Shown in pieces: positions 1 through 38,175 of a DNA stretch of 38,175 bases; position 1 is the stretch's first letter; the number at the start of each line of letters is the position of its first letter. Source of the DNA: Candidatus Desulfatibia profunda (GTDB lineage: Bacteria; Desulfobacterota; Desulfobacteria; Desulfobacterales; UBA11574); assembly GCA_014382665.1 (NCBI GenBank), contig JACNJH010000101.1, forward strand, positions 1 through 38,175, written 5' to 3'. The translations under genes were made by a program, and so were the position numbers. Under the pieces are notes generated by a model. That model was not told the origin of the DNA. It ran no database searches and was given only the letters and a program-made list of their open reading frames with translations.

Positions 1-2
1 AT

Positions 3-488
3 CGCGCCAAGAGCTTGGGGCAAAAGCTTGTTGCCGCAGGATACCGATCGGCTTCACTGCAGGGAAACCTTTCCCAGAAACGCCGCCAGGCAGCACTGGA
101 CGGCTTTCGCGACGGGACATTTCAGATTCTGGTGGCCACCGATGTCGCCGCTCGCGGCATTGACGTTACCCGGATTTCGCATGTCATCAACTATGATATC
201 CCTTCCACCCCCGAGGCATACATTCACCGCATCGGACGGACAGGCCGGGCAACTCGCAGCGGCGAAGCTTTTACCCTTGTTACCGGAGAAGACAAGGATA
301 TGGTGCGCGCCATCAATCGAATCATCGGTTCTGAGATCGAGCAACGCACCTTATCAACTTTTGACTACGGATCACCAGCGCCTAATCGTGAAGGCCGCTC
401 GCAGTGGATCGGAAAACCGCAACGGAAATTATCCGGAGTGAAAAAGGGACGGAACAAAATGAAGTCACTCTCGAACTTTTTTATTTAG
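3..488 (+). CDS. DEAD-box ATP-dependent RNA helicase, C-terminal part (5' cut by window)
   Basis: This is the C-terminal RecA-like domain of a DEAD-box RNA helicase; the reading frame is open from base 3, so the start lies outside the window. Visible family motifs are ATDVAARGIDV (motif V) and YIHRIGRTGRATRSG (motif VI, with the arginine fingers), which close the ATP site in DEAD-box proteins that unwind short RNA duplexes. After motif VI comes a short basic tail (QRKLSGVKKGRNKMK) of the kind seen in RhlE-type helicases, which probably helps RNA binding. Which DEAD-box subgroup it belongs to cannot be settled because the DEAD domain is missing. It converges on recQ. Confidence 0.9.
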   Translation, partial: RAKSLGQKLVAAGYRSASLQGNLSQKRRQAALDGFRDGTFQILVATDVAARGIDVTRISHVINYDIPSTPEAYIHRIGRTGRATRSGEAFTLVTGEDKDMVRAINRIIGSEIEQRTLSTFDYGSPAPNREGRSQWIGKPQRKLSGVKKGRNKMKSLSNFFI

Positions 489-518
489 ACAAAACGTTAC
501 CGAATATAGAGAAAAGAC

Positions 519-538
519 GGGGGATATGGCTATCCCCC
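519..538 (+). terminator. Hairpin between convergent helicase genes
   Basis: GGGGGATA pairs perfectly with TATCCCCC over 8 bp with a 4-nt loop (TGGC), 31 bp after the RNA helicase stop. There is no clear run of T after it on either strand, so it is a plausible but weak intrinsic terminator between the convergent rhlE-like gene and recQ. Confidence 0.35.
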
Positions 539-574
539 TATGGTAATGTAGCCGCTGCAGATAGCAAACACGAA

Positions 575-2419
575 TCAACAATTTTTGGGCTTCCCTAGAT
601 GCTCCAAGATGAGACCCAAAAACTTTTCTCCGTAAAGCTCTAATTTCCGTTCACCAATCCCTGAGATGCGGCTCATTTCTTTTAAAGAGCGCGGCAAATA
701 CGCCACCAGTTCTTGCAAGGTACGGTCATGGAAGATGATATAAGGCGGCAGGCCCTGTTCTTTTGCCAGCTTCAGGCGCAAAGCGCGCAGTTTCTCCCAA
801 AGATCGGTTGAGGCTTGATCAACAAATTCGTTTTCATATTTACGGGTTGTGCGAGGCGGGTGCTTTGCTTTTATCGGCATTGGATCTTTGCGGAATCGGA
901 CGCTTTGTTCTCCCCGCAAAACAGGCCAGCTTTTATCCGTCAGTTTAAAGCCCCCTTTGCTCTCCAGATCTACGAAAAGGAGACCGGCGGCAATCATTTG
1001 GCGAAAAATCGACTTCCATTCTTTTTTGGAAAGGTCCGCGCCGATACCGAATGTGGAAATCTTATCATGCCTGAAGCGCTGAATTCTCTCATTGGTTGAT
1101 CCGCACAGCACATTGCTGAGATATTCAGCGCCGAAACGCTGTCCGGTTCGATATACACAGGAAAGTGCTTTCTGGGCGGCAACGGTTCCATCCCAGGTTT
1201 CGATGTCACCATGACAAGTATCACAGTTTCCGCACGCTTTGGGAAGTTCTTCACCAAAATAGCTTAACAACACCTGCCGTCGGCATTTAACGGTCTCACA
1301 ATATCCTAAAAAGGCTTCCAGTTTGCGGTGCTGGATGCTTTTATACTGTTCATCCCCTTCAGAGCGGTCCAACAATGCTCGAACGGCAATCACGTCGGAT
1401 AAACTGTAGATCATCCAGGCATCCGCTTTTTGGCCGTCACGTCCCCCGCGACCGGTTTCCTGATAGTAGGCTTCCAAACTTTTCGGCAGATCAAGGTGCG
1501 CAATGAAACGCACATCCGGCTTATCAATTCCCATCCCAAAGGCAATGGTTGCCACAATAATTACGCCCTCTTTATGGAGGAATCTTCGCTGGTGCAGCAA
1601 ACGGGTTCTTTGATCCATACCTGCATGATAAGGAAGCGCCGTATATCCTTTTTCAGACAGCCAGGCGGCGGTTGTTTCCACTTTTTTGCGGGTTAAGCAA
1701 TATACGATTCCCGAATCTTTTGGATGTTCCGCATTCAGAAAATCCAAAAGCTGTTTTTTCCATTTTTCTTTAAGCTCGATACGGTAACAGATGTTGGGGC
1801 GGTCAAAACTTGTGATAAATTGGGCCGCTTTCTCCAAATTCAGCTTTTTTATTATTTCTTTACGTGTGACCGGGTCGGCGGTGGCGGTCAGAGCAATCCG
1901 GGGCACTTTGGGAAAACGTTCGGATAAAATGGAAAGCTGAAGGTATTCCGGCCTGAAATCATGTCCCCACTGAGAAACACAGTGCGCTTCATCAATGGCA
2001 AACAAAGCAACTTGCGTATGATTCAGCAAATCTAGAAATCGATCGGTTGTCAATCTTTCAGGGGCAACGTAAACCAGATCCAGATTCCCGGAAACCATCT
2101 GCTTTTCAATGTCACGGGCGCTCTGCGGCGACAAGCTGGAGTTTAGAAAGGCTGCCCGGATGTTCAGTTGACACAGGGCATCCACCTGATCCTGCATCAA
2201 GGCGATAAGGGGGGAAATCACGACGCCGACACCGCTTTTCAGCATGGCCGGGATCTGATAACAGATCGATTTGCCGCCGCCGGTCGGCATCAGAACCAGC
2301 GCATCACGGCCGGCCATCAGATGCCGGATGATCTCTTCCTGGTTTTCCCAAAAGCTGTCATAGCCAAAACAGGATCGCAAAATGTCTTGCGGCGAAGTAT
2401 GGTTATGAATATGTTTCAT
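575..2419 (-). CDS. recQ: ATP-dependent DNA helicase RecQ
   Basis: 3'-5' DNA helicase for recombination and repair of stalled forks. The 614-residue protein has the full RecQ layout: Walker A PTGGGKS at about residues 45-51, the DEAH box at 143-146 followed by the RecQ-specific aromatic-rich loop ([13 protein letters not shown]), the second RecA lobe with [12 protein letters not shown], a zinc site of the RQC region (CETVKCRRQ, then CGNCDTC) near 370-400, and a C-terminal HRDC domain ending near residue 605. Its length matches E. coli RecQ (609). It is probably transcribed alone; the upstream methyltransferase on the same strand is about 140 bp away. Confidence 0.95.
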
Positions 2420-2559
2420 CTAAAATGTTTCTCTTTGCTGAACATTTCATAACATTTAACTGTCATTACCCTAACGTTGCAAAAGCTAAGGGTGCCGTAG
2501 ATCCCCCGATAACGGGATCTTCGTTTCACTTTGGCATGTTTTTTATGCAACGACAGGGA

Positions 2560-3132
2560 TTATTTTTGCAGGACATAAGCAAGCCACATATCACCGGAGC
2601 CGGTCTTGGAAACCGACTTTGAAAAATTGCGTACCCTGAAACCGAGTTGCTCGAACATTTGCCGTAAAGCTTCGTCCTGCCACAGGTAAAATACCCGGCC
2701 GTGCGAACCTGTGCGGGTTCCTTCACCCTCCTTTAATGTTACCAGCACAATTCCATGGCGGGTCAGGGCCGAGGTGATGTTTTTGAAAACCGCTGAAAAC
2801 CGGTCCGACGGAATGTGGATAAGAGCGCCGGCCAGCAGGATCGCATCGACCTCCATAAAGGAAAAATCGTAGGTTTCAAAGTCGTCTTCGATGACTTCGC
2901 ACCCGGCATTCTCGCGGGCCAGTTGCGCCAGACCCGGCGATCGTTCCAGGCCGATGACCTCAAAACCGCGCTGTTTAAACCAGAACAGATCGCGGCCGCT
3001 GCTGCAGCCTGCATCCAGGATAAACGCCTCCGGCGAGAGTCTTGCGGCCAAAGGATCCAGAAACGATGACGGATCAATTGAAAAGGTCTTTTCATGGTAA
3101 GCCTGGTAATTTTCCTGATAGTAATCGGTCAT
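2560..3132 (-). CDS. Class I SAM-dependent methyltransferase
   Basis: A 190-residue small-molecule type methyltransferase. Motif I is seen as ILDAGCSSGRD (about residues 39-49), which binds SAM; an acidic residue ends the next strand (VIGLERS), and EDDFETYDF followed by AILLAGALIHIP are the later SAM-site strands. The C-terminus is FYLWQDEALRQMFEQLGF, typical of the Methyltransf_11/25 group. The substrate cannot be read from sequence or neighbours. The start lies just after a loose GGACTC stretch on the minus strand. Confidence 0.8.
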   Translation of the reverse strand: MTDYYQENYQAYHEKTFSIDPSSFLDPLAARLSPEAFILDAGCSSGRDLFWFKQRGFEVIGLERSPGLAQLARENAGCEVIEDDFETYDFSFMEVDAILLAGALIHIPSDRFSAVFKNITSALTRHGIVLVTLKEGEGTRTGSHGRVFYLWQDEALRQMFEQLGFRVRNFSKSVSKTGSGDMWLAYVLQK

Positions 3133-3403
3133 AATATGAGTCCTTTCAGTTGAATCGAGTTAAGCATGGATAAGATTTGCAGGATTAATCATTATCAGGT
3201 GGTCCTTTAAGTGTCCATAAAAAAAACGACATCGGTTTTTAGGTGAAATCCATCACAAATATCTTTTCACTTGATCCGTATCGTGCTAATCTTAATAAAT
3301 TTGTAATAACCTGAATCTTACATGAAAGTTGATCAGAATCTTTACCTAAATTGAATACAGCGGGCCCATTCAAAATTCAGGTAAAGGCGAGTTCATCAGG
3401 TGT

Positions 3404-4888
3404 TTGATGTTTAGTATCATGCCGGCAAAACTCAATTTTCAGAGAAGATTTTCAGCCATACTGGTTTATGGAAGGCCTCCATTGGTCTTTGGCGGAATGC
3501 TCTGCGCCCTGGCGGTCATGTGGAACCGCAGTCCGCTGCTCTATACCCTGGGAGTAACGCTGCTTTTTATTTCCATGAGCTTCGACCTGATCGACGGATG
3601 GTTTGCCACCCGCTTTCAGCTCCATTCCACTCTGGCCCATCTCGCCGACCGCGTCATGGACAAGATCGTCTTTTCAATCATTTTCCCGCTGGTGGCGGTC
3701 GGCAGCATGTGGCGCCTTCTGTTTACTTCGCCGGCTGGTACCAAGGCTGAATTACTGCACGGCATCTTGGTTCTGATCTTGTGCGTAACGGTTCTTATAC
3801 GCGACAATTTTGCCCACTTCATGCGTTTTTTTGCCATGCGCACGGGACCGGAACCTGAACCAAGAGAGTTTACTCGACTCAGAACCGTCGTAGCCGCACC
3901 GGTTGGCACCCTTTTATACGCGCATGCTTTTTTTGTTCCAAGCAGCCTGGATTCCAGTATCTATGCCTGGATTTCCTGGCTGGGCAATCTGCCCCTGCGT
4001 GTGTTGTTTATAATAGAAATACTCTTTTTAATCATCAACTTCGGATCTATCGCCGCGTACTGCCGTAAATACGGAACCTACTGTTTGGACGAAATCTGTG
4101 ACGAGGATGAACTCCTGCGGCGAAACATTTTGGCCTTTTTCCCCAATGCCTTGACCATCATGAATGCCATGATGGGGCTGCTGGCCGTGCTGTTTGCCTA
4201 TCAGGATCGCATTCGGGAGGCCTATCTGTTCCTGATCGGGGCTGCCATCTTTGACAAACTGGACGGGGCTCTGGCTCGAAAATTGGGACTGACGGAACCG
4301 CTGCCCGGCCAGGACCGGCCGCGCTATATCAGCCTGGGAGGTATTCTGGATGACATCGCCGATGCCGTCAGTTTCTGCATTGTCCCGGCCTGGATCTTTT
4401 ATCTGTTGCTCGCAGACTTTGCCGATCCCGTGATCCGGCAGCTTCCGGTGGGACTGATTGCCGTGCTGTATGCCGGTCTGGGGATCGGCCGCCTGGTCTA
4501 CTTTACCCTTGACCGCACTCCCATTCCCGGATTCTTTAAAGGCATGCCGACCCCGGCCGCGGCCTTACTGGTGGTTGCACCGTTGATCATGTTCAATCAG
4601 TCCGTTCAGGAAGCTTCGGAATTGGCCCGCTATTGGGGCATTTTCTGTTTCGGACTGATGATTTTCGGGGCGGTGATGATGAACTTTTATCCGATACGTT
4701 ACCTGCATCTCGGACGCTTTATGGACCGGCATTCCTGGTTCGGCCGGCTGAACATGCTGCTGTTGGTTGTCTCCATATTAACGCCCTATCTTGGATACGT
4801 GGCCTTAATCTATATGTTCCTGTATGTCCTTTCGCCCCTGATCACCGGGCGCATCCTGCCGAACCAAGAAAAAACAGACCAAAAATAG
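3404..4888 (+). CDS. Tandem two-domain CDP-alcohol phosphatidyltransferase
   Basis: A 494-residue integral membrane protein carrying two CDP-alcohol phosphatidyltransferase domains, enzymes that move a phosphatidyl group from CDP-diacylglycerol to an alcohol such as serine, glycerol phosphate or inositol. The first signature is at 61-86: DLIDG, then AT (where AR is usual), then A78 (where G is usual), D82 and D86; all four catalytic Asp are kept. The second is at 284-320: DKLDGALAR, then G312, D316 and D320, with a loop between R292 and G312 of about 19 residues instead of 8-9. Single-domain family members are about 180-250 residues, so this is a fusion or duplication. The second domain, lying among many membrane helices, looks most like phosphatidylserine synthase. 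Substrates are not known. Confidence 0.8.
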   Translation: MMFSIMPAKLNFQRRFSAILVYGRPPLVFGGMLCALAVMWNRSPLLYTLGVTLLFISMSFDLIDGWFATRFQLHSTLAHLADRVMDKIVFSIIFPLVAVGSMWRLLFTSPAGTKAELLHGILVLILCVTVLIRDNFAHFMRFFAMRTGPEPEPREFTRLRTVVAAPVGTLLYAHAFFVPSSLDSSIYAWISWLGNLPLRVLFIIEILFLIINFGSIAAYCRKYGTYCLDEICDEDELLRRNILAFFPNALTIMNAMMGLLAVLFAYQDRIREAYLFLIGAAIFDKLDGALARKLGLTEPLPGQDRPRYISLGGILDDIADAVSFCIVPAWIFYLLLADFADPVIRQLPVGLIAVLYAGLGIGRLVYFTLDRTPIPGFFKGMPTPAAALLVVAPLIMFNQSVQEASELARYWGIFCFGLMIFGAVMMNFYPIRYLHLGRFMDRHSWFGRLNMLLLVVSILTPYLGYVALIYMFLYVLSPLITGRILPNQEKTDQK

Positions 4889-5166
4889 ACCAATGGCCCT
4901 CGATTCCCGCCAAAGCCCATACCGATCCAAAGGAAACCGGTACCATCTGAAAAATTTTCATGAGTTTTCGGGTTAGCATTCCGGGGCTGGAGACTATGAT
5001 GGATACTTTGGAACCATCCTAACTGCTTTATCCGGTCAAACTGTATCCTTTGTATCCACCTGCCGCTCGCGGGTACTCCGTCCGTTTTTAAATCCGAAAA
5101 ATAATTCCGCCAAAATTCATTGTTATTTCATGATACTGCATTATTTTTTGGCCTGAAGACCAATTT
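4889..5166. other. Intergenic region before the ZraP-like gene
   Basis: No gene is seen. The stretch lies upstream of a sigma-54 promoter and is where enhancer-binding-protein sites would be expected. I could not pick out a convincing pair of activator sites by eye. Confidence 0.4.
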
Positions 5167-5181
5167 TGGCACAAGGTTTGC
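5167..5181 (+). promoter_or_regulatory. Sigma-54 (RpoN) -24/-12 promoter
   Basis: TGGCAC, five bases, then TTGC. The GG of the -24 element and the GC of the -12 element have the required 10-bp gap, and both hexamer and tetramer match the consensus exactly. It lies about 90 bp upstream of the ZraP/Spy-like gene and points at it. E. coli zraP is also sigma-54 dependent (ZraSR), which fits. Confidence 0.8.
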
Positions 5182-5230
5182 GCTATTATGAAAACAAACC
5201 CTGTGGGATAAGAAACATCAAACGATACTT

Positions 5231-5247
5231 GATGCACAGCGTGCATC
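5231..5247 (+). promoter_or_regulatory. Hairpin in the 5' leader of the ZraP-like gene
   Basis: GATGCAC, loop AGC, GTGCATC: a perfect 7-bp inverted repeat between the sigma-54 promoter and the ribosome binding site. It could be an mRNA hairpin or an operator; the sequence does not say which. Confidence 0.4.
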
Positions 5248-5269
5248 GATCATGAATGAAAGGAGTAAA

Positions 5270-5776
5270 ATGAAAATGAACACGAACCACTCAAAAACCT
5301 TGATTGCGGTTCTGGCGGCAATTGCCGTTCTGGGAATCGGAACTTATGCCTTTGCCGGCCGGGGCTGGGGTCACCATGGAGAATATGGATACGGTCACCA
5401 CATGTACGGCCATCACAATGATTACGGCCCTTCCGGAGACGACGGCGATGATTACGGCCCGGTCAGGGGCTACCGTGGCGATCTGCCCCGGGAGCAAAGC
5501 GAACAACTCGACAAGGAACGGGATGCTTTTTACCAGGCCACTGAAAAACTCAGAGGCGACCTCTACCAAAAAGAGCTGGCCTTGAGAAGTGAATTGGCCA
5601 AGGAGAATCCGGACAGCGACACGGCCGCTAAACTTCAGAAAGAAATTTCAGATCTCAGAGCCGATCTCGACCAGAAGCGGATCGACCATTTGATCAAGCT
5701 TCGCAAGGTAGCTCCCAACGCCGGAAGGGGCTGGGGCAGGGGATACGGCCCCGGTGGGGGATACTGCGGGCGATAA
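5270..5776 (+). CDS. Spy/ZraP-like periplasmic metal-binding protein
   Basis: Small exported protein of the Spy/CpxP/ZraP (zinc-resistance-associated, LTXXQ-like) type. An upstream in-frame ATG exists at 5252, but AAGGAG at about 5260-5265 overlaps that reading and sits properly in front of ATG 5270 or 5276, so I choose 5270. It begins with a Sec signal peptide (TLIAVLAAIAVLGIG...AFA), then a His-, Tyr-, Gly- and Asp-rich stretch with repeated HH pairs and DDGDD, then an amphipathic helical hairpin rich in E, K and L (about residues 75-145 of the longer reading), and a Gly/Arg tail with one Cys. The family acts as periplasmic chaperone and Zn/Cu-linked envelope-stress protein. A sigma-54 promoter precedes it and a strong terminator follows. 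Confidence 0.75.
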   Translation: MKMNTNHSKTLIAVLAAIAVLGIGTYAFAGRGWGHHGEYGYGHHMYGHHNDYGPSGDDGDDYGPVRGYRGDLPREQSEQLDKERDAFYQATEKLRGDLYQKELALRSELAKENPDSDTAAKLQKEISDLRADLDQKRIDHLIKLRKVAPNAGRGWGRGYGPGGGYCGR

Positions 5777-5804
5777 GCATTCATCCCATGCCTTTTTCCC
5801 TGGT

Positions 5805-5832
5805 AAGGGGCGGCCTTTCAAAGCCGCCCCTT
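5805..5832 (+). terminator. Rho-independent terminator after the ZraP-like gene
   Basis: AAGGGGCGGC pairs with GCCGCCCCTT over 10 bp with an 8-nt loop, followed by a T-rich tract (CACCTTTTCTTTTG). It sits about 30 bp after the stop codon. Confidence 0.85.
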
Positions 5833-5970
5833 CACCTTTTCTTTTGTCTGAACAATAGTCGGTTTCTGCTTGATCCCAATCAATTCCTTATATATTTTAA
5901 AGTGATTGTCAAAATAACGTTCCGTTTTACCAATCTCAGAACCATTTTTTAGGTCAACTGAACTGTTAAA

Positions 5971-7083
5971 CTAACCCGGAAAAGGCTTCAGGTTCGCCAG
6001 CTTTTCTAGAAATTCATCATATTGGTCGATCAGATTTTCCCAGGCAAAATGCTCCATGGCTTTGGAGAGATTTCGACGCAGTATCTGGAACCGGGAAGTG
6101 TTCGATATCCGCAAGGCAAGTTTGTCAACCAGATCGGCCTGGTCTTGATAGAGAACCTCTGAATGGTAATTTTGCGGGATGATTTCCGGATAGGAGAGAC
6201 GAGCGGGCAAAAGCGGGATGCAACCGTAACGGATCGCCTCGACCACCGCCATACCGAAATTTTCCTGTTTGGCGGTGCTGATTACAATGGCGCCGCGTTC
6301 CAGCCATTCACAGTATTTTTTCCGGGAAGGTTCATGGCCGTAGCGAACGATCCGGTGTCCGTAACGCTGTTGGGCGGCAATAAACTCTTTGGGGACCATC
6401 TGAAAATTTTCTCCCAAAAGCGCCAGGCGAAAATCGAGGTTTCGCTCGAGTACCGCATCCAGAGCGCAAAAAAAGTCTGCCGGATTCTTATCAAATTCCC
6501 AGCGGTGATTCCAGATAATCAGGGGAGGGGCTTCGGTGTGAGGCGGAAAATCGGATAAAGCGCCTTGAGCAGCAGGAAACAGGCATCCGGGGTAGAGGAC
6601 GTGTGCTTTTTTGCGGATAACCTCGACCACCCATTTGGGCCGGTATTCGGGCATCATGTTCAAAAAAGCGGGAAGATTTGAGAAAAACGCATCAAAATGG
6701 GTTTGCGAATTAAAAAGAACTCGATCGGCGGCCAAGGCGGTGGTGATGTCGGTGAAACCGAACTGAAAGTCCCGGGACTCACCGGGCGCCAGGGGATAGG
6801 TAAGCTGGTTTTCGTGAAAATATACCAATGACGGCGGACAGGATGGGCCGCAAAGCGCTTTAAAATCCGACAGGCTCATGAGATTGGTGCTGATGAAGCC
6901 GTCATAGTTTTTCAAGGAGGGAATTTTTTTGGCAAAATACAATGCCGCCCCGCGCATGCGCCACTTCCAGAAGCGGGACGGCATTGTGAACAGATAAATT
7001 TCGTGTTTGGAATGCGAGATTAAACCTTGAGCAAAATTTCGATGTGAGCCGCCGAAAAAAGGCTCTAAAAAAATAAATTTCAA
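5971..7083 (-). CDS. DUF3524/GTDC1-type glycosyltransferase (tRNA-queuosine mannosyltransferase family)
   Basis: A 370-residue GT-B glycosyltransferase. The N-terminus (FLEPFFGGSHRNFAQGL, then a WKWRMRGAALYFA block and YFHENQLTYP) matches the DUF3524 domain of animal GTDC1, now known as QTMAN, which adds mannose to queuosine-34 of tRNA-Asp. The C-terminal half has the nucleotide-sugar site of GT4 enzymes: ENFGMAVVEAIRYGCIPLLP with its conserved Glu. The length fits full-length members. The family match is strong; the exact sugar and acceptor in this bacterium are inferred. It sits near, but is not coupled to, the PP2C gene on the same strand. Confidence 0.8.
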   Translation of the reverse strand: MKFIFLEPFFGGSHRNFAQGLISHSKHEIYLFTMPSRFWKWRMRGAALYFAKKIPSLKNYDGFISTNLMSLSDFKALCGPSCPPSLVYFHENQLTYPLAPGESRDFQFGFTDITTALAADRVLFNSQTHFDAFFSNLPAFLNMMPEYRPKWVVEVIRKKAHVLYPGCLFPAAQGALSDFPPHTEAPPLIIWNHRWEFDKNPADFFCALDAVLERNLDFRLALLGENFQMVPKEFIAAQQRYGHRIVRYGHEPSRKKYCEWLERGAIVISTAKQENFGMAVVEAIRYGCIPLLPARLSYPEIIPQNYHSEVLYQDQADLVDKLALRISNTSRFQILRRNLSKAMEHFAWENLIDQYDEFLEKLANLKPFPG

Positions 7084-7149
7084 ACGGATGTCTCCGCTAT
7101 AAAGCAGTCCTAATAACTTAAATAATTAATCCAGCAACGAATCAACCAT

Positions 7150-8253
7150 TTAACCGGATTTTTCTATAAGTGTTTTTATCATCTCCTGCTCATCCGGGGA
7201 TAAAGGTTCAAATTTTACTTCAATTCCCTCGGGGCTTCGACTGATAACTTTGCCGGTGATCATGAAGGGACTATGGCCTTCGCCGACGGAAAAGGTCATC
7301 ATGATATCCTGCCCGATTGAAAATGATTCCCCGGTTTCGATAAATACGCCGTCGCGGTTTATGCTGCGGACGAAACTCTGGTAAGAACCGTCCTCGGTAT
7401 CGTATTCGACGGCGATTTTCGTTTTTTCCCGGGATATCTCGTCTTTCAGTTCAAGTTGGTCATCCTCCATTTCAAGGAGCAGGCCGTCGTCGGAAACCTC
7501 CTTAATCTTCAAGACGATAACGGTTATATTATCGTGTCCCCTGCGTTCATTGGAAAGATCCACTAAGGCTCGGCAGGCCTGATCAGGCTGTTTTTTAAGA
7601 ACGATATCACGGATCTCATTGGCAGAGACATTGTCACTTAACCCGTCGCTGCAGATTACCATGATGTCGTCCTTATGAATCTGAAGTTCGCTGGTATCGG
7701 GCTTTACCGTTTCTTCAACACCCACAGCCCGTGTCAGCATGTGTCGAAACTGTTTCCCCAACGGTTTGGCTCCCTTGGGGGCTATGGCTGCATGTTCGGC
7801 CGCCCAGGTATGCGGGACGTATAGGTTCTCGACGGCTCCTTTTCGAATCAGGTAGACCGGGCTGTCGCCCACGTTGGAGACAATCAGGGTATTGCCGGTT
7901 AAATAAATCGCCGACACGGTGGATCCCATGCCCTGGTAAGACTCCGAGCTCTGGGAATGCTGATATACCGATCGATTGGCCCGATGGATGCCGGCCACAA
8001 GATAGTTGGCCTCCTTGGAAAGCGAACTGTCAAAGGTGTCCATATCATCCGCTGTCATTTCAGGGTTGAATGCTTTCATGTGGTCTCGCAGGACTTCCAC
8101 CACCATTTTGCTGGCGACCTCGCCGGCCTTGTGTCCACCCATGCCATCGGCCACCACATAAAGTCGCATGTCATCATTTAGAAAGTAAGAGTCTTCGTTA
8201 CTTTCACGCCGTCTGCCGACATCGGTTATTCCAGCGGATTCAACTACTATCAT
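7150..8253 (-). CDS. PP2C-type protein phosphatase fused to a PilZ-like domain
   Basis: Residues 1-250 are a PP2C (PPM) serine/threonine phosphatase: ESNEDSY with D21, the metal-site ADGMGGH (D36-H41), GSTVSAIYL near 110-117, SDGLSD (D203) and GHDNITVIVL (D241), so all core metal ligands are present. Such enzymes usually oppose Hanks-type kinases; no kinase gene lies nearby. Residues about 271-365 resemble a PilZ domain: a basic start (SREKTK), the short SINRDGVFIET block in place of the D/NxSxxG motif, then VGEGHSPFMITGKVISR and VKFEPLS. The RxxxR c-di-GMP motif is degenerate, so ligand binding is uncertain. An Asp/Glu-rich linker (251-272) joins them. Confidence 0.85.
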   Translation of the reverse strand: MIVVESAGITDVGRRRESNEDSYFLNDDMRLYVVADGMGGHKAGEVASKMVVEVLRDHMKAFNPEMTADDMDTFDSSLSKEANYLVAGIHRANRSVYQHSQSSESYQGMGSTVSAIYLTGNTLIVSNVGDSPVYLIRKGAVENLYVPHTWAAEHAAIAPKGAKPLGKQFRHMLTRAVGVEETVKPDTSELQIHKDDIMVICSDGLSDNVSANEIRDIVLKKQPDQACRALVDLSNERRGHDNITVIVLKIKEVSDDGLLLEMEDDQLELKDEISREKTKIAVEYDTEDGSYQSFVRSINRDGVFIETGESFSIGQDIMMTFSVGEGHSPFMITGKVISRSPEGIEVKFEPLSPDEQEMIKTLIEKSG

Positions 8254-8266
8254 ATGATCACCCTTT

Positions 8267-8340
8267 GACCGGCCTGCTCCCCGCCGCGAAGCACTGACGC
8301 ATGTCAGAACCCCCGCCCTTCAGGGCGGGGAGCTTCACAA
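8267..8340. repeat. 74-nt structured repeat, copy 1
   Basis: This block matches 22358-22431 in the same orientation at 68 of 74 positions without gaps. Its outer arms GCTCCCCGCC (8276-8285) and GGCGGGGAGC (8324-8333) are inverted; inside lie two small hairpins, CTGAC/GTCAG and CCCCGCCC/GGGCGGGG. On the minus strand a GAAG precedes the CCCCGCCC hairpin, which recalls REP elements and the ends of IS200/IS605-type elements. It lies directly upstream of the PP2C-PilZ gene. Confidence 0.75.
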
Positions 8341-8387
8341 ATCCAGTTAACAACTCAACGAATCGACCATTTAACGAAGTTAAAAAA

Positions 8388-8595
8388 CCTAACCTGAGCG
8401 TTTCAAATTTTAAGAATGAACGATTTTATATTATTTTAAAGGAATTTTATCGATTTATATTCTTAAAATTTGAAACCCTTCGGGATTGCCGATCTTACCG
8501 CATCTACGGCGTCAGATGCCGTCACGCATAGCCGACTATAGCGAAACGACATCTTCCTTGTATCTACGGCAACCTCGACAATCGCTCAATTTAGG
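8388..8595. mobile_element. 208-bp MITE-like element with 13-bp terminal inverted repeats
   Basis: The ends CCTAACCTGAGCG (8388-8400) and CGCTCAATTTAGG (8583-8595) are inverted repeats matching at 11 of 13. The element has no coding capacity. Both ends recur at 36051-36091 in opposite orientation: 17 of 19 bases at one end and 21 of 22 at the other, with about 169 bp of interior missing there. That shared architecture argues for a repeat family. No target-site duplication is clear. Confidence 0.6.
8400..8476. repeat. Perfect 18-bp inverted repeat inside the MITE-like element
   Basis: GTTTCAAATTTTAAGAAT (8400-8417) is matched exactly by its reverse complement at 8459-8476. The 41-nt interior is AT-rich and contains a smaller CGAT/ATCG pair. 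It would form a long hairpin on either strand. Confidence 0.85.
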
Positions 8596-9000
8596 AAAAA
8601 TATAGATGAAATAGAACCTGTGTGTCAATGATGTTCATCATTAAACCGGATTTCTCAACAGCCGGATTCATTCGGAACAAAATGGCAGGGGAGTTGATTG
8701 AACGCTCCTTAGTATGCCGGATACGATCAAACACTATATCTTGATGATTTATTTTGTTTGACATGCTGGAGCAATTTATTTATATATATGAAATTTAAGC
8801 TAAATTTTATCACTATCAATTTTAAGGGGCGCTCATGGAAAAAACGCTATTCATTTTTAATTGGAAGATAAAAAGCAAAACAAAATATAATAGATAATGC
8901 CATAAACGAAATTCTCAATGGCGGCACACCGCGGAAAATCAAAGCTGAATATTTTTGATAGAAAATTGCTAACCGGTAGCGATTAGAAAAGAGAGCGCAG
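8596..9000. other. AT-rich intergenic region before the histidine kinase
   Basis: No convincing gene. It contains a perfect 7-bp palindrome AATGATG-TT-CATCATT near 8626-8642 and the sigma-70 promoter listed separately. A 20-codon frame at 8835 is too weak to call. Confidence 0.5.
8758..8786 (+). promoter_or_regulatory. Sigma-70 promoter of the hybrid histidine kinase
   Basis: TTGACA (8758-8763), a 17-bp spacer, then TATATA (8781-8786). The elements and spacing are near consensus. It would give a leader of about 200 nt before the kinase start at 9001. Confidence 0.55.
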
Positions 9001-11655
9001 ATGGATGAAAAAAGCAGCAGAGCAGACCGGCCCTTTCCGTTGATGTATTTCAAGAGACGATCCATTTCCAGAAACCTGACCATAAGCCTTTCTCTGGTCG
9101 TATTCTTGGTTATGGGTACAATCCTGACATTCGTATACTCCAAACAGTCCCGGCAGATGCGCCAGGAGATAGAAAATAAGGCCGACGAATGTGTTTGCAT
9201 GATTGCAGAGCTCCTGTCTCTGCCCATGTGGAACTTTGACCGCAAAAATATTGAGCAGGTTTGTTCCGTGTTTGCCCAAAACGAACTGATCGGCAAAATC
9301 AGGATAGTCGATGCCCACGGGCAGCCGCTTTTTGACTTTAATAAAGGTGACAACCAGGATCCCATCGTCAAGAGGGCCAGGAGTATCGAATACCAGGGCC
9401 GGGTCATCGGAAATGCCGAAGTTATGTTCACCCTGGGTGATTACAACAAGAAATTGCTCCTGCTTTTAACCAGTTCGGTCGTGACCCTTGGCGGGTCGAT
9501 TATCGCCATTATCGTCAGCACGGGTTTTTTCTTGGGCCTGTTTTTACGTAAACCCCTGACAGTGCTGCAGCGCAGCATGGACCTGGTGGCCCAGGGCGAT
9601 TATTCCTATGGGTTCGAAAAAATTCGTCAGATGGAATTGGCCGGGATCGCCAAGCGATTCAGCCAGATGGCTGAAAACATTCAGACCAGGGAAACGGCCC
9701 TGCAGAACATAAACACCGAACTCCAGGATGAGATCGGCGAACGTCAACGTGCGGAGAAAGCGCTGCGGCAGAGCGAAGAAAAGTACAGATTTTTAGTGAT
9801 GAACCTTCCGGGTATTGTTTACAGGGGATTCAAAGACTGGTCTGTGGAGTTCATTGATGAGAAGATCGAGCTGTTAACCGGTTATCCAATGGAAGAATTT
9901 AACTCCAAAGGAGTGAAGTGGTCCGATTTAATTGTTGCACAAGATATTGAGATTGTAAAAGAAAAATTTATTCATGCCATCAAAACGGATCGGTCGTATA
10001 TAAGGGAATATCGGATCAGAACCAATTCCGGAAATATTCTCTGGATCCGGGATAGAGGGCAGATCGTCCGTGACGAAAGCGGCGAGATTGAATACGTGAG
10101 CGGCGTTTTTTTCGATATTACCGACCGCATGCAGGCCGACCAGGAACGTATCCGTCTGGCGACCGCCGTCGAACAGGCTGCGGAGAGCGTTATTATTTCC
10201 GACAGACCCGGAACCATCCAGTATGTCAATCCTGCCTTCGAGCGGCTCAGCGGGTTCCGTCGCGAAGAGATCGTGGGCCATAACTTCCGCATTCTAAAAA
10301 GCGACCGCCATGACGAGATTTTTTACAAAAAAATGTGGGGGATTATCTCGCGGGGGGATGTCTGGCAGGGCCATATCGTCAACACCATGAAGGATGGTAC
10401 CCTGCGCGAATTCGAGACAACCATCTCACCTGTTTTGGACAGTTCCGGTGTGATCGTTAACTTTGTTTCCGTCAATCGCGATGTCACCCAGGTAGTCGCG
10501 CTTGAAGCCCAGCTTCGCCACGTCCAGAAGATGCAAGTCGTCGGAACCCTGGCCGGCGGCATCGCCCATGACTTCAACAACCTGCTGCAAGCCATTCAGG
10601 GGTATGCCGAACTGCTGCTCTTGGGCAAGGAGCGTGATGAATCCGGCCAGCGGGAGCTGCAGGAGATCTTCAAAGCCACGCAAAGAGGCGCAGAATTGAC
10701 CCAGCAACTGCTCACTTTCGGCCGCAAGATAGAGAGCAAAAGGCGACCCCTTGATCTTAACAAACGGATAAGGGAAGTGAAAAACTTGTTGGAGCGCACC
10801 ATTCCCAAGATGATCAAGATAGAACTTTATCTGGCTGAAAATCTAAATTTTGTCGATGCCGATCCGGTCCAGATGGAGCAGATCCTCATGAACCTGGCCC
10901 TCAATGCCAAAGACGCCATGCCTGATGGGGGCGAACTGGTCATCGAGACGGAAAATGTGATCTTGGATCAAGAATACTGCAAGACCCATTTAGGAGCAGT
11001 CCCCGGAAAATTCGTGCTGTTGAGCATCTCGGATACCGGCGAGGGCATGGATAAAGAAACACTTGAGCACATCTTCGAACCCTTTTTTACTACCAAGGAG
11101 GTCGGCAAGGGAACCGGTCTTGGCCTGGCCATGATCTACGGCATTGTTAAAAATCACGAAGGCTTTATCATGTGTTACAGCGAGCCGGGCGAGGGGACGA
11201 CGTTTAAGATTTATCTGCCGGTAATTGCATCATCGGAAGCAGCCAGCGAAACCAAGGCGCCGGCAGGAGAAATCAAAGGCGGCTGCGAGACCATCTTGCT
11301 GGTGGACGATGAGAAAACCATCCGTGATATTGGCAAGCAGATCCTTGAAACGTATGGCTACACGGTTCTCACGGCTGCCGACGGAGAGACTGCCTTGGAA
11401 CTTTACCGGAAGGAACAGGAACGGATCGAACTGGTCCTTCTGGATCTGATTATGCCTGGAATGGGAGGCCGAAAATGTCTCGAAGAGCTTCTCAAGCTAA
11501 ACTCCCGGGCAAAGATTGTTATCATTACCGGTTATTCGATGAACGGCCCTGCAAAGGAAGTTCTCAAAAGCGGTCCAAAGGGTTTGATCAACAAGCCGTA
11601 TGACATGGGGCAGATGCTTGAAAAAGTCCGGAAAGTTTTGGATGAAAAGCTCTAG
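9001..11655 (+). CDS. Membrane-bound hybrid sensor histidine kinase (PAS-PAS-HisKA-HATPase-REC)
   Basis: An 884-residue two-component sensor. A first membrane helix (about residues 24-48), a periplasmic domain of roughly 100 residues and a second helix (about 152-183) are followed by a HAMP-like linker, a coiled coil, two PAS domains (about 255-375 and 385-500), the HisKA H-box GGIAHDFNN with H523, the HATPase boxes ([29 protein letters not shown]) and a C-terminal receiver domain with D769/D770, phospho-acceptor D815 and K865. The PAS-linked kinase with an attached receiver is common in Desulfobacterota. No partner regulator lies beside it. It converges on the second PrkA-like gene with a 19-bp gap. 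Confidence 0.93.
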
Positions 11656-11674
11656 CAGTTTTCAAAATAACGTA

Positions 11675-13324
11675 TTACATTGAAAATTTTTTGGCCAGGT
11701 CGTTGTCAATCACGTAGATGCAGACTTCCTTGGCGCCTTCTCTTTCGGATTCGCTTAAAATCTTTCGTCGGCGTTTGGCCGTGAATCCCTTACGGTTTTC
11801 TTCGGAAAGCCACGGGGGGATATGTCCCGCGTAGATTTCCATCTTGAGCAGCAGAAGGTTCTCATCGCAGAACAAACGGTATTTTTTCGGATCGTCGATC
11901 CATTCCAACAGGGTCTCGGACCGGCTTTCCAGGCGGGAAGAGATAATTACGCGGGCAAAATTATGAAGCACTCGGGGTAAAAAAGTTTCGTCGATATGTT
12001 TGCCGAAAATATTGCGGTAAATATCAACCTCGGTGTTGAGGTCCAGAACATAAGGGATATGGATATATTCGATCCGGTCTGAAAAGCTCTGAATATCCTG
12101 GATGTTTTTTTTATCTTCCGGGTTCATGAGGGCTATCAGAAGTGAATTCACGTTTTCTTCGATATCTTCCACCTTGTGAACCCCTTCGCTGATAATGTTA
12201 TGCAGTTCTATCAGCCGTTCGATATTGTTCGACTTGATGTCCATGAGGGCGTAAATGCCGTTGTTGGTTTTAGCGTATTGGGAGAAAATGTATCTGACCT
12301 TGTTGCTGTCCCTGAGCAGTCCGTTAATCCGGCTCTGGAGCATGGGATTGCTCATAATGTTCTGGCGCAGGGGTTTATCGCCGGGGTTGAAAACGCTGAT
12401 GCCTTCTCCTAATCGCCGGTTGAATTGGTATGGGCGGGCATACAGCATCCTGATTACTTCCTGCGGGCTTTTCAGCCGGTTTAACAGGGCCCAGTAGATG
12501 GAGTTGCAGATGGTGCACGGGGGCTGCCTGAAGACCCAGTCATATTCTTTTTCAGTGAAAAGTTTCCATTTGAATTCGTCATTTAACAGCAGGTCGTCAA
12601 AAAACGTGCGGCGGTAATGCTTGGGGATCATGAGAATGGGATGATCATGGCTGGGACAGGGGACCTCGATATATGCGCCGGTAAAATGTGGTGAAAACGG
12701 ATCAAAAGAATCGGCATACTTGCCGCGTGGAAAAGACGGCTCAACGTCTTCAACCTCGGATCTGATTCCTGCCCGCGGCCAGTCATCTGAAAGCTGAATC
12801 CCGCTGTCGTATATTGGAGCGGGCTCGTGTTCTGCAAATGTGTCCAAAAGATTGCGGTCAAGTCTCCAGACGGCTTCATAGCGCAAACCCTGCTCGGTTT
12901 TGGTATATTCCTCGAATTTCAAAAGCAGGTTGTTCAGAAAGGTGCTCTTTCCGCATCCGGGAGGGCCGTCAAAAATATAAATCATATTTTGCTGTGCCCC
13001 GCGTTTCATGGCTTCGACATGATTCATCAGACGGTTGGCAAAGAGCCGGTCTGCGAAAAAGGGGTGGTCCGTGCCTTCAACGAAAAGCGAGCAGCAATCG
13101 TAGTTGACAAAATGGATTGATTCCGGATCATCCGGATATTCATCCGTCCCTTCTTTGACGTAGCTCTTGATCATGTCATGAAAGACCTGAAATACATTGC
13201 GCATGACGGCGGCCGGATTTTTTGCCAAAATCAGGAGAAATTCCTCGAAAGGAATCACCGGTTGCTGGTGTCGCTCCCTCATGCTGCGATCAAAATTAAG
13301 CATAGCCTTTTTTGCTTGTTCCAT
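11675..13324 (-). CDS. PrkA-like AAA+ ATPase, second paralogue of the operon
   Basis: A 549-residue protein related to the PrkA (YeaG) AAA+ ATPase/kinase group. Walker A is GPPGCGKST at about 117-125, within the same surroundings as PrkA (a membrane-less AAA core, long helical inserts). Later blocks such as LMDIKSNNIERLIELHNIISEG and SDRIEYIHIPYVLDLNTEVDIYRNIFG resemble the PrkA sensor region, where a similar segment reads DRVYIVKVPYCL in E. coli. A Cys pair (PPCTIC) precedes the middle domain. It is the last gene of the PrkA-DUF444-SpoVR operon, 20 bp after SpoVR. Its difference from the first PrkA suggests a specialised partner rather than a spare copy; that is inference. Confidence 0.75.
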   Translation of the reverse strand: MEQAKKAMLNFDRSMRERHQQPVIPFEEFLLILAKNPAAVMRNVFQVFHDMIKSYVKEGTDEYPDDPESIHFVNYDCCSLFVEGTDHPFFADRLFANRLMNHVEAMKRGAQQNMIYIFDGPPGCGKSTFLNNLLLKFEEYTKTEQGLRYEAVWRLDRNLLDTFAEHEPAPIYDSGIQLSDDWPRAGIRSEVEDVEPSFPRGKYADSFDPFSPHFTGAYIEVPCPSHDHPILMIPKHYRRTFFDDLLLNDEFKWKLFTEKEYDWVFRQPPCTICNSIYWALLNRLKSPQEVIRMLYARPYQFNRRLGEGISVFNPGDKPLRQNIMSNPMLQSRINGLLRDSNKVRYIFSQYAKTNNGIYALMDIKSNNIERLIELHNIISEGVHKVEDIEENVNSLLIALMNPEDKKNIQDIQSFSDRIEYIHIPYVLDLNTEVDIYRNIFGKHIDETFLPRVLHNFARVIISSRLESRSETLLEWIDDPKKYRLFCDENLLLLKMEIYAGHIPPWLSEENRKGFTAKRRRKILSESEREGAKEVCIYVIDNDLAKKFSM

Positions 13325-13344
13325 GGCACAAATCCATCAATTAG

Positions 13345-14892
13345 CTAGATGACTTCACGTGAGAGTTGCCGGTCTTTCATGGTATAGACGACCCGCTGCC
13401 ATTCTATTTCAGGTTCTTTTTGCCTGTCCGGTTGCATCTTGGTGAAATCGGCAAAAGCTCCGGGTGTCTGATCGGGCGAAACGGAAACGACTTCACTGGT
13501 TTCCAACTGAACCGGACCTCCCCATAAATATTCGATCCCCATCATGGTATTGGCAATGAATTCCTTTACCAGCGGTTTTCCTTCAAAACGGTGAACAAGG
13601 TAGAGATGATGGTCAACGCTTTTCTCAGGATCCACCTCGATCTGCGGGGGGTGATACAAGGCATCTTCAATCATTCGGCGAAAGTCCTGCGCCTTTCGGC
13701 TTTTGACAAAATATTCCCATACCATCCGCTGGGTGTTCAATCGTTTGCCGGCCACAAACAGGTTGCAGTGGGTCATAAAATCCTGATCAAGAAACGTGTG
13801 AACAAACATGGAATCACAGAAGTTTTCACGAACCTTGAAGATAAACTCCCGTCCCTTGCCGGTGGAGGCGTCATATTTTTCCCGCTGGTTCGCGTCCGCA
13901 AGGCGCTGGAATTCATAGGCGAGTTTTCCCTTTTCGGCCATTTCTTCGATGTAGTAGAACAGGCGCATTCCCAAAGCATAGGGGTTCAATCCCACGCGGG
14001 GTAATGCCGTGACCCTGGAATTGACCCGTGCGAATTCCACTTCATGCCCCTGAATGCGTTCGTCCTGGAGAAAAAGCGTTTCGTGCCAGAAACTGGCCCA
14101 GCCTTCATTCATGATTTTGGTTCGGATCTGTGGTTGAAAAAACAGGGATGTGTTGCGCACCACCTGCATCACCGTTTTCATCCAGTTGTTTTTTTCCTTG
14201 TTCAAAAATTCGGAATGTTCCATTAAAAATTGGATCAGGTCTTTTTTACGGAGGGTTTTATTGTAGCGCTCGATTTCCTTGATGTATTCATTAATTTTGA
14301 CGTTTTCAACGGACTGTAAAAACACGTCGAAGTAAAAATCGCGTCGTCGGGAGCGGTCAGGTGTCTGCGGCCGGTTGAACTGCGAAAGTTCGCCATGGTA
14401 TCCGACGAGGTTGTCAATCCCCCGCGCGAACTCAATCACGTAATCCACCCATCGGCCTTTTTCGGATCTGAGCCTGGCGATCACCCGTTTATCTGCAAGG
14501 GCCTGCCCCGTGAAGTCATATTCCCAGGTATGTCGAAAAAACAGATTGTTTTGAAAAAAATCGATGTGCGCCAGAACATGGTAGAAAATCATTACGTTCA
14601 GCCAGTCCGGGTTGTTGTCATTGTAAAATGAAATGGCCGGTCGGGTGTTAATGACGGTTTCATAAGGATTATCGGGGTATAGTTCGTACCGGCCTTTTTC
14701 GCGAAGGACTTCCACATCGTGCACCCAGTAGTCGTAAAGGGTCGGAATCATCAGCTTCGGCGAGATTTCCAATAAGTCGCGGTTGGTTACAATGTATTCC
14801 AAAGTTTCATCCTGAAACCGCAAACCGGCCGCGCGGGCCCTGACCTTGCATCCTTCCATGATATTCTTGGTATGTTGATCGATGAGTTCCAT
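13345..14892 (-). CDS. spoVR: SpoVR family protein
   Basis: A 515-residue homologue of B. subtilis SpoVR and E. coli YcgB (510 residues). Diagnostic blocks are HVLAHIDFFQNNLFFRHTWEYDF, matching the family's HACYGHNSFFKNNYLF region, and IMNEGWASFWHETLFL, matching VMNEGWATFWHYTI; the latter has the HxxxH-like metal-protease look but no proven activity. In many bacteria the gene travels with prkA and the DUF444 gene, which are linked to stationary-phase and stress physiology. Here it sits in that exact company, 41 bp after the DUF444 gene. The gene appears intact. Confidence 0.93.
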   Translation of the reverse strand: MELIDQHTKNIMEGCKVRARAAGLRFQDETLEYIVTNRDLLEISPKLMIPTLYDYWVHDVEVLREKGRYELYPDNPYETVINTRPAISFYNDNNPDWLNVMIFYHVLAHIDFFQNNLFFRHTWEYDFTGQALADKRVIARLRSEKGRWVDYVIEFARGIDNLVGYHGELSQFNRPQTPDRSRRRDFYFDVFLQSVENVKINEYIKEIERYNKTLRKKDLIQFLMEHSEFLNKEKNNWMKTVMQVVRNTSLFFQPQIRTKIMNEGWASFWHETLFLQDERIQGHEVEFARVNSRVTALPRVGLNPYALGMRLFYYIEEMAEKGKLAYEFQRLADANQREKYDASTGKGREFIFKVRENFCDSMFVHTFLDQDFMTHCNLFVAGKRLNTQRMVWEYFVKSRKAQDFRRMIEDALYHPPQIEVDPEKSVDHHLYLVHRFEGKPLVKEFIANTMMGIEYLWGGPVQLETSEVVSVSPDQTPGAFADFTKMQPDRQKEPEIEWQRVVYTMKDRQLSREVI

Positions 14893-14933
14893 TTATTCCA
14901 ACATTGAGAATCTGGTCCTTTGGGCCTGAGTCT

Positions 14934-15845
14934 TTATTCGCTGATGAGTTTTTTAATACCTTCGATCAGGCGCGGCTCGTCGGCATCTTCGTTGATGGTA
15001 TCGAGCCGGATTAATTTCGGTTTTTGCTTCAGCAATCCGGAGTTGTTCAGGTATCTTTCCACGGCAGTGTTATTGAGCGAACCGCTGGTGTGTTCAGCAA
15101 TGGTGATTCCGACCCGGGCGGCATAGGTCAGCATCGTCTCCAGTTCCGGCAAGGCTTCTTTGCCCTCGGTGTCCCAGTCGTCGCCGTCGGTACCGTGGAA
15201 AACATATATATTGTAATCTTGGATCAGGTTTTCGTTTTTGACGATTTGGTTGACAAACCGGTAGGCCGAAGCCACCTGTGTGCCGCCGGCGACCCTTAAA
15301 TTATAATAGGTGTAAAAATCAGGGACCTCCTTGGCCTCGGTATCATGGAGGATAAAACGGGTTTCAACCTGCCGGGCGTACTGGTAGAGCAGCCAGCTGT
15401 AAATCAAGACGTGCTGGGTCACCACCACTTCGGTGGCTTTGCCGATCATGGAGCCGGAATAATCCCGCAAAAAGAAGATCATGGCCTGGGATTCGTAATC
15501 CTTTTCGCGCGAGAGAATCCGGTAGATTTTGTCGGCGGGCGAAATTAAAAAACGGGACGGATCGATGTCGCCCGGATCCGGCAGGTTACCCAGGTGGATA
15601 TTGGTTTCAACAATTTTTCTGAGGGTGGCTTTTTTATCCAGATGCTGGCCGAATCCGCGGTGTCTGTCGGTCAGGTCATAGGTGTAGCGGGTAAGCGCTC
15701 GCTTTTTGCCCTTGTCCTTGAGGTTGGGAAGCTCAAATTTTTCCGTGAGAATTTTACCCAGATCATAGGCACTCGACTCTATTTCATGGGGACTGTCTTC
15801 TCCCTGGCCGGGTCCGGCTCCGCCGCTCTGCTCCGGCGCGCGCAC
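14934..15845 (-). CDS. DUF444 (YeaH/YhbH) protein, C-terminal part after an in-frame stop
   Basis: Residues cover the vWA-like C-terminal domain of the DUF444 family: IFFLRDYSGSM (the MIDAS-type DxSGS), RFILHDTEAKEV, VAGGTQVASAY and FHGTDGDDWDTEG all have counterparts in E. coli YeaH (FCLMDVSGSM, IRHHTQAKEV, ETGGTIVSSAL, AASDGDNWADD). It lies in the same frame as 15849-16388, separated only by TAA at 15849-15851 and one codon. The GTG at 15845 is the first start after that stop but has no ribosome binding site at a proper distance (an AAGGAG lies about 18 nt away). It is therefore most likely the second half of one broken gene, unless translation restarts or reads through. Confidence 0.85.
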   Translation of the reverse strand: MRAPEQSGGAGPGQGEDSPHEIESSAYDLGKILTEKFELPNLKDKGKKRALTRYTYDLTDRHRGFGQHLDKKATLRKIVETNIHLGNLPDPGDIDPSRFLISPADKIYRILSREKDYESQAMIFFLRDYSGSMIGKATEVVVTQHVLIYSWLLYQYARQVETRFILHDTEAKEVPDFYTYYNLRVAGGTQVASAYRFVNQIVKNENLIQDYNIYVFHGTDGDDWDTEGKEALPELETMLTYAARVGITIAEHTSGSLNNTAVERYLNNSGLLKQKPKLIRLDTINEDADEPRLIEGIKKLISE

Positions 15846-15848
15846 CGG

Positions 15849-16388
15849 TTATTCACCGATGATCTCTCCTTCTTCTCCCTCTCCGGATCCGCCCAATTGC
15901 CCGTCTTCTTCCGGAGGCCTGCGCAAGCGATCGTGAATGAATTTTTCCTCCACCGTGGTCGGCACCACAACGATTTTGTCTTTGCCGCTTCTGCCGGGTT
16001 TGACCATCCGGCCCACGCGTATTTTTTTGGGGAATCCGTCTTTTTCTCTCTGTTTATCCTTTTCCAGCAATTCATCGATGCTGCGCAGGCAACTGATATA
16101 GGTTCCGACGGGTCTGGGCATGTCCTGCAATTGCATCAGGTCGTGGTGGTCGTAAACATTTTTGGGACCGTCGGGCAAAAACTCGATACCGGCTTCACGT
16201 TGTGATACCCTGTCTTGGGGAAAGTCATGGAAGTCTTCGGCGTAAAGCTCCTTTTCGATATTCTGCGCCTGTTCCGGCGTCAGACCGCCGGCTTTTAAGG
16301 CATGGTAATATTCAAGCAGTTTGCGGTTCATGCTGTTGACCTTCAATTTGTCCGGCAGAGCACCAAGAGCCACGATTTGCGGGTGCAT
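15849..16388 (-). CDS. DUF444 (YeaH/YhbH) protein, N-terminal part ending at a premature TAA
   Basis: A 179-codon frame that runs straight into the DUF444 C-terminal half. It contains the basic block KIRVGRMVKPGRSGKDKIVVVP and the Gly/Glu-rich linker (GGSGEGEEGE) typical of this family before its conserved core. The start may be ATG 16331 (KVNS-MNRKLLEYY), which has AAGG 9 nt upstream, instead of ATG 16388, which has none. The joined frame would be about 465-483 residues, close to the family's 400-430. A CAA-to-TAA change would explain the stop. An inverted repeat (16418-16509) lies just upstream. Confidence 0.75.
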   Translation of the reverse strand: MHPQIVALGALPDKLKVNSMNRKLLEYYHALKAGGLTPEQAQNIEKELYAEDFHDFPQDRVSQREAGIEFLPDGPKNVYDHHDLMQLQDMPRPVGTYISCLRSIDELLEKDKQREKDGFPKKIRVGRMVKPGRSGKDKIVVVPTTVEEKFIHDRLRRPPEEDGQLGGSGEGEEGEIIGE

Positions 16389-16417
16389 TACCGGTTGTTA
16401 ATAGCTTTCAAAGCCTT

Positions 16418-16509
16418 TTGGTGTCAGGTTTCAGGTGTCAGTAAAAAGAAACGCATTAGCTGAGCGAAGCATCCGCTAAGGATAAACCTGAACACTGACA
16501 CCTGGCACC
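16418..16509. repeat. Imperfect inverted repeat between prkA and the DUF444 gene
   Basis: GGTGTCAGGTTTCAGGTGTC on the left faces the reverse of ACCTGAACACTGACACCTGG on the right; about 13 of the first 15 bases pair. A nested TTAGC/GCTAA pair sits in the middle. It reads like a short non-coding repeat inserted in the operon. It may act as an attenuating hairpin. Confidence 0.6.
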
Positions 16510-16526
16510 CGAATACGAGGTTTTCG

Positions 16527-18395
16527 CTACTTCTCGTCTTCCTGCGTGCAGAAATATTCGATCGTCTTCTGGGCACATGTTCTGCAGTAGCCAAGCTTGG
16601 TGAGCATGGTGTTGATCATGCGGTCGTAAAGCTTCTGATTTTCTTCGTTGGTACGATTGGCCAGCGCTCCGATCAGACTGCCGGCACCGGCGATATCCGA
16701 CTTGAGCCGGACATCGGTGACCGCTTTGACCAGTTCCAGGTTGTCCATAAAATCATAATTCGGATTCACGGAGATTTTCTGGCCGTATATTTTTCGAATG
16801 GACGTTCTGAACGATTCGCATTGTTCGATAGTTTTGAGTCCCAAGCGTTCTTCAACACTTTTGATGTAACGTTCATCGACCTTCAAGGCTTTCAGTTCCC
16901 CGGTTTGCGGGTTCTTGTATTTCCACATTTTGTCGGGACCCAAATTTTCAGCGTCAATGCCGATAATCATGTTGACATAATTCATGACGTCTTTTCGAAT
17001 CGCCAGGGGTTCATCCATGTATGCGTTGAACATCTCGGTCATGATGCGTTCCCGGTACAATCCTTTGGCAATCTTAAGGTCTTCTATGTATTTGATCCGG
17101 TCATTGGCATCGGTCACATAGTCCAGCACAATCCGTTCCAGCGCCTTGAAAATGTCATAGGCAAACATGCATTTGCCTTCATTGGTTTCGGAACTTTCGA
17201 TCAGCAGTTGGATGGCTCGGCTGAGGTTGCGCTGGCCAAGACCCTTTTGGCCGAAGCGTTGGATGATATCCGGGTTTTGGTTGAGCGTGTCGATGACTTC
17301 GGCAAGGGTCTTGATGCTTTTTTCACCGGCCACTTCGCCGGCGGCCAGTTTCATGGTTTCAATGGGCGTCAGTTTTTCAGACTTTGGAAGCCGGGTCAGA
17401 ACCACGCCCACGGAGGCCGCGTAATTCAGGTTGGGATCCTGGTGGAGATTTTCCCGGGTCAGGGTGGTTCTGGCTTCGCTGCCGATGGTGTACGCCGTGA
17501 GATCTTTCTGCAGTTTGTAATTGGTATTATGCGAAATGTAGGAGATTCGACATCGGTCTACAATGGGTGCTTCTTCCTTTTCGGCTAAAAACCGGTTGAA
17601 TTCCATATTGTTGCTGGTGGCGACGATCAGGGTGTCGATGGGCCATTTAAAGCCGTCGATTTCAATAGTTCGGTTTTGGATGACGCCCAGGTAAACCTGA
17701 ACCAGGTCTTTTTTGTTTTTGAAGATTTCGTCGCTGAAGTGAATGCCGCCGCCGGCGACACGCGCCAAGGCCCCTCGTCTTAGATCGAAACGGTAAGGAT
17801 TGTTGGTGTCGGTGATGTGGAGCAGCCTCTGGATGGACTCCTCTCCTAAAAGATCGACGGACGAAGACGTGATCTTGTCCTTGGCAGGATATTTGCCTGT
17901 GACGGTTCCGAGGCTTTCGGTCAGCGGCACCGGTAAGATCTCAACGAATTTGAGCATTTCATCGATCTGGTTGTCCGTATAAGTCCGGATATTGTTCCAG
18001 ATGTATCCGCTGCAGGCTCCCATGGGACGGTAATTATCGTAAAACGTTTCTATCTGGGCATCGGAAAACCCGATCTCTTTGGCCAGAACCGCCTTGTTTT
18101 CATCCGGATCTTCAAACAGATTCATCGCCAGGATCATAGGATCCTCGTAGGTTTGAGATTCGATGGAGGTGATTCTGCCGTAATTGCCCAATTTCCCCAG
18201 ATTGATGAAATTGAACGTGTATTTGCGATTCGTTTCTCTGGCAAGGAAAGCGCGATACTTGTTGCACAGAAATTCGATCAAAAAGGTTTTCCCGTTACCG
18301 GGTTCACCTACCAGCACATATGCCATTTCGGCCGAAGATCCGCACTCGGCCGCATCCTTGACATATGAGACAAAACTGTTGATCTCGTCATACAT
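16527..18395 (-). CDS. prkA: PrkA family serine protein kinase / AAA+ ATPase (lacks its N-terminus because of an in-frame TGA)
   Basis: Homologue of PrkA/YeaG, an AAA+ protein with reported serine kinase or protease activity. Visible features are Walker A GEPGNGKT (about residues 30-37), the Walker B-like HFSDEIFKNKK, TLIVATSNNMEFN (sensor 1 with Asn) and VDRCRISYI. A Cys pair (CRTC) lies near the C-terminus. The listed frame starts at ATG 18395, but the same frame continues upstream for 64 codons to ATG 18587, which has a strong GGGAGGT ribosome site; only a TGA at 18450-18452 intervenes. ATG 18395 itself has no good ribosome site. With the upstream part the length would be about 686, near E. 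coli PrkA (644). It is the first gene of the operon. Confidence 0.9.
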   Translation of the reverse strand: MYDEINSFVSYVKDAAECGSSAEMAYVLVGEPGNGKTFLIEFLCNKYRAFLARETNRKYTFNFINLGKLGNYGRITSIESQTYEDPMILAMNLFEDPDENKAVLAKEIGFSDAQIETFYDNYRPMGACSGYIWNNIRTYTDNQIDEMLKFVEILPVPLTESLGTVTGKYPAKDKITSSSVDLLGEESIQRLLHITDTNNPYRFDLRRGALARVAGGGIHFSDEIFKNKKDLVQVYLGVIQNRTIEIDGFKWPIDTLIVATSNNMEFNRFLAEKEEAPIVDRCRISYISHNTNYKLQKDLTAYTIGSEARTTLTRENLHQDPNLNYAASVGVVLTRLPKSEKLTPIETMKLAAGEVAGEKSIKTLAEVIDTLNQNPDIIQRFGQKGLGQRNLSRAIQLLIESSETNEGKCMFAYDIFKALERIVLDYVTDANDRIKYIEDLKIAKGLYRERIMTEMFNAYMDEPLAIRKDVMNYVNMIIGIDAENLGPDKMWKYKNPQTGELKALKVDERYIKSVEERLGLKTIEQCESFRTSIRKIYGQKISVNPNYDFMDNLELVKAVTDVRLKSDIAGAGSLIGALANRTNEENQKLYDRMINTMLTKLGYCRTCAQKTIEYFCTQEDEK

Positions 18396-18587
18396 GCCGA
18401 TAATATGTTTTTTTCCTGTGCGGAATATACTGAAATCATAGGTAGATTTTCAGTTCACCACTACTTTTTCAATGGTGCTTTCCAGAATCATCCGGGTCAC
18501 ACCCTGAAAGGCGTTTTCAAAGCGGCGATTTCCTTCTTTGACATGCACCAGATGGCGGTATAAGGCGGTATCGGATTTATTGGCCAT
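18396..18587 (-). pseudogene. prkA: N-terminal segment of prkA, cut off by an in-frame TGA
   Basis: From ATG 18587 the frame reads 45 codons ending EKVVVN, then TGA, then KSTYDFSIFRTGKKHIIG directly into the annotated PrkA start. The start is preceded by CGGGAGGTGTAAT, the best ribosome site in the operon. The sequence on both sides of the stop continues smoothly in composition and frame, so the stop interrupts one gene. A GGA-to-TGA change would do it. It would otherwise encode a 45-residue peptide. Confidence 0.75.
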
Positions 18588-18793
18588 ATTACACCTCCCG
18601 AGATGGAGTATCTGTTAGTAATTTATGGGGAAACCTTATGATTCAGTAACAGATTTGCAGGACGCAGTCAAGATAATGAGATGCAATGTAAGAAAAGGCA
18701 CCCCATCGTTTTTGACGAGATGCCTTGATGGTTAAACGATCGAAATTTTCAGATTGTGCGAAAATTTAATTTAAGGATATTCGTATATCAGTA

Positions 18794-19102
18794 TCACTTG
18801 GGGATCGTCTGTTCAATCTGGGCGACAACTTGTTTTTCTTTTTTGACCTGCCATTTGCCGTTTTCCTTAACCAGATCGAAGATCCCATTATATTGGATGG
18901 TGCCGGTAACTTTGATGCTGGCCTGATCATCACTTTTGTTCACAACTGCGTATTCAAGCTTGGATGCATCGATCTTTACGGCATAGTCCGATTGGAACTG
19001 TTTTTTGACGACATCCTTGACGACCTCCTCAGGGCCGGGCTTGGCGCATCCGAAGACCATCAAAACCGCAGCCAACATTCCAACAATTACGATTCGTTTC
19101 AT
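18794..19102 (-). CDS. Small putative lipoprotein
   Basis: About 102 residues, starting at the ATG at 19102 (GAGGAGG lies just upstream) rather than the longer frame to 19216. The N-terminus MKRIVIVGMLAAVLMVFGC is a lipoprotein signal with Cys at position 19. The mature part (VVKDVVKKQFQSDYAVKIDAS, then IKVTGTIQYNGIFDLVKENGKWQVKKEKQ) has the beta-sandwich look of DUF4878/SnoaL-like lipoproteins, in which a conserved GKWQV-type end is common. The function is unknown. It is likely anchored to a membrane on the outer side. Confidence 0.7.
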   Translation of the reverse strand: MKRIVIVGMLAAVLMVFGCAKPGPEEVVKDVVKKQFQSDYAVKIDASKLEYAVVNKSDDQASIKVTGTIQYNGIFDLVKENGKWQVKKEKQVVAQIEQTIPK

Positions 19103-19335
19103 ACAGTCCTCCTCATCATTATTGAATTTATTATCAATTGTTACTCTGCTTTCTATCCTGTCGAAAAAGATAGCACTTCGAGATGAAACGGTCAATCCTG
19201 AATATATGAAAAACAAACGGCCCGGTTTCAGCCGTCAAAAAGTTTTGCTTGTCAATTCAAACAAAGAAGTATTATTAAAACCAATGGAAACAAAAGTCAG
19301 CTTGCGTGATATAGGTCATACCATGGAGGTGTAAG

Positions 19336-19989
19336 ATGGAAAAACCGATTGAAAACTACTGGAAAATCAGGCTGGAGAATTTGAAGAAGGCCTTGGAAAA
19401 CAACAATTTTGAAGTCTTTGTGGCGGACAGCACCACAGAGGCCAAAAAGATTGTCCTGGAACAGATTGTTCCCAAGACGAACGCCAAAAGCGTTTCCTGG
19501 GGAGGTTCGATAACGTTCGTTGCCACCGGGCTTTACGACGCCCTCAAAGACAGCGGTGATATGGAGGTGCTTGACACTTACGACAAGAAGCTGTCTCCGG
19601 AAGAGAGCCTCGAGCGGCGCCGGAAGTCGCTGCTGGTTGATTTGTATCTTACCGGTACCAACGCGGTGACCGAAAGCGGCCAGCTTGTCAATCTGGATAT
19701 GATCGGCAACCGTATCGGTGCGATCACCTTCGGCCCCAAACACGTCGTTATTCTTGTGGGACGCAATAAGATCGCCGTGGACCTGGAAGATGCCATGTTT
19801 CGCGTCAAAAATTATGCGGCTCCGGTTAATACCATGCGCCTGGATAAAAAGACGCCTTGCGCCAAAACGTCTTATTGCGAGGAATGCAAGAGCCCGGACC
19901 GCATCTGCAATACCTGGACCATTACTGAAAAATCGTTTCCCAAAGGAAGGGTAAAGGTGGTTCTGATTAATCAGGATCTGGGGTTTTAA
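19336..19989 (+). CDS. LUD-domain protein (LutC/YkgG-like, DUF162)
   Basis: A 217-residue protein of the LUD family, whose LutC members form part of the lactate-utilisation complex with LutA and LutB. Blocks such as SVSWGGSITFVATGLYDALK, DLYLTGTNAVTESGQLVNLDMIGNRI and HVVILVGRNKIAVDLEDAM are characteristic. A Cys cluster, CAKTSYCEECKSPDRIC near 175-191, suggests an iron-sulfur or zinc site not typical of short LutC proteins. No lutA or lutB lies nearby. The gene has a GGAGGTG ribosome site just before its ATG. It converges on the helical-repeat gene, with a 7-bp gap. Confidence 0.85.
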   Translation: MEKPIENYWKIRLENLKKALENNNFEVFVADSTTEAKKIVLEQIVPKTNAKSVSWGGSITFVATGLYDALKDSGDMEVLDTYDKKLSPEESLERRRKSLLVDLYLTGTNAVTESGQLVNLDMIGNRIGAITFGPKHVVILVGRNKIAVDLEDAMFRVKNYAAPVNTMRLDKKTPCAKTSYCEECKSPDRICNTWTITEKSFPKGRVKVVLINQDLGF

Positions 19990-19996
19990 CCGGTTT

Positions 19997-20668
19997 TTAC
20001 AGTTTCTTTAGCGCTTCCCGGGCCAGACGGCTTACCTGGCAGGCAACCTGACGGTTGTCCAGAAAGGTCTTAACCGTAGCGTTATCGTTTAAAAGGCGTT
20101 TTAATACGGGCCGGACCGATTCATCGCCGATCGCTCGGGCTGTCCAGGCCGCCAGGCCCCGCAGCGAGGGATCATCGGACTCCAGATACGGCCGCAGGAA
20201 ACCGGCCGCCCCCCTAACCAGCCGGGGTTGGACTCGGGCCAGCCTTCCCAGACTCCAGAGAACCCCCCGTTGAAGAACCTGGTGTTCGATGAAGTTGCCG
20301 TTCGGTCGAATATAAGATACAAGGATTTTAGCGTATTCTTCTGCCAGCCTTTGATGCCGGGCCATGATTTCGCCCATGGCTTCGGGCGAACCCCAGCCGA
20401 TTCCACCGGATTCGTCGTTTAAATTCCAGATCAGGCGGCGCATGACGATACGGGCGGATTCCATATCGTCTTCGGCAAGTCCGGCAACGACAACACCGAT
20501 TGCCGTAACGGCACGCCATTTTACAAGTTCATCGGCACTGAATAAAAAAGAAAAAAGCGGATTGATCACCTGGCGCGCCGGGTATCGGCAAATCATTTCC
20601 GGACTGCCGGCAACATCGTTTTGAAGGAGAAGGCCGTGAATCTTTTTTTTGAGCGTTCGGATGCTCAT
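19997..20668 (-). CDS. Helical-repeat (HEAT-like) protein
   Basis: About 223 residues from ATG 20668; the longer frame from a TTG at 20710 overlaps the ferredoxin gene and is less likely. It is almost entirely alpha-helical, with repeat units such as LVKWRAVTAIGVVVAGLA, GVLWSLGRLARVQPRLV and SLRGLAAWTARAIGD that fit HEAT/PBS-lyase-type repeats. Similar proteins occur in Desulfovibrio (the DVU0298 type), but I cannot confirm the family. It directly follows the ferredoxin and flavodiiron genes with a 17-bp gap, so it may be co-transcribed with them and may act as a scaffold; that role is inference. Confidence 0.65.
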   Translation of the reverse strand: MSIRTLKKKIHGLLLQNDVAGSPEMICRYPARQVINPLFSFLFSADELVKWRAVTAIGVVVAGLAEDDMESARIVMRRLIWNLNDESGGIGWGSPEAMGEIMARHQRLAEEYAKILVSYIRPNGNFIEHQVLQRGVLWSLGRLARVQPRLVRGAAGFLRPYLESDDPSLRGLAAWTARAIGDESVRPVLKRLLNDNATVKTFLDNRQVACQVSRLAREALKKL

Positions 20669-20685
20669 GGCAACGTTATCGCCGT

Positions 20686-20877
20686 TTACTCCTCTTCCCA
20701 GTAAATACAATCCACCGGGCAGTTCTTGATGGCTTCATCCACCTCGGTTTGAGGAAAGTCGGAAAGATCGGCAACTTCGATGTAGCCGGCAGCGTTCAGC
20801 CTGAAAACATCGGGGCAAACCTCGACACAGACTTTACAAAGAATGCAGTCGCTAAGTTCAACAACCGGTATTTTCAA
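20686..20877 (-). CDS. Small [4Fe-4S] ferredoxin
   Basis: A 63-residue ferredoxin with C11, C14, C17 and C53 as likely [4Fe-4S] ligands and two further Cys (C21, C57). CILCKVCVEVCPDVF is the usual N-terminal ligand block and NCPVDCIYW the C-terminal one. Monocluster ferredoxins of this size with two extra cysteines recall Desulfovibrio gigas ferredoxin, where the extra pair is a disulfide. It lies immediately downstream of the flavodiiron oxygen reductase (5-bp gap) and could be one of its electron sources. Confidence 0.9.
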   Translation of the reverse strand: MKIPVVELSDCILCKVCVEVCPDVFRLNAAGYIEVADLSDFPQTEVDEAIKNCPVDCIYWEEE

Positions 20878-20882
20878 GATAG

Positions 20883-22067
20883 TTATCTCTTGACGGCCTT
20901 TCCGATCTTTTTGCCAAATTCATAACAGGCGTCGACACCCTCTTTGTCGGGCACATACTGGATCTTGACACCCGGATCGATGATATCAAATTTCATGGCT
21001 TCGAGTTCAGCATTGATCAGCTTGACGGCTTCACCGCTCCATCCGTAAGATCCAAATGCGGCTCCGATCTTGTTTTGGGGTTTGAGGCCCTTCATATACG
21101 TTAAAAAATCACCAAGGGTAGGAAACAGGCCGTTGTTCAAAGTCGGAGATCCTATGACAACAGCCCGGGCATCCATGACTTCAGTCATGATATCGCTGCG
21201 ATGCCATTTGCGAAGATGCATCGGCCGGACACGGATACCTTCATGATGCAGGCCGGATGCAATGGCTTCGGCCATTTTTTCAGTGCTCTTCCACATGGTA
21301 TCATAGACGACAACGGCCTTTTTTTCAGGTTCCTGATGGCTCCACTTGACATAAGCGTTGATAATCTTTGCAGGGTCTCGGCGCCATACAATGCCATGGT
21401 CGGGGCAGATGACATTGAACTCCAGGCCGAGTTCCGTTACCTTTTCAACAAGTTTGAGTATCAGCGCGGAAAAGGGAAGCAGAATGTTGGCAAAGTACTT
21501 CTTGGCATGCGGCATGATGGCGTCGCCGATTTCATCGTCAAAATTTTCCTGACCGGCATAATGCTGGCCAAAGGCATCACTGGAAAAGAGGATTTTGTCT
21601 TCCTTGAGATAGGTAAACATGCTGTCCGGCCAGTGCAGCATCCGGGCTTCCAAAAAAGTCAGGGTCCTTTTCCCCAGACTCAGTTCCGTGCCGTTTTCCA
21701 CGGCGTGATAATTCCACTTCTGCGGGAAATGGCGGGACAGGTTCTTTAAACCCATTTTTGAACAATACAGCGGTTTATCTTCGCCGATTTTATGCATGAC
21801 CCGGGCCAGACCGCCGGAATGATCCATTTCGGTATGGTTGCTGATGACAAAGTCAATCGTTTTAGGATCAACAATTTGGGCGATGTTTTCCAGCAGTTGG
21901 TCGACAAAATCCTTTTTGACGGTATCAATCAGAGTGATCTTTTCATCTATGATCAGAAAAGCGTTATAGCTGGTGCCGTCATAGGTTGAATAGCCATGAA
22001 AATCGCGGATGTTCCAGTCATTAACGCCTACGTCATAAATCCCTTTTGCAATTTCAACGGGTTTCAT
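20883..22067 (-). CDS. roo: Flavodiiron oxygen reductase (rubredoxin:oxygen oxidoreductase, FprA-like)
   Basis: A 394-residue class A flavodiiron protein. The metallo-beta-lactamase-like half carries the di-iron motif HTEMDH (H78, E80, D82, H83), with further ligands in LHWPDSM, SSDAFGQH and CPDHGIVW. The C-terminal half, from about residue 255, is a flavodoxin domain with VVVYDTMWKSTEKMA as the FMN phosphate loop. These enzymes reduce O2 to water, taking electrons from rubredoxin; the rubredoxin gene lies 33 bp upstream on the same strand. Length and motifs are complete. Cytoplasmic. Confidence 0.95.
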   Translation of the reverse strand: MKPVEIAKGIYDVGVNDWNIRDFHGYSTYDGTSYNAFLIIDEKITLIDTVKKDFVDQLLENIAQIVDPKTIDFVISNHTEMDHSGGLARVMHKIGEDKPLYCSKMGLKNLSRHFPQKWNYHAVENGTELSLGKRTLTFLEARMLHWPDSMFTYLKEDKILFSSDAFGQHYAGQENFDDEIGDAIMPHAKKYFANILLPFSALILKLVEKVTELGLEFNVICPDHGIVWRRDPAKIINAYVKWSHQEPEKKAVVVYDTMWKSTEKMAEAIASGLHHEGIRVRPMHLRKWHRSDIMTEVMDARAVVIGSPTLNNGLFPTLGDFLTYMKGLKPQNKIGAAFGSYGWSGEAVKLINAELEAMKFDIIDPGVKIQYVPDKEGVDACYEFGKKIGKAVKR

Positions 22068-22100
22068 ATGCTAACCTCAATTTGAAGAATCAATGTTTAA

Positions 22101-22262
22101 TTAAGATTCTTTTTCAAAATCATCCTTTAAAGCGCCGCATACCGGGCATTCCCAGTCATCCGGCAGGTCTTCGAATTTTGTTCCGGGATCAATACCATTA
22201 TCAGGATCGCCTTTCCGGGGATCGTACACATAGCCGCAAATCGAACATACGTAGTTGTCCAT
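22101..22262 (-). CDS. Rubredoxin
   Basis: A 53-residue rubredoxin with the Fe(Cys)4 site C6, C9, C39, C42 (CSICGY and CPVCGA). Start at ATG 22262, with GGAGGAGTAAA just before it; a longer open frame to 22385 runs into the 74-nt repeat and is not part of the gene. It should be the electron donor of the flavodiiron protein encoded next. FEDLPDDW is the conserved rubredoxin core. Confidence 0.97.
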
Positions 22263-22357
22263 TTTACTCCTCCATTTCTGATCGTTGTTTTTTCCTGTAA
22301 ATGAGTCGGGTTTTACATTGGGTTTGATTGCATCGGTTCGTTCTTCCGAAATCATGT

Positions 22358-22431
22358 GACCGGCACGCTCCCCGCCGCGAAGCACTGACGCACGTCAGAA
22401 CCCCCGCCCGTTAGGGCGGGAAGCTTCACAA
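22358..22431. repeat. 74-nt structured repeat, copy 2
   Basis: Second copy of the block at 8267-8340 (68 of 74 identical, no gaps). It lies between the flavin reductase-ArsC fusion gene and rubredoxin, about 96 bp before the rubredoxin start. ACCGGCAC occurs just inside its left edge (22359-22366) and again at its right edge (22431-22438), a possible short direct repeat. Confidence 0.75.
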
Positions 22432-22470
22432 CCGGCACATTACTGCTTGCCGGTTTTAGGCCCAGGTGCG

Positions 22471-23442
22471 CTATAAGCTACTGATAAGGTCTTTAACCCT
22501 TTTTTCGATTTTGTCGCGAACGTTGCGCATGAAATCGATTCCTTTTCCGGCAGGATCCGGCAGATCCCAGTCCTGTACCCGGGCACCAGGTACAAACGGG
22601 CATTTTTCCCCGCAGCCCATGGTTATAATCAGTTCCGGTTGCAGCGTGGCTATCGCCGCCTCCAGGGACTGGGGCCGGCGGAAGGCCATGTCGACACCTT
22701 TTTCTTCCATAACTTCAACCATGACAGGGTTGATTTTATCGACAGGGCTGCCGCCGCCGGTAAACACTTCAAGTTTGTCGCCTCCGAAAATCTGGGCAAA
22801 AGTGCCGGCCATCTGACTGCGACAGGCGTTTTCCCGGCAGGCAAACAGGACTTTTTTACGACCTTGCAACGGTTTTACCAGATCGGCGACCGCTTTCTCC
22901 ACATCTTCATGGACCGTCGGATGCTTTGCCATATCGCCTGAGTTTTCGATCTGCCAGTATGTCAGGCTCCCATTATAGCCGGCGCCCACGGCATCGAAGA
23001 AGTACTTGGCCGTCAGGATGACGCCTTCGAAAAGGTTTTTTCCTTTAGTGGCGCCGAGGGATAGCAGAAATCCGCGCCGAAAGTTTCGGGCCGGATCGGT
23101 CAAGTTCAATTTATATTTTCGGGACCAGAGTGCCTGACTCCTGTCAATCAGCGCCTTGAGCTGAGCGGTGACGTTGTAAAAGTAAACGGGCGAGGCCAGC
23201 AGGATCACATCGGCCGCGCGAAATAAAGGATAGATTTCAGGTTTCATGTCGTCGTCCTGCGTGATGCAGTAACCGTTCTTTTCACAAAAACCACACCCGA
23301 TACAGAACTTAATATTCTTTTTGACCACTTCAATAACATGGGTCCGAGCCCCTAATTTTTCGGCTTCGTTCATGAACGCCGAAAGCAGAAAGTTGGTATT
23401 AGCCTTTTTTCTCGGGCTGCCCTGTAATCCCAGTACGAACAT
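22471..23442 (-). CDS. NADPH-dependent FMN reductase fused to an ArsC/low-molecular-weight phosphatase domain
   Basis: About 323 residues from ATG 23442 (GGAGA lies upstream); the frame to 23526 has no support. The N-terminal domain (GLQGSPRKKANTN, CIGCGFCEKNGYC, LLASPVYFYNVTAQLK) is a flavodoxin-like iron-sulfur flavoprotein or NADPH-FMN reductase. The C-terminal domain (VLFACRENACRSQMAG, TMGCGEKCPFVPG, DWDLPDPAGK) is an arsenate reductase of the thioredoxin-coupled/LMW-PTP type with the CX5R catalytic loop and two further cysteines. Similar fusions occur in sulfate reducers and methanogens; the substrate (arsenate or another) is not known here. It belongs to the redox island. Confidence 0.85.
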   Translation of the reverse strand: MFVLGLQGSPRKKANTNFLLSAFMNEAEKLGARTHVIEVVKKNIKFCIGCGFCEKNGYCITQDDDMKPEIYPLFRAADVILLASPVYFYNVTAQLKALIDRSQALWSRKYKLNLTDPARNFRRGFLLSLGATKGKNLFEGVILTAKYFFDAVGAGYNGSLTYWQIENSGDMAKHPTVHEDVEKAVADLVKPLQGRKKVLFACRENACRSQMAGTFAQIFGGDKLEVFTGGGSPVDKINPVMVEVMEEKGVDMAFRRPQSLEAAIATLQPELIITMGCGEKCPFVPGARVQDWDLPDPAGKGIDFMRNVRDKIEKRVKDLISSL

Positions 23443-23641
23443 GAAAAACGTTCTCCTTTGTCTTTTATTTTTATTGAATACCCAGGGTCTGTGGAAAAAT
23501 GTTCTGACAGATATTGCAGTCGCCATAGCTAACCCGGATATTTCATGAATGATATTATACGAATTTTTAAAAAAACATCTTCAGGAAACATCCGGGTTAT
23601 GCAGTTTTCAGGGCATCTCCGGCTGGGCAACAAGCTTTAGA

Positions 23642-23827
23642 CTAGGCCTGACCCTCCAGGGTGCACTGGGTGAAGTCGATTGGTTTTTTACAAACATCGC
23701 AAACATGGGTTGTGTCAAATTCGTCCGAAAATATTTCTTTTTCCGCGCCGCAGGCGGGGCATTTGCAGGCAAACGATTTTAAGCTTTTGAACGATTCAAA
23801 ACCAGGGCAATGTTTCGGTGTTGTCAT
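23642..23827 (-). CDS. Small zinc-ribbon protein
   Basis: A 61-residue protein with C23-x2-C26 and C43-x2-C46, the pattern of a zinc ribbon or rubredoxin-like knuckle, plus C7, C21 and C55. GGAGGAG precedes the ATG. I recognise no named family. It sits between flavodoxin and the FMN reductase-ArsC gene, so it probably works with iron or electron carriers of the island; that is inference. Confidence 0.75.
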   Translation of the reverse strand: MTTPKHCPGFESFKSLKSFACKCPACGAEKEIFSDEFDTTHVCDVCKKPIDFTQCTLEGQA

Positions 23828-23860
23828 AATCTCCTCCTTTGGTCCCGTTGTTTATAAGTG

Positions 23861-24295
23861 CTATTTTAGTTTCTTGGCAATTTCACGTCCGTAATCCTGG
23901 GCCATTTTGACGCCGCCGCCAAGGGCGCTCGACTTTAACCTCAGCGGATCGCCGACCATATCCATTTTAAAAATATTTTTCATGGTGTTGAAAATACGGT
24001 CGGGGGCTTCTCCGCTCCAGCCAAAAGCACCGAAGGCCCCGCCGATTTTGGCTTCAAGCCCGGCTTTTTCAGCAAGAAATAGAAGGGTTTTCATCCCCTG
24101 CATCATATCGCCGTGGTAAGTGGCCGATCCCAATATAAGGGCGTCATAACCTTCAAGGTCGGCTTCTTTTTTAATGTCCTTGACGTCTTTAACTGCAGCA
24201 TCGACACCGGAGAATCGAAGGCCTTCTGCAATCAGTTCGCCGATCCGTTGAGTTTCTCCGGTTCGGGTTGCATACACAATAAGTGCTTTGGCCAT
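23861..24295 (-). CDS. Flavodoxin
   Basis: A 144-residue flavodoxin. The phosphate loop is YATRTGETQRIG (about residues 8-19) and the second FMN loop is SATYHGDMM; IGGAFGAFGWSGEAPD is the conserved third block. It carries single electrons between low-potential donors and redox enzymes. The best partners nearby are the flavodiiron protein and desulfoferrodoxin. Length fits short-chain flavodoxins. Confidence 0.95.
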   Translation of the reverse strand: MAKALIVYATRTGETQRIGELIAEGLRFSGVDAAVKDVKDIKKEADLEGYDALILGSATYHGDMMQGMKTLLFLAEKAGLEAKIGGAFGAFGWSGEAPDRIFNTMKNIFKMDMVGDPLRLKSSALGGGVKMAQDYGREIAKKLK

Positions 24296-24299
24296 GTTG

Positions 24300-24464
24300 T
24301 TATCCCTTTTTTCCTATTCTATGGTCAACCCCTTCGGGAGCACAGTCCGGTGTATAGCAGGTGGTGTCCAAAAAATCGCATTTCTGCTTGCATGCCGGGC
24401 ACTCGTTGGGCGGTATGTCCGCATCCAGCGTGTATCCGCAGTTACTGCATTTCCAATTGACCAT
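24300..24464 (-). CDS. Rubredoxin-like Cys-rich protein
   Basis: A 54-residue protein starting at ATG 24464, with AAGGAGGTGATGTT upstream. It has C6-x2-C9 and C22-x2-C25 like a rubredoxin (KCSNCGY, ECPACK) and three extra cysteines (C29, C36, C41) in a short tail, so it is not a classical rubredoxin. The rubredoxin core FEDLPDDW is absent. It sits between flavodoxin and desulfoferrodoxin, so it may donate electrons to either; that is inference. Confidence 0.85.
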   Translation of the reverse strand: MVNWKCSNCGYTLDADIPPNECPACKQKCDFLDTTCYTPDCAPEGVDHRIGKKG

Positions 24465-24530
24465 AACATCACCTCCTTTTCCCAATTCCTGAATTCCTAA
24501 ATTCATCAATCTGTCACTAATAAAGTGTTT

Positions 24531-24905
24531 TTACGCTTTCCAGTGGCCGTGCAGATTGCAATATTCCCGGGCGGTAATCTTTTTGGCATCTACATTAAAC
24601 GTTGCTTCAGGTGCGTCACCGGGATTCAGAAACTGCCGGTAAGTCTTCCCGTCGGCGATAATTTCGACCCATTCGATGTAGTGCTTGGCTTCCATGGGAT
24701 GGGCAACGCTTCCGACTTTAACGTTAACGTCTTCCGCGGTTTTTTTCACAACGGGAACATGCTTTTCCTTGGCGGCATCGACGGTATTTTCAACCAGCAA
24801 ATTCATCGGCTGGCCGCAGCATACCAGTTCGCCTTCGCCGGCATGTAATACCTCAACGATATTTCCGCAAACGTTACATTTATAAACTTCCAGTCTTGCT
24901 GTCAT
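24531..24905 (-). CDS. dfx: Desulfoferrodoxin (superoxide reductase, two-iron type)
   Basis: A 124-residue superoxide reductase. The N-terminal desulforedoxin-like site has C10, C13, C29 and C30 (CNVCG, CCG). The catalytic centre II is shown by EKHVP (E47, K48, H49), AHP (H69), KHYIEW (H75) and YCNLHGHW (C116, H119). It reduces superoxide to hydrogen peroxide without making O2, with rubredoxin as the usual donor. All ligands are present. Confidence 0.97.
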
Positions 24906-24920
24906 GATTATTTCCTCCTT

Positions 24921-25496
24921 TTACCAGTTTTCTCCCAGCAGTTCAAAATGGGCCTTGGGATGAGCACAGGCGGGACATGCTTCCGGGGCTTCGCTGCCTT
25001 TATGAAGATAGCCGCAGTTTCGGCAGCGCCATACAACCGTGTCGTCCCGCTTGAATACCCGGCCGGATTCGATATTGGCTGCCAGATCAAGATATCTCTT
25101 TTCGTGCTGTTTCTCTGCGACGCTGACCGCTTCAAACACCATGGCAACATCCTCAAACCCTTCTTTGCGCGCGGTTTTGGCAAAGCCGGGATACAGATAT
25201 GAATACTCTTCATGCTCTCCGGCCGCCGCCGCTTTGAGGTTTTCAAGGGTTGTGCCGATAACGCCTGCCGGGAACATGGCCGTAATTTCCAGCATATCAC
25301 CTTCTAAGAATTTAAAGAACCGTTTGGCATGTTCTTTTTCCTGATTTGCGGTTTCCTCGAATATGTCTGCAATCTGAACGTAACCTTCCTTTTTTGCCTG
25401 GCCGGCAAAATAGGTGTAGCGGTTACGGGCTTGCGACTCACCCGCAAAGGCTTTTAAAAGATTTTTTTCGGTTTGGGCACCTTTCAATCTTCCCAC
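24921..25496 (-). CDS. rbr: Rubrerythrin
   Basis: A 191-residue rubrerythrin that reduces hydrogen peroxide to water. The ferritin-like four-helix part carries E20 (FAGESQARNRY), EETANQEKEH with E53 and H56, and further carboxylates in EHEEYSYLYPGFAK and VAEKQHEKRY; the C-terminal rubredoxin domain has CRNCGY and CPACAH. It is the first gene of the minus-strand island, 15 bp before desulfoferrodoxin, so superoxide and peroxide removal are linked. Confidence 0.97.
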   Translation of the reverse strand: MGRLKGAQTEKNLLKAFAGESQARNRYTYFAGQAKKEGYVQIADIFEETANQEKEHAKRFFKFLEGDMLEITAMFPAGVIGTTLENLKAAAAGEHEEYSYLYPGFAKTARKEGFEDVAMVFEAVSVAEKQHEKRYLDLAANIESGRVFKRDDTVVWRCRNCGYLHKGSEAPEACPACAHPKAHFELLGENW

Positions 25497-26028
25497 GTTT
25501 TTCCTCCTCTTGTTTTTGGGTTAACAGCCAAATATGTTTTCAGCAAGATTGATCATTTCATCTACAAGCTTAAGCGTTCTGACAATGTTTGCGTCGCAGG
25601 GTCTCAAGTTTGTAAGCACTCCTTGATCGGAGAATAAAAATGTCATCAAGACGACAGGTATTAGCTAAAGACAGACGAAAAAAAATTAATAATAACACTT
25701 CAAAATGCATGCCAAAACTGGGAAGTTGATTACAGGATGTAGAAAATTACGTATTAACAGATGCTTGTAGCTGTATGCCCAGGAAAAACGTTTTTGGGCA
25801 GGAGATGAACTGATACAGCCGTGATACACAATCGAATAGTGATTTAAATATACAGTTTGTTTTAACATCGAGTCAATAGGAAATTCCGGCTGATTTGCTT
25901 AAGACAGCTTGTCGATCTAAACAAAATCACCCGGCAGCTTGCTATAAATGTTTCAGAAAGGGTGTTTATGCGATCGAAGGCGCAGTTAAGGAATGGCTCA
26001 AAAACGAGCTCAGTGATGCAGCCTGACG
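25497..26028. other. Intergenic region upstream of the rubrerythrin operon
   Basis: No gene is convincing here. A hairpin, TGCCCAGGAAAAAC pairing with GTTTTTGGGCA apart from a small bulge, lies at 25776-25800. An open stretch on the plus strand near 25905-26027 ends in YAIEGAVKEWL-type codons but matches nothing I recognise. The promoter of the redox island should be in this region; I could not pick it out. Confidence 0.4.
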
Positions 26029-27207
26029 TTATCTTTTTCCAATCGGTACAAATTCACACACGGCCGGCCCGCAGTATTCGCCGACATATTCTGATTCCGG
26101 GCGGTAAATTACGGGTTTGGGGGCTGCGTCTGCAAACTGCTCTTCGATGATATGGGCGGTCCAGCCCGCAATTCTGGAAATGGCAAACAGACCGGTGAAG
26201 AGGTCAAACGGTATTCCCATGGAATAGTACAGCGAGGCGCTGTAGAAATCCACATTGACGTATATATCGCGGCCTTTGCGCTGTTTGAAGGCTTCTTTGC
26301 CTTTGATTGCAAGCAGTTTGGACATCTCATACCACTTGGTTTCGCCGGTGCGTTCCCCCATTCGTTTTGACATGGGCGCCAGGATATGAGCGCGGGGGTC
26401 ATCGGTTTTGTAGACCGCATGACCCAGGCCCATTATCACTTTCCCGGCGTCAAGCGTTTGGTTGACATAGTCTTCGACCTTGTCGATAGATCCGATTTGC
26501 ATTAGCATTTCCATGACCCGCACGTTGGCGCCGCCGTGCAGTTCGCCGGACAAGGATCCCACTGCCGCCGAGACGGCGGCATACATGTGCGCCCGTGTTG
26601 AAGCCACTTCCCGGGCGGCGAAGGTGGATGCATTAAACGAGTGTTCAGCATGCAGAACCAGGCAGACATCAAAAAATCTGGCAAGTTCTTTGTTCGGAAC
26701 CGTGCCGTTGAGCATATAAAGAAAGTTGGCGGCATGATCGAGCCGGGGATCCGGTGCAACCGGTTCCTTCCCATTGCGAATACGGTCCCAGGCTGCCAGG
26801 ATCGTCGGCAGTTTGGCGACCAGCTTGACGGCCTTTTGCAACAAGGCTTCGCGCGAGGCTTTTTGAAGGTCAGGGTCATGATGGGCCAGCATAGCCACGC
26901 CCGCCTGGAGTATATCCATGGGCAGGGCGCTTTTGGGGCGGGTTTTCAAAGCGGCAATCAATTCCGGGGGGATAGCCCTTTCGGCGGCCAGCCGGGCCTT
27001 GAACGCTTCCAGTTCATTCTTTTCGGGGAGTTTCTCAAACAGCAACAAATGGCAGACTTCCTCAAATGTCGCTTTTTCAGCCAGATCCTGAATAAGGTAT
27101 CCCCTGTATATTAATCTGCCGCCGGCACCGTCCACATCACTGATTTTGGTACTGGCAATGGTAATTCCGCGCAGACCGGTATCTTTGGCTTTAATGCTTT
27201 CGGTCAT
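26029..27207 (-). CDS. Citrate synthase
   Basis: A 392-residue citrate synthase family enzyme joining acetyl-CoA and oxaloacetate. The catalytic residues are visible in HAEHSFNASTFAAREVAST (His), GLGHAVYKTDDPRA (His) and NVDFYSASLYYSMGIP (Asp). The N-terminal GLRGITIASTKISDVDGAGGRLIYRGY matches the family's first block. It could be a 2-methylcitrate synthase, since the two are hard to separate by eye. ATG 27207 has GGAGGATGAC before it. It is a single gene with long gaps either side. Confidence 0.93.
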   Translation of the reverse strand: MTESIKAKDTGLRGITIASTKISDVDGAGGRLIYRGYLIQDLAEKATFEEVCHLLLFEKLPEKNELEAFKARLAAERAIPPELIAALKTRPKSALPMDILQAGVAMLAHHDPDLQKASREALLQKAVKLVAKLPTILAAWDRIRNGKEPVAPDPRLDHAANFLYMLNGTVPNKELARFFDVCLVLHAEHSFNASTFAAREVASTRAHMYAAVSAAVGSLSGELHGGANVRVMEMLMQIGSIDKVEDYVNQTLDAGKVIMGLGHAVYKTDDPRAHILAPMSKRMGERTGETKWYEMSKLLAIKGKEAFKQRKGRDIYVNVDFYSASLYYSMGIPFDLFTGLFAISRIAGWTAHIIEEQFADAAPKPVIYRPESEYVGEYCGPAVCEFVPIGKR

Positions 27208-27415
27208 GTCATCCTCCTTTCCTTTCCGTTTATGATCATCAGGCCATTTGTATGGCGTGCAAAAAACAAGAGGAACAACGACCCGATTACGAAGAAGTTT
27301 CCAGGCAGACGATCGGGCAGTGTATGATCGATACGGAAATACAGTGGGGTGATCCTCAAGGATACTGTTTTCACCACTTTTACCCGTACAAATGCTGATA
27401 GGTGAAAAATCCGGG

Positions 27416-27748
27416 CTAGAATGCTATCTTTTCAGGCGGTCGCCGTTCTGGAATATATTCATGCGGGATTTTTTCTGCATTCCATTCCTTGGAAACATAG
27501 AGATTGCAGTAACAGCTTCCGAACTCTTGGACATCCGGGACCCGGTAAATACAGGGACAGATAATGTCCTTGTCATGCTCCCGGTCTCCGGCGGCCAGCC
27601 TGCAGGGACAGGCCATGTACCCGTAGCGCTCCTTGTTGAGAATCAGGGCTTCTAACAGGTCAAAAACCCTTTGCTTGTCCTTGTTGAAAAAATATCCCTT
27701 GGGTTCCTGAGTCTTTCTCAGCATTTCGTAGAGTTTTTCTACATCCAT
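27416..27748 (-). CDS. Ferredoxin-thioredoxin reductase catalytic subunit (FTRc-like)
   Basis: A 110-residue iron-sulfur protein that reduces a disulfide with electrons from ferredoxin. Cysteine pairs: CPC (C47, C49), CPC (C64, C66) and CYC (C79, C81), spaced CPC-x14-CPC-x12-CYC. In plant and cyanobacterial FTR the last pair is CHC with a catalytic His, here Tyr. The gene overlaps the glutaredoxin stop by one base (TAATG), so the two are translated together, and that glutaredoxin is the likely partner. Confidence 0.9.
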   Translation of the reverse strand: MDVEKLYEMLRKTQEPKGYFFNKDKQRVFDLLEALILNKERYGYMACPCRLAAGDREHDKDIICPCIYRVPDVQEFGSCYCNLYVSKEWNAEKIPHEYIPERRPPEKIAF

Positions 27749-28002
27749 TACAATCCCAGGGCCTCCTTTATCTCTTTTTCCTTAAATCCTACGATAACCG
27801 TATTGCCGATGATAATCGTAGGAAAGGAGCATTTGGGGTTGAACTTTTTAACATCTTCCAAGATCGCGGCTCTCTCTTCACCTTGAAGGAGATCGACATC
27901 AACAAATTCATACTTGACGGTGCAGTCTGCGAGCAGGTTTTTAGTGGCTTTACAGTGGCTGCAGGTGCTGAGAGAATAAAGCTGTACCGATTGTTCAGAC
28001 AT
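27748..28002 (-). CDS. Glutaredoxin-like protein
   Basis: About 84 residues from ATG 28002 (AAGGGGAA upstream; a TTG at 28032 is less likely). The redox motif is CSHC (C14, C17) after a YSLST strand, and the cis-proline block is FPTIIIGN. The protein probably carries electrons from the FTR catalytic subunit encoded next. It follows the nitroreductase gene closely, so the three form one operon. Confidence 0.9.
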   Translation of the reverse strand: MSEQSVQLYSLSTCSHCKATKNLLADCTVKYEFVDVDLLQGEERAAILEDVKKFNPKCSFPTIIIGNTVIVGFKEKEIKEALGL

Positions 28003-28028
28003 TTCCCCTTTCCTTTCGTTGCCGGATT

Positions 28029-28661
28029 TCAATTAAAATTTACGACGATCTCATCATAGGTTTTTCGCCATTTGGGCGGAAGCAGCGTTTTGTCTTTGCG
28101 GAAATAGCCGACGGAAAGCAAAAGGGGTATCCAGAAATTATCCGGAATCTTAAATTCCCGGCGGACATCGTCATGATCAAATCCGTCCATGGGGTGGGTA
28201 TCGAGTCCCAGGCTTTTGGCGGCCAGCATCAGTGCCATGGCAAAAAAACCCGTATTCTTGTTGGCAAAGGCCTGCTGTTTCTCCTTGTTGGCGCCGTAAA
28301 GATTCCGGCAGGCATCCAGAAACCATTGATACTGTTCCCGGGACATGGCGCCGGCTTTAACCATTTCATTAAAATTATGTTCAACCGTCGGATGTCCCTG
28401 TTGCCACCCGTTGCGATCCGTCAAGATAATGAGCGTCACGGGTGCTTCGCTGACTTTGGGCTGGTTCCAGGCCAGTTTTTGAAGACGCATTTTTTCTTCC
28501 GGATCTTTCAGAACAATCAGGTTCCAGGGCTGGAGGTTAAAGCTTGACGGAGCCTTGGCCGCCAGCTCAATCATCTCTTTTAACAGTTTTTCCGGTACCT
28601 TTTTTTCAGGGTCGAAAAAATTGACTGCACGTCGGTTGTTGACAACATCTTTGAAATCCAT
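28029..28661 (-). CDS. Nitroreductase family protein
   Basis: A 210-residue FMN flavoprotein. NNRRAVNFFD near the N-terminus is the usual FMN-binding start; APSSFNLQPWNLIVLKD and the C-terminal LGLDTHPMDGFDHDDVRREFKIP are family blocks. GAAAGGAGG lies 4 bases before the ATG. Its natural substrate is unknown; members reduce nitro groups, quinones or flavins. It leads the operon with glutaredoxin and FTRc. Confidence 0.93.
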   Translation of the reverse strand: MDFKDVVNNRRAVNFFDPEKKVPEKLLKEMIELAAKAPSSFNLQPWNLIVLKDPEEKMRLQKLAWNQPKVSEAPVTLIILTDRNGWQQGHPTVEHNFNEMVKAGAMSREQYQWFLDACRNLYGANKEKQQAFANKNTGFFAMALMLAAKSLGLDTHPMDGFDHDDVRREFKIPDNFWIPLLLSVGYFRKDKTLLPPKWRKTYDEIVVNFN

Positions 28662-28769
28662 AATGACCTCCTTTCAAGTAAGCAAAGCCCTTGGTATTAA
28701 GAATATATCATAACATATCAATTTCCAAGTCTTTATTCATATTATTTTTTAAATTACGGCTGAGCCTCC

Positions 28770-30184
28770 TTATATTTTGGTATTTTTAAGCATTGAACGT
28801 GTTTGTTGTGAAGTTCTGTCTCCGACGATTTGAACAGGGTTGGAATATGCAAAAATCATGGAAACGAGCATCTGGGGTGAAAACTGCGGGTAATTGTTGA
28901 TCCTGGAACCAAAGGCCGTCATCGTCTTTTCGGCAGCATTGGAAAAATCCGGGCGATGGGTAAATCGAGAAAGACGCAAAAGGTTCAAAGCGGCTACTGA
29001 ACCGGCCGAAGGGATGGGCGTGTCGGAGTCCTCTTTTACGCGCAGAATCAGGTGTCGATCATGTTTCGTGTGTGTCATAAAAAAACCGCCGTTCTCGGTG
29101 TCGAAAAAGAGTTGGAGCTGTTTTTCCGCCAGGGTAACGGCCCAGTCGAGCCAGCCGGGATCAAAATCCGCCTCATAAAGATCGATAAGGCCCTGAATTA
29201 AAAAAGAGTAGTCGCTCGCAACGCCCGGGATGCCGGCTTCGTTGTCGCACCAGCGTCGGTAAAGCTGTTTTGAAGATGGATTGTAAAGATGTGTACGGAT
29301 GAATTCAGCGGCATTGCGGGCGGCGGTCAGGTATGTTTCATTGCCGAATGGGGAACATGCCAGCGGTCGTCGGTGGCGTAGCGATGAAAGCCCCCGCCCA
29401 GATGATCGTAAATACCGCCATGAGCCATGGCGCGCAAGGTTAAAACGGTCATTTCGATGGCCCTGTCAGCGTTTGGCTCAGTTGCTTGCGTGTTTTTGGC
29501 ATAGCGACTATAGGACAAAAGGAAATTCTGGATGGCCGGTGATGGAAACTTGGGGGCCGGGCTGAAGCCTCCTTTGTTCGCATCGAAATCGGATTTAAAG
29601 TTTTCATAAGCAGTTTCCAAAAGATTCGGCCCCGGCATGATCCCTTTGGTTTTCCAGGATAAATGATTGTTCAGTGTTTGGGTGATCGCATCAGCGGAAT
29701 CAAGGATTTTGCGGTGCTTGTCAGGATCATTCCAGGCCTTGGCGATCAAACTTATCAGTTGAGACCAGGAAGCGATACCGATCTTGGGTTGTGGAGGGAA
29801 ATAGGTGCCTCCGAAAAAAGGTTTCAAATCCGGGGTTAAAAAGACATTTAAGGGCCATCCCGCCGATCCGGTCAACGAAGTAACTGCCGTGATATAAATT
29901 TTATCAAGATCCGGTCGTTCTTCACGATCCACTTTAATACAAACGAAATTCGCGTTCATTTGACCTGCAATCTTCGAATCGGCGAAGGATTCATTTTCCA
30001 TGACGTGGCACCAGTGGCAGGTGGAATAACCGATGGACAAAAGAATCGGTTTATTTTCCTTTTTTGCTTTGTCGAGCGCCTCGTCCCCCCAGGGGTACCA
30101 ATCGACCGGGTTATAAGCGTGTTGCTGGAGATAGGGACTTTTTTCATTGATGAGGCGGTTGGGTGTTAAATCAATGTTATTCAT
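28770..30184 (-). pseudogene. DUF255 thioredoxin-domain protein (YyaL/SSP411 family) with an internal deletion
   Basis: The first 285 codons are a good N-terminus: the thioredoxin-like domain with CHWCHVME and then [17 protein letters not shown]. In the family this is followed by FEKMLYD and a long toroid. Here the frame stops at 29327, and a different frame resumes from about 29347 with [17 protein letters not shown] and runs to 28770, a segment that in intact members lies some 200 residues later. The last segment also ends early after VGDRTSQQT. So both a large deletion with frame change near 29340-29348 and a C-terminal truncation are visible. Family members are about 600-700 residues. Confidence 0.8.
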
Positions 30185-30202
30185 GGTGTTCTCCTGATTT
30201 TA

Positions 30203-30272
30203 AACCGTTATTTTGTCGATAGACCCACTTGACACTATCCCGATGTACTCTTAATATTATTGATAACCGTTA
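30203..30272 (+). promoter_or_regulatory. Possible operator pair AACCGTTA flanking the cooS promoter
   Basis: AACCGTTA occurs exactly at 30203-30210 and 30265-30272, 62 bp apart (about six helical turns), on either side of the -35/-10 promoter. This layout fits a regulator bridging the promoter. The sites are short, so it is suggestive only. Confidence 0.3.
30229..30257 (+). promoter_or_regulatory. Sigma-70 promoter upstream of cooS
   Basis: TTGACA (30229-30234), a 17-bp spacer and TAATAT (30252-30257). It matches consensus very well and lies about 190 bp before the cooS start, so transcripts have a long leader. It runs away from the DUF255 pseudogene, with the two genes divergent. Confidence 0.6.
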
Positions 30273-30314
30273 CTAATAATAATAACGATGTTTCATTTTA
30301 CAAGGATACGCAAG

Positions 30315-30359
30315 ATGATTAATTCGGATGAGAAATCCGGGCAGCCCTGGATATTTTAA
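30315..30359 (+). CDS. Possible 14-residue leader peptide before cooS
   Basis: ATG 30315 has AAGGA about 8 bases upstream and encodes 14 codons (start MINSDEK, end QPWIF) before TAA, 84 bp ahead of cooS. A short leader with its own ribosome site can act in translation or attenuation control. I cannot exclude chance. Confidence 0.25.
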   Translation: MINSDEKSGQPWIF

Positions 30360-30443
30360 GAAGCGTTCGGTATGTTTTTAAAGAAATATGCTCCAGATTC
30401 GTAAAATTTCCGGGCGGACAAACATTCCACGAAGGGAGGAAAT

Positions 30444-32414
30444 ATGGAAAAAGAGGAGACCAAATCCAAAAAGATCCTTGATCCCAATGAGGTAACCAGT
30501 TGTGATGCCACCGCCCAGATGCTGAAGAAGGCCCGCATCGACGGTGTAGAGCTCGCTTTTGATCGGGCTGCGAATATGAAAGCGTGCCCCATTGGCGCCG
30601 ATTCAGCGTGTTGCAAGCATTGCGCCATGGGTCCCTGCCGGCTCAATTCAAAGGACCCCTACGGCAAGGTCGGTGTCTGCGGCGCTACCATCGATACGAT
30701 CATGGCTCGAAATTTCGGGCGGATGGTAGCCACCGGTTCCGCCTGTCATAACGACCATGGCATGGCCATGCTGGACGTGTTCCGTGATGTCGTCAACGGC
30801 GTTATCACTGACTATACCATCAAAGATACCGACAAGCTTGAAAAGGTCGCAAGCTCGATCGGTATCGAAATAAAAGGACGCAGCGTTAAGGAGATCGCGA
30901 CGGATCTATACCATGAGCTGGAAAAGACGTACACACAGGTGGAAGGTGAAATGCCCTTTGTCAAGCGGGTTCCGGAGAAAACGCTGGAAACCTGGCGCAA
31001 ACTCGGTATTGTGCCCAGGGGTGCCATGCGGGAGGTTATGGAACTGATGAGCAGAACCCATATGGGGTGTGACCAGGATTATGAGAACATCGTCAAACAG
31101 TGCAGCCGGACGGCTCTGGCGGATGGCTGGGGCGGGTCGATGGTGGCTACCGAAATCGGCGATATTCTTTTCGGAACTCCGTCACCAATCAGTGTGGAGA
31201 TGAACATGGGGGTTCTTAAGGAGGATCAGGTCAACATCATCGTCCACGGGCATGAACCGAATCTGTTTGAATCGATGGTTGCTTCGGTAAACGAGCCGTC
31301 ACTCGTCCAAGCAGCTCGAGAGGCCGGAGCCAAAGGCATTAATCTGGTGGGAATGTGCTGTTCGGGTTTGGAGATGTTTTCCCGTCACGGCATCCCCCAT
31401 GCCGGGAATTTCATGTCGACCGAAGCAGTTCTGGTTACCGGTGCCGTTGACGCCATGGCGGTGGATATTCAGTGTATCCAGCAGGGTCTGGTCAAGGTGG
31501 CCGATTGCTACGGCACCCCGCTGTTTACCACCAACCCCAGATGCCATATCGAGGGCGCCCAGCACCTCGAATTCCACGAACGTGATGCCAGAACCTGTAC
31601 CGATGAGATTGTTATCAAAGCCATATCCCGATTCAAGAATCGAAAAGTTCCCGTACAAATACCTAAACATGTCGGCATCGGGGTTCACGGGTTTTCTCAC
31701 GAGTACATCAGTTATATGCTCGGTGGAACCTTCAGGGCTTCCTATACCCCGCTGAACGATAACATTATCAACGGCAGGATTCGAGGGGTTGCCGGTGTGG
31801 TCGGCTGTGTCAACCCCAGGGTCAGGCAGGACTGGGTCCATGTGGAACTGGTCAAAGAACTGATCAAAAACGATGTGCTGGTCATCCAGACCGGATGTTC
31901 GCAGATCGCACTTGCCAAGGCCGGGCTTACGACTCCTGAAGCAGCAATCTTTGCGGGACCCGGTTTGCGGGAGGTATGTAACACCGTCGGCATGCCTCCG
32001 GTTCTGGGGATGGGTGCCTGCGTTGACAACAGCCGGATCTTGATTGCCGCTTCTGAGATGGTCAGAGAAGGCGGGCTGGGAAACAGTATCGCCGATCTTC
32101 CGGTGGCCGGAGCGGCACCGGAATGGATGAGTGAAAAGGCCATCGCCATCGGACAATATTTTGTGGCATCAGGAGTATTTACGGTTTTTGGTGTTACCTT
32201 TCCGATTGTCAAGGAAACCAAGTTTCATAAGCTTTTGTTCGAGGGGCTTGAGGAACAGGGACTGGGCAAATGGGGATTTACGGCGGATCCTTATGAAATG
32301 GCACGGATGATGATTGCCCATATCGACAAGAAGCGCAAGGCCCTGGGCCTTGATAAAGCCAGAGAACGTACCCTGGTTGACATGGCCGATCGCCGGAAAA
32401 TGGATGCCGCCTAG
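30444..32414 (+). CDS. cooS: Carbon monoxide dehydrogenase catalytic subunit (Ni-Fe CODH)
   Basis: A 656-residue homodimeric CODH that converts CO and water to CO2 with two electrons. Cluster ligands: C48 and C56 (CX7C, D-cluster of the type normally [4Fe-4S]) and C57, C60, C65, C79 (B-cluster; CCKHC, GPC, VCG). The C-cluster His is in IVHGHEPNL (H268); other ligand Cys are in MCCSGLEMF, DIQCIQQG, VVGCVNPR, QTGCSQIA and GACVDNSR. GGGAGGAAAT precedes ATG. No cooF, cooC or acetyl-CoA synthase gene is adjacent, so nickel insertion and electron transfer must come from elsewhere. Confidence 0.97.
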   Translation: MEKEETKSKKILDPNEVTSCDATAQMLKKARIDGVELAFDRAANMKACPIGADSACCKHCAMGPCRLNSKDPYGKVGVCGATIDTIMARNFGRMVATGSACHNDHGMAMLDVFRDVVNGVITDYTIKDTDKLEKVASSIGIEIKGRSVKEIATDLYHELEKTYTQVEGEMPFVKRVPEKTLETWRKLGIVPRGAMREVMELMSRTHMGCDQDYENIVKQCSRTALADGWGGSMVATEIGDILFGTPSPISVEMNMGVLKEDQVNIIVHGHEPNLFESMVASVNEPSLVQAAREAGAKGINLVGMCCSGLEMFSRHGIPHAGNFMSTEAVLVTGAVDAMAVDIQCIQQGLVKVADCYGTPLFTTNPRCHIEGAQHLEFHERDARTCTDEIVIKAISRFKNRKVPVQIPKHVGIGVHGFSHEYISYMLGGTFRASYTPLNDNIINGRIRGVAGVVGCVNPRVRQDWVHVELVKELIKNDVLVIQTGCSQIALAKAGLTTPEAAIFAGPGLREVCNTVGMPPVLGMGACVDNSRILIAASEMVREGGLGNSIADLPVAGAAPEWMSEKAIAIGQYFVASGVFTVFGVTFPIVKETKFHKLLFEGLEEQGLGKWGFTADPYEMARMMIAHIDKKRKALGLDKARERTLVDMADRRKMDAA

Positions 32415-32450
32415 TATGGATATTTAAATGAATTTTGTTCATCAAGGGGA

Positions 32451-32497
32451 AAATCCCCCCTCGCCCCCCTTTAGCAAAGGGGGGGAAGGGGGGATTT
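32451..32497. repeat. C/G-rich palindromic repeat
   Basis: AAATCCCCCC, TCGCCCCCCTTT, AGC, then AAAGGGGGG with GAA and GGGGGGATTT: a near-complete inverted repeat of about 47 bp. Short palindromes translating as NPPxPPFAKGGRGGI are common in many proteobacterial and cyanobacterial genomes. It lies 36 bp after cooS and supplies the last codons and stop of the sigma-54 fragment. It may also act as a terminator for cooS. Confidence 0.85.
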
Positions 32498-33397
32498 ATT
32501 GAGTTTTCGCGGCGGGCCGGTCCTGGAGCCAATATGTTGAACATCTCTAATTTCCATAGGCAGATCACGCGGTGAGATCACATTGCCGCGGCACTTTACA
32601 ATCGCAAACTGCAGGGCATTTTGCAGTTCCCGTACGTTTCCCGGCCATCGATGGTCCATCATCAGCGCCAGAGCATCTTTGGAGATGCGAAGCTGTTTAT
32701 GGCCGTACCTGTCACCGGCCTCCTGCAGGAAATGTTCAAGCAGCATGGGAATATCGTTTTTGCGTTCACGCAGCGGGGGGAGATGGATAGGAATGACATT
32801 GATCCGATAGTAAAGGTCATCGCGAAAATTATTTTGCCGGACTTCTTTTTTAAGATCCTTGTTGGATGCACTGATAACCCTGACCTTGACGGAAATGGTT
32901 TTTTCTCCGCCGACCCTTTCAAAGGTGCCTTCCTGCAGGAAGCGCAGAAGTCTGACCTGCATATTCCTGGAAAGTTCGGATATTTCGTCGAGAAATATCG
33001 TACCGCCGTCGGCGAGTTCAAAGCGCCCCTTTTTATCACGGATAGCACCTGAAAATGCCCCTCTTACATGCCCGAACAGCTCGGTTTCAATGAGGTTTTC
33101 GGGCAGGGCTCCGCAATTGATCGGCACAAATGGCGCGCCCCCGCGCGGGCTTTCATTATGAATTGCGGATGCAACCAGTTCTTTGCCGGTGCCGGTTTCT
33201 CTATAGATATGCACCGGGTAGTCATACCCGGCAACGTCGTTGATCTGCTGGAAAACCTGAAGCATTTTGATATCCCTGCCGATAATGTTGGCAAATCTGT
33301 TAAGCTTTCCGGCTCTCAGTTGAAGCTGTATCAGATCGGTTACATCTTTGAACGACGTCAGCCCCCCTGATTTATTCTTGGTTTCAGGTTTGCGCAT
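32471..33397 (-). pseudogene. Sigma-54 interaction (AAA+) domain protein lacking PAS and HTH ends
   Basis: The AAA+ domain is well kept: Walker A RETGTGKE (GESGTGKE is usual), GAFSGA (variant of GAFTGA), Walker B GGTIFLDEI, FRDDLYYRINVIPIHLPPLRER and WPGNVRELQNAL. The start GGLTSFKDVTDLI is the last strand of a PAS domain, so the PAS is missing. At the other end the frame reads PPRKLN, where the Fis-type HTH linker should begin, and then enters the repeat (KSPLPPLC). With no HTH it could not bind DNA in the normal way. Start ATG 33397 has AAAGAAG upstream. Confidence 0.75.
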
Positions 33398-33517
33398 ATT
33401 TCTTCTTTAGCAGATCTTGCTTGAAAAGATCAATCATCTCTGTTAAATAAACACTTCTAGCGGTGCTAGTTGATGTTCTTGGACCTTTTGTTACCATTGC
33501 CGGTCAGGAGGATAGAA

Positions 33518-33925
33518 ATGCCTGAAAAAAAAGATTTTATTATAAAAGACAAAAGAATATTTTCGGAAGAAGATCAGGACACAAAGCACAAGGAAAAGGC
33601 CGGACCTTCTAAAAAAGAGGGCAAAAAGCAGGAATCGCAAGGGGCTGCCGTATCCGAGGAGCCTGAATCAAATTATCAGCTTCCGGAAATCAATTTTCCA
33701 ACCTTTATTTTTTCTTTAAATTCTTCAGCGCTGGTACATCTTGGGATCATCGATGATCCGGCATCCGGGAAAAAGGTGAAAAATTTGGCTTTCGCCAAAC
33801 AGACCATTGATATTCTGGGCATGCTGGAGGAAAAAGCTCGCGGGAATTTAACAAAAGACGAAGAGAGCATGCTAAAAAATATCCTGTATGATCTTAGGAT
33901 TTTATATGTTAAAGAGAAAGGCTAG
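33518..33925 (+). CDS. DUF1844 protein
   Basis: A 135-residue protein from ATG 33518 (AGGAGGATAGAA upstream). The N-terminal half is charged and low-complexity; the C-terminal half has the DUF1844 core FIFSLNSSALVHLGII followed by AKQTIDILGMLEEKARGNLTKDEE. Function unknown; it is common in Deltaproteobacteria. It comes 24 bp before ispE, so they may form a unit. Confidence 0.85.
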   Translation: MPEKKDFIIKDKRIFSEEDQDTKHKEKAGPSKKEGKKQESQGAAVSEEPESNYQLPEINFPTFIFSLNSSALVHLGIIDDPASGKKVKNLAFAKQTIDILGMLEEKARGNLTKDEESMLKNILYDLRILYVKEKG

Positions 33926-33949
33926 GACGTGCCGTTTGGATGAATTCGA

Positions 33950-34861
33950 ATGAATAAACATCCCGGTACCATGAAGATTCTTTCTCCTGCAAAGATAAAC
34001 CTGTTGCTACAGGTTACCGGGAAACGACCGGACGGTTATCACAATTTGATAAGCCTGATGTGTTGTATCGGCCTTTACGATACGGTTTCACTCACCTTCG
34101 GCCTTGAAACCACCACGGTTGCCTGCAAGCATCCGGGCGTTCCGCAAGACGAAACAAACCTTGCCTTTAAAGCCGCCGATCTTTTTTTAAAATCCCTAAA
34201 CAGCAATGAAGGTGTGGGTATTTTGATCGAAAAAAAAATACCGGTTGCTGCCGGTTTGGGCGGAGGAAGCAGTAATGCCGCCGCAGTTTTGCTGGGATTA
34301 AATCGCTGTTACGGCCATCCCTTTTCTTGGGAAGATCTCGTATCCATAGGGCTTTCCATCGGGGCGGACATCCCCTTTTTTTTATTTGGCAGACCGGCAA
34401 TTGCAACCGGTGTCGGAGAGAAGCTTGAAGCCTACAGAGGGCTGAAAAAATTAAAAATTTTATTGATTAATCCAGGATTTAGTGTTTCGACGGCGGAGGT
34501 TTATAAAAATCTGAATTTAGGATTGACAAAATGTAAAAAAAAACTTAGTTATTCACTCTTGAAAAAACAGGCTTTTGATATACGCAAGCATTTGTGCAAC
34601 GATCTTGAAACTGCCGCTGCACCAATGTACCCAGTTATATCGAAAGCCAAAGAGGCACTTTTAAAATATGGGGCCATAGGCGCTCTCATGTCAGGAAGCG
34701 GGCCGACGGTATTCGGCCTTTTTACGAATTCTGTGACTGCTCGGAAGGCAAAGCAGGCCCTTTCAAAAGATAATGGTTGGCAGTCGTATCTTGCAGATAT
34801 GATAACGCAGGATACCGGATACAATATAGATGATGCAGGCTGCGTGATACAGGATAGATGA
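33950..34861 (+). CDS. ispE: 4-diphosphocytidyl-2-C-methyl-D-erythritol kinase
   Basis: A 303-residue GHMP kinase of the non-mevalonate isoprenoid pathway. PAKINLLLQVTGKRPDGYHNL is the substrate block; PVAAGLGGGSSNAAAVLLGLN is the ATP-binding glycine loop; ALMSGSGPTVFGLF is the third motif. Two starts are possible (33950 and 33971); neither has a strong ribosome site. The last about 20 codons are built from a short direct repeat (34826-34841 and 34854-34869), so the C-terminus has drifted or been extended by repeat DNA. Confidence 0.95.
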   Translation: MNKHPGTMKILSPAKINLLLQVTGKRPDGYHNLISLMCCIGLYDTVSLTFGLETTTVACKHPGVPQDETNLAFKAADLFLKSLNSNEGVGILIEKKIPVAAGLGGGSSNAAAVLLGLNRCYGHPFSWEDLVSIGLSIGADIPFFLFGRPAIATGVGEKLEAYRGLKKLKILLINPGFSVSTAEVYKNLNLGLTKCKKKLSYSLLKKQAFDIRKHLCNDLETAAAPMYPVISKAKEALLKYGAIGALMSGSGPTVFGLFTNSVTARKAKQALSKDNGWQSYLADMITQDTGYNIDDAGCVIQDR

Positions 34862-34920
34862 TGCAGGCTATCAATACCCTGGGTCCGGGATCGTGTATCC
34901 TGAATCGTGGATCTTGCATC
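34826..34920. repeat. Short direct and inverted repeats at the ispE 3' end
   Basis: ATAGATGATGCAGGCT occurs at 34826-34841 and again at 34854-34869, a 28-bp period. GATGCAGGCTGCGTGATACA (from 34832) also pairs loosely with the reverse complement of 34897-34920 (18 of 24 bases). It reaches to just before the tRNA-Gln gene and could form a hairpin. Confidence 0.7.
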
Positions 34921-34929
34921 TTTTTCTTA

Positions 34930-35004
34930 TGGGGCGTCGTCAAGCGGTAAGACACAGGATTTTGGTTCCTGCATTCGGAGGTTCGAATCCTCCCGCCCCA
35001 GCCA
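34930..35004 (+). tRNA. tRNA-Gln (anticodon UUG)
   Basis: A cloverleaf can be folded by eye: acceptor TGGGGCG/CGCCCCA, D arm with AAGCGGTAA, anticodon stem CAGGA/TCCTG with loop TTTTGGT giving anticodon TTG at 34962-34964, and T arm GGAGG-TTCGAAT-CCTCC. GCCA follows, so the CCA end is encoded. It is a standard glutamine tRNA. Confidence 0.95.
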
Positions 35005-35097
35005 GATTTCATTCGCTGCAACCCTAATCGAGTTGACAATCCATTAGGTGCTAGCCCTTATCGCTCGATTGAGATTAGATCTAACACGGCAAATTTA

Positions 35098-36036
35098 ATG
35101 AACGATTTTATTATATTTTCAGGGAATTCAAATCCCGAGCTATCCAGAAAAATATGCGAATATATCGGTGTGCCGCTCGGAGGCGAAAAGGTCAAGCGGT
35201 TCAGTGACGGCGAGATACAGATCGAAATTGATGAAAATGTTAGGAAGAAAGATGTTTTTATTATCCAGTCAACCTGCTCGCCGGTGAATGAAAACCTGGT
35301 CGAACTGCTATTGATGATAGATGCCATGAAGCGTGCTTCGGCAACCCGGATCACAGCCGTTATTCCTTATTACGGCTATGCCCGCCAGGACAAGAAAGTG
35401 GCGCCGCGTGTTCCCATCAGCGCCAAACTCGTTGCCGATCTTTTGCAGGTCGCCGGTGCCACCAGGGTGATTACCATAGACCTGCATGCCGGACAGATTC
35501 AGGGTTTTTTCAACATCCCGGTGGACAACCTTTTTGCGGCACCGGTGCTGCTTCAATATATCAAGAAAAATTTTACTGATGATCTTGTGATCGTATCACC
35601 GGATGCGGGCGGCGTTGAAAGGGCCAGGGCCTTTGCCAAGCGTCTGAATGCCCAGCTCGCTATCATTGACAAGCGCCGAGATGCGCCCAACCAGGCCCAG
35701 GCCATGGCTGTCATCGGCGATGTCGCTGGCAAGACCGTGGTGATTCTCGACGATATGGTTGATACCGCCGGTACCTTAACCGAGGCCGCCGCTGCGATCA
35801 TGGCAAAAGGAGCCAGGGAGATCCATGCCAGTTGTGCCCATGCGGTGCTGTCCGGCCCGGCGGTGGAGCGGATCGAGGCTTCGCCCTTAAAAACCGTGGT
35901 TGTTACCGATACGATACCTTTGCAGCAAAATGCCAAGGACTGTGATAAAATCAAGGTGCTTTCGATTGCACCGCTGGTTGGAGAGGCAATTCTCCGCAGC
36001 CACATGGGAGATTCGGTAACTTCGCTTTTTGTGTAG
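35098..36036 (+). CDS. prs: Ribose-phosphate pyrophosphokinase
   Basis: A 312-residue PRPP synthase making PRPP from ribose 5-phosphate and ATP. Key blocks are [11 protein letters not shown] near the N-terminus, [10 protein letters not shown] (ATP/regulatory region) and the PRPP loop [14 protein letters not shown]. Length matches the family (about 315). It follows the tRNA gene by about 90 bp and precedes rplY. Confidence 0.97.
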
Positions 36037-36050
36037 AAAAATACTTTGGA

Positions 36051-36089
36051 CCCAAGTTGAGCGATTGTCTTTGAAACGCTCAGTTTAGG
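36051..36089. repeat. Reduced copy of the 8388-8595 element
   Basis: CCCAAGTTGAGCG (36051-36063) and CGCTCAGTTTAGG (36077-36089) match the two ends of the element at 8388-8595 in reverse orientation, with the interior absent. The joined ends form TGAGCG/CGCTCA as a small hairpin in the prs-rplY spacer. Confidence 0.6.
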
Positions 36090-36123
36090 TTAGATAAAGG
36101 TTCATTCAAGGAGGATATATAGG

Positions 36124-36780
36124 TTGAACTTTGTAGAACTCAAAGCCAATGTCAGAACAACCATCGGAAACGGCCCGGCCAGAGCCCTGCGGCGTTCAGG
36201 CAAGATTCCGGGCGTGTTTTACGGTCCGGGTAAGGAACCTGTAATGCTTTCCGTTGTCGTCAATGACCTCGAACAGGTTCTGAAAACCAGTAAGGCGGGC
36301 CAGGTTCTGTTGAACCTTGTGATTCAAAATGGTGAGACAGCGACCAGGTCCGCCATGATTAAGGAATTGCAGACCCATCCGGTTTCAAGGAATTTTGTAC
36401 ATGTTGATTTCTATGAAATTGCTTTGGATCGCAAGATCAGGGTGAAAATCCCTGTTTCCATAAAAGGCAAGGCAAAGGGCGTGGAAGACGGCGGCATGTT
36501 GCAGATTATCCGCAGAGAACTTGAGGTACTGTGCCTGCCCTTCAAAATCCCGGAACTGATTAAGGTTGATATTACCGACCTTGATATTGGTGATTCGATC
36601 CATGTTAGTGATATTGTCCTGGAAGAGGGTATTGAATTTCTGGATGACGATCATTTTACGGTCGTAACCGTGCTCAGTCCGAAGACCGAAGCAGCGGCAG
36701 CCGAGGAACTGGAACTTGAGGAGGGTGAAGAACCCGTTGCCGGAGACGATGATTCAGAAGCACCTGAAGCCGATGAATAA
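36124..36780 (+). CDS. rplY: 50S ribosomal protein L25 / general stress protein Ctc
   Basis: A 218-residue two-domain Ctc-type L25, binding 5S rRNA. The start is TTG at 36124, with AAGGAGG 9 bases upstream. RTTIGNGPARALRRSGKIPGVFYG is the N-terminal L25 block; the beta-rich C-terminal domain ends in an acidic tail (EELELEEGEEPVAGDDD). It precedes pth, a common arrangement. Confidence 0.95.
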   Translation: MNFVELKANVRTTIGNGPARALRRSGKIPGVFYGPGKEPVMLSVVVNDLEQVLKTSKAGQVLLNLVIQNGETATRSAMIKELQTHPVSRNFVHVDFYEIALDRKIRVKIPVSIKGKAKGVEDGGMLQIIRRELEVLCLPFKIPELIKVDITDLDIGDSIHVSDIVLEEGIEFLDDDHFTVVTVLSPKTEAAAAEELELEEGEEPVAGDDDSEAPEADE

Positions 36781-36882
36781 AGACTAGTCTTTTAGTTTTT
36801 TGGGCCCGGTTTTGCCTATGATGCCATTGGCCTTTGGAATACAGGGCTAAAGTGCCGGGAACGGCAGTTGACAATTTTTACT

Positions 36883-37485
36883 ATGCAGCCAAACAGAGTA
36901 CGGCTGGTCGTCGGGCTGGGAAATCCAGGGGATACGTACACGAAAACCCGTCACAATGTCGGGTTTATGGTCGTGGATGCAGTGGCCGGCTTCTTTGCGA
37001 TCGTCCTTGAAAAACGCACGCGTTTTGCCAACTTGTTTTATGGGCGCGGATCGATAGACGGCGTTGAAACTATTCTGGCAAAACCGATGGCCTTTATGAA
37101 CCTCAGCGGGCTGCCGGTACATAAAATTGCAGAGTATTACAAGATATTATGTGGGGATATGTTGGTGATTCATGACGATATAGACCTTGAGTTTGGAAAA
37201 TTGAAAATAAAAAAGAAAGGAGGCGATGGGGGACATAAAGGTTTAAGATCGTTAATAAAAACCTTTGGCAGCGGCGACTTTGTGCGTCTGCGCATCGGAG
37301 TCGGGCGTTCCGAGCCCCGGATCAGTGTCAGCGATCATGTTCTGGGACGATTCAATGCCGATGAAAAAAAGGTGTTGAACCTGATTATTACCAATGCCCG
37401 CGAGGCCGTTGTTACGATTTTATGCAAAGGTGCGGAAGAAGGGATGAACAGATTCAATGACAAGAGGATTTTAATTTCTAGCTAA
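36883..37485 (+). CDS. pth: Peptidyl-tRNA hydrolase
   Basis: About 200 residues from ATG 36883; a TTG at 36868 is also in frame. It frees tRNA from peptidyl-tRNA dropped by ribosomes. [18 protein letters not shown] carries N14 and the catalytic H24; [10 protein letters not shown] and [14 protein letters not shown] are the other active-site blocks. Its position after rplY is typical. Confidence 0.96.
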
Positions 37486-37505
37486 GTATCAAGATGGAGG
37501 AAAGC

Positions 37506-38175
37506 ATGGAAGTTGTAACGCACAATATACCGTTGATTTGCGCGCTGGTGGGTGCTTTGGGAGTCCTTTTTGCGATTATCCTGGCCGGAATTGTTAAAAG
37601 TGCACCCGCCGGAAATGAAAGGATGCAGGAAATTGCCGGCGCTATCCAAGAAGGCGCTATTGCCTACCTGAACCGCCAGCTCAAAAGTATGAGTGTTGCC
37701 GGTATCATTATTTTCATTATCATCTTTGCCACCCTGGGTGCCAAGACCGCCATTGGATTTCTGATTGGTGCCGTGACATCATTTATGGCAGGTTATATCG
37801 GCATGCGGGTATCGGTTATCGCCAATGTAAGGACAACCGAAGCCGCCAGAAAAGGGCTTGCGGCCGGCCTGGCTATGGCCTTCAGGGGCGGTACCGTTAC
37901 CGGTATGTTGGTGGCCGGTCTGGCACTGACCGCCGTGGCCGGATACTACGCCGTAACCCATGACATTATCGCTCTGGTAGCCCTCGGATTCGGCGGCAGC
38001 CTGATTTCGATTTTCGCACGGCTGGGTGGCGGCATCTTCACCAAGGGTGCTGATGTCGGTGCCGATCTGGTGGGCAAAGTCGAGGCCGGCATCCCTGAAG
38101 ACGACCCCCGCAACCCGGCAACCATTGCCGACAATGTGGGCGACAATGTGGGCGACTGTGCCGGTATGGCGGCCG
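37506..38175 (+). CDS. hppA: Membrane-bound proton- or sodium-translocating pyrophosphatase (3' cut by window)
   Basis: The first 223 residues of an ion-pumping inorganic pyrophosphatase. GGAGGAAAGC precedes ATG 37506. Several membrane helices are seen, then the pyrophosphate-binding signature [20 protein letters not shown] and [20 protein letters not shown]. It couples PPi hydrolysis to ion pumping across the cytoplasmic membrane, useful to energy-limited anaerobes. The residues that decide K+-dependence lie past the window end. Confidence 0.95.

What the first reader, a model, noticed from the sequence alone, without database searches (positions are those of the whole stretch)
18396..18587. 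In-frame TGA near the start of prkA
The translated frame from ATG 18587, which has the best ribosome site in the operon (GGGAGGT), runs 45 codons, hits TGA at 18450-18452, then continues into the PrkA coding frame. The two sides are in the same frame. It could be a pseudogenising mutation, a sequence error, or a real regulated stop. A single G-to-T change would make it from GGA.
Basis: seen in the sequence. Interest (0 to 1): 0.6.

Follow-up and report, generated by a model that had tools for sequence, protein, structure and literature searches.

The report
Recently broken prkA stress operon
The early stop codon in this bacterial stress-response gene is most likely an ordinary recent inactivating mutation: the next gene also carries a stop, a later gene has lost its end, and the genome's only other copy of the operon is broken too.

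Summary
The in-frame TGA at 18450-18452 is real in the assembly: ATG 18587, 45 sense codons, TGA, then 640 codons in the same frame. All ~94 other distinct homologues found run through this codon with Gly (two with Ala), never Cys or a stop, and share the conserved N-terminus, so ATG 18395 is not the native start. It is not an isolated oddity. The next gene, yeaH/DUF444, has its own in-frame TAA (15849-15851) where relatives have Gln or Glu. The fourth gene, a second PrkA-family gene, lacks ~223 codons including its PrkA C-terminal domain; spoVR is open. This operon is an extra copy, related to Desulfobacterales outside the host's family. The vertically inherited copy (contig C177) is worse: prkA lacks ~213 codons, yeaH is gone, spoVR is a fragment. 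No intact prkA1 or yeaH was found. Outside the stops there is no relaxed constraint (dN/dS 0.04), so the lesions are recent. A TGA-as-selenocysteine site and an alternative start are rejected. Assembly error at one base cannot be excluded without reads but explains the whole pattern poorly. Ordinary pseudogenisation of one operon; low-to-moderate interest.

The parts
16527..18587 (-). prkA1 (PrkA/YeaG-like AAA+ protein), 686 codons interrupted by TGA at codon 46
18450..18452 (-). in-frame TGA; Gly in all homologues except two with Ala
16527..18395 (-). ORF left if translation restarted at ATG 18395 (622 aa); lacks the conserved N-terminal 64 residues; the ATG lies in the stem of a predicted hairpin and has no evident Shine-Dalgarno
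14934..16388 (-). yeaH/DUF444 gene, interrupted by an in-frame TAA
15849..15851 (-). in-frame TAA; mostly Gln, otherwise Glu in homologues (conserved GE-Q-PVR linker)
13345..14892 (-). spoVR, 515 aa, open
11675..13324 (-). prkA2 (second PrkA-family gene), 549 aa; lacks about 223 codons and the PrkA C-terminal domain compared with the 763-aa homologues; junction near 11736-11739
16413..16495 (-). dispersed REP-like palindrome between prkA1 and yeaH

Best explanation
The TGA is a recent nonsense mutation, most simply from a glycine codon, in prkA1 of a four-gene operon (prkA1-yeaH-spoVR-prkA2). The operon is a second, probably horizontally acquired copy that is being lost. A ribosome starting at 18587 makes a 45-residue peptide and stops; there is no good restart site, so PrkA1 is probably not made from this locus, or only as an inactive form lacking its N-terminus. 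A second nonsense codon cuts yeaH, and a deletion removes the C-terminal domain of prkA2. The native copy on C177 is broken by deletions. The lineage therefore seems to be losing the PrkA1-YeaH module. Shown: the lesions, the two loci and their different ancestry. Inferred: loss of function, recency, and the order of events.
For: Gly (two Ala) at this codon in ~94 distinct homologues, all read through in one long frame. Second nonsense, TAA, in the adjacent yeaH where relatives have Gln or Glu. prkA2 in the window is 549 aa without PF06798, against 763 aa with it in C177 and in a sister genus. Native operon at C177, placed with Candidatus Desulfatibia and G009 (support 98) and next to PPDK as in G013 and G009, is eroded: prkA1 474 aa, no yeaH, only residues 423-515 of spoVR. 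Window prkA1 groups instead with a Desulfobacterales MAG (L037; support 99), while the window's flanking genes match the host's own family. The operon is patchy in the family: 4 of 23 relatives hold prkA1 strongly. dN/dS 0.04 and only one other departure at near-invariant sites point to recent lesions.
Against: No reads are available, so a consensus error at 18450-18452 or 15849-15851 cannot be ruled out. The rest of prkA1 and yeaH shows no decay; two nonsense codons among only three visible lesions is more than random mutation or error would give (P about 0.03). That statistic was chosen after seeing the data. Expression and function are untested.
Confidence: 0.8

Rival explanations
1. Consensus or assembly error in a metagenome-assembled genome created the TGA (and perhaps the TAA); the genes are intact in the cell.
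For: Fragmented genome (293 contigs); apart from the stops prkA1 and yeaH look under full constraint; no reads available.
Against: Two independent stops in adjacent genes with only one other departure at near-invariant columns is unlikely for random errors (about 3% of random changes are nonsense, 28% would be visible missense). An error would not explain the missing prkA2 domain or the eroded second operon. A crude control of 24 orthologues in ~570 kb of the same genome gave at most one gene that looks interrupted.
Confidence: 0.13
2. TGA is decoded as selenocysteine, making a PrkA selenoprotein.
For: The genome encodes SelA, and selenoproteins are common in this group of bacteria (general knowledge).
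Against: The site is Gly (rarely Ala) in all homologues, never Cys; no stable hairpin right after the TGA (z -0.4 for 60 nt); the strong hairpin found lies more than 50 nt downstream, beyond the usual bacterial SECIS distance (general knowledge). The second stop is TAA, which cannot be selenocysteine.
Confidence: 0.01
3. A regulated stop: either read-through at low level, or an upstream 45-codon ORF controlling a PrkA that starts at ATG 18395.
For: Frame, codon usage and low dN/dS are maintained downstream of the stop.
Against: No homologue has a stop there or begins at that ATG; the N-terminal 64 residues are conserved and belong to the PrkA AAA domain model; ATG 18395 has no evident ribosome site and sits in a predicted stem; the neighbouring gene carries a different, independent stop.
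Confidence: 0.05

Closest known systems
PrkA/YeaG, YeaH (DUF444/YhbH) and SpoVR/YcgB stress module of Escherichia coli and Bacillus
   Same: Same protein families: PF08298 and PF06798 for PrkA, PF04285 for YeaH, PF04293 for SpoVR. YeaG is reported to act in nitrogen starvation in E. coli (PMC4664914, abstract); a PrkA is required for sporulation and stress response in B. anthracis (PMC13001217, title and abstract).
   Different: Here it is a divergent Desulfobacterota type (NCBIfam PrkA equivalog score 44 against a cut-off of 576 for an intact relative), in a four-gene operon with a second PrkA-family gene, and this copy is broken.
Ordinary bacterial pseudogenes made by nonsense codons and deletions
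   Same: Single-base stops and deletions in a redundant or dispensable operon.
   Different: Nothing in kind; the only unusual point is that both copies of the operon are broken in one genome by different lesions.

Membership tests
PrkA (PF08298 + PF06798) | AAA_PrkA domain and PrkA C-terminal domain | tested here: met
   Both found in the post-stop ORF (34 and 128 bits against a cut-off of 25); an intact relative matches model positions 2-356 of PF08298, the window ORF only from position 65.
PrkA equivalog of NCBIfam (NF011999) | Score above 576 bits | tested here: not met
   25 bits for the window ORF, 44 for an intact relative: a distinct subgroup.
Bacterial pseudogene | Frame-breaking lesion absent from relatives | tested here: met
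   TGA in prkA1 and TAA in yeaH absent from all homologues.
Bacterial pseudogene | Relaxed selection along the gene | tested here: not met
   dN/dS 0.041 to the nearest homologue; one non-nonsense departure in 341 near-invariant prkA1 columns and none in 133 of yeaH, so decay is recent at most.
Bacterial pseudogene | Gene product absent or non-functional | not testable with these tools
   Needs proteomics or genetics.
Selenoprotein | TGA aligned with Cys in homologues | tested here: not met
   Gly or Ala only.
Selenoprotein | SECIS hairpin shortly downstream of the TGA | tested here: not met
   z -0.4 for the 60 nt from the TGA; no Rfam match there.

The most novel reading that the evidence does not exclude
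The stops in prkA1 and yeaH are not decay but maintained, read-through or restart switches that keep the PrkA-YeaH module nearly off; this would explain why the coding sequence around them is still fully constrained.
Probability: 0.03. Interest if true: 0.6.

Novelty: new member of a known kind. Interest (0 to 1): 0.22.

Why it matters
It gives a small, clean case of a stress-response operon caught while being lost: two copies of different ancestry in one genome, both without an intact prkA1 or yeaH, in a family where most relatives lack the operon. It also warns that an automatic annotation of a 622-aa PrkA starting at ATG 18395 would be wrong. It does not point to a new mechanism.

Tried and rejected
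Selenocysteine: rejected on the Gly/Ala column, the missing SECIS and the neighbouring TAA. Native start at ATG 18395: rejected because the N-terminus is conserved in relatives. A general code change: rejected because TGA is a normal stop for long ORFs in the genome sample and the second lesion is TAA. Contig from another organism: unlikely, since genes on both sides match the host's own family. A scan for interrupted genes from codon usage alone was too noisy to use; the first script failed. The homology control with G004 ORFs covers only 24 orthologues and is weak. A literature search for PrkA, SpoVR and YeaH together gave no paper.

Full report
Observation. On the minus strand the frame from ATG 18587, behind GGGAGGT, runs 45 codons to TGA at 18450-18452 and then continues in the same frame for 640 codons to the stop at 16527-16529. 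The next ATG is at 18395.

The stop is peculiar to this locus. Homologues were collected from 60 related genomes and from the GTDB contig set. At the aligned codon, 104 of 108 rows have Gly (GGC 47, GGT 29, GGA 22, GGG 6), two have Ala, and the two TGA rows are the window itself (about 95 distinct sequences). Nearly all relatives share the N-terminal segment FENAFQ-V-RMIL ... VVNGKTTYDF ... HIIG, and their reading frames cover the full ~686 codons. The intact relative fills the PrkA AAA model from position 2, while the ORF from ATG 18395 fills it only from position 65. ATG 18395 is therefore not the native start.

The lesion is one of several. Relatives carry prkA1-yeaH-spoVR-prkA2 in this order. 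In the window, yeaH has an in-frame TAA at 15849-15851 where homologues have Gln (72) or Glu (18) with a few other residues. spoVR is open over 515 aa. prkA2 aligns with the 763-aa homologue to residue ~518 and then jumps to residue ~742, losing the PrkA C-terminal domain. The junction (GAAGGCGCCAAG) shows short similarity between the two flanks in the intact gene, as expected of a slippage-type deletion; that is inference.

A second operon is broken as well. Contig C177 holds prkA1 with ~213 codons missing in frame (474 aa), no yeaH, residues 423-515 of spoVR, and an intact prkA2. PF04285 finds DUF444 only in the window operon. In Candidatus Desulfatibia (G013) and G009 the intact operon lies next to the same PPDK gene, and the C177 prkA1 groups with theirs (support 98). 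C177 is the vertically inherited copy. The window prkA1 groups with L037, a Desulfobacterales MAG, with support 99, while genes on either side of the operon match the host's own family. In G013 the LUD-domain gene and its neighbour lie together on a contig without prkA within the 1.5 kb available on that side. The window operon is best read as an acquired extra copy. Across both loci one spoVR and one prkA2 remain intact, but no intact prkA1 or yeaH was found. That the PrkA1-YeaH pair is what is being lost is inference.

Timing. Apart from the stops, prkA1 has dN/dS 0.041 against its nearest homologue, one departure (G456S) in 341 near-invariant columns, and yeaH none in 133. Decay, if real, is recent. 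Two nonsense codons among three visible lesions is more than random change predicts (about 3% nonsense against 28% visible missense; P about 0.026). This is a post-hoc statistic. It argues as much against random sequencing error as against slow neutral decay, and is compatible with selection for inactivation or with chance.

Rivals. The genome has SelA, but the Gly/Ala column, the absence of a hairpin next to the TGA and the independent TAA next door rule out selenocysteine for practical purposes. The strong hairpin at about 18360-18400 sits in coding sequence and takes in ATG 18395, which would hinder restart. A single-base consensus error remains possible; reads are the decisive test. A crude control (24 orthologues with G004) found at most one other gene that looks interrupted, on C210, so the assembly is not full of stops.

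Conclusion. This is an ordinary recent loss-of-function lesion within an operon being lost in duplicate. Interest is low to moderate, mainly for the double loss.

Noticed in passing
window 8385-8598: Interspersed ~210-bp repeat with an 18-bp inverted repeat near one end and GAGCG/CGCTC-like ends (MITE-like); matches in all 24 genomes of the family, 33-39 per genome in seven of them (37 in this one), 75-95% identical, no Rfam family; the half from position 96 to 211 also occurs alone.
   Followed up: partly
window 16413-16495: REP-like palindromic element between prkA1 and yeaH with pieces on at least five other contigs.
   Followed up: partly
window 1-541: 92-93% identical to another contig of the same genome (C99) and to G006, far above the usual level between these genera; may be a mobile element.
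   Followed up: no
L177 (G000:C210) 2320-4215: NADH-dehydrogenase-like reading frame with a TAG and a TAA inside its alignment to the homologue in G004; possibly another broken or split gene.
   Followed up: no
L117 (G000:C177) 5966-7390: The native prkA1 keeps an open frame of 474 aa although ~213 codons are missing; whether the shortened protein is made is unknown.
   Followed up: partly
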